Part shown: positions 1 to 64,000 of the stretch, in pieces | How positions within the stretch are numbered: the stretch's first letter is position 1 | Layout: every line of letters starts with the position of its first letter | Source: Candidatus Jettenia caeni | GTDB lineage: Bacteria > Planctomycetota > Brocadiia > Brocadiales > Brocadiaceae | Direction: 5' to 3' | Length of the DNA stretch: 64,000 bases | Assembly (NCBI GenBank): GCA_000296795.1 | Contig: BAFH01000004.1 | Location: 992,001 to 1,056,000, forward strand | The notes under the pieces: generated by a model | What the model was told of the DNA's origin: nothing | Seen by the model: only the letters and a program-made list of their open reading frames with translations | Database searches by the model: none | Program-made: the position numbers and the translations under genes

Positions 1-758
1 ATTAAAATAAAGATTGCCAGGGGAGTAAAGATCAGTACATACCAGTGTACACTCAACCACGTGCTTGCAGAAAGCACCGTGGTTGTTATTTTCGGTAATT
101 CCATGTGTAGTGTCTGGTATGACTTTTTAAATTTAGGAATAATAAACAGGTTTAAAAGCGCTATAATCCCAAAGGTCATAATAATAACAATACTGGGATA
201 GATGGCGGCAGAAATGAGTTTCGATCTCCTTTTCAAAACCGTATCAAGATAATTTTCCAACCGTGTCAGCACTTCAATCAGGTTTCCGCTTTTTTCACCA
301 GCATGAATTAAACCAAGGTAGAGTTTATTAAAATATTTCGGATACAGAGCAAGTGTTTCCGCAATGCCCTTCCCTGCTTCAACATTATCGGCCAGATTTT
401 TGACGAACTTTACCAGGCGCTTCTTTTTTGTCTGTGCTTGCAATATCGTAAGGGATTGATACAGGGGAATACCTGCCTGGAGAAATATGCGAAGTTTTCG
501 GGTAAATTCTACAATATCTTTTTTCTTTACACCCTGAAAAAACGAGAGAAGTGAAGAGAGTTCCCATCTCTTAAAATACTTTTCCCCTTTTGCATTGGTG
601 GAATGATGTTCCTGGGTAAGATCTGCAGACAGCAGGGAAACAGGGAGAAAACCACTTCTCTTGAGCTTGTTTACTGCCTCTTCGGCATCCCTCGCCCTGA
701 TACGTTTTACTACAAGCTCACCGTGGGAATTTATAACCTTAACATCAAAAAGTGGCAT
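1..758 (-). CDS. gspF: GspF/PilC-family inner-membrane platform protein (partial, cut by window start)
   Basis: Inner-membrane platform protein of a type II secretion / type IV pilus machine, which couples the GspE/PilB ATPase to pseudopilin assembly. The reading frame starts with ATG at 758 (product begins MPLFDVKVINSHGELVVKR) and stays open to base 1, so the C-terminal part is outside the window. Seen: a GspF-type first cytoplasmic domain with the segment KKKDIVEFTRKL, then LQAGIPLYQSLTIL, GKGIAETLALYPKYFNKLYL and LIHAGEKSGNL, which are characteristic of the family, and a hydrophobic segment near SAAIYPSIVIIMTFGIIALL. Its start overlaps the end of the upstream ATPase gene by 14 bp, implying translational coupling. 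Family assignment is secure; whether the machine secretes or builds a pilus is open. Confidence 0.9.
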   Translation of the reverse strand, partial: MPLFDVKVINSHGELVVKRIRARDAEEAVNKLKRSGFLPVSLLSADLTQEHHSTNAKGEKYFKRWELSSLLSFFQGVKKKDIVEFTRKLRIFLQAGIPLYQSLTILQAQTKKKRLVKFVKNLADNVEAGKGIAETLALYPKYFNKLYLGLIHAGEKSGNLIEVLTRLENYLDTVLKRRSKLISAAIYPSIVIIMTFGIIALLNLFIIPKFKKSYQTLHMELPKITTTVLSASTWLSVHWYVLIFTPLAIFIL

Positions 759-2007
759 AGGTATTCTCCATAACTTCACGATATGTCGTTACACCCTCAA
801 GTACCTTCTTTACCCCATATTCCCTGAGACTCACCATGCCTTTCTCCTTTACCACGTTATAAAGTGATTCCGTAATATCCATAGCACTAATAAGTTTCTT
901 TTCGTCATGCGTAATATTCATCATCTCAAAAAGTCCTACCCTTCCCCGGTAACCGGTATAGTTACAGAGATGACATCCCCTGCCCCGGTAGAAAACCGGT
1001 GAATGTAAGAGTCCGGCCTCAAGCGACAGGATTTCTTCTTCGCTTGGTATATATGATTCCTTACAATTTTTGCAGATCATCCGCACTAACCTTTGAGCCA
1101 CGATAAGATTGACGGTATCAGCCAACAGGTAGGATTCTACTCCCATATCAACAAGTCTTGATATTGTACCCACAGTATTCCTTGTATGAACCGTGCTGAG
1201 AACAAGATGGCCGGTAAGTGACGCCTCAATAGCCATCTTTGCAGTCTCCGTATCCCGGATTTCACCAACAAGGATGATATCCGGGTCCTGCCTCAATATA
1301 CTCCTCAGGGATGATGCAAAGGTTAAGCCTATTTCTGGTTTGATCTCAACCTGCATAATGCTGTTGATCTCGTATTCTATCGGGTCCTCAGTGGTAATAA
1401 TCTTTGTATCTATCTGATTTAATTCATTCATAATGGCATAGAGTGTTGTTGTCTTTCCTGAGCCTGTCGGACCGGTAATAAGGATAACGCCACTTGACTT
1501 TCCCATATTTTCTCGTATCATCTTCAGCCCCCCGTCATCAATGCCCAAACCTGTCAGATCGAGTTTAACAGCAGATTTGTCAAGTATCCTTATAACAATT
1601 CCTTCGCCATAGATCATCGGTATAACAGATACCCTCAATTCAACAACCCGCTGATCCACATTGATGGTAAACCGGCCATCCTGGGGCAGTACCTTCTCAG
1701 TTATATTTAATCTTGCCAGCACCTTAATTCTGCTTATGAGACCAACACCAAGTTGAAAAGATATCGGTTGCGTCTCGCGGAGTAAACCATCAATCCGGAA
1801 TTTAATTACATAACGGCCATAACAGGCTTCCAGGTGAATATCGCTCGATCTGCTCCTGATAGCTTCCAAAAGGATAAAATTCATTCCCCTGATTATTTCA
1901 GGTTGTGTGGCAAGTACCCGCAGATCCTTCTCGGCCAGATTACCCTGAAGCTGCCGTTCAAGGCCGTAAAACACATCCTTGCTAATCTTGAGTGGACTAT
2001 CTTCCAT
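745..2007 (-). CDS. GspE/PilB-type secretion ATPase, short form
   Basis: Hexameric secretion/pilus assembly ATPase of 420 residues. Seen: Walker A GPTGSGKTT, the Asp box TTEDPIEYE, Walker B RSILRQDPDIILVGEIRD, the His box LTGHLVLSTVHTR, and a late CKNC...CHLC tetracysteine zinc module. It lacks the long N-terminal MshEN-like domain of its neighbour and begins almost directly at the N2 PAS-like domain (SSDIHLEACYGRYVIKFRIDG). Its start shares one base with the stop of the longer ATPase gene upstream, and it overlaps gspF downstream, so three genes are translationally coupled. Two tandem ATPases may act as a heteromeric pair or as assembly and retraction motors; with the zinc module and no PilT-specific feature I favour two assembly-type ATPases. 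Confidence 0.9.
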   Translation of the reverse strand: MEDSPLKISKDVFYGLERQLQGNLAEKDLRVLATQPEIIRGMNFILLEAIRSRSSDIHLEACYGRYVIKFRIDGLLRETQPISFQLGVGLISRIKVLARLNITEKVLPQDGRFTINVDQRVVELRVSVIPMIYGEGIVIRILDKSAVKLDLTGLGIDDGGLKMIRENMGKSSGVILITGPTGSGKTTTLYAIMNELNQIDTKIITTEDPIEYEINSIMQVEIKPEIGLTFASSLRSILRQDPDIILVGEIRDTETAKMAIEASLTGHLVLSTVHTRNTVGTISRLVDMGVESYLLADTVNLIVAQRLVRMICKNCKESYIPSEEEILSLEAGLLHSPVFYRGRGCHLCNYTGYRGRVGLFEMMNITHDEKKLISAMDITESLYNVVKEKGMVSLREYGVKKVLEGVTTYREVMENTYATF

Positions 2008-3644
2008 CAGGTAACCCTCAATACCTCGTATATCGATGTTATCCCCTTCATGGCCTTCCTGATCCCATCTACTCTTATAGCCCGCATACCCTGTTCTAAT
2101 GCCGCCTTCCTGATCACCATCGATGATGCCCCTTTTTTTGTTAACTCCTTTATCTCTTCGTTCAGGGTCATAATCTCAAAGAGAGCGGTTCTTCCCTTAT
2201 AACCACTAAAATTACATTCCTTGCATCCCGCCGGACTGAACCACATCGCGTCCTTTTCAACATACCAGCTTCCATCAAACTCCTCTTCTCCTTCCTTTCT
2301 CATCCAGGATAAAACCTCATCCTCTGCAGGCTTGAAAGGAATTCTGCATTTTTTACACAACGTCCTTACTAACCGTTGATAGATAACTGCCTGTACTGAA
2401 GCATTAATCATAAATGGAGGAAGCCCTATATTGATTAACCGGGTAATAACCGATGGGGCGTCATTGGTATGAAGGGTACTCATAACCTTATGACCGGTCA
2501 GCGAAGAGCGCATGGCAATCTCAACCGATTCCAGATCACGCATCTCTCCTACCATAATAACGTTCGGATCGTGCCGTAAAATATGTTTCAGGATTCTGCT
2601 GAACCCACGGCCATGTTCAGCACTTACCTGGATTTGATTCACTCCGTCAAGGGTATATTCCACAGGATCTTCAATAGTAATAATTTTTATCTCAGGGCTC
2701 ATCAGTTCATTCAGCATGGCATACAGCGTTGTTGTTTTCCCGCTCCCTGTTGGCCCTGAAATAATCATCATCCCATCGGGTATAGCAACAATTGAGCTTA
2801 GCTGGTTGTAATCTTCTTCAAGCAGCCCCAAGGTTCTCAGCCCCTTGCGCACATTCGATTTATCCAGTATCCGTAATACAATACCCTCGCCATGAATAAC
2901 AGGTAAGGTTGAGACCCTTATACTGACATCTATCCCGGACTGCTGTATTTTAGCCCTGCCGTCTTGTGGCAATCTCTTTTCCGCAAGGTCGAGCCCTGCC
3001 ATTACCTTGATACGAGAGATAATCGTAGGCTGTAATCTTTTCTCAAAGGAATTGACCTCATAACAAAAATCATCAACCCGGTAACGAACCCTGAGCCGTG
3101 TCTCCAGTGGCTCAATATGTATATCACTGGCATTCATAGAAATGGCATCTGATATGATGGTATTCACCAATTCAACAATGGTATCGTCATCATAGGACAG
3201 AACGGGTTCCGCGGAACGGCGCACTGTTTGTTGTAACCCTGCAGACACAAGGTCCATGCTGTTTGAATAATATCTCTGAATCAATCCTTCTATATGATCC
3301 TTCTCTGCCATAACGAATTTTACTTTTTGACCTATGAAGAATCGTATGTCATCAAGAACGGTCGAATTTGGCGGATTTGATAAAGCAATAGTTACCATCC
3401 CATCCTCGTTATTAACAGGTACAAGCAAATGCCTTCTTACCATATCTTCCGGAACAGACCGAAGTATTTCCGGGGTTAAGTCTACATTGGTTAATTCAAT
3501 GGATGGTAACCCTGTTGGTGAATCGGGTATCTTTGCTGTTTCATCTTGAACGGTATAGCCAAGATTGATAAAGATATCTTCTCCACCCAATGTCTTGCTG
3601 CTCCTTATGAATTGCACTGCATCATCAACTTCTTCTTGCCGCAT
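2007..3644 (-). CDS. gspE: GspE/PilB-type secretion ATPase with N-terminal MshEN-like domain
   Basis: Full-length (545 aa) type II secretion / pilus extension ATPase. Seen: an N-terminal MshEN-like domain of about 130 residues (LPSIELTNVDLTPEILRSVP, then RRHLLVPVNNEDG), a family known to bind c-di-GMP; the N2 domain at ASDIHIEPLETRLRVRYRVD; Walker A GPTGSGKTT near residue 300; Asp box IEDPVEYT; Walker B LRHDPNVIMVGEMRD; His box LTGHKVMSTLHTND; and a CKKC...CKEC zinc module. It starts the ATPase-ATPase-GspF block, 60 bp after the GspJ-like gene. c-di-GMP control is an inference from the domain and would fit the PilZ-like gene at 20 kb. Confidence 0.92.
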   Translation of the reverse strand: MRQEEVDDAVQFIRSSKTLGGEDIFINLGYTVQDETAKIPDSPTGLPSIELTNVDLTPEILRSVPEDMVRRHLLVPVNNEDGMVTIALSNPPNSTVLDDIRFFIGQKVKFVMAEKDHIEGLIQRYYSNSMDLVSAGLQQTVRRSAEPVLSYDDDTIVELVNTIISDAISMNASDIHIEPLETRLRVRYRVDDFCYEVNSFEKRLQPTIISRIKVMAGLDLAEKRLPQDGRAKIQQSGIDVSIRVSTLPVIHGEGIVLRILDKSNVRKGLRTLGLLEEDYNQLSSIVAIPDGMMIISGPTGSGKTTTLYAMLNELMSPEIKIITIEDPVEYTLDGVNQIQVSAEHGRGFSRILKHILRHDPNVIMVGEMRDLESVEIAMRSSLTGHKVMSTLHTNDAPSVITRLINIGLPPFMINASVQAVIYQRLVRTLCKKCRIPFKPAEDEVLSWMRKEGEEEFDGSWYVEKDAMWFSPAGCKECNFSGYKGRTALFEIMTLNEEIKELTKKGASSMVIRKAALEQGMRAIRVDGIRKAMKGITSIYEVLRVT

Positions 3645-3704
3645 ACTCCTTTAATCTCCTATAATTCGTCTTTTTTTCATGAGAGGCAGGTTTGAGACCT
3701 GTCT

Positions 3705-5366
3705 CTACTCATACAACTCAATCGTACTACCCAGCGATATATAAGACGGCTCACCACGATTCTTAGATAACTGGTCAGCCCGCCATCTCAGATCGATCTT
3801 AATTCCTGGAGGAAGATAAGCAGCCCGAAAACATACCGTATTTGTACCGAATACGGGTTCCTGATCCTTTAAATCAAGAAGCAACTTCCCTCCACGTTTG
3901 TCTGTGATAGTATAGAAACCGGGTTGTATCGCAAAATTGGTTGCACCCGTATTCCATTGCTGCAGAAAAACCTGGTCTCCCGTCTTGAGATTTATAAAAC
4001 CATCTTTTACCTGGGAACATGAGAGTAACCCGTCCGCATCAAATCTTCCTGCAGGGAGAAATTGAATAGCAGCGCTTGGCACAGGTGGGGATGCGATTCC
4101 ACCAAAAAGCACTTTTTTCTGCACGGTATCTACACCAAAAATAGGGTAAACAGTAAACAGAATCCCTTTTCCCCAGAGAAATATAGAATCCCCTATTGAT
4201 ATACTACTGGATGTTTGTGCGCCCTCATCGACAAAGAGATCTGTCGACATACCACCAAAAGAGAATAAGGCTGGTGTTTCAGTACCAAACCTTCCGACCA
4301 GGCCAATATCGGGAGGGTATGAAAACCTTTTGATGGTAGATTTTGGTTCTCTATACTGCTTTGTGTGCCTGTCATAGTAGAAAATATTAAATGCGGTTAT
4401 CGAAGTAGATAAAATCTCTACCCTTGTTACCGGTGTTTTCTCTATTTGCCCATCTCCCTCAGTCCCATTAGGATTCGTAAACACATCATCCCCATTCGGA
4501 TCCGGATTCGTTATGGGATCGTATCCCGGCTCCTGGCTGTTGGGAATAAGATCAACACCAAAATCTTCATCTTCCATGGTCGTTATGATCCTTTGCAGTT
4601 CGAAGGTATAAGCCTTATTGATAAACCCGTCCCCGCCCTGGTCCACTTCGGATAGCAGGGGACCTGATCCATCGGGGTCCCGGTCAAAAAAACCATTTCC
4701 TTCTGTACCCGTACCAGAAAAGATTGGATCAAAATTATCATATGCAGGATCAGGATTTGCAACCGGATGGAATCCCGGCTCATCTTCATCAGCCTTTCCA
4801 TCAACACCGATATCTTCTTCAGTGCCAGATATCTTCTTTTTGAATAATCGGTAACATATATTTGCAGGCACCCACGTATCACCCTTCATAACACTCCCCC
4901 GGAAATAGATAACATCCGTATTCCCACTATTCGTTATGCCAAAGACATAATCATAGGTTATCCCATAGGGAAGATTTTCATAATTGAGGAGGGATTCCTG
5001 AAAAGTGGTAGAATTATCGTCCTGCGGTGGGTAAAAATCTTCTCTGAGAGAAAACGTACACGGATCATCTGACGGTAGTATTACATCTTCTTTCCCTTCT
5101 CTGCTGTTAAAATAATCGTCATCATTCAGATCATTAAAATATTCCATATCTGTTACAGCCCTGATGGTTGAAAGGTCAGAACGTATCATATCCATAATGC
5201 GGCTGGCTTCTTTATAAACAGACGACCGCTCCTGCAAGAGAATCGTATGACTCATTCCTATCCTGAGAAAGAGAAGCAATCCCATAGTAATAATCGCCAT
5301 TATGGCAATGGTTATCACTGTTTCTATTAAGGTAATACCATATACATTTTTCATGTATTCATTCAA
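3705..5366 (-). CDS. GspJ/PilW-like minor pseudopilin with calcium-type repeats
   Basis: Predicted minor pseudopilin of 553 residues, long for GspJ (usually about 200). Seen: an N-terminal class III prepilin signal, with GITLIETVITIAIMAIITMG giving a Gly-1 cleavage point and Glu+5, followed by a single hydrophobic helix. The middle contains two copies of an Asp/Gly/Asn-rich module (EPGFHPVANPDPAYDNFDP... and EPGYDPITNPDPNGDD..., each running into GTEGxG) that recurs in the next two genes. Such D-x-D-x-DG loops usually bind Ca2+. Its start overlaps the upstream GspI-like stop by four bases (ATGA). The order I-J just before the ATPases fits a pseudopilin tip complex with the giant GspK-like protein. 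Confidence 0.8.
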   Translation of the reverse strand: MNEYMKNVYGITLIETVITIAIMAIITMGLLLFLRIGMSHTILLQERSSVYKEASRIMDMIRSDLSTIRAVTDMEYFNDLNDDDYFNSREGKEDVILPSDDPCTFSLREDFYPPQDDNSTTFQESLLNYENLPYGITYDYVFGITNSGNTDVIYFRGSVMKGDTWVPANICYRLFKKKISGTEEDIGVDGKADEDEPGFHPVANPDPAYDNFDPIFSGTGTEGNGFFDRDPDGSGPLLSEVDQGGDGFINKAYTFELQRIITTMEDEDFGVDLIPNSQEPGYDPITNPDPNGDDVFTNPNGTEGDGQIEKTPVTRVEILSTSITAFNIFYYDRHTKQYREPKSTIKRFSYPPDIGLVGRFGTETPALFSFGGMSTDLFVDEGAQTSSSISIGDSIFLWGKGILFTVYPIFGVDTVQKKVLFGGIASPPVPSAAIQFLPAGRFDADGLLSCSQVKDGFINLKTGDQVFLQQWNTGATNFAIQPGFYTITDKRGGKLLLDLKDQEPVFGTNTVCFRAAYLPPGIKIDLRWRADQLSKNRGEPSYISLGSTIELYE

Positions 5367-6652
5367 AATGGAATTTGAAACCGTTCTACAAAATCCGGCT
5401 TAACCAGGCCATCATCAACAACATCATCATTATCATCATCGGCGCCGTTCAGAACAATCTCAGGGAGTGCAGCGCCACTGGTAAGGCCCCTGTCAATCTT
5501 GTTATTCATGTCGGTAATCACTTTATCATTTGTCACGCCATCACGATCATCATCCTCTGTATTCCCGGTATTTACCTCAGGCAGTGATGCCGCATCCAGG
5601 AGATCCTGGCGGGCAGACTGGAGCGCTGGCCTGACTTTAAAGAAATCCTTATAGATAGCAATTTCAAAGGTAAAGACGTTACTGTCGGAATTATCGTCCG
5701 GGTTGATTACCCTTTGATGAAATATCCGGATGGTATACCCATAGTTTGTAATACGTAAAGAGGGGTTTTGAAGATAGGTTTTTATTACCAGGGGTAAACC
5801 ATCTTGCCCTACTTTCCTGTCCGGAACATTAAGATATCCATTTTTATTAAAATCCGTCTCTCCATCAAACCTTCCATCCCCATCCTCATCAACAAATGTC
5901 TCACCAAAATCCCTTATACCATTCCCGTTCGTATCTGAGAATGGTTCTTTGACATCGAATCGTCCATTCCGCTCCGTCCCGTTTGGATTTCTCACCGGAT
6001 CGAAATTATCCCCTGAAGGGTCAGGATTATGCACAGGAACATAACCTGGTTCCCGTTCATCACGTAAACCATCAATACCCACGTCTTCAAAGGTATCAAA
6101 GAGGCCATTTCTGTTGACATCCTCATCACTATCCATTGTCCCGTTAAGGTTAAAATCTTCCTCTAAAGGCGGACCAATAAAATCATGAAAAACCGGATTA
6201 TTATTTTCATCGGTTACATATTTGATTTCAAGTAATCCGGTATTTAGCCGATACAGAAGCATAACTTCACCCTTGTAAAGAAGTCCGGCGGGATAGAGAC
6301 CCCTGGCAATACCATTGGGCTTCCCTTCACTTCTCAATATATCATCCCTATCCCCGGGAAAGTTTATCACTTTACCTATTGGTGGAAGATTAGCCGATAC
6401 AGCGACTCCCTCATGAATAAAAAAAAAGGAATTATCCTGTACAGAGAAGTTCTCTCTTGCCCCTGTGATGACAGTGCTTTTAATTGATTGGGCTACCAGG
6501 GAGATTTCAATCCCTGCTGTTTCCTTCTCCATAACCTTAATATCCAATGGATATAAAGTCGCTATGCTACCGGCAATAACAGCAAGAATGGCAATTCCGA
6601 TAATAGCCTCGAGGAGTGAAAAACCATGTATATCATATTTATTCATATTCAT
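5363..6652 (-). CDS. GspI/PilV-like minor pseudopilin with calcium-type repeats
   Basis: Predicted minor pseudopilin of 429 residues. Seen: prepilin peptidase motif HGFSLLEAIIGIAILAVIAG (Gly-1, Phe+1, Glu+5) and one N-terminal transmembrane helix. The centre carries D-x-D/N-x-DG loops (DTNGNGIRD, DEDGDGRFDGETDFNKNGY) and one copy of the EPGYVPVHNPDP...GTERNG module shared with its neighbours. The C-terminus has more acidic loops (DDDRDGVTND, ADDDNDDVVDDG). It overlaps the GspJ-like gene by 4 bp. Likely assembles with the GspJ- and GspK-like proteins at the tip of the pseudopilus. The I-type assignment rests on gene order and the short N-terminus rather than on fold-specific residues. Confidence 0.75.
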   Translation of the reverse strand: MNMNKYDIHGFSLLEAIIGIAILAVIAGSIATLYPLDIKVMEKETAGIEISLVAQSIKSTVITGARENFSVQDNSFFFIHEGVAVSANLPPIGKVINFPGDRDDILRSEGKPNGIARGLYPAGLLYKGEVMLLYRLNTGLLEIKYVTDENNNPVFHDFIGPPLEEDFNLNGTMDSDEDVNRNGLFDTFEDVGIDGLRDEREPGYVPVHNPDPSGDNFDPVRNPNGTERNGRFDVKEPFSDTNGNGIRDFGETFVDEDGDGRFDGETDFNKNGYLNVPDRKVGQDGLPLVIKTYLQNPSLRITNYGYTIRIFHQRVINPDDNSDSNVFTFEIAIYKDFFKVRPALQSARQDLLDAASLPEVNTGNTEDDDRDGVTNDKVITDMNNKIDRGLTSGAALPEIVLNGADDDNDDVVDDGLVKPDFVERFQIPF

Positions 6653-6757
6653 CAGTTAATAAGGGTTTTAAGTTAGGTTGGGTTTTAGAAGACAAAACCC
6701 AACGATTTTTCTTTTTTACCCATCCCTCTGCTCTTCTGATTTACCCACCTCTAAATC

Positions 6758-7105
6758 CCATATGCATCAAGCTAAACACTACCTGACTTGTTCCCAAACT
6801 CTGTTTGGGAACATGCGTATCCGAGAAACTCTGTTTCCCGGATCAAGAAGTAACTGATCATATGATCTCTCAGAACTATGGACTCTCGAAACAGAGTTTC
6901 CAGGCAATTGTGTTCCCAAACAGAGTTTGGGAACAAGCTACTACAAGCTACTACAACCATTATAGGTCCGAAGGGCTGGAAGTCTCTAGCCAGAGCTGAA
7001 GGCCATGGAGATAAGGAATAATACCATAACAGCCCCAAAGGGGTGAAAGATATCATGAGCAATAATGTATCCTGGATACAAAAATCCTTAGCTTGATGCA
7101 TATGC
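6758..7105. mobile_element. MITE-1 copy A (348 bp, 9-bp target duplication, diverged)
   Basis: Bounded by terminal inverted repeats CCATATGCATCAAGCTAA at 6758-6775 and its inverse at 7088-7105 (last base differs). Flanking 9-mers CTCTAAATC (6749-6757) and CCCTCAATT (7106-7114) match at 6 of 9 positions, an aged duplication. The interior has hairpins built on GTTCCCAAACTCTGTTTGGG (about 6790) and its partner near 6912, and no credible ORF. It separates the GspI-like gene from the giant GspK-like gene, so it may interrupt cotranscription. The same termini occur at 19801, 22748 and 53495 with different interiors. Confidence 0.75.
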
Positions 7106-7237
7106 CCCTCAATTCCCTCCCAAGAGGGAACTTTTGATTCCCCTGCAGAGACGCAAAATCTTGCGTCTCTACAAGAGGTTCCCTTTTAAAAACCACGAAG
7201 GAAATAATCCGGTGGATTCGTTATATCTTAATCCACC

Positions 7238-10200
7238 CTACTCAATTACAGAAAGAATCTCCGGCATCTTTTTTATAACCGTTACCGTTATATCATCTAG
7301 TACCGGCGATTCCGTCTGTGTCCCTACGGCAAAGAGATTTGCCCGGTATTCCAAAACAGCATCTTCTGGTACGGGAAGGTCTATCCTGATACCTGTACTT
7401 GCCCCATCCCCTCCAAACCAACGCCACAGGACCTTCCCGTCCAGGGCCTTTAAAGTTAATTCAAGGGATACATCGGTTTTCTCCGGCAAATATTCTGTCC
7501 ATGCAATTGTGCCAATCCGGCTTCCCACAGGCACTATTTTGGTGAAATTACGAACGATATAACCACTATCATCGAGACGGCCATCGTTATTACTGTCTCT
7601 AATACCAGGAGATACTCCCTGATTATGGTTTTGGTCCATATCCAGATTAAGATAAAGCTCTCCTGAATCCCATCTCCTATTCCGGTTATAATCGATGTAC
7701 AGTTCACCATTTTCATACGCATTTGCAAGGGCGCTTGTCCCTGCATCGATAAACCGTTCGCCATAGAATGAATAAAACTCTCCACTGCTGTCATAAAACG
7801 TTAAACCCCCCATATCAAACGCCTCTCCTATATCATATACCCCATTGCCGTTCTTATCGCCAAACCTACGGCCTGAAGTATCTCTTCTAAAATTGAGGTT
7901 ATAGTCCTGATACGGCTCGCCTTTCTCAAAAACTGAGGTTCCAAAAGAAGAAGCAAATCTTTTTGGATTACCGGTAACACTCGATGTTCCGTTATAGACA
8001 ACCAGGTCATCAATGGTTGCCATAAAGGAAGCCCTATCCGTTACTGACTCAAATATCTTTGTACCAATATGAAAAATCGATGTTGAAGTACCGGAATTCA
8101 GGTCACTCAGTCTTGCAGATACCGTTCCCAGGATGAAGGAAGTATCGGTGCCCAGATCCACAGGATTGCCCGGATCCACAAGATTGCCATTGATAAATAG
8201 GTTTTGTTCTACATCCTCCCTATTGTCCGATCCATCCGTCTCTATCCACCAACTGTATGCAATATTTTTCCACACACCTGGCTTTAAAGAAAATGTAGTA
8301 GTTCCTGCGGTATTATAGGTAGCCGAACCGGGATATATTGACTCATTCGTAAACGGGACATCATTCACAAATAGCCCCGTTACGGTTATGGTACCCGGAA
8401 AAGAAAATCTCTCCAGTTCAAGCCTTGCATTATCTATGAGCCCGTCATTATTAGTATCCCCGAAATCCTTAAGAGAGAGTTTGGAAAAAACTGTGTACGT
8501 ACCTGCCAGGCTGTCAAAAGTAAAAGGTGGGCTATCTTTTATCGCAGTGGATGTACCCATAATCATGCTCAACTGTTCCTCACGAGTAGGTACACCATTA
8601 TTTTTTGTGACAAAAATTTCATTTTCCATGGAAACTTCATAAAATAATCTTGAGAGGATTATCTCATCAGGTTTATTATTGGTATTTATACCGATGCCAA
8701 TGATGTCATCTCCATATCCATCCCCGTCATCATCGATACCGTCTTCTGCATTTGTTTCAGGATTTGATGCAGGGTTAGCACCTGTATCATCAATAAAACC
8801 ATCCCCGTCATTGTCTCTGTTATCAATTACAGTTTCGGGTATCGCCCATGGATTAGTTATCTGAGGAAATTTTATCCAGAACTCCATAGCTCCACACCTG
8901 ATACCCCGTCCATCCAGGTTAGCGGTAATTGTTCCTTTACCCAATAAGGTATTCAGGTCATATGCAACAACACCTCCGCTCACACTTCCTGAGTCCGACA
9001 ATGTCTGGGTAATAACACCATCAGGCGCAAGCCTGACTGTTATTGTCCCGGCATCCGGTACAAATAAGCTGTCACCCGTATTAACCGCTTGCGTTACTCC
9101 ATTGACAATGAGGAGTGGCGTACCTGTTCCAACAAGCATCGGCGTCCCGGTTCCAAACTGGTTCGCAGTATCGGTGCCCATAAGGTGATAATCGCCTTGA
9201 AAGTTTGAGGAATAAAGCATTTGAGTGACAGTACCAAGTGGAACGGCATGGTGACTGAGCTGTATCAATCCATCTGCCCATGTTTGTTTCGTCGTTGCTG
9301 GGGTATCAACACGATACTCAAACATCCTTAACTCAGGGGTGCTGGTACCTGCAATATATACCCTGTTCCTTCTCGAATCAATCCCAATAGCCACAGCATT
9401 ATTGGTCTCCATCCCTATTTCCGATGCTGGCAAAATCTGTAACCTTTCATTTCTTGCATGTACTGCAGTAACCGTACCAACGGTACCTTCACTTAGAACA
9501 AAAATCAGGTCATCCTCCTCATCCATAACCATCTGTTTTGTATTTGTGGTAACGCTGCCAAGCGGTAAGCTATCTAATTCATAAAATGCGGTAGGCGTCC
9601 CTGTAGTAGTGAGCTTAAGGAGTTCATCGCTAGTGCTTGCCCCGAGAATATAAAGAAGGCCGTCGTTGGTATCAACAGTCATTGCAGTCACCTCAAAAGG
9701 AAAAGGTAACGGTATCCGTGTTATTTCCTCAAGGAGATGTGAATCAACATCATCTTGATAATTGACTACCGTATCTGTACCTGCGATGAAAAATTGTTCC
9801 AGTTTGTTATCAAAGACAATATCTACAGGGGGGCTGGAGAACCCTGTACTGATACTCAATGGTGTTTTTGAAAGGCTGGATGGATGCTTTGGCTGCGTCG
9901 GTTTTGGTCTCACGGCATCATCGATCTCTCCATCGACGTCACTATCATCATTATCAATCAAGGTCTCTGGCCTTCCTCTTGTAGATGTCCCGATATCATC
10001 AGGAGTACCATCGTTATCATCATCAATACCATTGTTACTTTCATCTGTCAAAGAAGATAAATCATCTACTTCTGGAATTGCACTTACGTCTGCCGGTGGA
10101 TAACGCCATTCGAGTACATTTGTCGAATTTGATGTTATAGCAGCTATTACCTTGTGCCCTGCGTCAAGTGTAATCTTTTTTGGTATCACACCCGAAACCC

Positions 10201-12790
10201 CTTCTACGTCTTTTCTTCGTCTTGGAATTACTCTGTTAGGGGTTGTTGTACCGGTAATATCAAATACCCTGATCGTATTACTATTTGATATCCCTGCATA
10301 CATCCGCCCAAAGTCCGTTGCGGTGAAGAGCGGGTCTATTGACAGAGACGTTATATAGGTACCCGAAGCTAAGCCTGTTATTGTTGCAGTACCTATCTGA
10401 GAGAGTGTAGGTACATCGGTTTTATTATATTTCCATATTCCTATATGATTGTCTCCTGCAAGATCCGTATTTCCTCCCACATATACATTCCCGGTAATCT
10501 CATCAACCGCAATTGCCGTTGGTTGAAAACCTAATGAGGTACTGGTAGATGAGCCCATTTTGATATCATCTGCAGCCTTCATATTCTCGGGATACGAGTT
10601 TGCTTCAAAAAAGGATCTTGTATAAAACGGCTTCGCTACGGTACTCGTCCCATAGTCTTCAAAATCCTTTTGTGTTGTATGCCTGAGAAGATCCATTGTT
10701 TTAGCAATAACACGTATCCTTTTTCTTCCTAATTCTCCACCAGTTATAGTATCTCCGGATGAGCCCGAGTACAAAACAGTGAGTAGTTCATCATCTATAC
10801 CTTTCAATACCGTACTTGTTATAATCCCCAGGGAATCTATCTCATAATATCCGGAATGACTAAGGCTTAATTCAGTTGTAGGCGTACCAAAGTGTGCCTT
10901 ATCAAGTGAACGGACAAGTATGCCGTTTGGATTAAACCTTTGCAACCGTGTATTTGGCTCTAGCTGGGCAATCAAACTCTTTTTCTTTTCAAAAAGGCGG
11001 CGATCGATTTCGGTTGGAGGAGATGATTTTGTTGTGTTTGTACCTATGGTTTCGTCCATAAATATCTCGAAATCTTTCCAACTCGTAAATGGCTTTTGCA
11101 GCCGATTAATGAGCATGGTGTTTGCAAGTGTTTTTGCTGCATCAAAAGTTGCTGCATCCATAATCTTCATTCCGTTAGCTATTACGGTCTGTAATATCTC
11201 TTTCGGTGCAGTATTTAGATTAACCGGGTATCTGGGCTCTGCCATAAGACTTGTAGGATTGAATGGATCGGGTTTTATCGTGGTTGTATCCTCCCATCCC
11301 TCTACCGTAACAAAATCCTTTAACTTTTCAAATTCATCTAAATTATCAAAATAGATTGCCTGATCCTGTGCAGAGTCTCTGTTAATGTTCTCACGGTCGA
11401 ATATGCGGCCTGCCTTCCGTACCAATAACGGCCGTTGTTCCGGAGGCGCGCAAACGGCGGGAATTGATGTACCGGGACGAATTACCTCCAAAAGCTGGTC
11501 GATAGACCGAAAGCGTTTACCAGGCAATGAATTCCTGTATTTGATAATAAGTACGGCATCTGCATCATCAGCCCTCGCTGTGGTTGTTCCAACATTATTT
11601 TTTTGATTTATTGAAGGATCGCTGGTAATCGTGGTGTAGAGCTCGCAATCGTATTCTATACCGCGGGAGTTAAATCCAAGATAGGTACCATCATCTGTAA
11701 TACTATCATCATCACGATCCCTGCCATCCCCCCGTTCGTCGATATAAGAGGTCATCGGATCATCATCCTCAGGCAAGCTCTCATTTACAGGGGTCAGAGG
11801 TGTATTGAAAGCACTGGGAACAAGTTCTACGACTTTTAAAAGGTAGTTCAGGAGCAGTGCCGTGAGTACGCCAGGACCGTTCAGGTTTATTTTGCCATTT
11901 GCGTCTATTACCTTTATATGTATATTCCCCAAAAAATCCCTTGATCTTTCTCCATATCCCGGTGTTGAAGTACCCATGGGGATACGTTTAGAATACCGCA
12001 ACCATTTTTGCAAACCGTTTTCAACCGTATCAAGCCTTCCATTATTATTAAAGTCAGGCTCACCGGCATCGTATTTCCCATTCCCCTCGGTCCCTGTTGG
12101 ATTAAATATTGGGTGATAGTCATCCCCTTTGGGATCCGGATTGTTTATAGGATCGTAACCGGCCTCATAAAGACCATAGAGAGGATGGCCCATTGATACA
12201 CTATAGGGATAACCAGGAATGCGATCGATGCCAATATCTTCATTAACAATTTGACCGTAACTATCTACAAGGATAATGCCAAAGGCATCTTCAAGTATCC
12301 CGTCAGGGGCATCCTGCTGTCTGTTGCCGTTGGTATCTTCCGAGGTCGGTACAATCTCAGGGTCTCCCGATACACCGGGGAGGTCATCAATAATCCCATC
12401 CCCATCATCATCTACCCCATTTCGGCCAATAATTGATACATTCTTACTTACAGCACTGATATCAAATTTTCCATCCCAATTATTATCCACCTCTCCATCC
12501 CTTGCAATAATGCCATCGCCGTTGAGATCGGTATCCTGAAAAAACGCCGCCCACATCGGGTCGCTGCAGGTTTCGCTCCCGATCTTATTCTGCACCCCTT
12601 CGATTGCCATTGACAAACCCATTCTGGCCGCAGACCCCGATAATTCGCTCGTCTTGCCATCCAACATTTTATGATCTAAAAAGGTCAGACCTGATCCTGC
12701 TAAAGCAAGGATAAACACAATGGCAATAATTACTACCGTTGATCCAAAAGCTTCTTCCTTCTTAAAATTCATATATCCGGAATTATTCAA
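7238..12790 (-). CDS. Giant GspK-like minor pseudopilin (1850 aa) with beta-propeller-like and calcium-binding regions
   Basis: Very large pseudopilus tip protein. Seen: one N-terminal hydrophobic helix (residues about 17-37, STVVIIAIVFILALAG); acidic D-x-D-x-DG loops (DDDGDGIIDD, DTNGNRQQD); a copy of the EAGYDPINNPDPKGDDYHP...GTEGNG module near residue 210; and the GspK hallmark DANGKINLN at about 300, with later FRSIDQLLEVI and PVNLNTAPKEIL (helix-hairpin-helix-like, typical of GspK). From about residue 770 there are repeats such as AVDEITGNVYVGGN that look like an NHL-type propeller, then a lectin-like stretch and more Asp-rich loops. GspK is normally near 330 aa, so about 1500 residues are extra. 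The longest frame starts with TTG at 12790; ATG at 12772 (MNFKKEE) is an equally good start. Confidence 0.82.
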   Translation of the reverse strand: MNNSGYMNFKKEEAFGSTVVIIAIVFILALAGSGLTFLDHKMLDGKTSELSGSAARMGLSMAIEGVQNKIGSETCSDPMWAAFFQDTDLNGDGIIARDGEVDNNWDGKFDISAVSKNVSIIGRNGVDDDGDGIIDDLPGVSGDPEIVPTSEDTNGNRQQDAPDGILEDAFGIILVDSYGQIVNEDIGIDRIPGYPYSVSMGHPLYGLYEAGYDPINNPDPKGDDYHPIFNPTGTEGNGKYDAGEPDFNNNGRLDTVENGLQKWLRYSKRIPMGTSTPGYGERSRDFLGNIHIKVIDANGKINLNGPGVLTALLLNYLLKVVELVPSAFNTPLTPVNESLPEDDDPMTSYIDERGDGRDRDDDSITDDGTYLGFNSRGIEYDCELYTTITSDPSINQKNNVGTTTARADDADAVLIIKYRNSLPGKRFRSIDQLLEVIRPGTSIPAVCAPPEQRPLLVRKAGRIFDRENINRDSAQDQAIYFDNLDEFEKLKDFVTVEGWEDTTTIKPDPFNPTSLMAEPRYPVNLNTAPKEILQTVIANGMKIMDAATFDAAKTLANTMLINRLQKPFTSWKDFEIFMDETIGTNTTKSSPPTEIDRRLFEKKKSLIAQLEPNTRLQRFNPNGILVRSLDKAHFGTPTTELSLSHSGYYEIDSLGIITSTVLKGIDDELLTVLYSGSSGDTITGGELGRKRIRVIAKTMDLLRHTTQKDFEDYGTSTVAKPFYTRSFFEANSYPENMKAADDIKMGSSTSTSLGFQPTAIAVDEITGNVYVGGNTDLAGDNHIGIWKYNKTDVPTLSQIGTATITGLASGTYITSLSIDPLFTATDFGRMYAGISNSNTIRVFDITGTTTPNRVIPRRRKDVEGVSGVIPKKITLDAGHKVIAAITSNSTNVLEWRYPPADVSAIPEVDDLSSLTDESNNGIDDDNDGTPDDIGTSTRGRPETLIDNDDSDVDGEIDDAVRPKPTQPKHPSSLSKTPLSISTGFSSPPVDIVFDNKLEQFFIAGTDTVVNYQDDVDSHLLEEITRIPLPFPFEVTAMTVDTNDGLLYILGASTSDELLKLTTTGTPTAFYELDSLPLGSVTTNTKQMVMDEEDDLIFVLSEGTVGTVTAVHARNERLQILPASEIGMETNNAVAIGIDSRRNRVYIAGTSTPELRMFEYRVDTPATTKQTWADGLIQLSHHAVPLGTVTQMLYSSNFQGDYHLMGTDTANQFGTGTPMLVGTGTPLLIVNGVTQAVNTGDSLFVPDAGTITVRLAPDGVITQTLSDSGSVSGGVVAYDLNTLLGKGTITANLDGRGIRCGAMEFWIKFPQITNPWAIPETVIDNRDNDGDGFIDDTGANPASNPETNAEDGIDDDGDGYGDDIIGIGINTNNKPDEIILSRLFYEVSMENEIFVTKNNGVPTREEQLSMIMGTSTAIKDSPPFTFDSLAGTYTVFSKLSLKDFGDTNNDGLIDNARLELERFSFPGTITVTGLFVNDVPFTNESIYPGSATYNTAGTTTFSLKPGVWKNIAYSWWIETDGSDNREDVEQNLFINGNLVDPGNPVDLGTDTSFILGTVSARLSDLNSGTSTSIFHIGTKIFESVTDRASFMATIDDLVVYNGTSSVTGNPKRFASSFGTSVFEKGEPYQDYNLNFRRDTSGRRFGDKNGNGVYDIGEAFDMGGLTFYDSSGEFYSFYGERFIDAGTSALANAYENGELYIDYNRNRRWDSGELYLNLDMDQNHNQGVSPGIRDSNNDGRLDDSGYIVRNFTKIVPVGSRIGTIAWTEYLPEKTDVSLELTLKALDGKVLWRWFGGDGASTGIRIDLPVPEDAVLEYRANLFAVGTQTESPVLDDITVTVIKKMPEILSVIE

Positions 12791-13174
12791 TTAAGAATTT
12801 AGCCACAAAGGCACTTAAAAGACTGAGATGGTTCAAGTTTGCAACCTGAACCTCATATTTATAGCATTGATTTAGCTATTACTTCAACCCGGGTCGTGGA
12901 GAAAAAGCGAGCAAGCCGAAGTCCAAAACAAAGTGAGGGGAAAGTAATCCCCCTGTAGAAAAGGGGGAAAATTCTCTTTAAAAAAGGGATAAAGGAATTA
13001 TGAATTCTCTTTTGTATTTCCCTCTTCTCAGACACGCACCCATTGTATTTCTCACTTTCTAAAACACTCATCTATTTTCCTCATTTCTAAACTACTCACC
13101 CATCTCCCACTTTTCTAAAGGGGGATCAAGGGGGATTAGCCTGAGTCTGAACTCTATCCTGAAATTTCAAATTA
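12791..13174. repeat. Gene-free spacer with dispersed poly-G/poly-C hairpin repeats
   Basis: No credible gene. Holds CCCCCTGTAGAAAAGGGGG near 12950 and, around 13110-13138, the phrase CTAAAGGGGGATCAAGGGGG, which recurs (either strand) near 19860, 23080, 35995, 36070 and 55310. Such GC-rich inverted phrases between genes look like dispersed REP-type repeats. Confidence 0.5.
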
Positions 13175-13942
13175 CTAATATATCTCCTTCCTCTCGAGAA
13201 TTATGGTAGCAATGAAAAGGATCACCCCTATATACATCAAACCGTAAAACGAGGTAATGGCCATGTATCCGCTTGTAATAGGGATGCCGGCGGCAAGGGC
13301 AGAACTCACATTGAAATCCTCCAGGTTCGGGAGAATAGAATATATGACATTCCCTATAAACTGACTTACACCACCTTTTTCAATTAACCTGCCACATATA
13401 TAGGGCGAGAGGTGTCCTGCAGCATAAATAAAAAAACAAACAACGGCATTCAATGCTATGGGTAAGAAAATTGAGAGTGTAAGCGAAATAGCGGTAATTA
13501 TGGCCACCAGTTCGTAAGAGAGAATAATAGATTTCGTAATATTCCCGTAGTGAAGAATATCTCCCTTCCACAAGAGGGTAAGACCAAAGACCAGGGTAAG
13601 AAAGAAAAAGGCACATAATATCGTGAGCATAATACCAATATATTTCCCCAGGATAAACTCCCGCTTACTTATCGGTTTTGCAAATACTACAAGAATCGCC
13701 CTGTTCCTGATATCCTCGGAGATAATACCAGGCGAGGCAAGGATGGAGATTAAGAGACCGCACAAAACAATAGAACTTATTCCCATTTCACGGATCATAT
13801 TAATCTCAAGACCGAACCCGAATGTTGTAATAATCCTTGTGATCAATAGTAAAAGCGAAAAAAAGATTACGAGAAAATACGAGACAGGCTGGCGGATGGA
13901 ATCCTTAAAAATACCCATGGTAATAATGAGCGTCTTGTTCAT
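13175..13942 (-). CDS. ABC-2 type transporter permease
   Basis: Integral membrane permease of 255 residues with about six hydrophobic segments (first at YFLVIFFSLLLLITRII). The sequence PGIISEDIRNRAILVVFAKPISKREFILGKYIG is typical of ABC-2 permeases of the NosY/YhaP type, where the SxP-R-x-x-(F/Y) segment follows the second helix. No ATPase gene lies beside it; the nearest is at 25223-26101, next to a second permease. It sits inside the secretion gene series between the PilP-like gene and the giant GspK-like gene. Substrate unknown. Confidence 0.8.
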   Translation of the reverse strand: MNKTLIITMGIFKDSIRQPVSYFLVIFFSLLLLITRIITTFGFGLEINMIREMGISSIVLCGLLISILASPGIISEDIRNRAILVVFAKPISKREFILGKYIGIMLTILCAFFFLTLVFGLTLLWKGDILHYGNITKSIILSYELVAIITAISLTLSIFLPIALNAVVCFFIYAAGHLSPYICGRLIEKGGVSQFIGNVIYSILPNLEDFNVSSALAAGIPITSGYMAITSFYGLMYIGVILFIATIILERKEIY

Positions 13943-14205
13943 AGTTATGCTCCTTGAAATATCACATTAAATTAAGCCTTCGGCAAACTCTATAAATGAG
14001 GTTCCCCTCCCTCGATGGGAGGGGTTAGGGGAGGGTGATCTGCTTATTTCTTTCACTCCCCACCTGACCTCCCTCATTCCTTCGAGTCCTCTCAGGACAG
14101 GCAAGGGGGAGGAACCAGCAATTTGAATTTCCTATACATCAAGATATATCCTACCATATCTCATAAAAGAGGCGTTCCACCGAAACGTCTCTGCAATCTC
14201 AATTA

Positions 14206-14832
14206 TCATCTAATGGTAAATTTGTTCGGTGCCGTAGTGTAATCCTGAATTATCCCTTTTCGGTTCATGATCCGGGCAATGGTTGTATCGATAGAGATCA
14301 CCTTTATCCCATCCCACTCATCACCCTCTAAAAGAGTTCTATACCGTCCTGATCTTGCACCCTTCAATACAACGCTCAGTCTTTTACTCCTTTCCTTGAG
14401 ATTCATAATTCCAATAAACAGATATTCTTCTTTTTCAATTACTGCTTCCGTGGACTTTTCTCCTAATATGGCATTCACAGCTTCTGAAAAAAACGGGTTA
14501 CGGTCTAAGGTTACCGGTTCATTTTCCTGTACTATGGCGTCTCTCATAAAAATTGCCTGCGGTTCCGTGAGGGTAATATCGCTGATTTTTTGCTTTGGTA
14601 TCTGAATCTCATCGGGTAATCCCATATAACCCTTTACTCTCTCCAGAATCCCTTCCGCTGCTTTATTTTTTTTCGATACAGGGATATCCTGCAGCAGTTT
14701 TCCCCGCAAGGAAAAGAAGATTGAACAGAACGTCATCACAGATATTATCAGTAATACCTTTTCTATGTTCAGTTCTTTTATCCATTTTTTAAGAATAGAC
14801 ACGAAATATGTTTGCCCTTTAGTCATTTGCAT
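14206..14832 (-). CDS. PilP/GspC-like inner-membrane linker of the secretion machine
   Basis: Protein of 208 residues with a single N-terminal transmembrane helix (VLLIISVMTFCSIFFSL) followed by a periplasmic part. The C-terminal segment EEYLFIGIMNLKERSKRLSVVLKGARSGRYRTLLEGDEWDGIKVISID resembles the small beta domain (HR domain) of GspC/PilP that links the inner-membrane platform to the secretin. Its start overlaps the PilO-like stop by 14 bp, indicating one transcript. Assignment is by position, topology and the beta-domain pattern; sequence identity is too low for a firm name. Confidence 0.6.
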   Translation of the reverse strand: MQMTKGQTYFVSILKKWIKELNIEKVLLIISVMTFCSIFFSLRGKLLQDIPVSKKNKAAEGILERVKGYMGLPDEIQIPKQKISDITLTEPQAIFMRDAIVQENEPVTLDRNPFFSEAVNAILGEKSTEAVIEKEEYLFIGIMNLKERSKRLSVVLKGARSGRYRTLLEGDEWDGIKVISIDTTIARIMNRKGIIQDYTTAPNKFTIR

Positions 14833-15679
14833 GTAATCGCCATGTCGGGGTCATTGGGGCATAGGTAATGGAATCTTTGATTACAAGCTCAAGATACAAG
14901 AGTTTAAATCTGACATTGAGTTTACCCTTACCTACAACCTGATGCCCATCGGGTACCTGGATTTGTATATCTTCGACGAAAAAGTATCCTTCCGACTTTC
15001 TCAATACCTGAAAGGCCTTCAATACTTCGTCTAAACTGAGTTTGCAGTGTGCTTCTATCATTACCAGATCTATATTCTGGAAAACCATAAGATCCTGTAA
15101 TGAGCTAGACGCACCGGGGTCTCCTACTGTAATACTTACAAAATGGTTCTTATCGAATCCGCCGTCCAGCATTCGTTCCAGAAACATCTTCAGTAGCCAC
15201 ATCCTTCTGAGGTGTTTATTCATTTCATGTATATCAGTATGAATTGATTTTACCTCAAAAAATTTTCCATATACATTAACACCGGGTATTTTCTCAGAAA
15301 GCATATCCCTGAAACGGTCGATACATTGTTTATCCTTAATATGAGCAAATCGCTCATCTGGTGATATCACGAACTCGCTTTCCACCTCTGGAAACGAAAT
15401 GACATCCCTGATATTCTTAGCCTCGGTTCTATAGTAATCATCAAAATATTGAGCTCTCGTAATAAGCTCATCATAGGTAGGGACGCCGCGGATATCATAT
15501 CGTTTCAGCTCCCGGCTGGATGCCTTGAATTTTGCCAGATGTTTTTCTGCAGGGACAATAAAATGTTTATGTGCGTACCCCCTTGCAACAAGAGTGATAA
15601 TTACCCCTGCAATAAGGAAACACACAGCCCGCTTGTTAATACCCAACGTATTAGAGACACGGTAAAAAATCGATTTCAT
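14819..15679 (-). CDS. PilO/GspM-like inner-membrane assembly protein
   Basis: Protein of 286 residues with one N-terminal transmembrane helix (RAVCFLIAGVIITLVARGY), a following coiled-coil-like region (AEKHLAKFKASSRELKRYD) and a C-terminal ferredoxin-like half, the layout of PilO/GspM. It lies directly downstream of the PilM-PilN fusion and overlaps the PilP-like gene, giving the canonical M-N-O-P-type order with the secretin upstream. Functionally it should form the periplasmic alignment complex under the outer-membrane channel. No catalytic motif is expected or seen. Confidence 0.65.
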   Translation of the reverse strand: MKSIFYRVSNTLGINKRAVCFLIAGVIITLVARGYAHKHFIVPAEKHLAKFKASSRELKRYDIRGVPTYDELITRAQYFDDYYRTEAKNIRDVISFPEVESEFVISPDERFAHIKDKQCIDRFRDMLSEKIPGVNVYGKFFEVKSIHTDIHEMNKHLRRMWLLKMFLERMLDGGFDKNHFVSITVGDPGASSSLQDLMVFQNIDLVMIEAHCKLSLDEVLKAFQVLRKSEGYFFVEDIQIQVPDGHQVVGKGKLNVRFKLLYLELVIKDSITYAPMTPTWRLHAND

Positions 15680-15726
15680 AGTATTCCTATCTTAATATGG
15701 TGGATTCGCTTAACCCACCCGATACC

Positions 15727-16008
15727 TATAATATCCAAAGGATGAAACCGGACATATCCTCAACAGAGGAAAGATTCCTCAGTCTGTCATTGCGCGGGTC
15801 TTTTCCGAAGCAATCTTAGAGGCAGGGATTGTGGAGCCTGTTCCGGGCGTATCAGCAAGAAATCTCCGGGTTTGCTTCAGCCCTCACCTCGCAACCGCTT
15901 CACTCCTCGCAATGATTTTTTAAGAATTCCGTACGTTCCATACACCTGCATACAACCAAGACTCTACTTCTGCCATGTTCCGTTCGGTTTCATCGATTGA
16001 ATGCTATA
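15727..16008. mobile_element. MITE-2 copy with TA-flanked ends (about 282 bp)
   Basis: Left end TATAATATCCAAAGGATGAA and right end with GTTCGGTTTCATCGATTGAA then TGCTATA, an inverted pair also seen at 22765, 24863, 36119, 45885 and 49880. The interior contains the REP-like phrase GTCATTGCGCGGGTCTTTTC. No ORF. It ends 9 bp after the stop of the PilM-PilN gene. Confidence 0.7.
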
Positions 16009-16016
16009 ATAAATGC

Positions 16017-17573
16017 TCAATCTGTTACACATTCTATGTGAAAGGTAACCGTTCGATTGCCAAGTTCCTTAATTTCTCTAAAACTGACCCCTTTGAATCC
16101 CTTTACCCCTTCCAGATTTGTTACATAACTTTTGAGTATTTCCAGCGGGTTATCGCCGCCCTCCGTTGCCTTAACTTCCCCTTCCAGCCTGAGCCATCGG
16201 GAAGAACCGAGGGACTGGAATCCTCCCACGGTCATGATATCAACATTCTTCAGCGTAATATCTGTGGGAATTTTTACATCAAGAAGTTTCACCAGTGCTG
16301 CATAAGAAAAATCCTTATCACAAATATCCTTCAGTTTTTTGAGCTGTCCCCCGAGCTTCCTTTGTCCTTCTGCAATACCAACGAGCCTGCCCTCATTATT
16401 TATATAGGCTGACAAAGCATTTTCAGCCTTTGCTGCGTTATCCTTGTACACTTTCATACCACTATAGCTGTAGTACAGGGTCATACCTGCCGTGGCTAAT
16501 ACAAAAAACATGGCAATCTTGAGGTATCTCAAGTTCCTTTTAGCCCGGTCTTTGATTTCAGTGAGCCTGGACACTAATCTCATATAAACAGGCATCCTGT
16601 TCAGCGATCCAAGCGCTAACCCCGTGGCTACCGCCATACTGCGCGGGTCATAGTTCATACCACGAGCTCTCTTTTTATCAGAGACTTTTATTCCAACTGC
16701 TTCAATAGTATCAAGGGCCCTGACATCCTTATTCAGACGCTCGCCCAGATACCCTGTTAACCCTTTATCGGAGCATCTTTCACCTGATACCCAAAAATGA
16801 GAGATGTCGAATACCGAGAGTTTCAGTTCGCGCCGGCAGGCCATGAGTGTTTGCTGAATCTCGTCATGAATTGCATGGTATGTACCTTGTGTAGTATTTT
16901 CTTCTGTTATTTTCCGTCGAACGCTTCGGAAAAAAACAAGCCTGCTTGCAGGTTTCTCTGCATTGGCTTTCGCTACAATTGCCATATCGAGACCATCATT
17001 ACTGATATCAGCACAGAAATGCAGCGCCCCTTCTGTACCTTCTTTCATAATAGTAATAAGGTTATACAGTGCAAGAGGTCTCGGAACCGAATGATTCATT
17101 CCCTGCACCAGCCCCTCATGAAACTTATGAATAAACTCCAGGGTATCATTCCTGACCAGGGCAACCATCACTAATTCATTCTTTTCCCTGCGGGAAACCC
17201 CCTCGATCCTTGAAAACCCAAAATTAATATCGTTGATATTCTGGGAAGAGAGTATTAAATTAAGAAATGATACCATCCTCTCTTTTACGCTTTTCGGAAC
17301 AAAAAAATATTTATAGAGCACATCTTCAGCCGATGTGGTTATTGCAGGATTCTGCATCCTGAGTTTAGACCTGGAAAGGTCAGCCTTAACCATACGGGCA
17401 AGGAATTTCGGCGGCTGATGGATCAGCTTGCCTTCTTTCAGGTACTCCTTTATCGGTATAAGGGCGCAGTTTGATATCAGAAAGGACTTACCATGCTTTA
17501 CAACCTGGACAACCTTTATCGCATCGATTCCGATATCTATCCCTGTAGCAGTAATCTTCCGTTTCCGTGTCAT
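16017..17573 (-). CDS. PilM-PilN fusion (actin-like ATPase plus PilN/GspL-like domain)
   Basis: Protein of 518 residues combining two secretion components. The N-terminal two thirds look like PilM: GIDIGIDAIKVVQV is the phosphate-1 loop of the actin-like fold and ALYNLITIMKEGTEGALHFCADISNDGLDMAIV resembles the second phosphate region. A transmembrane helix near residue 350 (LKIAMFFVLATAGMTLYY) is followed by a PilN-like periplasmic part with a coiled coil and the segment ALVKLLDVKIPTDITLKNVDI. PilM and PilN are usually separate; GspL is the natural fusion, so this could equally be called GspL-like. It lies between the secretin and the PilO-like gene. Confidence 0.75.
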   Translation of the reverse strand: MTRKRKITATGIDIGIDAIKVVQVVKHGKSFLISNCALIPIKEYLKEGKLIHQPPKFLARMVKADLSRSKLRMQNPAITTSAEDVLYKYFFVPKSVKERMVSFLNLILSSQNINDINFGFSRIEGVSRREKNELVMVALVRNDTLEFIHKFHEGLVQGMNHSVPRPLALYNLITIMKEGTEGALHFCADISNDGLDMAIVAKANAEKPASRLVFFRSVRRKITEENTTQGTYHAIHDEIQQTLMACRRELKLSVFDISHFWVSGERCSDKGLTGYLGERLNKDVRALDTIEAVGIKVSDKKRARGMNYDPRSMAVATGLALGSLNRMPVYMRLVSRLTEIKDRAKRNLRYLKIAMFFVLATAGMTLYYSYSGMKVYKDNAAKAENALSAYINNEGRLVGIAEGQRKLGGQLKKLKDICDKDFSYAALVKLLDVKIPTDITLKNVDIMTVGGFQSLGSSRWLRLEGEVKATEGGDNPLEILKSYVTNLEGVKGFKGVSFREIKELGNRTVTFHIECVTD

Positions 17574-17690
17574 ATAACGATCCTCTGCCCGCGGCAGAAA
17601 AAAATGCCTTTTTGACCAATTACAAATACCATGATATTTCTTGCCTTGTTATCTGTTTTTACAAATACTTCGTTCCTGCTTTACTTGAAT

Positions 17691-19667
17691 CTACAAATAC
17701 CTTTGCCCGGTGGGGCTTAAAATACGGACTGTTACAAAGATCAACAAGTGTGTCTTCTCATTCCTTGTCGTCTTTCTCTTAAATAAATTACCGAGAATGG
17801 GAATATCACCCAGAAATGGAGTCTGCTGTTTTGTAAAGTTTTTTCTTCCCGTAATTTGACCTCCAAGTACGACCGTATTTCCGTCTTCAATTGTTAATTG
17901 GGTATTTACTATCCTTGACTCAATAATTGGCCGCACAATATCCGGAACGGTAATATCTCTTATAATCGCAGCATTCTGAATCACTTCCTCATCGACAACA
18001 CTTCTTACAACGGGCTGGATTACCAGGCTGATAGTCTTTGCATCAGCGCCGATACTGGGAGTCACATTGAGGGCAATACCCTCAAAATTCTGATCATTAA
18101 TATTAGCCTTTAAGGCAGGCTCACTAACAATCACATTTCCGCCAGCCGAAGGCTCGACATCGCTTACACCTGAAGTAACAACCTCGTAATCTTCTACAAA
18201 AGGAACGTTCCTGGCAACGGCAATAGTAGCCTGGCTATTATTGGTAGTTGTAACCTTTGGAGAAGAAATGGTTGTTACATTCTCTGATCGGTCTAAAAGA
18301 AATAAGACTGCTTGAAAATCAAACTGATCGATGACACCACTCAAGACTACGGTGGAACCTCCCGTAGTTACCGGTGGCGCACTAAAGGGGATGTTAAAGA
18401 ATGTGCCTGAATTGTCCTTTACCTTAAAGTTGATGCCGAAGTCAAAATCCTCGACATGTGACACCTCAAGAAACCGTGATTCGATAACAACCTGAATTGG
18501 ATCTTTATCTAATTCTTTTATAAGCGCCGCTATCTCTTTATGAACCTTTGAGGTCGTTCGTAGAAAGACCAGATTCTTCTTCCTGTCCAGAAGTATCTTG
18601 CTCCCTTCAGGCCACTCTACCAAATCCTTAATATTCTCAAGGATAACTTCAATGGATGACTTCTTTCCCAGATTACCACTTACTTCACTTACCTTTCCCC
18701 CGCCAGGACCCATTCCGGCGCCCGCCATACCCATGTCCATACTCATACCCATGCCCATACCCATACCTCCGCCCATACCCCCGCTCATGCCTCCACCCAT
18801 ACTACCTCCTCCGATACCGCCATTTATTGAACTCAGACTCTGAACAAAACTCAGATCTGAGAGGGCAACAAAATCCTTGACCAATTTCGACTCGTTCAGT
18901 CCTTTATTGAGATGATAGACCCGTGTTTCAAACTCCCGTGCAATCTTCTTTTTCGATGCCTCACGTGATGTCAGGTAGACAGTATTACCTTTTGTTTTCA
19001 TCTCAAGGTCATACTGATCGGAGAGATAATTAAGAATGTCCTCTACGGTCTCATCCCTAACCCTGATATTTATTTTCCTCTCATTGAGGATTGTGGCATC
19101 TGCCAGGATATTAACGCCGGTATTTCTGAATATCTCGGAGATCAGAAAGTCCAGATCGACGTTATTAAGATCAATAATCCCTACTTTTTGCATCAACTTC
19201 TTTTTTATTTCCGGTGACAGTTCTTTGACCTGTGATATCGATTCGCCTAAACCAGGCGCTCCCTCGATCTCTTCACGATCTTTCTTTGGCTTTTCTTCAG
19301 GTAAATGCGCCTCTTTTTCAACATCAAGCAGCATCTTTTCTTTGTCAAGGCTGCTCTGCTTCTCCATACGTTCTTTTTTCTCCTGGAGCTGGGCGCGTCT
19401 TGCATTGTAAAGATAAAAATTTGCCTTCCTTCGTGTTTCCGGATCTTTGCTCTTGTTGAGTTTCTCGGCCATTGCTATCACTTCATCGTAGAGACCTTTT
19501 TTATATAAGTTCTTCAATTCACGTATTTTTTTATCGCTCTCTTCTACGATATCAACCTCATCATTCGTAGTAACCCTCTTGGGCTGTTGCGTACAACTCG
19601 CGAAAAAAATGAGAGCGCTGAAACAAATAATGGTTATCTTAACTTTTCTCAAAAATCCAAATACCAT
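17691..19667 (-). CDS. Secretin (GspD/PilQ family) lipoprotein with a Gly/Met-rich insert
   Basis: Outer-membrane channel of the secretion/pilus machine. The longest frame reaches 19724, but ATG at 19667 (MVFGFLRKVK...) gives a clean lipoprotein signal with lipobox FFASC, so I place the start there (about 658 aa). Seen: a TPR-like, charged N-terminal half; an STN/secretin N0-type domain (IIDLNNVDLDFLISEIFRNTGVNI); N1-type domain; and the C-terminal secretin core with VVLGGQITGRKNFTKQQTPFLGD and PILGNLFKRKTTRNEKTHLLIFVTVRIL, the family signature. Between N-domains there is a roughly 40-residue run dominated by GGGMGGGM-type repeats. Heads the M-N-O-P-like series. Confidence 0.9.
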   Translation of the reverse strand: MVFGFLRKVKITIICFSALIFFASCTQQPKRVTTNDEVDIVEESDKKIRELKNLYKKGLYDEVIAMAEKLNKSKDPETRRKANFYLYNARRAQLQEKKERMEKQSSLDKEKMLLDVEKEAHLPEEKPKKDREEIEGAPGLGESISQVKELSPEIKKKLMQKVGIIDLNNVDLDFLISEIFRNTGVNILADATILNERKINIRVRDETVEDILNYLSDQYDLEMKTKGNTVYLTSREASKKKIAREFETRVYHLNKGLNESKLVKDFVALSDLSFVQSLSSINGGIGGGSMGGGMSGGMGGGMGMGMGMSMDMGMAGAGMGPGGGKVSEVSGNLGKKSSIEVILENIKDLVEWPEGSKILLDRKKNLVFLRTTSKVHKEIAALIKELDKDPIQVVIESRFLEVSHVEDFDFGINFKVKDNSGTFFNIPFSAPPVTTGGSTVVLSGVIDQFDFQAVLFLLDRSENVTTISSPKVTTTNNSQATIAVARNVPFVEDYEVVTSGVSDVEPSAGGNVIVSEPALKANINDQNFEGIALNVTPSIGADAKTISLVIQPVVRSVVDEEVIQNAAIIRDITVPDIVRPIIESRIVNTQLTIEDGNTVVLGGQITGRKNFTKQQTPFLGDIPILGNLFKRKTTRNEKTHLLIFVTVRILSPTGQRYL

Positions 19668-19800
19668 AGTATTGAACTTACCTCTTTCATGTAAAATTTC
19701 CCCTTTATATTCGTCAAATTCCATGAGATAATTCTTTCGCGTGATTCATGGTTTATCCTGGTAACGCTGCTACTTTTCAATATAGGGCGAGGCTTTAGCC

Positions 19801-20070
19801 CCATATGCATCAAGCTAACGTGCGTAAACGGTGGAGAATAATAAACCACCCGTAATCCCCCTTGATCCCCCTTTAAAAAAGGGGGAAATATATGGGTGTT
19901 TTAGAAAAGGGGGGAAATCCCTCGTTCCCCTTTTCTAACCTTATCCTTCTTTCCCCCCTTTTCTAAAGGGGGGTAGGGGGGATTCGAGGGGAGCATGGAC
20001 ACACATTATTCTTTTTCCAGGGAGATACCTCCTTTTTCATGGAACACTATTCTTAGCTTGATGCATATGG
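19801..20070. mobile_element. MITE-1 copy B with perfect 9-bp target duplication (empty-site reference for MITE-2)
   Basis: Perfect terminal inverted repeats CCATATGCATCAAGCTAA (19801-19818) and inverse (20053-20070), flanked on both sides by GCTTTAGCC (19792-19800 and 20071-20079). The 270-bp interior has no ORF and is homologous, in opposite orientation, to copy C at 22748. It was inserted into another dispersed repeat, the GGCTTTAGCCTTGC type seen also at 28013 and 38383. Copy B lacks the internal MITE-2 found in copy C. Confidence 0.9.
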
Positions 20071-20119
20071 GCTTTAGCCTTGCTTTACGTAATTGAAATT
20101 CCTATTCAGTAACAGGTTT

Positions 20120-20635
20120 TTACAGCAACATATCCAGTATGGTATCGAACAATATTTCATTATCACTCCCCAGAATCTTTGTATAAGCGGCCTTAACACG
20201 GATCGTATAGTTGACGACATCATATTCAATACCCGTAATCCTGCCTGTCGCCCTTACAAACTCACTTCGGAAAGGGATCTGGAGTTTCAGGGTAATATTC
20301 TTGCCTTCCTCAAAAACCGGGTCCACTACCGATGATGATTCTGTTTCTGAATTATTCTGAATCTCTTTTTGAGCCTCAGCAGCCGCGCTATCGTTACTTA
20401 TCTCAAACATAAGTTCCCTCTTGTTTATATAGAGAACCCGGGCCCTTAATGCCACAGTATCCTTCAGAGAATCCTGGAGGTAGTAGAGATAATAGTCCTC
20501 AAGTTCAATACCTGGATACCCCTGTACATCAGGAACTGCCTTTGTATCCTGGTTACGGGTGATCGTGTTCCCCTGTATATGAGGCGAATGTTTGTCTGCT
20601 TTTTTTAATCGGGATAGTCTTGAAAAGATACCCAT
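20120..20635 (-). CDS. PilZ-like domain protein (putative c-di-GMP responsive)
   Basis: Soluble protein of 171 residues. The C-terminal part (GKNITLKLQIPFRSEFVRATGRITGIEYDVVNYTIRVKAAYTKI) has the alternating beta pattern of PilZ domains, but the classic RxxxR and D/NxSxxG motifs are not clearly present, so c-di-GMP binding is uncertain. It lies between the TPR gene and the secretin in a motility/secretion series where an MshEN-type ATPase is also encoded. Alternative: an unrelated small beta-barrel adaptor. Confidence 0.5.
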   Translation of the reverse strand: MGIFSRLSRLKKADKHSPHIQGNTITRNQDTKAVPDVQGYPGIELEDYYLYYLQDSLKDTVALRARVLYINKRELMFEISNDSAAAEAQKEIQNNSETESSSVVDPVFEEGKNITLKLQIPFRSEFVRATGRITGIEYDVVNYTIRVKAAYTKILGSDNEILFDTILDMLL

Positions 20636-20728
20636 ATCTCACCACAATGAAATACTCATTTTTCGAATCGGTAATAGAAATTCATAGCACTGCCACTGAT
20701 ATTTGCCCTTTTATCACGTTCTCTCAAT

Positions 20729-21571
20729 TTAACCTCTCTTATCAGCCTGTATAGACGATTCACACATCTTTTCCAGCAGCGCCTTCCGCTCGTCCAGCTC
20801 CTTTAACCTCATCTTTATTCCATCTTCAAACTGTTGAAAGTCGGGGTGTTTCGGAACACTTTTCTCAGCAAGCCGCAGTGCGGTAATAGAATCGTTTATC
20901 GAGGTAAACGCCTCAGATATGTTCCCTTCCGATTCTTCAATGAGCGCCCTTTCCTTCAACATAAAAGAATACCAATAGTTATAGAAATAATAAGCAGAGG
21001 GAGCAAACTCAGCAGCCTTTCCGATATAATAGCAGGCTTCTTTTACCGGATGCTCTCCACGCTTGAGGAAATATTCACGATAGATACTATTTTTCCCTTT
21101 GTCATAATAAACCCAACCCAGATAAAAGTACAGTTCCGGACTCTTCGGATTTCGGTTTATCCCTTCTTTCAAAAAATCTACCCCTTCCTTTATCCATTCC
21201 CACGACAATTCTTGTTGCTCTTTATGGTTAAAGTCTACTGATATGTTGTAGATCATATTCCAGGCATTGATAATCCAGATATTTGCGAGCCTTGGCTGCA
21301 GCTTCGAAATGAGCCGGTACAATGTCAGCGCTTCATACCATATCTTTTTCTCCCATGCATCCATAGCCCTTACCCAGAAAAAATTGACAGCAGCAGCCCG
21401 GAACCCTCCGAGTGCAACCGTTCCAACAAACTCACTGGGCAAAAGAGCATCATATGCAGATCCTTCAGAAAGGCCGCTTGACACCCGGCAGGTATCAATC
21501 TCCCTGAGAAGGAAATGAAAACTGGTAAACGTTAGTATGAGAACTCCAATTATTATGGTTATTTTTTTCAT
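20729..21571 (-). CDS. Membrane-anchored TPR-like protein
   Basis: Protein of 280 residues with one N-terminal hydrophobic segment (ITIIIGVLILTFTSFHFLL) acting as anchor or uncleaved signal. The body has degenerate helical repeats: LYRLISKLQPRLANIWIINAW, FLKEGINRNPKSPELYFYLGWVYYDKG and AAEFAPSAYYFYNYWYSF are TPR-like. Only 12 bp separate its start from the stop of the HEAT-repeat gene upstream. Likely a scaffold or accessory assembly factor for the nearby secretion machine, inferred from position only. Confidence 0.65.
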   Translation of the reverse strand: MKKITIIIGVLILTFTSFHFLLREIDTCRVSSGLSEGSAYDALLPSEFVGTVALGGFRAAAVNFFWVRAMDAWEKKIWYEALTLYRLISKLQPRLANIWIINAWNMIYNISVDFNHKEQQELSWEWIKEGVDFLKEGINRNPKSPELYFYLGWVYYDKGKNSIYREYFLKRGEHPVKEACYYIGKAAEFAPSAYYFYNYWYSFMLKERALIEESEGNISEAFTSINDSITALRLAEKSVPKHPDFQQFEDGIKMRLKELDERKALLEKMCESSIQADKRG

Positions 21572-21583
21572 AAGTAAAAGTCC

Positions 21584-22678
21584 TTACCGATACTTTGTTA
21601 ATTTCCAGAGTGCTGCAACACTCATCAACTTGACTGCAAGATCATCTTCCCCACTCTTCAGCAATAATTCCTCAAGAGATTGCATCCCTCTCGCATCACC
21701 AAGTTTCCCTATCGCTAACGCAGCAGATGCCCTGACCGAAATCTCTTCATCCACGGTCAGTTTTTCTAACGCCGGTAACGTTTTCTTGCCTCCCAGTTTA
21801 CCCAGGAATAGCGCTACAACACCGCGAACAATGGGATCATCATCGTCTCTTAATACCTCTATTACCTCAAGACTATCCTTATCCCCTAATCTTCCCAGAA
21901 CAATCACTGCAAGCGCCCGCACCATCGGTTCCTCATCCTCAAGGCTTTTCCGAAGCTTTACTACAGCCTGCTTATTTATCTTTCCAATCTTCCCGAAGGC
22001 AAGGACTGCAACAACACGGGCAGAGATATCCGATCTGTCTTTCAGCTTCCGCTCATAATCATCGATATCCCTTTCGCTCAGATTACTCATATCGCCAAGC
22101 AGATAGGCAGCGATGCGGGGATTTACCTCTTTTCTTTCTATGGCCTCTTTGAGACCCGGTATTTCTCCCTGGTAATCTAAAGCGCCGAGGGCAAGAGACG
22201 CAGACTCCCGGAAACGCGCATCCCGGTGGTCGAGTAATTGAATGAGTTCAGGGATAACGTCCTTATCACCGATGTCACCAAGTGCAGTAGCAGCAGCAAG
22301 CCTTACCCACAACTCTTCATCCTGAAGAGAGGACAACAGGTCAGGGACAACTTCTTTATCTCCGAGAGAGCCAAGCGAAGATACAACAGCGGCTCGTATT
22401 TCCATATCATCATCCCTGAGTGCATGACTTAATATGCCATATAACCGCTTGCGATCATGTTTCCCGGTATTCTTTACTACGGCTGTGTATTGCTCAATAG
22501 CTTTCAGGGTCTCGGAACTCTTTCCGGGCTGCACCGCCCTGGCAGTGTTGGTATTAGTTCTTTCTGTCTGTTGCACCGTTTCTGAACATGCTCTACTTCC
22601 TATGTAAATATCTCCGGCCAGCGCCGCTCCTGCAAATAATGCGTAACACAAATACATTCCGTGCCCTCTCATCTTCAT
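21584..22678 (-). CDS. Exported HEAT-repeat protein
   Basis: About 364 residues made mostly of HEAT/armadillo-type repeats of near 31 residues: LRDDDMEIRAAVVSSLGSLGDKEVVPDLL, LQDEELWVRLAAATALGDIGDKDVIPELI and so on, with the conserved alternation of hydrophobic residues and D..VR..A...LG. The N-terminus has a signal-like segment (YLCYALFAGAALAG). The longest frame begins at 22693, but ATG at 22678 (MKMRGHG) has GGAAGGGG five bases upstream and is the better start. HEAT arrays are protein-protein scaffolds; partner unknown. First gene of the secretion series, downstream of a MITE. Confidence 0.75.
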   Translation of the reverse strand: MKMRGHGMYLCYALFAGAALAGDIYIGSRACSETVQQTERTNTNTARAVQPGKSSETLKAIEQYTAVVKNTGKHDRKRLYGILSHALRDDDMEIRAAVVSSLGSLGDKEVVPDLLSSLQDEELWVRLAAATALGDIGDKDVIPELIQLLDHRDARFRESASLALGALDYQGEIPGLKEAIERKEVNPRIAAYLLGDMSNLSERDIDDYERKLKDRSDISARVVAVLAFGKIGKINKQAVVKLRKSLEDEEPMVRALAVIVLGRLGDKDSLEVIEVLRDDDDPIVRGVVALFLGKLGGKKTLPALEKLTVDEEISVRASAALAIGKLGDARGMQSLEELLLKSGEDDLAVKLMSVAALWKLTKYR

Positions 22679-22747
22679 AGATTCCCCTTCCATATTCTTA
22701 TAACCAATGTATTTTTGTATCCAGAGACTTCATACCTGGCTATACTC

Positions 22748-23157
22748 CCATATGCATCAAGCTATAGTACTCAAGATATGAAACCGAACGTATTTTTGAT
22801 AGGGTGGCACGGACAAACTCGTTTGTCCGTGATGGCGCAATCAAATCATGACTCATTGTATTTGGTTTCATTATATTCCGTCCGGTTTCATCTGTTTGAT
22901 ACGATAAGAATAGTGTTCCATAAAAAAGGAGGTATCTCCCTGGAAAAAGAGCAATGTGTGTCCATGCTCCCCTCTAATCCCCCTACCCCTCTTTAGAAAA
23001 GGGGGGAAAGAAGGATAAGGTTAGAAAAGGGGAACGAGGGATTTCCCCCCTTTTCTAAAACACCCATATATTTCCCCTTTTTTAAAGGGGGATCAAGAGG
23101 GATTACGGGTGGTTTATTATTCTCCACCGTTTCCATATTTTAGCTTGATGCATACGG
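22748..23157. mobile_element. MITE-1 copy C carrying a nested MITE-2
   Basis: Ends CCATATGCATCAAGCTA at 22748 and TTAGCTTGATGCATACGG at 23140-23157; flanks GCTATACTC and GCTATATCC agree at 7 of 9, a diverged 9-bp duplication. Outside the nested element its interior is the inverse of copy B (shared phrases such as AATAGTGTTCCAT and GGAGGTATCTCCCTGG). Length 410 bp, of which about 142 bp is the MITE-2 insertion. No ORF. Confidence 0.88.
22765..22904. mobile_element. MITE-2 nested inside MITE-1 copy C (TA duplication)
   Basis: Begins TAGTACTCAAGATATGAAAC and ends GGTTTCATCTGTTTGATACGA, flanked by TA at 22763-22764 and 22905-22906. Copy B of MITE-1 preserves the empty site CAAGCTAAGAATAG, which is exactly what results if this element and one TA are removed. 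The interior includes a hairpin ACAAACTCGTTTGT. The TA target is typical of Tc1/mariner/IS630-type mobilisation. Confidence 0.9.
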
Positions 23158-23222
23158 GCTATATCCCTGCCCTTCAGGGCATGAGACAGTCAGAACGAAA
23201 ATACAAACCTTTACGATTTCTC

Positions 23223-24560
23223 TTACCTGCTTATCAATTCTCTTTTCCAGAAACACAACCACGCAAGTAACATGAATGGTATGCCGTAGAATGCCGTATA
23301 AGCAATAATTTTCAAAAATATTATGTTATCTATATAGGTACCCTGAAGGAAATATCCTGTAGGATCAAACCTCTTGAAATCCGGAAATGCACTGCTGAAA
23401 TAAAAAATAATTTTCTTCAAGGTAATAATATGTGCTCCATCGGTAAGATATTTCGGCAATTTTGAATAGGTCTCGGCCTGATGGAGATGTCCATGCCCGG
23501 GAATAAATGCCTGCATCTCCTCAATGCTCTTCATGCCGATCAGGTTGCCGAAGCTCTTTAAATATGGCAGGGTATTTCCTGTTATATATGCAAAGAATGA
23601 AATCACAAGCGCCATCTTTTGTCCAAAATAGGATGCAGCCGATAACGTGATTACGGAAAGCAATGAGACGAGAAAGAATACAAATCCAAAGGAACGGAAG
23701 TAGTTGCTGTAGAAGCTGCATTGATTCCGCAGGAGAAATGCAACATCACCCTTTTGTGGCGCAATATAATAACCCTTCCCTGAGGGAAATACCTTCACCT
23801 TTATCCTCTTGTTCTGTTCGATAATAGTCCTGTCTATCGAGATCCGCGTATCCGGGTTCATATTCCCTACATATGCATAGTGTGTCGCTTGAAGGGACTT
23901 GTCTTCAGCATCCAGGACATCCACACCGACAAAAGCCGACCCTGCATTGGTGCCTGCATTTACCCCCCCGATTTTTAAACTAATGTCTGCTTTTTCCCCT
24001 TGAAAGGGAACCCGGTCAAGGTCATGGAATGCCCAGACGGCATAGCTTCCATCCCCAATGAGTCTGCCACCGGTTGAGATTAATTCAAGATTAGCCGCCT
24101 CGCCCACAATAACAGGTCCTTTACCTTTCAGGTATTTTACCGGCCTGAAGATATTCGTTCCCGCAAGACTCTTCCCATGAATCGTCATCAGATAGGCCAG
24201 CGTGATACCGGAAAGCATAAACACGATAATAAATCCTATCGCAAAGAACCCGGCAGCCTTTCCCGATAGATAAACAAAACGGCTGGTAGGCCGGGAAAAT
24301 ACTGTATAGATGGTCTTTTCCTCAATATCCTTGTAAATGGATGTGGCGATAAAGTAAATAATCAGCAGGGTACTGAATAACCCTACCATGGTAATTGTTG
24401 CCCTGAGGATAAGCTTTATCTTATCCTCGGACGTCATTGCAGGTAATGCTGAAGATATCCCTCCAATAATAAGTCCAAAAATGACCAGGAAGAAAAAAAT
24501 CCTGTTCCTGATAAACTCCGTCAGTGTTCCGTGAGCGATTGTCACTATCTTTTTTATCAT
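23223..24560 (-). CDS. ABC-2 type transporter permease with large extracytoplasmic loop
   Basis: 445 residues. Seen: a first helix (FFLVIFGLIIGGISSALPAM), a second helix region, then ATSIYKDIEEKTIYTVFSRPTSRFVYLSGKAAGFF, which matches the post-TM2 motif of ABC-2 permeases. Between residues about 130 and 275 is a long hydrophilic loop predicted outside the membrane, then four more hydrophobic segments. It is 660 bp upstream-to-downstream from the ATPase at 25223-26101, separated by repeats, and is its most likely partner. Substrate unknown; the large loop distinguishes it from the shorter permease at 13175. Confidence 0.8.
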   Translation of the reverse strand: MIKKIVTIAHGTLTEFIRNRIFFFLVIFGLIIGGISSALPAMTSEDKIKLILRATITMVGLFSTLLIIYFIATSIYKDIEEKTIYTVFSRPTSRFVYLSGKAAGFFAIGFIIVFMLSGITLAYLMTIHGKSLAGTNIFRPVKYLKGKGPVIVGEAANLELISTGGRLIGDGSYAVWAFHDLDRVPFQGEKADISLKIGGVNAGTNAGSAFVGVDVLDAEDKSLQATHYAYVGNMNPDTRISIDRTIIEQNKRIKVKVFPSGKGYYIAPQKGDVAFLLRNQCSFYSNYFRSFGFVFFLVSLLSVITLSAASYFGQKMALVISFFAYITGNTLPYLKSFGNLIGMKSIEEMQAFIPGHGHLHQAETYSKLPKYLTDGAHIITLKKIIFYFSSAFPDFKRFDPTGYFLQGTYIDNIIFLKIIAYTAFYGIPFMLLAWLCFWKRELISR

Positions 24561-25222
24561 GCGGTCAACCTTTTTTAAATAATAGAGAGACAGGATAAAC
24601 GGGATGTAATATCTATTTGTTTGTTCTCTCTATCCCTATGAAAAATATAAATCCTCTACGATCAAATCAGGTTGGGTTTTAAAAGACAAAACCCAACGAC
24701 TTTTCTTTTTTACCCACCCCTAACCCCTCCCGAGAGGGGACTTTCCCCGATCGGGTCGAGGACTAGCTTTTATTCCCCTCCTGAGAGGGGTTAGGGGTGG
24801 GTTCATTCCCCCTGGAGAGACGCAAAATCTTGCGTCTCTCCAATTGGATTATGGGTGTGTTATAGTATCCGAATGATGAAACCGAACATATCATCAACTG
24901 AAGAAAGATTCCCCAGTCTGTCATTGCGAGGGTCTTTTCCGAAGCAATCTCTTCTGAAATATTCAAGGGATTGTTTCGGACACTACCCTCGCAATGACAT
25001 TTTCAGAATCCTCTGCATTTCATACACTTACCCATTAGACAAAGACTTAACTTTCTCCCTATTCTGTTCGGTTCCATCTGTTAGATACTATAACGGCATC
25101 ATGGAAAACTTTGAATTCTCTCTCCATGAAATCAGGTCTTCGGCGACTTTAGCGACGTGTAGTGGGCAAAGCGTACCTTGCCACTGCATAGTTAGTTTGA
25201 AATTCCAATACAGGTAATTCTA
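24561..25222. other. Gene-free spacer with repeats
   Basis: No gene seen. It holds C-rich phrases (CCCACCCCTAACCCCTCCC near 24714), an inverted AGAGACGCAAAATCTTGCG unit near 24812, a complete MITE-2 (24863-25090) and part of the CTTCGGCGACTTT...GAAATTCC mosaic repeat near 25138-25195. Confidence 0.6.
24863..25090. mobile_element. MITE-2, intact reference copy (228 bp)
   Basis: Left end TAGTATCCGAATGATGAAAC, right end GTTCCATCTGTTAGATACTA, each flanked by TA (24861-24862 and 25091-25092). Its interior has two arms of the REP-like phrase GTCATTGCGAGGGTCTTTTC and GTTTCGGACACTACCCTCGC. This copy supplies the uninterrupted sequence that defines the IS110-type insertion site at 45981/47208. Confidence 0.85.
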
Positions 25223-26101
25223 TTACTCACGATGCTCACCATAACCATCTCCCGCCGTCTTGATGCTCTTCACAAAGAATTCTTCAAGGGTAATATTCGA
25301 TGTCCCTACGGACGTTATCTTTAAACCATTCCGTTCTGCAAATTCGCTAATTTGTTCCCGGACCCTTCCATTGGTATCCTGTACCTCAATCCTTATACAG
25401 CCTTTTTTCGATAATATCTCCTGCGTCGGGCCTTCAACGATCAGCTTTCCCTGATGGAGCAATATAATCCGGTCGCAGACGCCCTGCACATCCGCAAGCA
25501 GATGGGAAGACATAAGGATCGTCTTTCCTGCCTGTTTAAGGTTTTTAATAAGGTCCTTAACCTGCCGCGTTCCTATGGGATCCAATCCACTGGTAGGTTC
25601 ATCAAGGATAATGAATTCAGGGTCGTTAATAAGCGCCTGCGCAATACCGATCCGGCGCTGCATCCCTTTCGAATATTCCCTGATACGCCTCTTTCTCGCC
25701 TCTTTCAGGCCAACAATCTCTATCAGCTCATCAATACGCCGCCTCTTTACCTTCGCATCCATTCTAAAAAGGCTGCCATAATAATCTAAGATCTCATCAG
25801 CGTTAAAAAACTTGTAAAAATAAGACTCTTCCGGCAGGAAACCGATCCGTTCCTTTACCCCGACGTGGGTTGATTTTTGACCTAACAAGGAGATGGTTCC
25901 TGACGTGGGTTTCAGGAATCCCATAAGGAGCATAATCGTGGTTGTCTTTCCCGCACCGTTAGGACCGAGAAATCCACACACCTCACCTCGCCGTATATAA
26001 AAACTCAGATTATCTACTGCCTTAATCTCCTGCGTGGAAAACATTTTCCGGTAAACCTTTGTCAGGTTATTGATCTCAACAACGTAATTATTTGCTATCA
26101 T
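25223..26101 (-). CDS. ABC transporter ATP-binding protein (DrrA/NatA-like)
   Basis: Cytoplasmic ATPase of about 292 residues for an ABC-2 exporter. Seen: Walker A GPNGAGKTT, Q-loop region IGFLPEESYFYKFF, ABC signature YSKGMQRRIG, Walker B EFIILDEPTSGLD, and H-loop LMSSHLL. The C-terminal domain (LEEFFVKSIK) is typical of gliding/drug exporter ATPases. ATG at 26101 (MIANNYVVEINNLTKVYRK) is preceded by GAGAGG and preferred over the longer frame at 26128. Upstream of the 23223 permease in the same direction, so the two likely form one transporter despite the repeat-filled gap. Confidence 0.9.
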   Translation of the reverse strand: MIANNYVVEINNLTKVYRKMFSTQEIKAVDNLSFYIRRGEVCGFLGPNGAGKTTTIMLLMGFLKPTSGTISLLGQKSTHVGVKERIGFLPEESYFYKFFNADEILDYYGSLFRMDAKVKRRRIDELIEIVGLKEARKRRIREYSKGMQRRIGIAQALINDPEFIILDEPTSGLDPIGTRQVKDLIKNLKQAGKTILMSSHLLADVQGVCDRIILLHQGKLIVEGPTQEILSKKGCIRIEVQDTNGRVREQISEFAERNGLKITSVGTSNITLEEFFVKSIKTAGDGYGEHRE

Positions 26102-26408
26102 GTGTATTCCTCTCTCAACAACAAACACTAAATCCCGAATATGGCTAAAAATATCTATTTTTTTCTAGAAAGCTATGAACTTGGTTTATTTTAAGTGTCA
26201 GTATCAGTGATAGTGGCAAAGTAGTGATCACTTGAGCGCTTTGCTGACACTACCACTGCCACTGACACTAAGCAGGTGATCGTTAACTTAGAAAATAATT
26301 ACCTGCGCTTATCTGCAGAAATCTACGTCCTTTTATGTAATTACTATCTTTTCCTTCGTGTTCTTCGTGGTTGAAATCTCCTTTTCTCTCCGCTCTCTGT
26401 AGCTTCTC

Positions 26409-27209
26409 CTAATCCCAAAACCCATACCGCAGAATCGTATAAATAGCCAGCGCCCCATCCTTCCACCCGATTTTTTTTCCCTCTGCATACGTTCGTCCGT
26501 AATACGAGATGGGTACCTCGTATATCCTGAACCCTTTCCGTGCCACCTTTGCCGTTAGTTCTGGCTCTATACCGAAACGGTTTGATTTAAGATCAAGACA
26601 TTTCACGACCTCGCGTCTGAAAACCTTGTACCCTGTCTCCATATCAGAGAGATTTAAATTGGTAAACATGTTTGACAGTGTGGTAAGAAATTTGTTTCCA
26701 ACGTAATGCCAGAAAAAGAGCACCCGCTGTGTTTCCCCGCGGAATCTTGAGCCGTAAACGACATCGGCTTTGGATTCCAGTATTGGTTTCACTAATAGGG
26801 GATATTCTCTTGGATCATATTCCAGGTCGGCATCCTGAATAATCACAATATCGCCTGTCGAGAATTTAAATCCTTTCCTGATCGCTGCCCCCTTGCCGCA
26901 ATTGCGTTCACCATAAATCACTATTACCTCTTGTCTGACCCGTGCTATCTGCTTCAGGACATCGACAGTTCCATCTGTCGAACCATCATCAACGATAATA
27001 ATCTCCTTGTTGAATGGGGTGTCTAATACATTGCTTACTACTTCAGCTATTGTATGAACCTCATTGTAGACAGGGATAACGATAGACACTTTCACCTGCA
27101 TCAGATCCATCATTTGATATTCCTGCCGTGCGTCACTCATCCTGCTATTCTGTAGTAACTCAGGAAATTGTGATTGCACATTAGCTGAGCCTTTTTGAGT
27201 CATAATCAT
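26409..27209 (-). CDS. Family 2 glycosyltransferase (dolichyl-phosphate mannosyltransferase-like)
   Basis: GT-A fold transferase of about 266 residues. Seen: [18 protein letters not shown], the nucleotide-binding DDGSTDGT, the metal-binding [10 protein letters not shown] (DAD), VYGSRFRGE and the later [25 protein letters not shown], all standard for DPM1/polyprenyl-phosphate glycosyltransferases. No C-terminal membrane segments. ATG at 27209 has AAGGA upstream; the longest frame starts at 27230. Probably charges a polyprenyl phosphate with a sugar for use by membrane transferases such as the GT39-like protein at 34163. Confidence 0.88.
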
Positions 27210-27424
27210 GATTCTATAATCCTTATACATTAATAAAAGAGATTGAGACCACAGATTACCCAGATTTCACAGATAAGAGAAAAACCTGTTCACCGCCGAT
27301 AACGCTGAGATTGCAGAGGTAAAACGGTTTGAACCAAAAGCCCTCCTCTGCGCCCTTTGCGGTGGCCTTTTTTCTATCAGTGTAATCTGCGAAATCTATG
27401 GTTTCAGGCATTCTAAAACCTGGC

Positions 27425-27961
27425 TCACCCCAACTCTTGAACAGTTGGTTTCAGAACACACCACACGAACACCACAAGTACTGCAATCGTCCCTGAAAGA
27501 AACATCACGCCGGAAGGAATGGCCAGCCATGCTAATGTTTCTTTCGCAAGACCTGTACTTCCAAGCCCTGGGGCCATCATCCCTGCAAACAGCCAGAATA
27601 GTGAATATCCTAATGCACCGGCGCCCAGCCCTATAGCAGTTATCATCCTCATGACACTTTGTCCTTTCAGCAAGGAGAGCAGGATGATCATTCCAAGGGA
27701 TGCAGCGCCCATTCCATTGGCATGAAGATGGGCCCGTTTGAAATATGTCCATGACTTATCCGTCACCTTTGACATCTCCGCCTTATCACCTTTATACACG
27801 GTCTCATATACCTCCTGGGCTGATGTCTTAAGGGATCCCTTCATCCCATCTTCTGCTGTCCCAAATGCCGCCCCCAGGCCAAATCCGTAAAGGAGTGTCA
27901 AAAGCGCCAATATCATTCCTACCCGGAGCTGCCTCAATTGATAAAAATAGTTCTGTACCAC
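27425..27961 (-). CDS. Four-helix membrane protein of unknown function
   Basis: 178 residues with four predicted membrane segments (VGMILALLTLLYGFGLGAAFG; HANGMGAASLGMIILLSLL; AIGLGAGALGYSLFWLFAGM; WLAIPSGVMFLSGTIAVLVVFVW). A conserved-looking FKRAHLHANGMG at the start of helix 2 places two histidines at the membrane edge, which could bind haem or metal, but I recognise no family. An extramembrane loop of about 45 residues separates helices 1 and 2. Flanked by glycosyltransferase genes without close spacing. Confidence 0.7.
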   Translation of the reverse strand: MVQNYFYQLRQLRVGMILALLTLLYGFGLGAAFGTAEDGMKGSLKTSAQEVYETVYKGDKAEMSKVTDKSWTYFKRAHLHANGMGAASLGMIILLSLLKGQSVMRMITAIGLGAGALGYSLFWLFAGMMAPGLGSTGLAKETLAWLAIPSGVMFLSGTIAVLVVFVWCVLKPTVQELG

Positions 27962-28191
27962 TGCATTTCCTTTCTATAAATTTCGATCTATATATTTACT
28001 TATAAGACGTAGGGCAAGGCTTTAGCCTTGCTTCCCCGCTGGAATGTACCTGGGTAAGAGCAACCCTAAAGGGTTGCCCTACATAATTGAAATTCCTATA
28101 CATTTAAGTTAATCTTCCTTAGTACAGATGATTTAGACGGGTGTGTTTTTCCTGAGTCATTTTATAACTCCCCTGAGTTTAAATTTCATTT

Positions 28192-29445
28192 CTACAAACA
28201 TGTCACCCCGTTGGGGCTATGTATCGCTGCTTGTACCCCCTTATCCTCCGTACTGTTTTCTAAACTATCCATTTTCCCCTCCTTCCCCTTCAGCTTTTCA
28301 TAACTACTAGACTGCCGATAAAACGGGAAGGTAACTGCGCCTGCAATTTGTATTGCATTTGAAATGAAAAAGGTAACACCGGCAACTATGAAACCACCGG
28401 GTTTTGGAATACCATGAGGAACACGGACGGACCGCATCATAAAACTCGCAATGATAAGCGAGATACCGCCTATTCCATACAAGTAGTAGAGAGGCTCGTA
28501 ATTTTTGAGAATAATAAATGAGGTCGTCATCAGGAAAAAGAGTACGAGAAACCATGGCAAAAAGAGGAGTTGTAAGAGCTTTGTGTAATAGATCATCTTC
28601 CAGCGCAGAGGCATATAGGCGGACTTATGTAAAAACCGCAGAAGCTCAATGATATAGGCATTACATTTTCTGAATTTATGCTGTAATAATTCCCAAATAT
28701 TCTCAGGACAACGGGCCTCATAAGCCACGGCCTTTTGACTATAAATGGTTTTGTATCCGTTCATATTTGCAAAGAAGGGGAGAAAGATGTCATCAGCAAT
28801 TACATCATCAGGGAACTCCCTGATAATAGATCGTCTGAAGGCATAACAAACAGCGATCACGATGGATGAAGAGAACACCTCCGTTTCGAGGAGCCGGCTT
28901 TTGTTCTGCATCATCCAGAACTGACGTTCGATGGGAATGGTATTTTCAGGAAAAACAAATGCGCCCACCACGCCAACTTCTTTATCGTACATGAATTCTT
29001 GTGCAATATTCATTATGGCGTCTTTTTCCAGAATTCCATCTACATCGCTATTCATTATAATTTCTCCCTTACTACATAAAAGGGCATGGTTCAATTGTTG
29101 TATTTTTCCTTTCCGTGGTGATATGAGTAATCGCATCCATGGCAATTCCTTTATCCCGTCCGTTATCAATTGAACGGTTGCATCAGTAGATCCCCCATCG
29201 GCAAAGATCACCAGGAGACGGTCGTGCGGATAGTTAAGTAATCTTGTATTTTCTATCTTTGCCTGTATCCACGATGCCTCATTAAAACAGGGTATCACAA
29301 GGGTAACGATTGGAAAATCATCGTTTACGGTAACGGTTTTCTGTTTTTTCAGTCTTGCCGTTAAAAAATATACCATGATCGATCCACAGTAACCCCACCA
29401 GATAAAGAGAAAGCAAATAAAATAGATGGCAATAAAGATAATCAT
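28192..29445 (-). CDS. Membrane family 2 glycosyltransferase (poly-GlcNAc/cellulose synthase-like)
   Basis: 417 residues: an N-terminal membrane helix, a GT-A catalytic domain and about three C-terminal helices. Seen: VTLVIPCFNEASWIQAKIENT, FADGGSTDAT (nucleotide site), IIMNSDVDGILEK (DVD metal site), and the distal acceptor motif DDIFLPFFANMNG with the downstream QHKFRKCNAY, which takes the place of the QxxRW motif of processive synthases. This resembles IcaA/BcsA-type proteins. Likely makes a surface polysaccharide or glycolipid. Confidence 0.82.
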   Translation of the reverse strand: MIIFIAIYFICFLFIWWGYCGSIMVYFLTARLKKQKTVTVNDDFPIVTLVIPCFNEASWIQAKIENTRLLNYPHDRLLVIFADGGSTDATVQLITDGIKELPWMRLLISPRKGKIQQLNHALLCSKGEIIMNSDVDGILEKDAIMNIAQEFMYDKEVGVVGAFVFPENTIPIERQFWMMQNKSRLLETEVFSSSIVIAVCYAFRRSIIREFPDDVIADDIFLPFFANMNGYKTIYSQKAVAYEARCPENIWELLQHKFRKCNAYIIELLRFLHKSAYMPLRWKMIYYTKLLQLLFLPWFLVLFFLMTTSFIILKNYEPLYYLYGIGGISLIIASFMMRSVRVPHGIPKPGGFIVAGVTFFISNAIQIAGAVTFPFYRQSSSYEKLKGKEGKMDSLENSTEDKGVQAAIHSPNGVTCL

Positions 29446-29585
29446 TATTAGAATTTCTTATTTCTGACTATAATCCAACGTAATATGCGTAGAAATTGTT
29501 ATCATCGAATCGCTACAAACTTTAGCGTAAAACGCCCAACTTTTTTCATAGCTGCATAGGGCATGGAAACGAGAAAAAGCTTTTA

Positions 29586-30980
29586 TTATCGGATATATCT
29601 CTTCCAGAAAACAGCAGGTATTGCCCTACAATAAGTTTCAATCCGGGAAAAGAGCATCTCGTATGGATTCCTGAGAACCTGCTTAGCAAAAGGAAGACTT
29701 ATATAGAACCTTCTATAAGCCCTCTTTGCCAAGCTTTCCAATTCTTTCATAGATAATTCCGGATAATTCGGAGCACCATTTTTAATCCATCCTTTTTCCT
29801 TCAGCTCAGCATAAAAAGGTGTGCCCGGGAAAGGAATCATTAATTGAAACTGGACGGTATGAGGTCTTATCTCGCATGCCCAATCTACAGTTTCATGTAT
29901 TGATTCCCTTGTTTCATCAGGAAACCCAATACCAAAATCACCGTGAATCCTTAACCCAACCCTTTTTGCATCCAAGGCAAACCTCGTCATTCCGTCTTTT
30001 GTAACACCTTTCTTAATTTTGCTTAAAATACTTTTATCGGCTGATTCAAATCCAACATGCAAATTAAGGCAGTTTGCCTTTTTCATTAACTTTAGTACAT
30101 CATAAGATATATTACCCCGGGCATAACACGACCAGGAAAGTTTTATACCAGTCTTAAGCTTTGCTTCACAAAATTCTATAATCCTTTCTTCGGTAAAAGT
30201 GTCATCCTGCAACATCAGAGACCTGATCTCTGGCATCTCTTTAGATATAAACCACAGCTCTTCAATAACATTATCAATACTTCTACAGTTGTACGTAGAT
30301 CCCTTGATGTAAGAATTTACCCATAAGCAATAGGTACAATACCCCCATTTACAACCTCTTCCAGTCATAATATCCATAAAAGGATAAGGTTCAGAAATAG
30401 TTTTATATCGATAGATATGTAAATGCCTTTTAAAGAATCGCGATAAAAAAGGTATTTGATTCAACTGTTCTGTATTGAGGTAAGGCCTCTCAGGATTCTG
30501 AATAACATCATCCCCCTCTTTATATACCAGATTAGGAATATCCTTGTCGGCTTTCCCTTCGATGACATCCTGTACAGGCAACTCAAATTCACCAGTAATC
30601 AAACGCCGTATACTACGTGTCTTTCTCAATGTTTCTTTTGGGAAGATAGAGGCATAAGGGCCTACAAGAATAGGCTCACAACCAATCTTTTCTGTTAGTC
30701 TATCTGCTAGCGCTATATCATTGTCCTCACTTATTCTTCCCGTATAGACAATAAGCCAATCTGGTTTATAATCCGTAACCATTTTTTCAGTTGTTTTATG
30801 ATCCAGGTTGTATGCAGGGGCATCGACAAGTTTAACCTGATACCCACATTTCTCAAGCCATGCACCGCAATAACCCAGCAAAATTGGATACCACTGTGTA
30901 CCGGATAATGATACAAAATCGCAGCGAGCGTTACGCATGTATCCGGAAATATAGGGAGAAGACAGCAACAAAACCTTCAT
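29586..30980 (-). CDS. B12-binding-domain radical SAM protein
   Basis: 464 residues. N-terminal cobalamin-binding-like Rossmann domain (VKLVDAPAYN, WLIVYTGRISEDNDIALADRL) followed by a radical SAM core with a cluster motif GRGCKWGYCTYC (Cys spacing x4-x2, a known variant of CxxxCxxC), then GDFGIGFPDETRESI and the C-terminal IPFPGTPFYAEL. Such enzymes do methylations or C-C rearrangements in lipid and natural-product synthesis. It is followed within 12 bp-scale spacing by a methyltransferase and an epimerase, all in one direction, suggesting a lipid or glycan modification operon. Confidence 0.85.
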   Translation of the reverse strand: MKVLLLSSPYISGYMRNARCDFVSLSGTQWYPILLGYCGAWLEKCGYQVKLVDAPAYNLDHKTTEKMVTDYKPDWLIVYTGRISEDNDIALADRLTEKIGCEPILVGPYASIFPKETLRKTRSIRRLITGEFELPVQDVIEGKADKDIPNLVYKEGDDVIQNPERPYLNTEQLNQIPFLSRFFKRHLHIYRYKTISEPYPFMDIMTGRGCKWGYCTYCLWVNSYIKGSTYNCRSIDNVIEELWFISKEMPEIRSLMLQDDTFTEERIIEFCEAKLKTGIKLSWSCYARGNISYDVLKLMKKANCLNLHVGFESADKSILSKIKKGVTKDGMTRFALDAKRVGLRIHGDFGIGFPDETRESIHETVDWACEIRPHTVQFQLMIPFPGTPFYAELKEKGWIKNGAPNYPELSMKELESLAKRAYRRFYISLPFAKQVLRNPYEMLFSRIETYCRAIPAVFWKRYIR

Positions 30981-30991
30981 AATAAACTCCT

Positions 30992-31738
30992 TTATTTTAC
31001 CGCAATAATCCTGACAAGCGGGGCATATCCCTTGTTGTAAGACCTTTTGCCAAACATTTTATTTGTCAGCGGAGATAATCCAAACCAGTGATAATCGAAC
31101 TTAATATCTTTAAAACCAATGCTTTTGAGTTTTGCTTTAATTGTTTGAGATGGAATTCCATCACTGTGGAACTCAGAACAATGGTGTATCCTTTTTAATG
31201 CCTGATCAAATCCCAATACATGGTGATTACTTATAGTATTGATCTTACGATACATTTTTAGTAATAGCCCAAAGCGCTTGAAAAAATGGGAATCCATATC
31301 GTGATCGGAATAATAGATACCTCCGGCAGTTAAAACCCGGTAGATCTCAGATAAAATTTTTTCATAAGAATAACAGTGATGAAGAACAGCAAAAGTGACA
31401 ACACAATTTATTTGAGCATCCTTGATAGGAATTAAATCACTATCGGCAGCTATTCTACAGAGATTTTTATCATCAATATCTTTCATGACCCCATACGATA
31501 TATCTAAAGCATATCTTCGCTTAAAATAACTATTAGAAACCCTTGAAATAAATCCATTTCCACATCCTAAATCCAAAATAGAATCAGCCTTTATATTTCT
31601 GGAGATCATCCGAACTTGATCGTCAACATAACAAATCAATTCCTCTGATCTTCTCCCATCAATACTCTCGTAAGAAGATCCAACAATATCGTAAAAATCC
31701 CTATTTGCTTTCTTTACCTTACGCGCTAAGTCATCCAT
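30992..31738 (-). CDS. SAM-dependent methyltransferase (class I)
   Basis: 248 residues. Seen: the SAM-binding motif SILDLGCGNGFISR, acidic loop ALDISYGVMKDI, DSDLIPIKDAQINCVVTFAVLHH (motifs II-III) and LSEIYRVLTAGG. This is the UbiE/COQ5-type methyltransferase fold (Methyltransf_11). Its stop lies 11 bp before the start of the radical SAM gene and its start only 5 bp after the epimerase stop, so all three are one operon. Substrate unknown. Confidence 0.88.
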   Translation of the reverse strand: MDDLARKVKKANRDFYDIVGSSYESIDGRRSEELICYVDDQVRMISRNIKADSILDLGCGNGFISRVSNSYFKRRYALDISYGVMKDIDDKNLCRIAADSDLIPIKDAQINCVVTFAVLHHCYSYEKILSEIYRVLTAGGIYYSDHDMDSHFFKRFGLLLKMYRKINTISNHHVLGFDQALKRIHHCSEFHSDGIPSQTIKAKLKSIGFKDIKFDYHWFGLSPLTNKMFGKRSYNKGYAPLVRIIAVK

Positions 31739-31743
31739 AATCT

Positions 31744-32742
31744 TTATATAAGAGCATTTTCCTTGTAATAGATAAGCGCCTTCTCCACTGCTTCTTCAAG
31801 ACTTTGCAATGGTTTCCATCCTAGTTCCTCTTTTGCCTTTTTAGAACTAAAGTATTTGTACCGGTACGATTCTTTTAAGAGCTGTGTTGTCATCAAATCA
31901 ATTCTTTTTCTTGCGAAAGATGAAAACGATTCAATCCCCTTCATCGCTAATAATGCAGGATAATAGGAGAAGCATGGTAATATCAATTTTGGTTCTTTTA
32001 ATTTCAGGGTCTTTGCAATTCTTTGAGCTAACATGCTATAGTTCATGTTTTCTGTACAAAATATGTATCTTTCCCCGGATTTGCCCTTTCGGGCTAATAG
32101 TAACAATCCTTCTATTAAATCATCTATTGAAACGTAACTTGTACCTCCCGGTGGAACAAACCTCATTTTTCCTTTATAAATAGATGCGATAATCGATCCG
32201 GAATTTAACTTCCTATCTCCCTGACCATAGATAGTAGCTATATTAGCAATTGATGCATTTAATCCCTTTTGTATATATCGTTGAACCTCTTCTTCTGCTA
32301 ATTTCTTTGTGTAAGCATATACATTATCTTTTCCAATTTCATGACTGGAGGTTTCATCGAGGACTGCATCCTTATCCAGAGAATACCCCAGAACAGCACA
32401 AGCGCTTAAATGCACTACCTTGTTTACTCCTGCTTTGAAACATGCCTCTAATATATTTCGAGTCCCGATAACATTAATCTGGTATGCCTTTTCAAAATCG
32501 GATTTTTTGAAAGAAATATAAGCAGCGGCATGAAAAACCGTATCCGTTCCTTTAACTAACTCTTTTAACAGTGATATATTCTCTATAGAACCATATGCTT
32601 TTAAGCACGGTATCTCGTCTGGAAAAGAATTCATGGATGAGTCCCTCAGCAAGAGAATAACCTGATACTTTTCCCTTACTAATGCATAAACAAGATTTGA
32701 ACCAACAAAACCCGAAGCTCCGGTAATTAGAATGCGTTTCAT
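31744..32742 (-). CDS. NAD-dependent epimerase/dehydratase (extended SDR)
   Basis: 332 residues. Seen: Rossmann motif ITGASGFVGSNLV, the substrate-side VFHAAAYISFKKSDFEKAYQINVIGTRNIL, catalytic YAYTKK (Tyr-x3-Lys), and NIATIYGQGDRK. This is typical of sugar-nucleotide epimerases and of hopanoid/sterol-type 3-beta dehydrogenases (HpnA-like). First gene of the epimerase-methyltransferase-radical SAM operon. A sugar or polycyclic lipid substrate is possible; the sequence does not decide. Confidence 0.87.
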   Translation of the reverse strand: MKRILITGASGFVGSNLVYALVREKYQVILLLRDSSMNSFPDEIPCLKAYGSIENISLLKELVKGTDTVFHAAAYISFKKSDFEKAYQINVIGTRNILEACFKAGVNKVVHLSACAVLGYSLDKDAVLDETSSHEIGKDNVYAYTKKLAEEEVQRYIQKGLNASIANIATIYGQGDRKLNSGSIIASIYKGKMRFVPPGGTSYVSIDDLIEGLLLLARKGKSGERYIFCTENMNYSMLAQRIAKTLKLKEPKLILPCFSYYPALLAMKGIESFSSFARKRIDLMTTQLLKESYRYKYFSSKKAKEELGWKPLQSLEEAVEKALIYYKENALI

Positions 32743-32986
32743 ATCATAATATAAGATTAATTTTTCAAGTTACGAGTAGGGTGGATTACGGCGTTGGTTT
32801 TTACGCCGAATCCACCAATACTATTTCCAGAAAAGGTGGATTCGCTACCGCTTAATCCACCCTACCACAATCTGCTTAAATAAAATAAAAATTCCTATAC
32901 AATTTAATTAATTAGACCTTCAACAATTTTTTCTGAAGCACAGAAAATACTATATAAGATAAGGGTTTCAGCCGTGTCCTGCAACC

Positions 32987-34096
32987 CTAGGATTGCCCTA
33001 CAACCACGTCGCTTTGTGAAGCAACTTTATTAAATACCAGTTCGCTGTGTATCGGGAGATCTTCGTGTGCAAAAGTCTTAGACAAATATCTGTCTATAAA
33101 TTCTCTATCTTCTGCGACCAGGCATTTGCTATGATAATCTTTCAAATACCTATTTTTTAATGCCCTGGATCGTATTACCGCTATAGATTCATCTAATGCA
33201 TTCCCAAAACTTATATGCATAAACGGACATGGCAACACATCGCCATACGGCGTCAAATAGATTATTTCTTTCATTGCCCCGCAACCCCAACGGACAAAAT
33301 TTGCCTCAAAATCTGTCCTTATATAAGGGGATCCGGCTGTTAGTTCCCTTATATAATTCACATCTTCATCAGTAATAAGGACATCGTAATTTTCCTGCCA
33401 TTTACCTGCTGGAACAGCAAGTATCAAATTGAGAATAAACTTTTTCTCCACTGCCATCTCTATGATCTTTTGAATCCCTTCAGTTTTCAGATTCTCATGG
33501 TACACCGTAGTCCCTATAGTGATATTGAACCCCCTTTTCAATGCAGATTCTATTCCCTGTATCACCTTTCCATAAGTCCCCTTTACACCTCTAAAGCGGT
33601 CATGTTCTTCAGGTATTCCACTGTCGAGGCTTACCGTCAAAATATCTACCCCAACCTTCTTTAGACGATCTAAATTCTCTTCTGTAAGCATAGTTCCGTT
33701 TGTGGTAACCGATATGACATTTTTCCATGGCTTACATGCTTCTATAATTTTTTCCCAGTCCTTACATAAAAAAAGCTCTCCTCCCTGGAAAGAGAAATTT
33801 ACCACGCCAAGTGCCATACAATCGTTTGCTATTCTCTTATAATCTTCTATTGCAAGTCTCTTCGTTCCCCGTCTTGCTTCATCTTTTTCAAGACTTGTCT
33901 TGAAACAATGATCACACTTAAGGTTACAATGGTAATCAATTGCAAAATCGACATATCTCAGAGGTCTCCGTTTAAGAAGCATAATCCCTAAAAAAGTAGT
34001 TATTAATCTTAAAATCAGGATATGCTTCCTTGGGTTAACGGCATACCTTAAATTGATCATGCTCCTTCTCATATACATCTTAAAATTTCGGATCAT
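32987..34096 (-). CDS. Radical SAM protein with SPASM-like C-terminus
   Basis: 369 residues. Seen: FAIDYHCNLKCDHCFK (CxxxCxxC [4Fe-4S]/SAM motif), NFSFQGGELFLCKDWEKII (GGE-type SAM motif), VTTNGTMLTEENLDRLKKVGVDILTVSLDSG, and a C-terminal GCGAMKEIIYLTPYGDVLPCPFMHISFGN, a reduced SPASM cluster region. Proteins of this kind modify peptides or lipids. It precedes the GT39-like gene's stop by 66 bp in the same strand order, within an envelope-synthesis region. Function not further resolved. Confidence 0.85.
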   Translation of the reverse strand: MIRNFKMYMRRSMINLRYAVNPRKHILILRLITTFLGIMLLKRRPLRYVDFAIDYHCNLKCDHCFKTSLEKDEARRGTKRLAIEDYKRIANDCMALGVVNFSFQGGELFLCKDWEKIIEACKPWKNVISVTTNGTMLTEENLDRLKKVGVDILTVSLDSGIPEEHDRFRGVKGTYGKVIQGIESALKRGFNITIGTTVYHENLKTEGIQKIIEMAVEKKFILNLILAVPAGKWQENYDVLITDEDVNYIRELTAGSPYIRTDFEANFVRWGCGAMKEIIYLTPYGDVLPCPFMHISFGNALDESIAVIRSRALKNRYLKDYHSKCLVAEDREFIDRYLSKTFAHEDLPIHSELVFNKVASQSDVVVGQS

Positions 34097-34162
34097 ACTA
34101 TAGACATCTCATTACTTTGTTAAAAACGTATCGTGATAAAAATCGTTCATCAAATCGAAAAT

Positions 34163-35848
34163 TTACTTTATTATTTTATAAATTGCATATTTCATACTTT
34201 TACCTGCATACATAAGCAGCACATGATCGGGATATTTTATTGCCAGCCGGTCAATCATATGCTCAAATGCAGGAGAGAAATATGCTATCTTGACCAGATA
34301 CACATTTTTATTATTTGCATACTCAAGCAAATTTTTGAAATTTCTTGTGACTATGTCAGAAGAAAATTTTGATAAATCATTCAAATCCATACCTACGATA
34401 GAGGGGATCGATTTCCGACCAGTATAGAGATACACAGTAGGACTTACAGAGGTAGCTACTATGTCATCACTACCCGTATTTTCTTTTATCCACTGGAAGA
34501 TCTTCTTCTTTTCAGCCCATTCTGAAGATTTTCTGGAGCGCACGATATAAGTACATTCCTGTGCTAAAGCAAGGCCGCAATTTAGCGTAAAAAAAGATAG
34601 GGGTATAAGCCACGGCAATTTTGAAATTACTAAGGGAACCTTATCCCGATAAAAATATTTAAACTTTTCCATAAGATAAGAAAATCCATTGATAAAATAT
34701 AAAAGAATAAATGGTAGTACAGGTATCAAAAAACGGTCAGGTTCAAAAGGCCAGAAGAGAATGATCATCATAAGAAAAAGAATATGCATAGTAACAAGAG
34801 AATATTTCCTCAGTATAAAATCTCTGGCTAGTGGAATCATAAATGAAAGAGATAAAGCAGCACAAAGGATGACTATGCAAAAAAGATGGATATAATCTGT
34901 AAGAAAATTAAGATGTTCGATCTTGCCAATATCTATTCCTGGTAATAGCAGGTTTGGTACAGCTCCTAAAAAGCATCGATAGATATTTATGAAAAATATT
35001 TTAAAGAAGAATATAATTCCGAACTCCTGCGATAACGAATTAACTGCACTGCCATAGCTGCGGAAAGCAATACTGTAGGGAAGCACCTCACGGTGGGAAT
35101 GATGTACATATTGTAATACTGTCCAGATTATCCACGGTGAGAGAAATAAGAGAACGACAAGTAGCAACTGTAGCGCAGGCAACAATATCTCTTTTATGGA
35201 TCTTTTTCTATTAAAAAAGAGATAAAGAAATGCAGCACCCAGGATGCTAATACCAATGGAACGGGTCATGATGGAAATAGCTATGGATACTCCAGCAAGG
35301 GTAAGATAAAGAAGATGTTTATAACCCCGGGTATTTGACACAAATAATTCAATTGCCCATAAAGAAAGGAGAGAGACCAGACAATACAAAGCCTCAGACA
35401 TTACCATAGTTGCAGCCCAGACCATCCATGGATTAAAAGCGGTCATTATAACTATTAATAATGCCATACTTGGCGATGCATAGCTCTTTCGAACCAGATA
35501 GAAATACACGAGAAAGAGGAAGAGTAATGTAAAGATTGTTGAAGGCGCCTTTAAGACAATGATATTTTCAGGAAACCCGGGAAAGACGCGCCAAACTAAG
35601 GAAAGTACAGCCGGATAGAAGATAGGATAGGATATTTGAACAGGGGATTCCGGCAGGCTGATAATCCGGTAACCCTTCCCCTCAGCCAATGCCTTTGCCG
35701 TTACGGCATATATTGCATCGTCATGGTAAAGGCCCAGAATATCTGGAAAAAGCGCTACGGAATAAAATATGGCCGCAAGGGATAAAACGATCCCAAGCTT
35801 TAACCCCATCCTGTTGGATGAAAATAAGAAATGTAAACAGCCCCTCAT
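34163..35848 (-). CDS. Family 39-like polyprenyl-phosphate glycosyltransferase (ArnT/PMT-like)
   Basis: 561 residues with about 11-12 membrane segments. Seen: the N-terminal extracytoplasmic acidic site GLYHDDAIYAVTAKALAEGKGY (DD pair as in GT39/ArnT catalytic loops), YPIFYPAVLSLVWR, WMVWAATMVMSEALYCL, and EPDRFLIPVLPF (the E-x-R-F/Y motif). A soluble C-terminal part follows (WAEKKKIFQWIKENTGSDDIVATS). It transfers sugars from lipid carriers outside the cytoplasm, plausibly from the lipid made by the 26409 enzyme. Confidence 0.85.
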   Translation of the reverse strand: MRGCLHFLFSSNRMGLKLGIVLSLAAIFYSVALFPDILGLYHDDAIYAVTAKALAEGKGYRIISLPESPVQISYPIFYPAVLSLVWRVFPGFPENIIVLKAPSTIFTLLFLFLVYFYLVRKSYASPSMALLIVIMTAFNPWMVWAATMVMSEALYCLVSLLSLWAIELFVSNTRGYKHLLYLTLAGVSIAISIMTRSIGISILGAAFLYLFFNRKRSIKEILLPALQLLLVVLLFLSPWIIWTVLQYVHHSHREVLPYSIAFRSYGSAVNSLSQEFGIIFFFKIFFINIYRCFLGAVPNLLLPGIDIGKIEHLNFLTDYIHLFCIVILCAALSLSFMIPLARDFILRKYSLVTMHILFLMMIILFWPFEPDRFLIPVLPFILLYFINGFSYLMEKFKYFYRDKVPLVISKLPWLIPLSFFTLNCGLALAQECTYIVRSRKSSEWAEKKKIFQWIKENTGSDDIVATSVSPTVYLYTGRKSIPSIVGMDLNDLSKFSSDIVTRNFKNLLEYANNKNVYLVKIAYFSPAFEHMIDRLAIKYPDHVLLMYAGKSMKYAIYKIIK

Positions 35849-36470
35849 CTGTTAAGTATTTCTCTCTTATGAATAGTCTAATTATTAGATATAAAAGGTA
35901 CTAATGAATACATTGCAGAAAATTATCATGGTGAACAAAGTAAAATAATCTTTAGAATCCCCTTTAACAAAGGAGGCACCGGGAAGTTGTTAATCCCCCT
36001 TGATCCCCCTTAAAAAAGAGGGAAATCCCTTGTTCCCCCCTTTCTAAAGGGAAACCTCCTTCTTTTCTCCTCTTTTTTAAAGGGGGGTTAGGGGGGATTA
36101 GAGGAACATAGGCACATATAGTATCCAAATGATGAAACCGGATATATCATCAACTGCAGAAAAATTCCCCTGTCTGTCATTGAGAGGGTCTTTTTCGAAG
36201 CAATCTTTTCTGAAATATTCAAGGGATTGCTTCGGACACTACCCTCGCAATGACATTTTCAGAATCCTCTCCATTTCATACACTTACCTATTAGCCAAAG
36301 ATTCAGCTTTCTCCATTGCGGTTCATTATTTCATTTCAACTCCCTGTCCTTCCTGTCTTACTCAGTGATCGTTTTCATCTAAGGAAGGCAGGAAAATCAG
36401 AAAAAAAGCCTTTGATGCGGTATACTGCCCGCGCCCGTTGCGGGCGCAGGCGGATATACCATTGAGATGT
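35849..36470. other. Gene-free spacer with G-run repeats and a truncated MITE-2
   Basis: No gene. CCCCTTGATCCCCCTTAAAA-type phrases occupy about 35990-36100. A MITE-2 left end (TAGTATCCAAATGATGAAAC) begins at 36121 and homology with the intact copy runs to about 36330, where the right terminus is lost. GCCCGCGCCCGTTGCGGGCG near 36427 is an inverted repeat just downstream of the pilin stop and could act as its terminator. Confidence 0.55.
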
Positions 36471-37844
36471 TTAACTGCTCTGCTCCAATATTGTAGCGAT
36501 AAGCGGGAATGGGGCCCGTTTAGGAATTGTTGGACCATTTCTACTCAGCAACAAAGCTTCCTCTGTCAGATTTCCGCGGGCGTTTATAATATCGGTAGTT
36601 GAATCAAGTTTATTGCTGCCCATCAGGAAGCCAGAATTGTTCTCTCCACAATATCCCAAGATAACGGTGTTCTCTTCACCACTATCCACGACACCATTTC
36701 CATTTACATCGCAAATCCACTCATTGCTATCATAGATTGGATTACCAACGCTTACGATTCCATTGCCATCTTCATCGTTATCCCTTCCAAATCCATTCCA
36801 CAGTCTATTTGAAGGCCTTCCCGTGGTTGGATGTACATACACAGCCTCACGGATGAAGAACTCCACATGGCCGTCAGCAAAACATACATTAGCACCACCA
36901 TCATGACGGTTACTTACAATACCTCTGGCTGCAATGCTCTGACGATTGCTGCCACCTGCTGCTCCACAAATATCATTCAACGAGATATTTGAGTTTGCAA
37001 TATTTGTAGCAGTATCAAGATTCCGGCATGGGAGGAATGTCCCATCAATTTGGTAACCTTCGTTTCCAAGTGTTGTAGTCCTGCAAAACGTAAGAGAGCC
37101 ACCGGTTCCCCAGCCAGTTGCCGCCGCAGCACCACCTGGAGCGAATGATATATTACCTTCTGCTGTTTCTGCGGTAATCATCTCTGTTGGCGGCCGGTAT
37201 GAATCAAGGTGTCCTGTACCATCCGTATCCGCTATAGCGATAGTCCTTGTAGGGTCTTTTATTTCAGCAAGTGTTACGGGGTAATTGACGTAACCGTTCT
37301 TCTTTCTCCCTGAGGTTCTCATAGCCGGAGGCGTCACAGTTTCATATGTTGCCCTTGCATTGCCGAGATAATTGTGGTTGTATCCGTAGGAGTTATTCCT
37401 TCCGATCTTCCACTCACCATCAACCTCCGGGCATATGAAGGCACGCGTAAAGACTGATTGATCCAAGTCACCCATTTCATTCGTTGTACCAGTATTACCC
37501 TGGGCATTGGTACGAGCTCGTTCATCAGCGCCCATGTAAGGTGAAAGGGTATTGAACCATCTCTGGCGTACCTGTGTGGCGCCGCTCCCTACGTCTATTG
37601 CAGATGCTGGATACATCCCGGTATCGGTTACATACTGAACCAGGGCATTCCCCCACTGTCTGAGATTTTCGGCGCACTTGGCCTGCCTTGATTTTGCCAG
37701 AGAATTAATTGCTGCCGGGGTTATGATACCTCCGAGAATGCCGGCCACGCCGATGGCAGCCAACATCTCGATCAGCGTAAAACCGGAGACGGATTTACGC
37801 CCCTTCTTTATCTTTTCTCTTATATTCTTCAATATCTTTTTCAT
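36471..37844 (-). CDS. Type IV pilin-like protein with planctomycete H-X9-DG signature
   Basis: 457 residues. Seen: prepilin signal VSGFTLIEMLAAIGVAGILG (Gly-1, Phe+1, Glu+5); the SRQAKCAENLRQWGNALVQY segment after the helix; and SNRHDGGANVCFADGHVEFF near residue 300, the H-X9-DG feature of planctomycete DUF1559-type pilins. An Asp-rich DNDEDGNGIVSV / DVNGNGVVDSGEEN region resembles the calcium loops of the secretion pseudopilins. It stands alone and could be a substrate or major pilin of the 0-23 kb machine. GC-rich inverted repeat follows its stop. Confidence 0.9.
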   Translation of the reverse strand: MKKILKNIREKIKKGRKSVSGFTLIEMLAAIGVAGILGGIITPAAINSLAKSRQAKCAENLRQWGNALVQYVTDTGMYPASAIDVGSGATQVRQRWFNTLSPYMGADERARTNAQGNTGTTNEMGDLDQSVFTRAFICPEVDGEWKIGRNNSYGYNHNYLGNARATYETVTPPAMRTSGRKKNGYVNYPVTLAEIKDPTRTIAIADTDGTGHLDSYRPPTEMITAETAEGNISFAPGGAAAATGWGTGGSLTFCRTTTLGNEGYQIDGTFLPCRNLDTATNIANSNISLNDICGAAGGSNRQSIAARGIVSNRHDGGANVCFADGHVEFFIREAVYVHPTTGRPSNRLWNGFGRDNDEDGNGIVSVGNPIYDSNEWICDVNGNGVVDSGEENTVILGYCGENNSGFLMGSNKLDSTTDIINARGNLTEEALLLSRNGPTIPKRAPFPLIATILEQSS

Positions 37845-38145
37845 TGTGTTTTATTTACTCCTTTTCTTTCTCTTAAGATTATTGAAATATTTTTCCACCT
37901 GTTTACACTACAAGCATTACCCGCTAAAATTGACCATACAGACCTGCACGATCTTCCACCTTTTTGAGCCAGAGGCCCATCACGTTTCCTTCCTGCCGTT
38001 ACCACCTCCTTTTTTCATGCTGGCGGAACCGGCAAAACCACCCTGTGTTCTTGAAAATAGTATATTCTGTTTTCTTTTCTGCACTTTTGTGGATCACATC
38101 CTTCTCTCAACATACCAGGCATACTTCGTCAGTAAGCCCGATACA

Positions 38146-38240
38146 ACAAAAAAGGCCTGGCAAGGAGGGCTGATGATATACCCTCCTTACCTCGTCCCGG
38201 AGATTGTCAGCTATACTTATTTGCCGGTCTGCTGGCAACC
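38146..38240 (-). ncRNA. Structured RNA-like element, copy 3 (P1 hairpin plus terminator)
   Basis: Read on the minus strand: stem GGTTGCCAGC/GCTGACAATC enclosing AGACCGGCAAATAAGTATA, then CCGGGACGAGG, then a hairpin GGTAAGGAGGG/CCCTCCTTGCC followed by T6. Copies at 39424 and 39128 keep the loop GACCGGC-W-AA...GTAYA and the GGGAC segment while P1 stem bases change compensatorily. About 300 nt upstream of the pilin start; no clear promoter seen before this copy. Family not recognised. Confidence 0.55.
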
Positions 38241-38344
38241 TCACCCCTTACTGCCTAACCACAGAGGACACAAAGAATACAGAGAAAAAATCTCCTTTAT
38301 CTCTATGCACTTTGTAGCTATCAGCTATCTCAAAATTTCACTAT

Positions 38345-38940
38345 TAAAATAAGCCTTCGGCGACTTTATTTGTCACCACACGTAGGGCAAGGCTTTAGCC
38401 TTGCTTCCCCGCCGGAATGTGCACGGAAGAGAGCAACCCTAAAGGGTTGCCCTACGGAACTGAAATTCCTATACATTACATTAGGTTGGGTTTTAAAAGG
38501 CAAAACCCAACGACCTTTACCCACCCCTAACCCCTCCCAAGAGGGGAATAAATACACCCCTAACCCCTCTCAAGTGGGGAGTATAAAAGTCCCCTCTCGG
38601 GAGGGGATTGAGGGGTGGGTTAACAGCATCATGAAAAACTTTGAAATTCCTATACATTAAATTAGACCTTCGGCGACTTTTGTTTTGCGGCCAGGCGTAG
38701 GGACGAAGCATTTGCCGTTCAGCGTATACATAGTATTTTAGGCCAATAACGGCAAATGCTTCGCCCCTACAATACATATTGAATTTCCTATACGTTAAAT
38801 TAGACCTTCGGCGACTTTTTCCCCTCCCTTGATGGGAGGGGTTAGGGGAGGGTGGTTGTCCTTTTCTTTCACCCTCACCTAGTCTCCCCCATCATGGGGG
38901 AGGAACTCTTTGTTTGAATTTCCTAAGCATTAAATTATTG
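38345..38940. repeat. Tandem mosaic array of four hairpin cassettes with constant borders
   Basis: Successive units share a left border (AGACCTTCGGCGACTTT, near 38350, 38665 and 38803) and/or a right border (GAAATTCCTATACATTA or close variants, near 38462, 38642, 38782, 38911), but each has a different hairpin interior: GGCAAGGCTTTAGCCTTGC; GGGTTTTAAAAGGCAAAACCC with C-rich arms; GAAGCATTTGCCGTT with its inverse; and CCCTCCCTTGATGGGAGGGG. The same borders occur singly near 25138, 28085, 40770, 54290 and 60690-60775. No ORF is convincing in the array. Confidence 0.7.
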
Positions 38941-39127
38941 AACTATACATAACGACATAAATTCTCAGCACTCTATCATTCCTGGCCTAACCTGGAATCC
39001 ATTGTTTTTCCGGATTCCCGTTTTCACGGGAATGACATTTACGTCTCTGATAAATGACGCTATGTATAAAACAGGATATGAATTTTCTGTATCCTGTTCA
39101 TCCTGTCTACCCCCTGCAAAAAAATCT

Positions 39128-39225
39128 CAACAAAAAAAGCCCAACAAGAGAGGTACCTTCTTTCCTTATCATTGTCCCATTGATTAACAGTTGTACATAT
39201 TAGCCGGTCTGCCGTTAATCACAAT
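39128..39225 (-). ncRNA. Putative small RNA, copy 1, with promoter, Fur-like operator and terminator
   Basis: Minus-strand element: P1 GATTAAC/GTTAATC with conserved loop GCAGACCGGCTAATATGTACA, then GGGACAATGATAAGG, then an AAGAAGG/CCTCTCTT hairpin and T7. Directly upstream are an operator (39231-39249) and a strong sigma-70-type promoter (39257-39284), so this copy has everything needed for an independent, regulated, terminated transcript of about 110-130 nt. Confidence 0.65.
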
Positions 39226-39230
39226 ACAAT

Positions 39231-39284
39231 GAAACTGAGTCTCAGTTTCGACAAACACTATACCAGAATAAAAATCATTGTCAA
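39231..39284 (-). promoter_or_regulatory. Promoter plus palindromic operator for the putative small RNA
   Basis: Minus strand: -35 TTGACA (39279-39284), 16-nt spacer, -10 TATAGT (39257-39262), then the perfect palindrome GAAACTGAGACTCAGTTTC (39231-39249) around +1. It shares the TGAGACTCAG core with the operators at 40444, 54403 and 63913. Confidence 0.75.
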
Positions 39285-39423
39285 TAAAAATATTAGAAAT
39301 AATACCTTGTTATTAATAACTTTTCATAAGCATTCAATAAAATCCCTGTATCATCAGCCTGCTATCAAAAAGCTTGTTTACGGTTTTTATTGACATTACC
39401 CTCTCAAGTATTTATAATTTTTA

Positions 39424-39517
39424 CTAAGGCCTAGCAAAGAGGCAAAAAAACCTCCTTGTCCTGGTCCCGGGGATTAATAATTGTACTTTAGCCGGTCGGT
39501 TATTAATCCCTTTTTTT
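39424..39517 (-). ncRNA. Structured RNA-like element, copy 2
   Basis: Minus strand: P1 GGGATTAATAA/TTATTAATCCC with loop CCGACCGGCTAAAGTACAA, then CGGGACCAGGACAAGGAGG, T7 and GCCTCTTTGCTAGGCC. On the plus strand the P1 hairpin is followed by T7 (39511-39517), so it could also serve as a plus-strand terminator. P1 differs from copies 1 and 3 by paired changes. Confidence 0.55.
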
Positions 39518-39613
39518 GAAATACCATACCAAAACTCTACGAAAAGCAAGCCTGATACAGTGTCAACATACATTGCAGCTCCGCAAAATTCCTTTACCAA
39601 TATTTCTAAAAAC

Positions 39614-39666
39614 AAAAAAGCCTTACCGCAAAGATACTCATGGAAAATATCTTCGGCAGTAAGGCT
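39614..39666 (-). terminator. Rho-independent terminator (minus strand)
   Basis: Long hairpin AGCCTTACTGCCGAAGATA / TATCTTTGCGGTAAGGCT (near-perfect, about 18 bp) followed on the minus strand by T6. It would end minus-strand transcription coming from the DUF2325 gene at 40094, about 430 nt upstream. Confidence 0.8.
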
Positions 39667-39909
39667 ATCTTATTTCAACGTGTCGGTTATGAGTGTAAGT
39701 GTCTGTTATTTAAACTGACACTGCCCACCAGCACTGTCCACTGTTACAAGACCCTTTCCTTTGCGCCCCCCGATCACTCGAGGTTTACCTTTATCGAATA
39801 TTTTACCGCTTTAGTTCTCTGTTACAGAGAAATTTTCATTTTACCTATACAGCCTAAGGTATAGTATAGCCGAAATCATCCGTTTTACGAGAGATAGATC
39901 AAGGCTTTA

Positions 39910-40019
39910 GAGTTTGTGCAAAAATTCCTAAATGGAACCATAGAGAATAAGGGTTTTCATTGAAAAATATGGTATAGAGAGTATGAGTAAAAATAATCTT
40001 ACTCTTTGCACAGACTCTT
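39910..40019. mobile_element. TA-flanked MITE (MITE-3), 110 bp
   Basis: Ends GAGTTTGTGCAAA and TTTGCACAGACTCTT, flanked by TA at 39908-39909 and 40020-40021. Removal restores AAGGCTTTAGCCCC, a phrase found elsewhere in the window's repeats, which supports a genuine insertion. No coding capacity. Confidence 0.7.
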
Positions 40020-40093
40020 TAGCCCCGATTACGCCTGGCTCAAAATTCAAACCGAAAGGTTTGAATTATAATCACGGCTTGATGGTTGACCTG

Positions 40094-40408
40094 TTACACC
40101 AGAGCCTGTAACCCTATCTTTTTTAATTGTCTCTGGTTTTCCTTCATTTTCTGATGTACAGACGACCATGATCTTTTTGCATAGACAATGGGGATGCCTT
40201 TACTTTCAGCGATCTTTTTTATCTTATGCGACAGATTATGATTGACAAAGTCGTACAGTACTATGATAAAGTCCATAGTTTCCGGAATTCCTCCGTGTAC
40301 CTTTTGTCCACTCCTCCCGGTTATATGCCGGACATCATTTACCCCCATTCTATCAAGTTCTTTTGGAATACTACCTAAATGATCACCACCGACAATAAGT
40401 ACAGACAT
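40094..40408 (-). CDS. DUF2325 family protein
   Basis: 104-residue soluble protein with a small Rossmann-like fold: MSVLIVGGDHLGSIPKELDRMG at the N-terminus, the conserved HxxGR (RHITGRSGQK) and DFIIVLYDFVNHNLSHKIKKIAESKGIPIVYAKRSW. This matches DUF2325, a family of unknown function. RBS GAGGAGAG precedes the ATG. A very strong operator (perfect 12-1-12 palindrome) and a TTGACA promoter lie 36-85 bp upstream, so expression is probably metal- or redox-controlled together with the 54-50 kb cluster. A role in metal homeostasis is inference from that operator. Confidence 0.85.
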   Translation of the reverse strand: MSVLIVGGDHLGSIPKELDRMGVNDVRHITGRSGQKVHGGIPETMDFIIVLYDFVNHNLSHKIKKIAESKGIPIVYAKRSWSSVHQKMKENQRQLKKIGLQALV

Positions 40409-40442
40409 TTTTCTCTCCTCCTCTTCAAAAGTTATTAATAGA

Positions 40443-40492
40443 TATATTGAGACTCAGTCTCAATATAATATAAAAAAAATTTTAGATGTCAA
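40443..40492 (-). promoter_or_regulatory. Promoter and Fur-like operator upstream of the DUF2325 gene
   Basis: Palindrome ATTGAGACT-C-AGTCTCAAT extends to 12-1-12 (40443-40467). Minus-strand TTGACA at 40487-40492 is followed after 16 nt by TATTAT. The operator would cover the start site. Confidence 0.75.
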
Positions 40493-40888
40493 TACAAAAT
40501 AAAAAATTTATCTTAAGTCTCGTATAGTTAGCAAACTCTAAACAATTCATAATGGTGGAAGAACAGGGACTATGCAGGTAAGTACCTGATCACAAGTTTT
40601 TGTACATTCTCTTTATCAAGAGAATATAGAATCCGGAAGACAGAATCCAGAAGACAGGATACTCCTTTTATAAACCTGAACCTGCACAAGAAACAAATAC
40701 AAACGTTTTGAATCTACAAGGCAAGAGTGAACACAAGTAGGGGCAGGTTTTAAACCTGCCCCTACAACAAAATATTGAAATTCCTGGACATTACATGCGG
40801 TCAGGATATACCATAATTCTGATGAATTTATCTATAGATATCCCGAAAAACGGCACGTGTTATTCGCCAATCTTCAACCAAAATACTA

Positions 40889-43399
40889 TCACTTGTTTTT
40901 CATAGCATCCTCAAGTGCCTTCAATCGCTTTAACTTCGTTGCCTCATCCTGAATATGCGTGAGTTTTCCCATAGTTTGTGAACTGCCCAACCACCAGCTT
41001 ATATCCTGCTGGGCATGGGCTACTCCTTTGTACCCCTGCAAATGTTTCCAGAACCACATTTCTACATATTCTCTTTCCACACCGCTTGGATTTCCATCCT
41101 TTTCCGTGAATATAGCATAGGCGCCAAGAATTGGTCCTACAACTGGCAAGTGGCCATTGGTTTCTTTCAAGAGGTTATAAACTTCCGGGCCCAATTTTTC
41201 AGGGCCGAGTATCTTGACCATTAAATCACTCAAGGGAAAAGGAGGTCTTTCTTCCGGCGATGGCTTAACCATATCCCCGGCAAAAAGCTCTTCTACGATG
41301 AGCTGTGCCTCATCTATCCGCTTCCATGATTCAAACATATATTGATCTATGGAATCCAGCCACATCCTTGAAAATCGGCTGCCGTGACACTTTGCACAGA
41401 GTTCTATCCAATAGCGCCGTTTCTCAAGGCTTTCCGGGGAATAAATTTCAAGCTTCTTATCCATCGGCGGTATTTTTACACCATAGGGAAAATCCTTCAG
41501 ACTTGATTTAAACTCCACTTCTTTTGGTGGAGTGACTCCCATACGCCATATACCTTTGGTCTCCACATTCATCTCCCATCGGCCATTACCTACATACATA
41601 TGACAGTATTGACATGTCGGGGTAGGATAATCTTTGCCGGGAATCACCTCAGAGAGTTTCTTTTCCCAGTTCCACTTCTCTCCGGAAATCTCATAAGCAA
41701 TTCCCCATCTGGAATGTATATAACTCTCCCAGTCAGGATGATCAGGTCCTAAATGACAGCCTGAACATACCTCCGGACGGCGCGCTTCGGCAGCCGAAAA
41801 GAGATGGCGACCATGACAGTCATCACATGACGACATATTCTGATGACACTGATCACATCCGATCATAGAAAAGCCCTGATTGCGCCGGTAATTCTCGACA
41901 TACCACGGCGTGGACAAACCTCCTTCCCAACTATGAGGATGACTTGGCTTACCGTAATCTCTGCCTCTGGCAAACTCCTTTGCCTGGTTTGGATGACAAG
42001 TGCCGCATGAGTTATCTACGGTAGGCATAAACAGGCTCTCATGGTCTTTGCCGTGACAGTAGGAACAATAAACGCCGTCTTTGGTCCCTGGTTTCCAGTT
42101 GTTTAACTCCTTACCAATAAGCTCCTCAATCTCCTGTGTTTCTGCAGCAACCTCTGCATTCTTCTTAGGATTGGCATGATTGGACATTTTCCATTGCGCT
42201 ACAATACCGGGAGTAGCTTCTTCATGACATTCCACGCACTCATCGTACCGGTATTTCTCTAAAAGCTTTTTATAATCATTACTGTCAGTTGGGAAATAAT
42301 GCCTTGCCGGATTAAAGTAGAGATAAAAGGGAATCGGTTTATAAAATTCTCCCCATGGACCATCGCCCTGAGACAAACCTACAAAATCCTCAAACATCTT
42401 CTTAAGTTCCGGATCAGGATACGTAAAAGAGCCTGGAGGGCCTTTAAGCACAGGGGGAACTATTTCCACTTTCGGTCTTTTTGTTTCATCCTCTACCACA
42501 AAAATTCCAAACATCCCATTCGTCATATGCTCATTATCATGGCAGTGGAACGCCCAGTTACCGGGTCCAACTCCCTCTCCGGCAACAAAATCCAGGACAT
42601 ACGAAGTAAAAGGCGCTAATGAGATGTTATCAATAAGCTGTCCACTCGCTTTGTCCATCCAGCGATGACCATGAGTATGAAAGGTGTGCATCTCCCCGGA
42701 AGAATTTATGAGATGAAATCTTACCTTTTCGCCCATCTTTGCCTGCCATACCAATCCGGGAAAGGCAGAACGGACTCCGTTCATAAATTCCACATCTCCG
42801 GACTTACCGTTAAAGGCCTCATATTTCTTTCCCTGTAAAAGAAACGTATGCATGAAGACTACAAACTCTTTATCAGGGGGGTCTGGATCGCTATTCTCCG
42901 GTTCCACAATGAAAGCCCCCCATAATCCTCTGGATATCCCTTCTTCGCCCCCCATCTCAAAGACATGAGGGTGATAAAACCAGGTCCCCGGCGTGCCAGA
43001 GGTATCCCACTCAAATGTTCCTGAATATCCGGGAGCTGCGATACTATCCGGGTTTCCTGCTATATGAGCGCCATCACTGGCAACCGTGTACTTTGCTCCA
43101 TGAGGATGGATAGATGAAGGGACGGTAAGTTTATTCGTGAAGTGGATTCTGACCTTTGTTCCTTCTTTCACTTTGATAGTGGGACCAGGCACGGTCGGTT
43201 TTTCTCCTTTTATACAGTACCCCCAGGCATCAAAGAATACCCCCGGCCTGAGTTCCAGATCAACAGGCCTCGCCTCCATCTCAAGATTAAGAACTCCATC
43301 TTTCCCTACAAGATAGGGAATTTCAGCGTATCCATGCCGAAACCAGAAAAGAAGACATATAAGAACTGTTGTCGGGTAAGCCCATAATTTACGAGACAT
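40889..43399 (-). CDS. Two-domain multicopper oxidase fused to octaheme HAO-like cytochrome (encapsulin cargo candidate)
   Basis: 836 residues with a Sec signal. Residues about 28-310 are a two-domain multicopper oxidase with every copper-site motif: IHPHG (98/100), YHPH (143/145), HTFHTHGH (238-245) and HCHDNEHMTNGM (285-296; type 1 Cys286, His291, Met296). Residues 388-672 hold eight CxxCH sites (CVECH, CSYCH, CGTCH, CDQCH, CDDCH, CSGCH, CQYCH, CAKCH) in the spacing of hydroxylamine oxidoreductase-like octahemes. The C-terminus is a charged tail with no obvious standard encapsulation peptide. It follows the encapsulin gene by 3 bp. Such NIR-HAO fusions have been reported as encapsulin cargo in anammox bacteria. 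Probable chemistry: hydroxylamine/NO/nitrite redox. I could not establish whether the HAO crosslinking Tyr is present. Confidence 0.9.
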   Translation of the reverse strand: MSRKLWAYPTTVLICLLFWFRHGYAEIPYLVGKDGVLNLEMEARPVDLELRPGVFFDAWGYCIKGEKPTVPGPTIKVKEGTKVRIHFTNKLTVPSSIHPHGAKYTVASDGAHIAGNPDSIAAPGYSGTFEWDTSGTPGTWFYHPHVFEMGGEEGISRGLWGAFIVEPENSDPDPPDKEFVVFMHTFLLQGKKYEAFNGKSGDVEFMNGVRSAFPGLVWQAKMGEKVRFHLINSSGEMHTFHTHGHRWMDKASGQLIDNISLAPFTSYVLDFVAGEGVGPGNWAFHCHDNEHMTNGMFGIFVVEDETKRPKVEIVPPVLKGPPGSFTYPDPELKKMFEDFVGLSQGDGPWGEFYKPIPFYLYFNPARHYFPTDSNDYKKLLEKYRYDECVECHEEATPGIVAQWKMSNHANPKKNAEVAAETQEIEELIGKELNNWKPGTKDGVYCSYCHGKDHESLFMPTVDNSCGTCHPNQAKEFARGRDYGKPSHPHSWEGGLSTPWYVENYRRNQGFSMIGCDQCHQNMSSCDDCHGRHLFSAAEARRPEVCSGCHLGPDHPDWESYIHSRWGIAYEISGEKWNWEKKLSEVIPGKDYPTPTCQYCHMYVGNGRWEMNVETKGIWRMGVTPPKEVEFKSSLKDFPYGVKIPPMDKKLEIYSPESLEKRRYWIELCAKCHGSRFSRMWLDSIDQYMFESWKRIDEAQLIVEELFAGDMVKPSPEERPPFPLSDLMVKILGPEKLGPEVYNLLKETNGHLPVVGPILGAYAIFTEKDGNPSGVEREYVEMWFWKHLQGYKGVAHAQQDISWWLGSSQTMGKLTHIQDEATKLKRLKALEDAMKNK

Positions 43400-43402
43400 A
43401 CC

Positions 43403-44536
43403 TTACTCCAGTGTGCAAATAGCTTGAGGGCATTTGATTCTCAGCACTGAACTCCCAACAACCCTGAACCGGTGATTTAAATCCTGAGGACCCCAGTACT
43501 CTACCTTAAAATTAGTCCCTACCGCCAAATCCAGGTTTTGTCTGCCAGTCGCTACAACAAGGGCAACATCCTTTTTGAACACCGGACTTTGATATACGCC
43601 CCCTTTTACCAACTCCTTTACCCCTTCTATTTCTAATTTCCCTGTACGCTCATAAACCTTATGGAGAAGGGCGTAAAGTTTTGGGCTTACAACGAGGGCA
43701 TAAGGAGGAGAGAAACCCGAACTCCTTAGTTTTTCCACAGCCGATACAACATCCTGAAAACCATTTCCTATTACCGACCAGTCACTAATCTTCAGGATAT
43801 TCCTTCCGTTAGCATTTAAAAGTCCCGACATGCCCATTTCCGGCAGGCCATGAAATATAAGATCGTCTTCCCTGGCGGCAGCAGCTATTGCGGCGCCCAC
43901 CGCAGCGCTCACATCCAATGGAGTCTCACACTTTTTCCTTGCCTCTATATCCCTCCAGAAGAGCCAAAAATCTTTGTAAATAAGGGGTATGTGTGCAATT
44001 TCTCTTTTCAGGGAATGTATGGCTTCGTTTCCCTCGCCCAACATATCAACATTTGCCCAAGAGGGTATTGCATAGGTATCAAGGGGTACACATTGAGCGC
44101 CTGTTCCTAATGGGCCGTAAACCTCGATAAACTTTCTTCCCACAAGATACCCCTCAACCGTCTCATGGACTGTACGTTGCAATTTTGCCCAATCTTCAGA
44201 TTCAAGATGCACTTCGGATGTAATTTCTGCAAACCTTGCCTCTTTCATCCCTGGTGATGTCTCCCCTTGTGAACAACTATAAGGCGCTCCTGCTTCCTTT
44301 GCTAAACCAGATGAAGCCCCTGGCGCTTTATGGCATGCAAGACAGCCCTGCTCCAGGTATTGACAATTTTTATGGACCTTTCTTAATTCCTGTGCTGTGT
44401 GACAGGAAAAGCAGTCATTTTCTTTCGTACACGCGGCAAAAACAGATGAACCCCATGGTGAAAAACAGAACGTTACGAGCAAGGCAATAACTCCTGCCAA
44501 ACCATGCAATGTTTTATATTTATTTAGCATACCCAT
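43403..44536 (-). CDS. Encapsulin shell protein with N-terminal diheme cytochrome c domain
   Basis: 377 residues. A signal peptide ends near residue 35 (SSVFAA); then two haem sites, CFSCH (42-46) and CLACH (65-69). From about 100 the sequence is an HK97-fold encapsulin (family 1/linocin-like): AEITSEVHLESEDWAKLQ, GRKFIEVYGPLGTGAQ, LIFHGLPEMGMSGLLN, PPYALVVSPKLYALL, VALVVATGRQNLDLAVGTN and FRVVGSSVLRI. Encapsulins are normally about 265-300 aa and cytosolic; this one is predicted to be exported, presumably into the anammoxosome, and to carry electron-transfer haems on the shell. Directly coupled to the cargo gene downstream. Confidence 0.92.
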   Translation of the reverse strand: MGMLNKYKTLHGLAGVIALLVTFCFSPWGSSVFAACTKENDCFSCHTAQELRKVHKNCQYLEQGCLACHKAPGASSGLAKEAGAPYSCSQGETSPGMKEARFAEITSEVHLESEDWAKLQRTVHETVEGYLVGRKFIEVYGPLGTGAQCVPLDTYAIPSWANVDMLGEGNEAIHSLKREIAHIPLIYKDFWLFWRDIEARKKCETPLDVSAAVGAAIAAAAREDDLIFHGLPEMGMSGLLNANGRNILKISDWSVIGNGFQDVVSAVEKLRSSGFSPPYALVVSPKLYALLHKVYERTGKLEIEGVKELVKGGVYQSPVFKKDVALVVATGRQNLDLAVGTNFKVEYWGPQDLNHRFRVVGSSVLRIKCPQAICTLE

Positions 44537-44603
44537 AACCCTTCCTCCTTTTCTTATTAAGTTACCTTTTCTTTCATAGTAAAAACTCCATTTTGAAGTT
44601 AAT

Positions 44604-45095
44604 TTAGCTCTTTCCCAGTAATTTATGTATATCTTTATCTATATGATCCGGTTCGGCATACCCTTCCTCTTTATGGTATTCAAGTTCGCCATTTTTATAG
44701 TAATATATCGTGGGAACCTTGCTAATCTTATAAATATAGCTCATTTCTTCTCTATCTCCGGCTTTAAAGATGGGGAAAGCAACTCCTTTTGTCTCAACAA
44801 GATCCTTTGTTTCTTTTCCTGCCTCATCAAGTACAACACCCAGTATTTCTAAATTCTCCTTTCTGTGTTCCTTATAAATATCATTCAAAACAGAGAGGTG
44901 CTCCTGACAAACCTTGCACTGTGTTTCCCAGAAAATTACCGCCACGACCTTATCGCTTTTTGATTTAATAATCTCTTTTAATTGTGTAGAGGTTATACCC
45001 TTGATATCACGTGCATAGGAAACCGTCGGGAAAAATAAGGTCATAAATAAAATAAGAAGTACTGATGCTCTTTTTTGACGGGAAATACTCGGCAT
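44604..45095 (-). CDS. TlpA/ResA-like exported thioredoxin
   Basis: 163 residues with a signal peptide (LLILFMTLFFPTVSYA). Thioredoxin fold with active site ETQCKVC and the cis-Pro strand KVPTIYYYKNGEL. The paralogue at 45288 has the more usual WATWCKVC; here Trp-Ala-Thr-Trp is altered to WETQ. Located 67 bp upstream of the encapsulin gene in the same direction. Likely reduces haem-binding cysteines or protects thiols while the multihaem shell and cargo mature. Confidence 0.88.
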   Translation of the reverse strand: MPSISRQKRASVLLILFMTLFFPTVSYARDIKGITSTQLKEIIKSKSDKVVAVIFWETQCKVCQEHLSVLNDIYKEHRKENLEILGVVLDEAGKETKDLVETKGVAFPIFKAGDREEMSYIYKISKVPTIYYYKNGELEYHKEEGYAEPDHIDKDIHKLLGKS

Positions 45096-45287
45096 GGTAA
45101 TGCTCCTTTCACGGTAAGGATTACGGGAGTAACTGGCAAACCGCCAATGCGACTTTCAATAACAGACGTATCCGCATTTTACACCAAATTTCTTAAAAAA
45201 CCATAGGTAACTTTGCAATACAAATATTTGCAAGATGTTTGCCGGTACACATAGTTACCGCTCCTCATCCTGTTTGAGCAGATTATT

Positions 45288-45812
45288 CTATTTGGATATT
45301 GAATGAGCATCTTTTGAAGGTGACGTGGAACCTTCCAGACAACTCTTGAGATCTTCCTCTATATGCTTTGGTTCAGTATATCCCTCCTCTGTATGTTTAA
45401 GCTCTCCATTTTTATAATAATACACTACGGGAATCTTTTTAATATTGTAAATATAGCTCATCTCCTCTCTATCCTCTGCCCTGAAAACGGGAAAGGCGAT
45501 CCCTTTTTCTTCAACAAAGTTCTTTACTTCCTTGGCCTTATCATCAAGTGCAACACCTATTATTTCCACGTTCTTATTTCTATATTTTTCATAAATAGTA
45601 CTCAGCTCAGGAAGGTGCTCCTGACAAACCTTGCACCATGTCGCCCAGAAGGTTACTGCCAATATCTTATCACCCTTTTTCCTGACAATTTCTTTCAATT
45701 CTGTAGAAGTTATATCTTTAATACTACGTGCATAAGAAGTACCGGGTAAGAATATGACGATAAATAAAACCAGCACTACCGAAGCTTTTTTATAGTAAGA
45801 AATAATAGACAC
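45288..45812 (-). CDS. TlpA/ResA-like exported thioredoxin (paralogue)
   Basis: 174 residues, signal peptide ending near SYARS, active site WATWCKVC, cis-Pro strand KKIPVVYYYKNGEL. Roughly half identical to the next gene, so a tandem duplicate. It opens the thioredoxin-thioredoxin-encapsulin-cargo series; an RBS (AGGAGG) precedes the ATG. No Fur-like operator seen upstream; a MITE-2 begins 70 bp upstream. Confidence 0.88.
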   Translation of the reverse strand: MSIISYYKKASVVLVLFIVIFLPGTSYARSIKDITSTELKEIVRKKGDKILAVTFWATWCKVCQEHLPELSTIYEKYRNKNVEIIGVALDDKAKEVKNFVEEKGIAFPVFRAEDREEMSYIYNIKKIPVVYYYKNGELKHTEEGYTEPKHIEEDLKSCLEGSTSPSKDAHSISK

Positions 45813-46165
45813 AATTATCCTCCTTTATATTTAATTAATGTATAGGAATTTCAAATTTTTTCATGATGCTGTTAACACCCCTTACAGTATCCAATAGATG
45901 AAACCGAACAGAATAGGGAGAAAGTTGAGTCTTTGGCTAATAGGCAAGTGTATAAAATGCAGAGGATTCTGAAAATGTCATCTATGAAAAAGCATGTCAA
46001 GAAAAAATAATGTTCCTGTTGACAAAAAAACAAAGGAACTGTTTTCTTGCCATGCGTCCTTCCCGCTTAATTGGGGCTAATCAAGCTATTAAAGTATCGA
46101 GTGCATGAATGACAAACGGGTTATTATCGTTCTCTTTCTCTTACCTTCTCTGAAATACCTTTGGC

Positions 46166-46287
46166 AATCGGTTTTCAGTCATCTATCGGTGCTCTTTGCT
46201 GAGCATGGTAATTTTAGATTTAAACGAGGGCGGATCAACCATTGCGTTGGACCTCTTTGGGTCAATGACATCTGGATCTCATCCCTC
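46166..46287 (-). ncRNA. Bridge RNA (donor- and target-binding loops) of the IS110-type element
   Basis: Two stem-loops with split internal loops. Donor loop 46166-46220: guides CATCTAT (46180-46186) and ATGGTAAT (46205-46212) equal the left element end with core and the inverse of the right end with core; inner stem TGCTC/GAGCA. Target loop 46226-46287: guides CATTGCG (46240-46246) and ATGACAT (46265-46271) equal the right target half with core and the inverse of the left half; inner stem TTG(G)ACC/GGTCAA, outer stems GAGGG/CCCTC and GGATC/GATCT. Strand of transcription is not proven. Confidence 0.85.
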
Positions 46288-46336
46288 TGTCAAGAAAACA
46301 GGTGCGAACCAGCCTTTCATGCCTTCTTACCCTGTT

Positions 46337-47068
46337 TTACTTGATGAGATTGCCGGTGATCAGTCTGTCATTATAGTTCTCACTCTTCCTCCATACGCTT
46401 AAAGATATTGCCGCTATCTTACGACATACTGCATTATAGGCATTGTCATGACTGATACCTCTCAACCGCAAGGTATCGTAATAGTTCCTTAAACCGCTCT
46501 TACCCTTTAAAACCGAATGTCCTGCCATCTTGTATACGCATTTTAATATCCGATTTCCCCAAATCTTTTCACTCCCATATCCCCTGCCGTCACTTATCCT
46601 CTTATGCCTCACCAACCCACAGTAGCTGTAATATTTGTACTTACTGCTAAATCTCTCCGGGTCTATTACCTGGGAGACGATCTTCGCCGCCTGGATACTC
46701 CCAATACCGGGAATGCTCTTGAGATATTTTATCTCTTGAAATCCCTTACTGCATCGAACGATCTCTTTTCCATATTCCTGCCTGCTTTCTTCCATCTTCT
46801 CCGTCTTTTTCTTCTTGTAGTCACCATTTGCTACTGGATTGCATACGATCAGCTCATCTACTTCTGGTCTCAATATCTCATAGAGCCAGTTGCTTAATTC
46901 ACACTCTTCAAAGGTCAGTTTCTTAACACCCTCTATGCCCCTCAAATACTTCACCAAAAGCCGACCGTTGCTCTCAATCGTAGTGTTGTCTGCTTCCCTC
47001 CCTCTTTCATCCGTTACATTGAATGTACAGGTTGACGAATGTGCATCCAATCCTATATACTTTATCAT
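46337..47068 (-). pseudogene. IS110-family recombinase with internal deletion
   Basis: 243 residues where about 340-400 are normal. The N-terminal DEDD domain begins normally (IKYIGLDAHSSTCTF, first catalytic Asp; FEECELSNWLYEIL, Glu) but after VCNPVANGDYKKKKT the frame jumps to EKMEESRQEYGKEIVRC, so the segment that should hold the last two acidic residues (the KTDxxDA-type block) and the coiled linker is missing. The C-terminal transposase_20 domain is present (SIPGIGSIQAAKIVSQVIDPERF, YCGLVRHKRISDGRG, with the serine-containing HSVLKGKS). Probably inactive; the bridge RNA remains usable in trans. Confidence 0.85.
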
Positions 47069-47338
47069 ACAGCCTCCTTTCCAAGGTTTAAAGTCTTACC
47101 ACCTTCATTGGTGGTCTCAAGCCTTTATGATATTTAATATCACAAAAGGTTATTGCCTGTTCAAGGCTTTTTAACCTCCTTGGAAGGACGCTGCTTTTTC
47201 ATATTACCATTGCGAGGGTAGTGTCCGAAATAATCCCTTGAAGAGTTCAGAAAAGATTGCTTCGGAAAAGACCCTCGCAATGACAGACCGGGGAATCGTT
47301 CTTCTGTTGATGATATGTTTGGTTTCATCATTTGGATA

Positions 47339-48121
47339 CTAAGGACTAAAGGGACAACCCGAACCTTTACCAAACTTAAAAATTTTTTCTTCTCCCTTCG
47401 TAAACCTTTTTTCCATTCCTGAAGACATTTGAAATTCTATATCTCCTTTCTGCTTTTCAGAAAGAAGCAACCACTCTTTTTCAGGAAGAATCGCAGAGAA
47501 CCTTTGTATATCCTCTGCTCCATGAATAAAAAGGATGGTAGCCAGAACTCCCGCTTCTTCTGCCGTGCCAGCCATAGCCGTAACGGCCAAATTCCCATTC
47601 TTAACCGGTTTTCCTGTCTTTGGATTAATAAAGTGCAGAGAAAATCTATCCTGCACCGTGGTATACCTTGGATAATCAGCGACGAATGCAACGCCCCGAT
47701 CAACCAACTGCAAAGAACCTATCACGGAGTTTTCTTTTACCGGATGAAGAATTCCTACTTTCCACGAATTTTTCTCAGAAGGCGGTTCTATCATGCGGGT
47801 AATACTTCCGTAGTTTATACAAACCTTGCTTACCCCTGATTCCTTGAAAAGCTCTAAGGCCCTGTCTACTGCATATCCTCTGATAACAGGTCCCAGGTCT
47901 ATCTTTGTCTGCTTATGAGTAAAAGAAATTAACTTGTCATTGTCATCTATCTCGATATTTTTATAAGAAACTGCCTGAAGAAGTGATAGAAGCTTATCTT
48001 CCCTTACCTCTTTCAAGGTGCCCTTGTAAATTCCCCAACGCTCTAGTAACGGAGATACCGTTATATCAAAGGCGCCTTCAGTAAGCTGGGCGTATTCATA
48101 ACAGCGTTTAATGACTCCCAA
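47339..48121 (-). pseudogene. apbE: ApbE-like flavin transferase, 3' part after a frameshift
   Basis: Reading frame of 260 codons encoding most of an ApbE (FAD:protein FMN transferase) domain: AQLTEGAFDITVSPLLERWG, IDLGPVIRGYAVDRALELFKESGV, and LAVTAMAGTAEEAGVLATILFIHG (the metal/flavin-site region). It has no credible start (TTG) and the preceding codons read on as CDKEVLGVIKR, matching what is missing from the frame ahead of it. A one-base loss in the A5/T5 run near 48138-48143 would explain the break. The stop codon is supplied by the end of the adjacent MITE-2. ApbE proteins covalently attach FMN to threonine. Confidence 0.75.
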
Positions 48122-48786
48122 AACCTCTTTATCACAGGAAAAAGTGTTTTTCCGGCCTTCTTATTTAACGCCTTCAGTTCCCTCTTAAAGAGCCTCTCAA
48201 TACGCTCTATTTCCTGGAAGGCTTTATGCGCCAGAGAAAAAAATTGTTTTTCACTCTCCACCTCAGCGGCTACTACTGCTTTTACGCCCTCAATAATTTT
48301 TGCTGTAGTAAACATCTGTTTGTAAGACCCTTGCATGGTTAAAAACCTCCTGCGGCTGACCTCATGCCCACGGGTCTCCCGATAGATCATTACCGCCACA
48401 TCAAGGATCTTCCCCTGTGTATCTGTGCTGAGAATCCAGGTGATGGGATGAAAACAACCCATCTCTTCTGTAATTATGGCATAACGATCTATCACATTCC
48501 CTTTTTTACCGAAATAGACCTGAAAGGCTGTTTCCAGATCTCGTCTCTTCAATAATCCCTGTATGTACTCTCTTCCTTTTGGAGTAAGAACAAGAAATTC
48601 GGATTCTATAGAATCGCAACCAGCAAAAACCTTAGCTAAGGCTTCTTCTTCCTCCATGAATACTTGAAATTGATAATTTTCCGGCGGTTCCTCCTCTTCA
48701 AGCAGGGATTGCCCTACAGACAGGTTTAAAGGAAATGCAAAAGTAATGAGTAAAAGAATGAAAAAGAAGAACTTTTTTACAACCAT
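48061..48786 (-). pseudogene. FMN_bind-like domain plus ApbE N-terminus, 5' part of a frameshifted gene
   Basis: From ATG 48786 (MVVKKFFFFILLL...) the frame has a signal peptide, then a region resembling an FMN-binding/RnfG-type domain (GCFHPITWILSTDTQGKILDVAVMIYRETRGHEVSRRRFL), though the usual SGAT flavinylation motif is not visible, then the start of an ApbE domain (HKAFQEIERIERLF, LNKKAGKTLF) before running out of frame to a stop at 48061. Joined to the next frame it would be about 500 residues: an exported FMN_bind-ApbE fusion. A longer start at 48870 would overlap the CbiX-like gene. Real mutation or sequencing error cannot be told apart here. Confidence 0.65.
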
Positions 48787-48818
48787 AATTCTTGAGACTC
48801 CTTCTATTGATACGACTT

Positions 48819-49841
48819 TTATTTTTCCATGGATTTTGCCAACGCTTCTTTTACCTGCTTTTCTATCCATATCGTTATATTCTCATGAGGCAGCAAGGTT
48901 TTACCATTGAAGATATAGGTAAGCCCTTTTAGTGCTTCAACAATCTCATTTTCTACACCGCCGGAGGAAAGTAAGTGCGGGATGATAATAACCCTTCCAT
49001 CCTCCCTACTTGCTTTTACCATTGTTCTCAGCTTATAAATTGCCTTGTCTTTAATCTCTTTCGGGGCATCGCTTCTCCATGTAGCAACCTCAACTTCCTT
49101 AAATCCTCCTCTTTCACGGACATACCCGGCGAGTTTTTGCATATCATCCAGCCAAAGCTTATTCTCGCTTTCATCATTAGGCCCATGTCCAACCAGGATA
49201 ACGGTTTCTTTCACCGGATTCTTACTTAACTCACGAGATCTTTCCAAAAGGATCTCTGCCACAAAAGGACTATCATTAAGAGCTTCTGTCATAGAAAACC
49301 TTAGCTTACTCTCTAAACGGGGTAAGGATTTAACGTCTGTAGTGTTGGGTAATTCTTTTTGCAGACCGAGGATGTAGCGGGAATTACCTATAATTGGACT
49401 GTGAGAAGAGATGAACAGTGGAACTACTATTACCCTGGAAATACCCTTTTCTTCTAATTTGCGAACCGCTTCCTTTATAGTCTCCGGATCAGCCATACCA
49501 AAGGCCACTTCTAACGGATACGTATCTTTGAGTGGCTTGACGGCTTCTAAAACAGAGGCATTCCACGATGGGATTTCTTCCGGGGGCTGTTCTCCATGAA
49601 CGTGACCCGCTCCTTGCTCTCCATGCCCATGATGCGCCCCGTGCGCAAGAACCAGCACCCCGATGGTTTTTGGCTGTACCACTGCTGATAGTGCTTTTTC
49701 TTCTGTACAGGAGACTTGATCAGAACTTTGCGCATTATGTAATCCCTTTTTTCCCTCCTGACCCAAGATTGAGGGAACGTGTAAAAGACCTATAACGAGC
49801 AACATGAGAGATAGAATGTTCCAAAAAGTAAATCTTTCCAT
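48819..49841 (-). CDS. Exported CbiX-like chelatase-family protein with His-rich loop
   Basis: 340 residues with a signal peptide (LSLMLLVIGLLHVPSILG). Two chelatase-like halves: KTIGVLVLAHGAHHGHGEQG with ISRVIVVPLFISSHSPI, and ETVILVGHGPNDESENKLW with RVIIIPHLLSSGGVENEI, each with the HG metal histidine of CbiX/sirohydrochlorin chelatases. Between the first HG and the helix is a histidine-rich loop (HHGHGEQGAGHVHGEQ). CbiX enzymes act in the cytosol; this one is predicted outside it, so it may bind or insert metal in the anammoxosome/periplasm rather than make sirohaem. RBS AAGGAGGAA upstream. 32 bp before the FMN_bind-like gene. Confidence 0.8.
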   Translation of the reverse strand: MERFTFWNILSLMLLVIGLLHVPSILGQEGKKGLHNAQSSDQVSCTEEKALSAVVQPKTIGVLVLAHGAHHGHGEQGAGHVHGEQPPEEIPSWNASVLEAVKPLKDTYPLEVAFGMADPETIKEAVRKLEEKGISRVIVVPLFISSHSPIIGNSRYILGLQKELPNTTDVKSLPRLESKLRFSMTEALNDSPFVAEILLERSRELSKNPVKETVILVGHGPNDESENKLWLDDMQKLAGYVRERGGFKEVEVATWRSDAPKEIKDKAIYKLRTMVKASREDGRVIIIPHLLSSGGVENEIVEALKGLTYIFNGKTLLPHENITIWIEKQVKEALAKSMEK

Positions 49842-49879
49842 TCCTTATTCCTCCTTGTCAAAAATCTTTTAAGAGGAGA

Positions 49880-50065
49880 GACTATCCCACGGGTCATTGC
49901 GAGGGTCTTGTCCGAAGCAATCCTTTGCATGCTTCAGAAGGGATTGCTTCGGACAAGACCCTCGCAATGACATTTTAGGGAATCCATAACGTTCCCTATA
50001 CCAGCATACAACCAAAGACTCAACTTGCACCATATTTTGTTCGGTTTCATCTCCTGGATGCTATA
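49880..50065. mobile_element. MITE-2 fragment (right half)
   Basis: Carries GTCATTGCGAGGGTCTTGTC and its inverse, and the right end TTCGGTTTCATCTCCTGGAT then GCTATA, but the left terminus is degraded. Lies upstream of the CbiX-like gene. Confidence 0.6.
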
Positions 50066-50085
50066 AATACACCTAATTCCTGGAT

Positions 50086-50130
50086 AACATGCCGTGTTCC
50101 GTGATACACACGGCATGTTATGGTTTTTTT
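50086..50130 (+). terminator. Rho-independent terminator (plus strand)
   Basis: AACATGCCGTGT (50086-50097) pairs with ACACGGCATGTT (50108-50119), followed by TATGG and T7-8. The T-run is on the plus strand although no plus-strand gene is evident upstream, so it could block antisense read-through. Confidence 0.7.
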
Positions 50131-50181
50131 GACAACTCCACAATTACTGAGAAACTTTGTTTCGGGAGACTATACAAGTAA

Positions 50182-50249
50182 GAGCCTATCCGAAAACCTC
50201 TTGTGAAGTATATTCTTTCTGTAGCTGATAGGGGTTTTCGGACAGGCTC
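50182..50249. repeat. 68-bp inverted repeat, IS/MITE remnant candidate
   Basis: GAGCCTATCCGAAAACC and the inverse of GAGCCTGTCCGAAAACC bound a 34-bp centre (16 of 17 arm bases pair). The arm looks like a transposon terminal repeat; no duplication is evident. It lies 33 bp downstream of the 94-residue gene and could also stop its transcript. Confidence 0.5.
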
Positions 50250-50281
50250 CAGATACTCTTTGATTTGTAAGAATGCAGCTT

Positions 50282-50566
50282 TTATACCAAAGAACCTTTG
50301 TCTCTTACTGCTTCAATACATTCTTCGGACAGAACGGGTATGTGCCTTGTTTGTGCTTCCTTTATTATTTGGTTGAGAGATAACGAGTAAGGGGCATCTT
50401 TTCCCAATATCACCAAGTCTACAAACGGCACAAAGGCAATTGTTGCCACATCTAAATCTCCACTATTTTTTGCAGAGTAGAAATGGATAGTCGTTATCCC
50501 AGAATTCTCAAGTTTTTGTACCATACCGATGAGTCTCTCAAGACTGCTGATTATCATTGCTGACAT
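50282..50566 (-). CDS. Small conserved-looking protein, last gene of the P1B ATPase cluster
   Basis: 94-residue soluble protein with an alpha/beta pattern: MIISSLERLIGMVQKLENSGITTIHFY, ATIAFVPFVDLVILGKDAPY and IPVLSEECIEAV. Not recognised. The final strand-helix (RHIPVLSEECIEAVRDKG) resembles the end of BRCT- or receiver-like small domains. It starts 37 bp after the ATPase stop, on the same strand, so it is probably cotranscribed with the cluster. Confidence 0.7.
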   Translation of the reverse strand: MSAMIISSLERLIGMVQKLENSGITTIHFYSAKNSGDLDVATIAFVPFVDLVILGKDAPYSLSLNQIIKEAQTRHIPVLSEECIEAVRDKGSLV

Positions 50567-50603
50567 AATTTACCTCTTTTCATCCTGTTCTTTTTATCAT
50601 GTA

Positions 50604-52673
50604 TCAAGTATATTTATAGGGTCTCAGTGTACGAGCAGATACAATAACTGTTGCGGCGTTATGGGCAAGAGCTGAAAAGATAGGGCTTATCATTCCTCCT
50701 ATGCCAAGTCCTATCAGGGCCGTATTGATTCCTATAATATATCGAAAATTCCTTTGAATACGGGACATGGCATCCTGAGCGATCTTCCTTGCCTCGATAA
50801 TTCCATCAAGCCCCCTCTCCAGGAGCAAGATATCGCATGTCGCCTTTGCAATATCTGCACCATGCTTCATAGATATACCAACATCTGCAAGGGAAATAGC
50901 GGGGGAGTCATTGATGCCGTCTCCAACCATTGCAACTACGTAACCTTTACTTTTCAGGTCTCTCACTACTGTTGTCTTTCCTTCAGGAAGAACTTGTGCA
51001 TAGTATTCATCTATTCCAAGTTTTTCTGCCACATTCCGTGCGGCAGCCTCATGGTCACCGGTAAGCATAATGATCCGTTCTATCCCCAAATCCTTAAGCA
51101 TATTGAGAAACATGTGCGAATCTGCTCGTATACGGTCTTCAATAACTATGATACCTGCAAGCTCATTTTCCATAGCTACATAAAGCAATGAATATCCCTT
51201 ATCCACAAAATTTTTTATTACGCGTTCTTCACATTCCACATGAATCCTGTTGTCTTCGTGTATAAAATGTTTGCTTCCCACCAGTATCCTTCTCCCTTTA
51301 ATCTTCGATGCAATACCATGAGCAAGGATATACTCCACTTCCGCATGTTTCTCCTCATGAACAATGCCTTCTTCCTCTGCCTTTTTAACTACAGCAGTAG
51401 CTACCGGATGAGGAAAATGTTCTTCCACGCATGCTACATTTTTTAACAGATATTCCCGGCTAAAACCGCTAAAGGGGAGAAGATCAAAAACCTTTGGTTT
51501 TGCCTCAGTAAGGGTTCCTGTTTTATCAAAAACAAAGACATTTGCATCTGCTAGTTTCTCTACAAATTTACCGCCTTTTATGAGAATACCGCGCCTCGAC
51601 GCAGCTATCATTGCGGACATAATCGTTAACGGCGTTGATAATTTCAGGGCGCATGAGTAATCTATCAGCAGTACTGAAATCGCCTTTAATGGATTCCTGG
51701 TAAGGAGATAGGTTACTCCACTCAGTAGGAAACTATAAGGAACTATCCTGTTTGCAAGCCTTTCTGCATAGTTTTGCACATCCGCTTTTAGACCTTCTGA
51801 TTCTTCAATCACCTTAATTACTTTAGAAACCCTTGTTTCATCACCAACTCTTATAGCTTGTATTATCAAAGAACCTTCTTCCAGTACAGTACCTGCGTAA
51901 ACCATCAATCCTGCATTTTTAGGGACAGGAAATGGTTCACCGGTGATCGATGATTGATTTACCAGCGCCACGCCCTCCGCAACCATACCATCCACGGGAA
52001 TACTACTCCCTGCCCTTACAACGACAAGATCGCCTGCCATTACCTCTTTTACATGAATCCTTAATTCCCAGCCGTTCCTCTTTACCCATGCCCAATCGTC
52101 CCGCCACTCGAACATGCTTGCAAGACTCTCCCTTGATTTTTGCCGTATCCTCTCCTCAAGATAGTCGCCAACCTTCAAAAAGAAGGTGATAATGCTTGTT
52201 GCAAGATAATCTCTTCGGATTAATGATATGCCAATAGCTGTAGAATCAAGGGTATCTACATTTAAGCGCCTGTTCAGAACTGCCCTGAGGCCTTTTTTCA
52301 AGATAGGTATGGCGCCATACAAAGAGATTAACGGCGCTAGTACGGGAGGTATAACAGGTCTCATAATGAAGAGAGTCCCCGCCAATACTACAATCTTTTT
52401 TTTCCGTTCAAGCATAGTGTGCTTTGCCTTCCCTTTTCTCTCAAAGGGTATGGGTATTTCTTGTATTGTCTTCAACACAGTATCCCTTACAGTCCTGCTG
52501 CCATTGTGATGAATAAGCAGACTTCCCGTTCGGTAATGAAAGGATACCTTATGAACTCCCTCAATAGGTGAAAATAGTCCCTCTATCCGGGAATTATCAG
52601 GAATATGCCTTTTAGGCAGGGAGAGACATATCTTTACCCTTTGAGGGAGTTCATGGATAACACGGTAATGCAT
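50604..52673 (-). CDS. P1B-type metal ATPase with SCA signature (P1B-6, FezB-like)
   Basis: 689-residue membrane ATPase. N-terminus lacks a CxxC metal domain; instead residues about 1-75 form an HMA_2-like fold (ELPQRVKICLSLP, GVHKVSFHYRTGSLLIHH). Seen: actuator SSITGEP (241-247), metal-site helix SCALKLSTP (340-348, in place of CPC), phosphorylation site DKTGT (Asp383), FPHPVATAVV (HP motif), MLTGDHEAAA and VGDGINDSPAL-type hinge (VAMVGDGINDSPAISLADVG). The SCA motif marks the P1B-6 group, whose member FezB loads iron into ferrosomes. Its ATG overlaps the stop of the preceding 61-residue gene by one base. Transported ion not proven; iron is the best guess. Confidence 0.85.
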   Translation of the reverse strand: MHYRVIHELPQRVKICLSLPKRHIPDNSRIEGLFSPIEGVHKVSFHYRTGSLLIHHNGSRTVRDTVLKTIQEIPIPFERKGKAKHTMLERKKKIVVLAGTLFIMRPVIPPVLAPLISLYGAIPILKKGLRAVLNRRLNVDTLDSTAIGISLIRRDYLATSIITFFLKVGDYLEERIRQKSRESLASMFEWRDDWAWVKRNGWELRIHVKEVMAGDLVVVRAGSSIPVDGMVAEGVALVNQSSITGEPFPVPKNAGLMVYAGTVLEEGSLIIQAIRVGDETRVSKVIKVIEESEGLKADVQNYAERLANRIVPYSFLLSGVTYLLTRNPLKAISVLLIDYSCALKLSTPLTIMSAMIAASRRGILIKGGKFVEKLADANVFVFDKTGTLTEAKPKVFDLLPFSGFSREYLLKNVACVEEHFPHPVATAVVKKAEEEGIVHEEKHAEVEYILAHGIASKIKGRRILVGSKHFIHEDNRIHVECEERVIKNFVDKGYSLLYVAMENELAGIIVIEDRIRADSHMFLNMLKDLGIERIIMLTGDHEAAARNVAEKLGIDEYYAQVLPEGKTTVVRDLKSKGYVVAMVGDGINDSPAISLADVGISMKHGADIAKATCDILLLERGLDGIIEARKIAQDAMSRIQRNFRYIIGINTALIGLGIGGMISPIFSALAHNAATVIVSARTLRPYKYT

Positions 52674-52858
52674 TACTTCTTTTCTTTCTCCTCTGAGAGT
52701 CTTTGAAGTATGTGTTCTATTCTCTCGAGCCGGGTTTCCGTTTCTTGTTTCTCCTTAATTCTTGAAAAAAAATACGTTCCGAGGAACACCGCTGTAGCGC
52801 CACTCAAGATGTTTAAAACCGAGCCAAAATACATTCCTGTTCTGCCAATAATATGCAT
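52673..52858 (-). CDS. Small membrane protein with GxxxG and C-terminal coiled coil
   Basis: 61 residues: a hydrophobic helix with GMYFGSVLNILSGATAVFLG (GxxxG and small-xxx-small packing) and a charged coil ETRLERIEHILQRLSEEKEKK. It is tightly coupled to the ATPase gene (one-base overlap) and 1 bp from the gene upstream. In ferrosome clusters small GxxxG proteins accompany the ATPase and are thought to shape the membrane; this is an analogy, not a homology claim. Confidence 0.75.
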   Translation of the reverse strand: MHIIGRTGMYFGSVLNILSGATAVFLGTYFFSRIKEKQETETRLERIEHILQRLSEEKEKK

Positions 52859-52859
52859 G

Positions 52860-53294
52860 TTATACCTCCTCTTTTTTAAGTTTTTGCCTTAAAACCTCTT
52901 CTACTTTTTGTTCTACTCTCCGAAGTATATCTTCCTCCTTTTTCGCTATATGTGCTGTTAATTCAGCATCTTTTTGATATTCATGTTTTGCTTCTGCTAC
53001 GATGTCTTCTACATCCTCTTTCACCTTCTCATACTTTGTTGCCAGCCACTCACTAAACGTAAAGCCTTCCTTTACAGCTCCAACTGCTACGGGCCTTATT
53101 TTCTTTGAGAACTTACCGAACCCAACAACTGCAAGGGCGCCAAGCGCACCGCTTCCCAATAACCAAAGACTTCGCTTGCTGATAAAATAACCCTCTCTCT
53201 GTTTTCCTCCTTCATTATGCCGCCTCTCCTTATACGTTCCTTCTTCATTTTTGTTATCTTTATCTCTTCCCTTTCCTTCAACCTTTTCTTCCAT
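52860..53294 (-). CDS. Membrane-associated protein with GxxxG-rich helix and coiled coil (DUF5132-like)
   Basis: About 144 residues from ATG 53294, which has AAGGAG six bases upstream; the longer frame at 53408 has no comparable RBS. A lysine/glutamate-rich head (EEKVEGKGRDKDNKNEEGTYK) precedes RSLWLLGSGALGALAVVGFGKF, a glycine-rich helix, then FTFSEWLATKYEKVKEDVEDIVAEAKHEYQ and a long coiled coil. The layout fits DUF5132-type partners of HMA_2/P-type ATPase loci. Confidence 0.75.
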   Translation of the reverse strand: MEEKVEGKGRDKDNKNEEGTYKERRHNEGGKQREGYFISKRSLWLLGSGALGALAVVGFGKFSKKIRPVAVGAVKEGFTFSEWLATKYEKVKEDVEDIVAEAKHEYQKDAELTAHIAKKEEDILRRVEQKVEEVLRQKLKKEEV

Positions 53295-53494
53295 AAAGAT
53301 CTCCTTGTACAGAACCAACCTGATATTACGCCTGTCATTTTGCTTCAAAGCAAAGAATCTTACCTGGCGTGTAGAAATTCGGACATCGCAGATCTGCGTG
53401 TTTTGCAAACCATAGTAGGTCGCCAGTCGCCATCAGAAGACAATTTTTGCCCGGATGTACAGAGATTTCAATCCTGTAGGGCAACCCTTTAGGG

Positions 53495-53623
53495 CTATAT
53501 GCATCAAACTAAAATAGGAATTTTCATTTTCTGTAAGCGGTTTTCAGGGTGGCACGGACTGTACAGACGTATAATAATGCGTCTGTACAGTCCGTGTTGC
53601 CGTCTTTAACTTGATGTATATGC
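53495..53623. mobile_element. MITE-1 copy D (129 bp, near-perfect 9-bp duplication)
   Basis: Termini TATATGCATCAAACTAA (from 53496) and TTAACTTGATGTATATG; flanks CCTTTAGGG (53486-53494) and CCTTTAGGT (53624-53632) match at 8 of 9. The interior is a 17-bp perfect hairpin CACGGACTGTACAGACG with its inverse around TATAATAATG. It separates the HMA_2-like gene from the rest of the ATPase cluster. Confidence 0.82.
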
Positions 53624-53749
53624 CCTTTAGGTCTGCTATCCCAGGTAAAGATTCAGGCGGGAAAGCAAGGCTAAGGCCTCGCCCTACATCAGCTTTTTTC
53701 TAAAAACCGAATTATTACGAGATCTTCCATGTAATTTTCAGTAATTACA

Positions 53750-54175
53750 TTAATTCTTTCCTATAATTCCCTTTATTGCTATTGGGACCAGAATATTTAA
53801 CGGCTTTGGTAAAAACGCATGTGCAACAGCCTCTACTAACGGATGCTTTGCAACGTTTGCAATATTTATCAATGATACCCTTGAATCCTTTTTCTCTGCA
53901 AATGACGAATCTTTGGTTACCCTGTTCTCAGAATCCTCACAATCCTTACACTCCTGTATGGTGCGATCAATATATTGTATTAAGGTCTGTCGGTTAATTT
54001 GTTTTTCATCAAACCTGACCAGGATTCTTCCTGTTCTGTGATTAACAATTACCTCTACTGATCCTTTTAAATAATTTATAATGCATTCCTGCAAATATCT
54101 GCAGGCATACATCTTTCCCATGAGATAGGTATTCTCATATCTTATCCTCCCTGGTAGAATACTTAAGGGCGACAT
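53750..54175 (-). CDS. HMA_2-like domain protein, first gene of the P1B ATPase cluster
   Basis: About 141 residues from ATG 54175 (MSPLSILPGRIRYEN), with AAGGAG seven bases upstream; the 54193 start is less likely. The N-terminal LPGRIRYE...CINYLKGSVEVIVNHRTGRILVRFDE has the HMA_2 pattern with the arginine motif PGRxR and no CxxC. The C-terminal part (NIANVAKHPLVEAVAHAFLPKPLNILVPIAIKGIIG) is amphipathic to hydrophobic. The same PxR-type head occurs in the ATPase (LPQRVK). Promoter and operator at 54403-54448 serve it. Confidence 0.78.
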   Translation of the reverse strand: MSPLSILPGRIRYENTYLMGKMYACRYLQECIINYLKGSVEVIVNHRTGRILVRFDEKQINRQTLIQYIDRTIQECKDCEDSENRVTKDSSFAEKKDSRVSLINIANVAKHPLVEAVAHAFLPKPLNILVPIAIKGIIGKN

Positions 54176-54402
54176 TTTACTCTCCTTATACAAGCAAAAA
54201 TCCTTTTAAATGTATCGCAAATATTGCGCCGCGATAACCTCAAATATAGAAAAAAAGCAACTTTCCTATAAACATTTTATGAATTTCCTATACATTCAAT
54301 GAGTCCCCTCAGTCTGCTTAAAGAAATTTAAGGGGTTCGCAAAGCGACTGAGAGGGCTCTTAAGAAATTAAGTTTTGAACTAATCAATCAAATGATATTA
54401 AT

Positions 54403-54448
54403 TAAGACTCAGTCTCAATAAGATAAATAAAAAAAGATCGTATGTCAA
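54403..54448 (-). promoter_or_regulatory. Promoter and Fur-like operator for the P1B ATPase cluster
   Basis: Minus strand TTGACA (54443-54448), 17-nt spacer, TATCTT (54420-54425), then TGAGACT-G-AGTCTTA (54403-54417), one mismatch from a perfect 7-1-7 palindrome. About 230 nt of leader precede the first gene, with no other feature seen in it. Confidence 0.75.
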
Positions 54449-54608
54449 TATAAAATAAAAAAATTTCACAAACCCATACCGTTGTAATCTCATAGTAATT
54501 CCCCCGATCTCCCTTTTGAAAAGAGGAAATACGGTAAACAATTTTAAAGTTTATATAGCTCTATCAGTTCAGTCATTTAGCCCGTACACAATACAGGAAA
54601 CAGGCAGC

Positions 54609-55246
54609 TTATGGATAAGCAATCTGCTCCAATAGTAGAGGATGCCATTGGATTGACAGATTTTTTTGTCCGTTCCTGTCTTCTTTCCCACCACCCCATA
54701 TTGCTATATTAAAATATGTTTTCCCTCCAGGAACAAACTGTATATCATCATGATTCTTGGTAATTAATGAACGATACATGATTACCGTCCAGACCCCATT
54801 CTTATATTTACTACATCCATTCACGTCCTGATGTTCTTGCGTGGTAAGGGTGCCAAAACCTTCTGCATTTAAATCCTCTACCACCATTCCCCGACTTAAC
54901 TCAGAAAGCAGATTATGAGCGGCTCTTCCACCCGATACATGTTCTACGCTTGTCATTGATTCCTGATAATCAAAGGAAATGCCTTATCCTGTTTTTGAAG
55001 TGCGATTTTAACTCCCTTTGCATGTTTAAATGCACCCTTCAATGACCCCACGTCCATGCGAGAAGATTTGTGAATCTTTCTATATTTCACAGTCAGAACC
55101 TCTTTTGCCGGAATAAGCTCATCTTCACTTATTCCTTTGATTCCCGGTGTCGTTTTCTCAACAGCAGCAGATATTGTTACATAAAGAAAGGCAAAACTTA
55201 AAAAGAGTACACCGTATTTTATGAATGATATATAATTATTTCTCAT
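54609..55246 (-). pseudogene. Frameshifted haem-b domain protein (NxrC/ethylbenzene dehydrogenase gamma-like)
   Basis: Two overlapping frames. The first (55246-54953, 97 aa) has a signal peptide and KGVKIALQKQDKAFPLIIRNQ. The second (54956-54609, 115 aa) reads GFGTLTTQEHQDVNGCSKYKNGVWTVIMYRSL, NHDDIQFVPGGKTYFNIAIWGG and KEDRNGQKNLSIQWHPLLLE, the C-terminal signature of the EB_dh/NxrC haem-b subunit. A one-base shift near GGCATTTCC (about 54973) would join them as ...QDKA-ISFDYQESMTS. Even joined (about 210 aa) it is shorter than NxrC. Last gene of the nirK operon; probably decayed or a minimal variant with an assembly error. Confidence 0.6.
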
Positions 55247-55600
55247 TTTTTTCTTCTTGTGTATCTATCTATTATTTATTGCGAGGGTTTTATCCGAGGC
55301 AACCTCATAATCCCCCTTGATCCCCCTTTAGAAAAGGGGGAGACGAATAAGTGTTTTAGAAAAGTGAGAAATTAGAAAGCCTTATCACATGGGGAATACA
55401 GGGATTGTTAATTCCTTTTCCTATTTCCCAAAAGAAAGCAATATCCATATTTCCCCTTTTTTAAAGGGGATTAAGATGTTTCCATCAATCCTCCTTTACA
55501 ACAACATGATATTACCTTTTTGTACAACCCTTATCCATAACACCCTTGCAATCCAGCATGAGTTTGAGTAACTACAAAATTTCTACAGTAAATAGCCTTC
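55247..55600. other. Gene-free spacer with G-run and REP-like phrases
   Basis: Contains CCCCCTTGATCCCCCTTTAG near 55312, GGGGGAGACG, a second TTTTAAAGGGGATTAAG near 55460 and a degraded TTGCGAGGGTTTTATCC at 55278. No gene or clear promoter. Confidence 0.5.
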
Positions 55601-56365
55601 CTAAAATGCTATCATCATACCCAGTCTGTAGGTATCGTCAAAAAGGGGCATCTGCGGAGCATCTCCATCTGCAAGGGCGGCGCCAACAAGGAATTTTATA
55701 TTAGCCCGAAGAAGCACAGTAATATCAGCACTGTAGCGGTTAAAGCTCTTGAGGTCACCCACATCGTACGATGGGTTCATGTTCTCAAAACGAACAGCCG
55801 GAATAACCCACGGCAATGCTACCCATCGTAACTCAGCAGTATAGAGACTGGCATCAAAGTTACTGCCGCTTTCACTCCCTATGGTTACATCACTTTCTGT
55901 ACTGTCTTTAAAAAATGTAGCAGCCCCAAAGAGGTTAAAATTCCACCAGTAGAAATCAGCCTCTGTACCATATCGCCAGAAATGGTTTCCATTGGAGTGA
56001 AAACCTGTTCCCGCAACCGGATCATTAAAGAATCCATTATCTACTCTATAAAAAAACCGGAAAGCGTCAGAGATGTCTCCTGCCAGTTCTCAGGAACTGT
56101 CTCCGACTCCTCTACTGCACCACCCCCAGCACCCCCATACCCCCGATTTTATATCCAATACGGGCATAAAAGTCCTTGCTGTTATTTATGTCAAATACAT
56201 TATCAGCTTCTTTCAAAAAGAACCGGGCTATAGACACTGAAGAGGCGCTCCACTGCAGTCCCGCTGGATTCAAGCGGACCTGAGTTCTCGAAGAGCGCCA
56301 CAGCACCAAACCATAAAAGACTCTCTCATAAAGCACAAAAGTACAAACCTCAAAAAGATCTTCAC
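55601..56365 (-). pseudogene. Truncated, frameshifted outer-membrane porin
   Basis: A GTG start at 56365 (AAGGAG upstream; MKIFLRFVLL-like signal) soon runs out of frame. Further pieces read LKEADNVFDINNSKDFYARIGYKIGGMG, then, after a shift in the G5 run near 56130, GGAVEESETVPENWQETSLTLSGFFYRV, WRYGTEADFYWWNFNLFGAATFF, ALPWVIPAVRFEN and a C-terminal DTYRLGMMIAF ending in Phe, as porins do. Even with frames repaired it is about 255 residues against 491 for the intact porin at 62412, so the middle is deleted. It follows the disrupted cupredoxin gene in the nirK operon. Confidence 0.75.
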
Positions 56366-56468
56366 CTTCTCTCCTTTCTGATACTTCAGAGGCCTAACAT
56401 ACGTATATGCAGGGTGGCATGGATAAACTTGTTTGTCCATCTCATCCTAGTTAAAAACGGCGCTGCAA

Positions 56469-58282
56469 TTAATGACCGCTATCAACGGGATTTTTCTGCT
56501 GTGGTGTAAGCTGGCTAATCCAGTTTTCTACCTCTGCAGAGAGAACGCCAGTGCCAGCCAATTCAACCGTAGGCTGTATCCAACCATCATGGGTTATGGG
56601 CAGTGGTTTGATCCCTTGCCCGCCAGTCCCGTCAGTTACCCCTGCATCCTTACTTCCATTTGTAAGCAGGATTGTACCTACGACTGCGGCATCAGGACCT
56701 TTTCCATCATTGTTGGGATCCGGGTCTATTATGGCCAGAACGTTAGCAAACTGACTTGTTACATAAGCATAATACCCACCTCCTAACTTAGCACCCCAGT
56801 TCACCCCATGAGTACCACCAGGAGTTGGCAGGTATGCCACGATCTCGTCTGTGGCGGTATCAATAATTACCACATAATCAGTTGAATTGCTTTTTGCATT
56901 CGGCACCGTGGTGAGCGACAGGATAGCGGTAGCTACAAACCTTTCACCGGAGCTTACAGGTGTTTGAATTGGTACCTGTAAGGTATGAAGGATATCCTTT
57001 CCCGTCTGCCCATCCGGCGTCACCGTCACTGGTATATTCTTAAGTATCTGCATTGCATCAACATCAATAACCGTTACATAACCGGATACAGCATTGGCAA
57101 CATACGCTTTGCTTATTCCATTGACATGGCACTCCCCAACGGCAAGCGGCATCTGGATCACACTCCGGAGCGGATCATCGGAATCTTGTACAAATTCCTT
57201 CAGGACATTACCCGTAAAGGCATCCAGGATACTGATAGAACCAGCCACACCCATTCCTTTAAACACATTAGGAACAACCATTCGGTCTCCACGGCCGCAT
57301 GTTAACCAATGGCCGTGAGGGTGATTTCTGCCCTCACCGGTAGGCTCTTCATCAATAATCTTCAATCCGTCAACACCATCCTCTACCTTCACAAAATTAT
57401 TCTCAGCGCTCAGAGGTACGGTTAGTATCCCTCTTTCAGATGAACCAGGTGTAGGAATGGTAACAATGTGGGTAGGTGCTTCACCCACATCGATACTTTG
57501 TAAGATTTTACCGGTTTGACGGTCAATTTTGTTAATCCATGTGCCGAACCAGTTCGTATTGTAGACCGTATCTAAGGTAAAATTGGCCCACATATTATGA
57601 GGGTTGTTCCATTTACCTCCGGCTGTCAGACCATTAATCTCCCTCTCCACTGCAAAGGTCTTTGCATCCACTACGGTAATAGTGCCAGGTTTGGGCGTAC
57701 CTTTTTCATCTCTTTGTTTAGCTACGCGCTCAAATTGGGTATTAATCCATATCTCCCCCACACCCGGGGTTTTGGGAATTATCTGATCGGTTGATTTACG
57801 AATATCCCACTTGGCTGCCTTATCTGTATCCGTAGGGGCAACGGGACGAAGAACTGATAGAACGGTATTAGCAGGAAGTGAGGCAGCTCCGAGATGTCCA
57901 ATGAAAGGTAAAGAATCAGCCGTAACATCAGGGATATTCCCATTGGCATCCTTTACAGCCACAATACCAGTCATATAAGGGTGGACTTTGCAAATAAATA
58001 CATACACACCTGGTACGTCAAAAGTGGCAGAGATCGTTCCGCTTTTCGATTGATCCTGATCTACGATAAGTTTTGAATTCCTGGGTTTAATAAGAAGTGT
58101 GACAGTATGCCGGGTGTTGGTGCAGCAACCATCGATCTTAAAGTCAACCCTCTCGCCACGCTTGATAATAGAAACCGGGGTGCCGTTATTCCGGCTCTTA
58201 AACCAATTGCCTGGATCATCAGTAAGATTCATAATGTCCGCTGAGCCCGCATAGGCAACATGTGTTACATGACAAACTAGTA
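56469..58282 (-). pseudogene. Cupredoxin-YVTN beta-propeller protein, 3' part, separated from its signal peptide by IS630
   Basis: The apparent ATG at 58232 gives 587 residues lacking a signal. Upstream the frame is open to the IS630 junction at 58282 and reads LVCHVTHVAYAGSADI, the tail of a signal peptide whose head lies at 59521-59562. Mature protein: an N-terminal cupredoxin with type 1 copper ligands (His in NTRHTVTL, then FICKVHPYM giving Cys-x2-His-x2-Met) and a C-terminal propeller of about 450 residues with YVTN-type phrases (YVANAVSGYVTVIDVDAMQIL, YYAYVTSQFANVLAIIDPD). Probably an exported electron-transfer or copper protein working with NirK. As it stands it would be cytosolic or unexpressed. 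Confidence 0.85.
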
Positions 58283-59520
58283 TAACGTTTCATTAAAACA
58301 TCGACAATTAGTTTGTTAAAAATTCAAATTTGCGCCATCGGTGCACCACGGGTTGCTCATTGATTTCTTGTACCCCTAACACTATTCTTTTCTTAAGGTC
58401 ATCCCATGAAGAGACTCTCATATGGCGAAGAAAGGTGCGTGCCATTTTGCCAAATAACGTTTCCGCAAGGTTAAGCCAAGACCCATGAGTTGGCGTGTGA
58501 ACATAAATAAACCGTCCCGGCCGTGTTGCAAGATATGCCCGTGTTTCCCGGGAAATATGGGAAGAATGATTGTCCAGAATTATTCGAATTTGAGCATCAA
58601 GAGGATAGTATGCATCTATTTCCTTCAACAGCTCAATAAATTCCCTGCTTCGATGACGGTGTTGAACTTGAGCAAACACATGGCCATCGTGCAAGTCTAT
58701 GCCCGCTAAAATCGAAGCAGTTCCGAGACGTTTGTATTCATGGTCTCTTGCAATCTGAGGATACTGATTAGGTTGAGGTGGCAGATCGGGTGCAACATTT
58801 GCAAGAGCTTGAACACCCGGTTTTTCATCAACGCAAACAGTGTATAATTGTTTTTTATCATCCATATTTGGGGAATCCTTTTGCAGAGAAACCTCTTGGT
58901 AAACCAAGAGAACCTCTTTCATTTTTGATTCAAACGCAGGATCGCGTTTTTCAAGATAGTACTTAACCTTGTGGGGTTGTAATGTTTGATTTTTTAGTAT
59001 TCGATTTACCGTGGTCTTTCCTGCCCGGCTTAATGATGGATGTCCGGCTTGTGTAGCATGCTTACGCGCATAGCCTGCAAGCGCTTTTTGTGTCCACAAC
59101 TCCGCAGCCATTCCAAGGTCTTTTGGTTTGCAGCAGGCTATGTTCACAAGCCAGGCCTTTGCTTCCATTGTTATTGTTGGATCTTTTGGACGGTGGTATA
59201 AATCCTTCAAGGCACTTTCGACTCCCATTTCAAGCGCCTTGTCAATGCACTTGTATACGGTATCACGGGCAACTTCTACGTCTTGAGCTACTTTTGAAAT
59301 GTTTGGGTTTCCGTGATATGATAATAAAATCTTTGCCCTCTGGATTTCTTGAGCAGGAGACGTGCGTGTTCGGATAATTCTGTTAAGTTCTTGCAATTGA
59401 TCATCCTTAAGCAATAAGATACTCCTCTTTGTTTTTCTTGCCATGATCTCTCCTTTCGAAGTTTTTGGCAAGTATTATAGCAAATATCACTGATATTGTC
59501 GATGTTTTAATGAAACCTTA
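58283..59520 (-). mobile_element. IS630-family insertion sequence, complete
   Basis: Terminal inverted repeats of 26 bp at 58283-58308 and 59495-59520, 25 of 26 identical (inner part GTTTCATTAAAACATCGAC), flanked by TA at 58281-58282 and 59521-59522. One intact transposase gene fills it. Excision of the element plus one TA restores CTAGTACTAG and a continuous signal peptide. All these points indicate a recent insertion. Confidence 0.95.
58308..59444 (-). CDS. IS630-family transposase
   Basis: 378 residues from ATG 59444 (AAGGAG five bases upstream; the frame at 59471 is longer but lacks an RBS). N-terminal helix-turn-helix (NPNISKVAQDVEVARDTVYKCIDKAL) and a second HTH (SRAGKTTVNRILKNQTLQPHKVKYY). 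DDE catalytic core: YTVCVDEKPG (Asp), IRIILDNHSSH (Asp) and GSWLNLAETLFGKM (Glu). All residues are intact, so the element is probably active. The stop codon lies at the inner edge of the left terminal repeat. Confidence 0.95.
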   Translation of the reverse strand: MARKTKRSILLLKDDQLQELNRIIRTRTSPAQEIQRAKILLSYHGNPNISKVAQDVEVARDTVYKCIDKALEMGVESALKDLYHRPKDPTITMEAKAWLVNIACCKPKDLGMAAELWTQKALAGYARKHATQAGHPSLSRAGKTTVNRILKNQTLQPHKVKYYLEKRDPAFESKMKEVLLVYQEVSLQKDSPNMDDKKQLYTVCVDEKPGVQALANVAPDLPPQPNQYPQIARDHEYKRLGTASILAGIDLHDGHVFAQVQHRHRSREFIELLKEIDAYYPLDAQIRIILDNHSSHISRETRAYLATRPGRFIYVHTPTHGSWLNLAETLFGKMARTFLRHMRVSSWDDLKKRIVLGVQEINEQPVVHRWRKFEFLTN

Positions 59521-59562
59521 TACTAGGAAAGCAAACAACAATATTTTTAGCCTTTTCTTCAC
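59521..59562 (-). pseudogene. 5' fragment of the cupredoxin-propeller gene (start and signal-peptide head)
   Basis: GTG at 59562 with GGAG nine bases upstream begins VKKRLKILLFAFLV, which then meets the IS630 end. Joined to the distal part it continues LVCHVTHVAYAGSADIMNL, a standard signal peptide (n-, h- and c-regions, AYA-G cleavage), for a 617-residue precursor. It starts 38 bp after the nirK stop. Confidence 0.88.
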
Positions 59563-59600
59563 TTACGATTACTCCTTTTATTTTAACTTTTTCGGTCAAC

Positions 59601-60614
59601 TTATTTTACGTGCAGTAAACCTCCAGCCCCCTTTGGCACCCTGAACAGCGCATGGTCAACAATAAGAAAATCGCCGGTCGCTAACGCCTTGAACTCAAAT
59701 ACTGCGGCAGATCCGGGAGGAATGTAAGCTGTCTCCTCATTCCTGATAAAATCACGACGATGGCCAGGATAAAACTTATCGAAGATCTGGCCGATAATAT
59801 GGAAATTTGAGCCAATATTAGGGCCGCCGGCGACAAAAAAGAGGCGGACTTTATCACCCTGATTCACGGTTATTGCGTTGCCGTATATTGATGGATCCAT
59901 AAGCGCCTGTGTATGACCATTAAAGGTAAAATAATCGGGATGCTCAGCCAGCGCCTTATCCTCATCAAGGGAATAACCACGGATGTGTGGATGATCCTCA
60001 ATACCTGGTTTGATATACCATTCACCCTGCCCGATATAGAATTCCTTATCGACCCTTGAAAGACCTCCCTTTGGTTCGACAACAATCAGGCCATACATCC
60101 CATAGGCTACATGCTCCCATGGCATTCCTTCAGCGCCGCAATGGTAGATATATGCCCCTTCCCGCTTCGCCTTGAACGTTAAGGTATCAGTCTCCCCAGG
60201 TTCAATATCCATTAACATGGCGCCAAAACCGGCATGGAAATCAAGGTTATGTGGTTCCTCGTTATGTAAGTCATTCGTTAGATTAATGACTACCGTATCG
60301 CCTTCCATTACCCGTACCATAGGACCCGGAACAGTTGCTGGTCCTACGGTATCCCCTTTTTTTTCTGCAAAAGTCCAGAACCAGAATTTCTTTCCGGGGG
60401 CAAGATCAGCAACAACCTCTTTGGCAACCAGATTTACCGTTACAGTCTTCGGGCAGGACCGCGATATACGGCCTGGAATATCAGCAGGGTCCTTGGCAAC
60501 GTTGCTAATAACATCCACGGCATGTGCTACAACGGTATGGGTAAAGAACGTCAATCCATTGAGAAGAGCAATAGCTCCCATTCCACATACAATTTTTTTA
60601 TATCGCCGTTCCAT
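59601..60614 (-). CDS. nirK: Copper-containing nitrite reductase (NO-forming)
   Basis: 337 residues with a signal peptide. Reduces nitrite to NO, a substrate of hydrazine synthase in anammox. All copper ligands are visible: type 1 His122, Cys159, His168, Met173 (HNLDFHA, YHCGAEGMPWEHVAYGM); type 2 His127, His158 and His321 (IVDHALFR); catalytic Asp125 and His272 (SNFHIIG). First gene of an operon whose other members are interrupted. A partial Fur-like operator lies about 170 bp upstream. NirK-bearing anammox genera exist beside NirS-bearing ones, so the gene is lineage-informative. Confidence 0.93.
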   Translation of the reverse strand: MERRYKKIVCGMGAIALLNGLTFFTHTVVAHAVDVISNVAKDPADIPGRISRSCPKTVTVNLVAKEVVADLAPGKKFWFWTFAEKKGDTVGPATVPGPMVRVMEGDTVVINLTNDLHNEEPHNLDFHAGFGAMLMDIEPGETDTLTFKAKREGAYIYHCGAEGMPWEHVAYGMYGLIVVEPKGGLSRVDKEFYIGQGEWYIKPGIEDHPHIRGYSLDEDKALAEHPDYFTFNGHTQALMDPSIYGNAITVNQGDKVRLFFVAGGPNIGSNFHIIGQIFDKFYPGHRRDFIRNEETAYIPPGSAAVFEFKALATGDFLIVDHALFRVPKGAGGLLHVK

Positions 60615-60780
60615 TTTTTCAAGTTCTCCTTTTTCTAAAATTTTAAAGATATTCCTTTAAAAGGAATAAACCACATAGCAACTTAAACTAGGCCTTTGGT
60701 GACTTTCAAATCGCAAAAGCATGTAGTGGCAAGGTGCTCCTTGCCACTACAGAATTGAAATTCCTATACATTAGATTATC

Positions 60781-60797
60781 TTGAGTCTTAATCTCAA
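60781..60797 (-). promoter_or_regulatory. Degenerate Fur-like operator upstream of nirK
   Basis: TTGAGTCTTAATCTCAA, a 7-1-7-type palindrome with two symmetric differences from the other operators, preceded on the minus strand by TTGAAA and an AT-rich spacer with TATATT. It sits between the FAD gene stop (60829) and nirK. Confidence 0.5.
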
Positions 60798-60828
60798 CAA
60801 ATATATAAAATTTTTTACATTTCAATGC

Positions 60829-62265
60829 CTATGCTGTTACAGAACTTACCTCAATCAGTTCACCCCCGGAACGCATGAGTTGTACCTTCTCTCTTCCGGC
60901 TACGTTATCGAGCATAAGATTCCGGGCAGCGGCGATACCCATCTCCATCGCTGTATCCATAAAAAGATACCGAAATGTGCCTTGTCTGCCGCAGGTAACT
61001 ATATTTTCATAGGTATCAAGAAAGCTAAAAATCTCCAGCCGGTGTATTCCATAATCGTGACTATAGACAGGATAGCCATGAGTTACCCTTGTTGTAAAAT
61101 AATCTATAATCTTATCCTGTATATCGATACCCAGCTCGTTTAAATCTCTTAAACAGCGTTGTAATAAATCTTCTTCTGAACAATTCCATATTTCATCATG
61201 CTCATTACAGGGAATTTCCAAAAGAACGGAAGTCTTTCCTTCCGGTGCATTAAAGATACTTCTCCGTTTTGGCTCCTGGATACGCGTCATGATATATTTA
61301 CCCTCAGAGACATACATCCAGGTATTTTCACTAATATCGGGAAGATCCACTAAGATATTTACGAAACGAACTGCACGGAACTTTAAGGCATCTGCATGAT
61401 ACAAAACATCTTTCGCAAGATGACGGGGAAAAGCATGGATGAGATCTGGCAGGGGTATGGTTGAAATAATAAAGTCGCAATTGACCGTCTTCATACTCCC
61501 ACGCTGCAGGTAATCTATACCTTCGATATGATTATCATGCACTCTTATATGAGAAACCTTTGCGTTCAGAACAATCTTTCCACCTTTTTTCTTAATCTCT
61601 TCGCTCATCATATCAAACATCTGACCTATACCCTTTTTAGGATAAAAATAGGTTTGAGCAAAGGTCCGGGGTGTATCCTTTTTTAACCTAAAGAGACGAA
61701 AAAGTACATCTTTGAGATCCAGAAGTGAAATTCTTTGAGATGCCCAGTCTGATGAGATACGTTTTGGTGAGATACCCCATAACTTTTCGGTATAAGGACC
61801 AAAAAACAGAGTATACAGAGTTCTTCCAAAGCGGTTGACAATCCAATTCTCAAAAGAGATATCTTTTTTCCGGAAAACAATCTTTAAAAAGGCCGCCATG
61901 ATATACGTTGTAAGCACCTTAAGATTCGTCCAGACATTCATCTTGAGAACAATATCTTTTATTGATAGCGGATAATGAAAAACCTTTTCCTTTAATAAGA
62001 TTACACTTTTTCTCTTTGACACCAGGAGTTCATCACCCATCATCTTACGAATATCACAAACAAGCTCTTCATTCCGGGAAATAAAACGATGGCCGCCAAG
62101 ATCAAACCGGTAACCCTTGTATTCATTCGTGATACATAACCCTCCTACCATTGGTTCTTTTTCAACTACGGTGACGTCATGTCCGTATTTAGACAATTCC
62201 CACGCAGCGGATAGGCCACAAGGTCCGCCACCAAGCACCACTATCTTTCTTTTCAACCTGTTCAT
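60829..62265 (-). CDS. FAD-dependent oxidoreductase (protoporphyrinogen oxidase / amine oxidase family)
   Basis: 478 residues. Seen: KIVVLGGGPCGLSAAWELSKYGHDVTVVEKE (FAD dinucleotide-binding), MVGGLCITNEYKGYRFDLGGHRF, YPKKGIGQMFDMMSEEIKKKGGKIVLNAKV and the C-terminal YENIVTCGRQGTFRYLFMDTAMEMGIAAA. This arrangement is shared by UDP-galactopyranose-mutase-like and carotenoid/polyprenyl desaturase-like FAD enzymes often linked to envelope polysaccharide synthesis. Its role next to nirK is unclear; the operator downstream of its stop suggests separate transcription. Confidence 0.82.
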   Translation of the reverse strand: MNRLKRKIVVLGGGPCGLSAAWELSKYGHDVTVVEKEPMVGGLCITNEYKGYRFDLGGHRFISRNEELVCDIRKMMGDELLVSKRKSVILLKEKVFHYPLSIKDIVLKMNVWTNLKVLTTYIMAAFLKIVFRKKDISFENWIVNRFGRTLYTLFFGPYTEKLWGISPKRISSDWASQRISLLDLKDVLFRLFRLKKDTPRTFAQTYFYPKKGIGQMFDMMSEEIKKKGGKIVLNAKVSHIRVHDNHIEGIDYLQRGSMKTVNCDFIISTIPLPDLIHAFPRHLAKDVLYHADALKFRAVRFVNILVDLPDISENTWMYVSEGKYIMTRIQEPKRRSIFNAPEGKTSVLLEIPCNEHDEIWNCSEEDLLQRCLRDLNELGIDIQDKIIDYFTTRVTHGYPVYSHDYGIHRLEIFSFLDTYENIVTCGRQGTFRYLFMDTAMEMGIAAARNLMLDNVAGREKVQLMRSGGELIEVSSVTA

Positions 62266-62411
62266 TATCCTTTCACTCGGTATTTACATGAATCATACAG
62301 GGGACTACCTTTGGCAGGAGAGACGTAAAATCTTACAATCTCTCTCCTCATGAAAAAATCAGTAAGGGGCATGTGGGAATATGCCCCTTACTTTAGGAAG
62401 ACTCCTAAACA

Positions 62412-63887
62412 TTAAAAATACGTTGCGACAGAGAATACAAAGGCATTGTTACCCACATCAGCCAGCTCTTTTTGTTCAACATTAATCTGGTAATCGAATT
62501 TAAACACCGTATCCTCCGTGTAGCGATAGTTGAGGCCGGGTGTAATACGAGTCCTTAAATGATTAACCCTTTCGCCTCCGGCTAGCGCAGATGTTTGCAC
62601 CTGATCCCATCTTACAACACCGGTGAATGTTGAATTTTCTGTAAAGATTTGCGGCGCCCATGCTCGTAACACAGGAGGCATAAAATGATACCGGCCTTCC
62701 ACATAATATCCCCACATGGAATCGGCAATACCGGCAGTTTCAGCAGCAGTATTTGTTTCTATGAAGGCATAAGCCCCTTCACCTACCAGTTCAAAGGCTC
62801 CTCTTTGGTATGCAAAATCTATTGCTGAAATGGTTATCTGATTCTCGTTAGCATCGTCATATCGCTGCGTATAAGCAGAACCACCCAACTCCAGGCCTAT
62901 AAACGGGCTATATGCAACACGTCCTACAACACCGGGACTTTGGTTCTCATTATCAAACTCAAATCCGCCCCGTGAACCTCTCAACCCGTTGCTTAATGCA
63001 AAATGCGGCGTGCCATCATCGTCTAAACCATGGAATACACCGTTTGTAATATAGATTTCATAATCCAATTTGCTTAATTCTGATGGATAGAGGCTACCAA
63101 AAAAACCCATGCCTGCATCAGTAAGAGTTGTTGGAATAATAAATTGATTTACCAATGGCCGGTCGGTAAGATCCTGTAAAGGAGAATCATGAACCAGATT
63201 AAACTTTCCCAGAGGAGTAAGAAGAAAACCGCCTCTCCAATTAATCCAATCTGTTATCAGGAAATCTACCGTTGCAAACTCCAGAATTACCTCTCCATCC
63301 CTGCCGCCTCCAACACCACCATGCTCGAATTCTAATTCTGCCGCAAGCTTTACACGATCGGAGATGTCTGAGTATATAAATGGTATAAATCTGTGCTGGT
63401 CAAAGCCATGTTTCCCGCTGCTATTATTTTCTGATTGCCAGAACTCAAAATCCATATAACCGCCAAGATAGGTATTTCTACCAAACCTTCTCAAAAATGG
63501 CTTTGTATATGGCCCACTAAAGGCCGGACCTAATTTCTTTTTCTCGAGTTCGGCAGTCTTTTCAGCAAAATATGATCTCTCAGCAGGCTCTCCTGCATAA
63601 GGAATTTCCGGATACGTAGTTCCTCTCTGGACGTCTTCCTTTAATGAAGCGATCTCCTGATCTTTTTGGGTATCTTTTGCCTTTAACGATTCAATCTCCT
63701 TTTCTTTTTGAGTATCTCTTTCAACTTGTTGCTTGAGCAAGTCTTTTAATTCTGCCAATTCCCTTTCCAGTTTATCAACTTTGTCACTTAAAGCCTCTGT
63801 TTCTGCAGATTCTGCAAAGACATCTGCAATAGATAAAGCTACAAACAAAGGTACTGCCATGAACATCAAATAACGAATATACCGCAC
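62412..63887 (-). CDS. Outer-membrane porin with N-terminal coiled coil
   Basis: About 491 residues. I place the start at GTG 63887 (AAGGAGG six bases upstream), giving a signal peptide VRYIRYLMFMAVPLFVALSIADVFAES; the longest frame (63986) runs through the promoter and operator and is rejected. After the signal come ETEALSDKVDKLERELAELK and further heptads (a trimeric coiled coil), then a 16-strand-like barrel with alternating aromatic strands (YLGGYMDFEFWQSENN, RYHFMPPVLRAWAPQIF) and a terminal aromatic FVFSVATYF. Family resembles phosphate-selective/carbohydrate porins of planctomycetes. Under the strongest operator-promoter pair in the window. Confidence 0.88.
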   Translation of the reverse strand: MRYIRYLMFMAVPLFVALSIADVFAESAETEALSDKVDKLERELAELKDLLKQQVERDTQKEKEIESLKAKDTQKDQEIASLKEDVQRGTTYPEIPYAGEPAERSYFAEKTAELEKKKLGPAFSGPYTKPFLRRFGRNTYLGGYMDFEFWQSENNSSGKHGFDQHRFIPFIYSDISDRVKLAAELEFEHGGVGGGRDGEVILEFATVDFLITDWINWRGGFLLTPLGKFNLVHDSPLQDLTDRPLVNQFIIPTTLTDAGMGFFGSLYPSELSKLDYEIYITNGVFHGLDDDGTPHFALSNGLRGSRGGFEFDNENQSPGVVGRVAYSPFIGLELGGSAYTQRYDDANENQITISAIDFAYQRGAFELVGEGAYAFIETNTAAETAGIADSMWGYYVEGRYHFMPPVLRAWAPQIFTENSTFTGVVRWDQVQTSALAGGERVNHLRTRITPGLNYRYTEDTVFKFDYQINVEQKELADVGNNAFVFSVATYF

Positions 63888-63912
63888 AACTGCCCTCCTT
63901 ATAGAAAGTAAA

Positions 63913-63971
63913 TGAGACTCATTCTCAAAACGAGAGGTGGCATTATATAAAATATAAAAAGATATTGTCAA
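63913..63971 (-). promoter_or_regulatory. Promoter and Fur-like operator upstream of the porin
   Basis: Minus strand TTGACA (63966-63971), 18-nt spacer, TATAAT (63942-63947), then TGAGAATGAGTCTCA (63913-63927), whose left half is a standard Fur half-site and whose right half matches the other operators. Located 26-84 bp upstream of the GTG start. Confidence 0.78.
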
Positions 63972-64000
63972 GAAATATTTTAGCAAGAGGCTTTTTGCTC

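Follow-up and report, generated by a model that had tools for sequence, protein, structure and literature searches.

A Family of RNA Elements in Brocadiaceae with a Probable Fur Box and a Complementary RNA Points to a Possible RNA Control Circuit

The sequence analysis of the window (the whole stretch of 64,000 nucleotides of Candidatus Jettenia caeni DNA) favours an undescribed RNA control circuit over a lone RyhB-like RNA. An earlier note had described the element named here E1 as a complete small-RNA gene and as a candidate iron-responsive RNA comparable in logic to RyhB. We found that E1 belongs to a family with two further members in the window, namely E2, which carries the element in the reverse sense (39429–39510), and E3. 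The reading that we prefer is that E2 acts as an antisense RNA on attenuator-like E3 leaders, while E1 serves as a Fur-controlled leader segment and sponge; we hold it tentatively, at just short of an even chance. The 4.09 Mb genome carrying the window encodes hydrazine synthase and, therefore, belongs to an anammox bacterium. A search of the open-access literature returned no description of regulatory small RNAs resembling E1, E2, or E3 in anammox bacteria. A Kuenenia RNA-seq study of 2020 (PMC7438415) had removed the reads that matched annotated non-coding RNAs. The positions of the features are collected in Table 1.

Table 1. Positions of the E1, E2, and E3 elements and of the associated features in the window.
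Feature	Position	Strand	Remarks
E1, whole element	39284–39132	−	Promoter, palindrome, stem-loop, T7
E1 promoter, TTGACA-16-TATAGT	39257–39284	−	11/12 matches; also in relatives
Probable Fur box directly 3′ of the E1 −10 (GAAACTGAGACTCAGTTTC; 7-1-7 core TGAGACTCAGTTTCA at 39230–39244)	39230–39249	−	Motif match; shared with feoB and DUF2325
E1 stem-loop P1, loop GACCGGCTAA (39209–39200) ... GTACAA	39182–39220	−	Covarying stem, invariant loop
E1 3′ region, GGGAC...GGGC-T7	39132–39178	−	Weak terminator-like end; T7 at 39138–39132; weak hairpin
E2 promoter, TTGACA-17-TATAAT	39390–39418	+	12/12; kept in 10/10 genomes with E2
Predicted E2 RNA: 5′ hairpin (anti-SD-like ACCTCCTT), terminator hairpin 39470–39510 (loop TTGTACTTTAGCCGGTC, 39481–39497), T7	39425–39517	+	Complementary to E1/E3
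E3, third member; strong terminator hairpin and T6; leader of pilin-like gene	38155–38242	−	72.5 bits; terminator −25.7 kcal/mol
Pilin-like gene following E3, with DUF1559 (SBP_bac_10)	36471–37844	−	ATG ~310 nt past E3
DUF2325 gene with perfect Fur box, upstream of the E2/E1 pair	40094–40408	−	Kept in five genomes examined
Fur box of the DUF2325 gene, TGAGACTGAGTCTCA (14/14)	40448–40462	−	After TTGACA-16-TATTAT

Most parts of E1 were recovered as the earlier note had listed them. The promoter hexamers TTGACA (39284–39279) and TATAGT (39262–39257) stand 16 nt apart on the minus strand and recur in relatives. Just past the −10 hexamer, a perfect 19-bp palindrome matches GAAACTGAGACTCAGTTTC exactly at 39249–39231 and contains the 7-1-7 motif TGAGACTnAGTCTCA; by chance alone, the window should contain 0.03 sites resembling GAAACTGAGACTCAGTTTC with up to three mismatches. 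The stem-loop has the form GATTAACGGC-AGACCGGCTAATATGTACAA-CTGTTAATC (39220–39182), and its stem covaries across relatives. The claim that the RNA has no ORF agrees with our finding of no reading frame conserved across relatives. A coding E1 RNA was rejected: frames such as MGQWQGKG... in the genomes G022 and G024 are broken in the window, in G013, and in others. The terminator claimed by the earlier note stood in part: the T7 run is present, but the hairpin is weak (−6.4 kcal/mol, in a fold that also pairs the U-run), and the terminator scan made no call at the E1 3′ end in the window. The E1 terminator hairpins of relatives are better than that of the window, yet modest. Folding of the whole E1 RNA gave z values of −0.9 to −1.7.

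The E1 palindrome very probably represents a Fur box, as the earlier note had proposed in calling the operator Fur-like. The related pattern TGAGAnTnAnTCTCA (at most one mismatch) occurs at 19 places in the same genome, versus 4 for the reversed control. One of these places lies ~50 nt upstream of feoB, directly after the −10 hexamer (the identity of FeoB was confirmed). Altogether, the same box follows the feoB −10 in 6 of 11 genomes (G000, G001, G002, G005, G020, and G022), and none was found within ~200 nt of the matched feoB start in G013, G017, G024, G029, and G032. The DUF2325 gene has a box upstream in all five genomes examined, and 11 of the 13 E1-type loci have one matching at 12–13 of 14 positions. 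Since the box is common to feoB, DUF2325, and E1, and two FUR-family proteins are encoded in the genome, Fur-type iron control of E1 is likely, with Fur itself as the presumed acting protein. Within the window, sites matching at 12 or more of 14 positions number five, versus 0.15 expected. The other four lie upstream of the DUF2325 gene, a porin-like gene (63913–63927), a gene for an HMA_2 protein near a P-type ATPase (54403–54417), and a gene for a nirK-like multicopper oxidase (60782–60796). The last three genes form a cluster that is likely iron-controlled.

A combination of sequence similarity and a covariance model revealed elements in 11 of the 33 Brocadiaceae genomes, about 33 in all and spread over three genera. 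No convincing element turned up in 26 genomes searched from neighbouring families. A fourth member in the genome carrying the window lies on another contig, ahead of a carbamoyltransferase/asparagine-synthase operon. No family in Rfam 15 matched E1, E2, or E3, the sole match in the window being a neighbouring c-di-GMP-I riboswitch. The covariance model of RyhB (RF00057) gave no match at the gathering score or at E values up to 5, in accordance with the earlier statement that E1 is not homologous to RyhB. Wider homologues sought by a pattern scan were mostly chance matches, except for clostridial toxin-antitoxin loci. In five clostridial loci (L034, L040, L044, L056, and L063), the loop GACCGGCTAA(A)GTACAA, the same 16–17 nt as in E2, lies in the terminator hairpin of a convergent RNA; this likeness may reflect convergence or shared origin.

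The P1 stem is supported by covariation: 8 of 10 pairs are changed on both sides, 96% of the cells are paired, and doubly changed cells number 52, compared with 17.7 in shuffles. Sliding the stem partners abolishes this signal. The loop GACCGGCU, GUA.A, and a GGGAC further on are nearly invariant across the family. Conservation had also suggested a pseudoknot between the loop and the 3′ arm (CCGGC with GCYGG), which is unneeded, as in E3 the conserved GGGAC takes part in the basal pairing of the terminator. Most E1/E3 loops contain a YUNR U-turn, present as CUNR in 14 of the 18 elements with all four bases occurring at N; the window, G001, and G005 have an E3 type that has lost it. Such loops speed the contact between sense and antisense RNAs in hok/Sok and pIP501 and are typical of antisense-recognition loops (PMC6562991). 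Within the window, the range of this search, the exact complement of the loop occurs at E1 and E2 only.

The E2 gene (39390–39517, plus strand) is divergent from E1 and occurs in 10 of the 11 genomes. Downstream of its promoter come a hairpin with ACCUCCUU and then the terminator hairpin; in a few genomes, the T-run of the latter is broken up or reduced in length. The loop segment CTGTACTTTAGCCGGTCGG is nearly invariant, and the promoter spacer has diverged. Nine G-U wobble cells of the terminator stem, at three positions, can pair in plus-strand RNA alone, and no cell shows the reverse pattern. The possibility that E2 is a minus-strand leader like E1 was rejected on the strength of the promoter, the T-run, and the wobbles, although the signal of the 5′ hairpin is mixed. 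It should be noted that this hairpin has the opposite wobble sign, 12 versus 3, its mismatches being wobbles on the other strand. A hairpin maintained as the complement of E1/E3 would be expected to show this sign; alternatively, it could reflect mixed strand use.

The predicted duplexes of E2 with the elements reach −74 to −110 kcal/mol, compared with means of −31 to −53 kcal/mol for shuffled elements. Co-adaptation of E2 to the targets of its own genome was not found, as own-genome duplexes were no better than cross-genome ones. An E1-type element without E2 occurs in G020, and E2 without an element in G002. As E2 and E1/E3 are homologous, their complementarity alone may be inherited rather than selected. 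A function of the pair is instead argued by the contact loop, which is kept on both sides under separate promoters, together with CUNR in E1/E3.

The DUF2325 gene precedes the E2/E1 pair in the five genomes examined, which cover three genera. The c-di-GMP-I riboswitch (RF01051, 46.4 bits; 39652–39799, minus strand), followed by a terminator hairpin, lies between this gene and E2, and many similar copies are scattered through this genome and those of its relatives. It was rejected as part of the E1/E2 unit, being multi-copy and placed elsewhere relative to E1/E2 in G013.

Most relatives are of the E3 type, with strong terminators, and stand in the leaders of pilin-like, CbiX-like/GEVED, and EPS operons. 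Their terminators range from −14 to −26 kcal/mol and are followed by T5–T7, whereas those of E1 are weak. In the window, G001, G013, and G005, the gene behind E3 is the DUF1559 pilin-like one. The order E1, then E3, is found ahead of the CbiX-like/GEVED/Reeler operon in G022, G024 (twice), and G017, and an E1-type element lacking the Fur promoter takes this place in G032 and G029. A cytochrome b operon lies behind boxed E1-type elements in three genomes (G020, G013, and G024). Because E1/E3 relatives often occupy leaders, the sequence data argue that E1 is not merely a lone small RNA, although ~900 nt of repeat-containing DNA separate E1 from E3 in the window. Between them, at 38461–38938, the 24-nt repeat TGAAATTCCTATACATTAAATTAG occurs four times, with C-rich inverted repeats interspersed. 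Past E3 (37990–38120, minus strand), a third hairpin is followed by SD-like sequences, and in relatives, perfect complements of the 16S tail (AAGGAGGTGATC) occur downstream of E3 without a conserved reading frame. A conserved leader peptide after E3 was rejected: AAGGAGGTGAT, a perfect SD-like sequence, is common there, but no conserved frame follows it.

The sequence itself shows the parts and their strands, how far they are conserved and complementary, and the box that E1 has in common with feoB. For the preferred antisense reading, we infer transcription, pairing in the cell, and the direction of the effect as follows. The strong divergent promoter beside E1 would produce the ~95-nt E2 RNA, which is complementary to the elements in its loop and 5′ hairpin. 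E2 and an element would first meet through their loops (GACCGGCU with AGCCGGUC), a step aided by the CUNR U-turn, before pairing over their whole length. In E3 leaders, this pairing would settle whether the terminator forms and, hence, whether the operon is transcribed. Release of its promoter by Fur would allow E1 to be made, and E1 would itself be a target of E2. Where E1 lies close upstream of E3 or of a gene, it would be the first segment of the leader; in the window, where it is far from genes, it would mainly be a sponge titrating E2 at low iron. The further proposal that one constitutive antisense RNA, several attenuator operons, and a Fur-controlled sponge copy pass the iron status on to non-iron operons by RNA alone is conceivable, though we consider it doubtful. 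The antisense reading, if true, would mean a conserved RNA regulon, linked to an iron box, in organisms with a heavy demand for iron and haem.

The main rival to the antisense reading is a riboswitch-like class in which the conserved loop would be the ligand site and the terminator the expression platform, with Fur as a second layer at E1 and E2 as a side product or an antisense copy. The invariant unpaired loop on a covarying stem, the strong terminators in leaders, and the tandem E1–E3 copies fit such a class. We nevertheless think it unlikely, as the complement of the loop is conserved in E2 under its own promoter and on its own strand, and the variable N in CUNR suits a U-turn better than a ligand contact. 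Besides, the genes served are diverse, and no antiterminator helix was noticed on unsystematic inspection.

The logic of the earlier note, in which E1 is a free-standing Fur-repressed small RNA pairing in trans with the mRNAs of iron proteins, appears quite improbable to us. The own promoter and the Fur box of E1 speak for it, as does the ~900 nt of repeat-rich DNA before E3, which would make E1 a separate short transcript in the window; the weak terminator, the location of the relatives' E1 in leaders, and a conserved loop already matched by E2 speak against it, and no pairing with iron genes came to light, the loop complement having been sought across the window. Of that claim, the comparison with RyhB holds only for the Fur box. 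Slightly more improbable still is an origin of E1/E2 from a type I toxin-antitoxin locus that lost its toxin frame, the elements being remnants spread by duplication. Adjacent divergent complementary RNAs do resemble such loci, and four of the five clostridial loci sharing the 16–17 nt loop in a convergent terminator hairpin have BsrG/holin-like toxin frames. These loci were, however, picked out by searching for that very loop, and convergence may account for the match; neither E1 nor E2 has a toxin frame, and the promoters, the Fur box, and the leader positions are conserved as though functional.

Several known systems share parts of this arrangement. In tisB/istR, shoB/ohsC, zorO/orzO, and dinQ/agrB, adjacent divergent RNAs have extended complementarity, and one of them is under a stress regulator. 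E1 and E2 are likewise adjacent, divergent, and extensively complementary, but a small hydrophobic toxin frame is absent from E2 and the candidate frames of E1 are not conserved; in addition, a Fur box replaces the LexA box and more targets lie elsewhere in the genome. RyhB and other Fur-repressed small RNAs share with E1 the Fur-type control, here predicted, of a short non-coding RNA, whereas the non-homologous E1 family has leader copies and a putative dedicated antisense RNA. In the attenuation of pIP501 and pT181 (RNAIII on the leader), a short, strongly promoted antisense RNA likewise faces a leader stem-loop with an intrinsic terminator and a U-turn in the target loop (present here in most elements, though not in E3 of the window). 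Correspondingly, a complementary RNA with its own promoter and terminator and E3 leaders with an intrinsic terminator (weak in E1) were found here. The plasmid antisense RNAs are, however, encoded opposite a single target, whereas E2 lies beside E1 and divergent from it, the E3 copies lie elsewhere, and several chromosomal leaders bear the target element, one kind of them under a Fur box. The antisense reading, if true, would be a chromosomal, multi-target version of antisense attenuation, which is otherwise known mainly from plasmids. ChiZ is an example of a sponge RNA derived from a 5′-UTR (PMC7815308). As proposed for E1, in ChiX-ChiZ-chiP a leader gives rise to a short RNA that titrates the leader's own antisense regulator; unlike ChiZ, E1 is under its own Fur-box promoter, and the organism and sequences are unrelated. 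In our analysis, the closest known logic is, thus, that of the antisense attenuation of plasmid pIP501 combined with a leader-derived sponge such as ChiZ.
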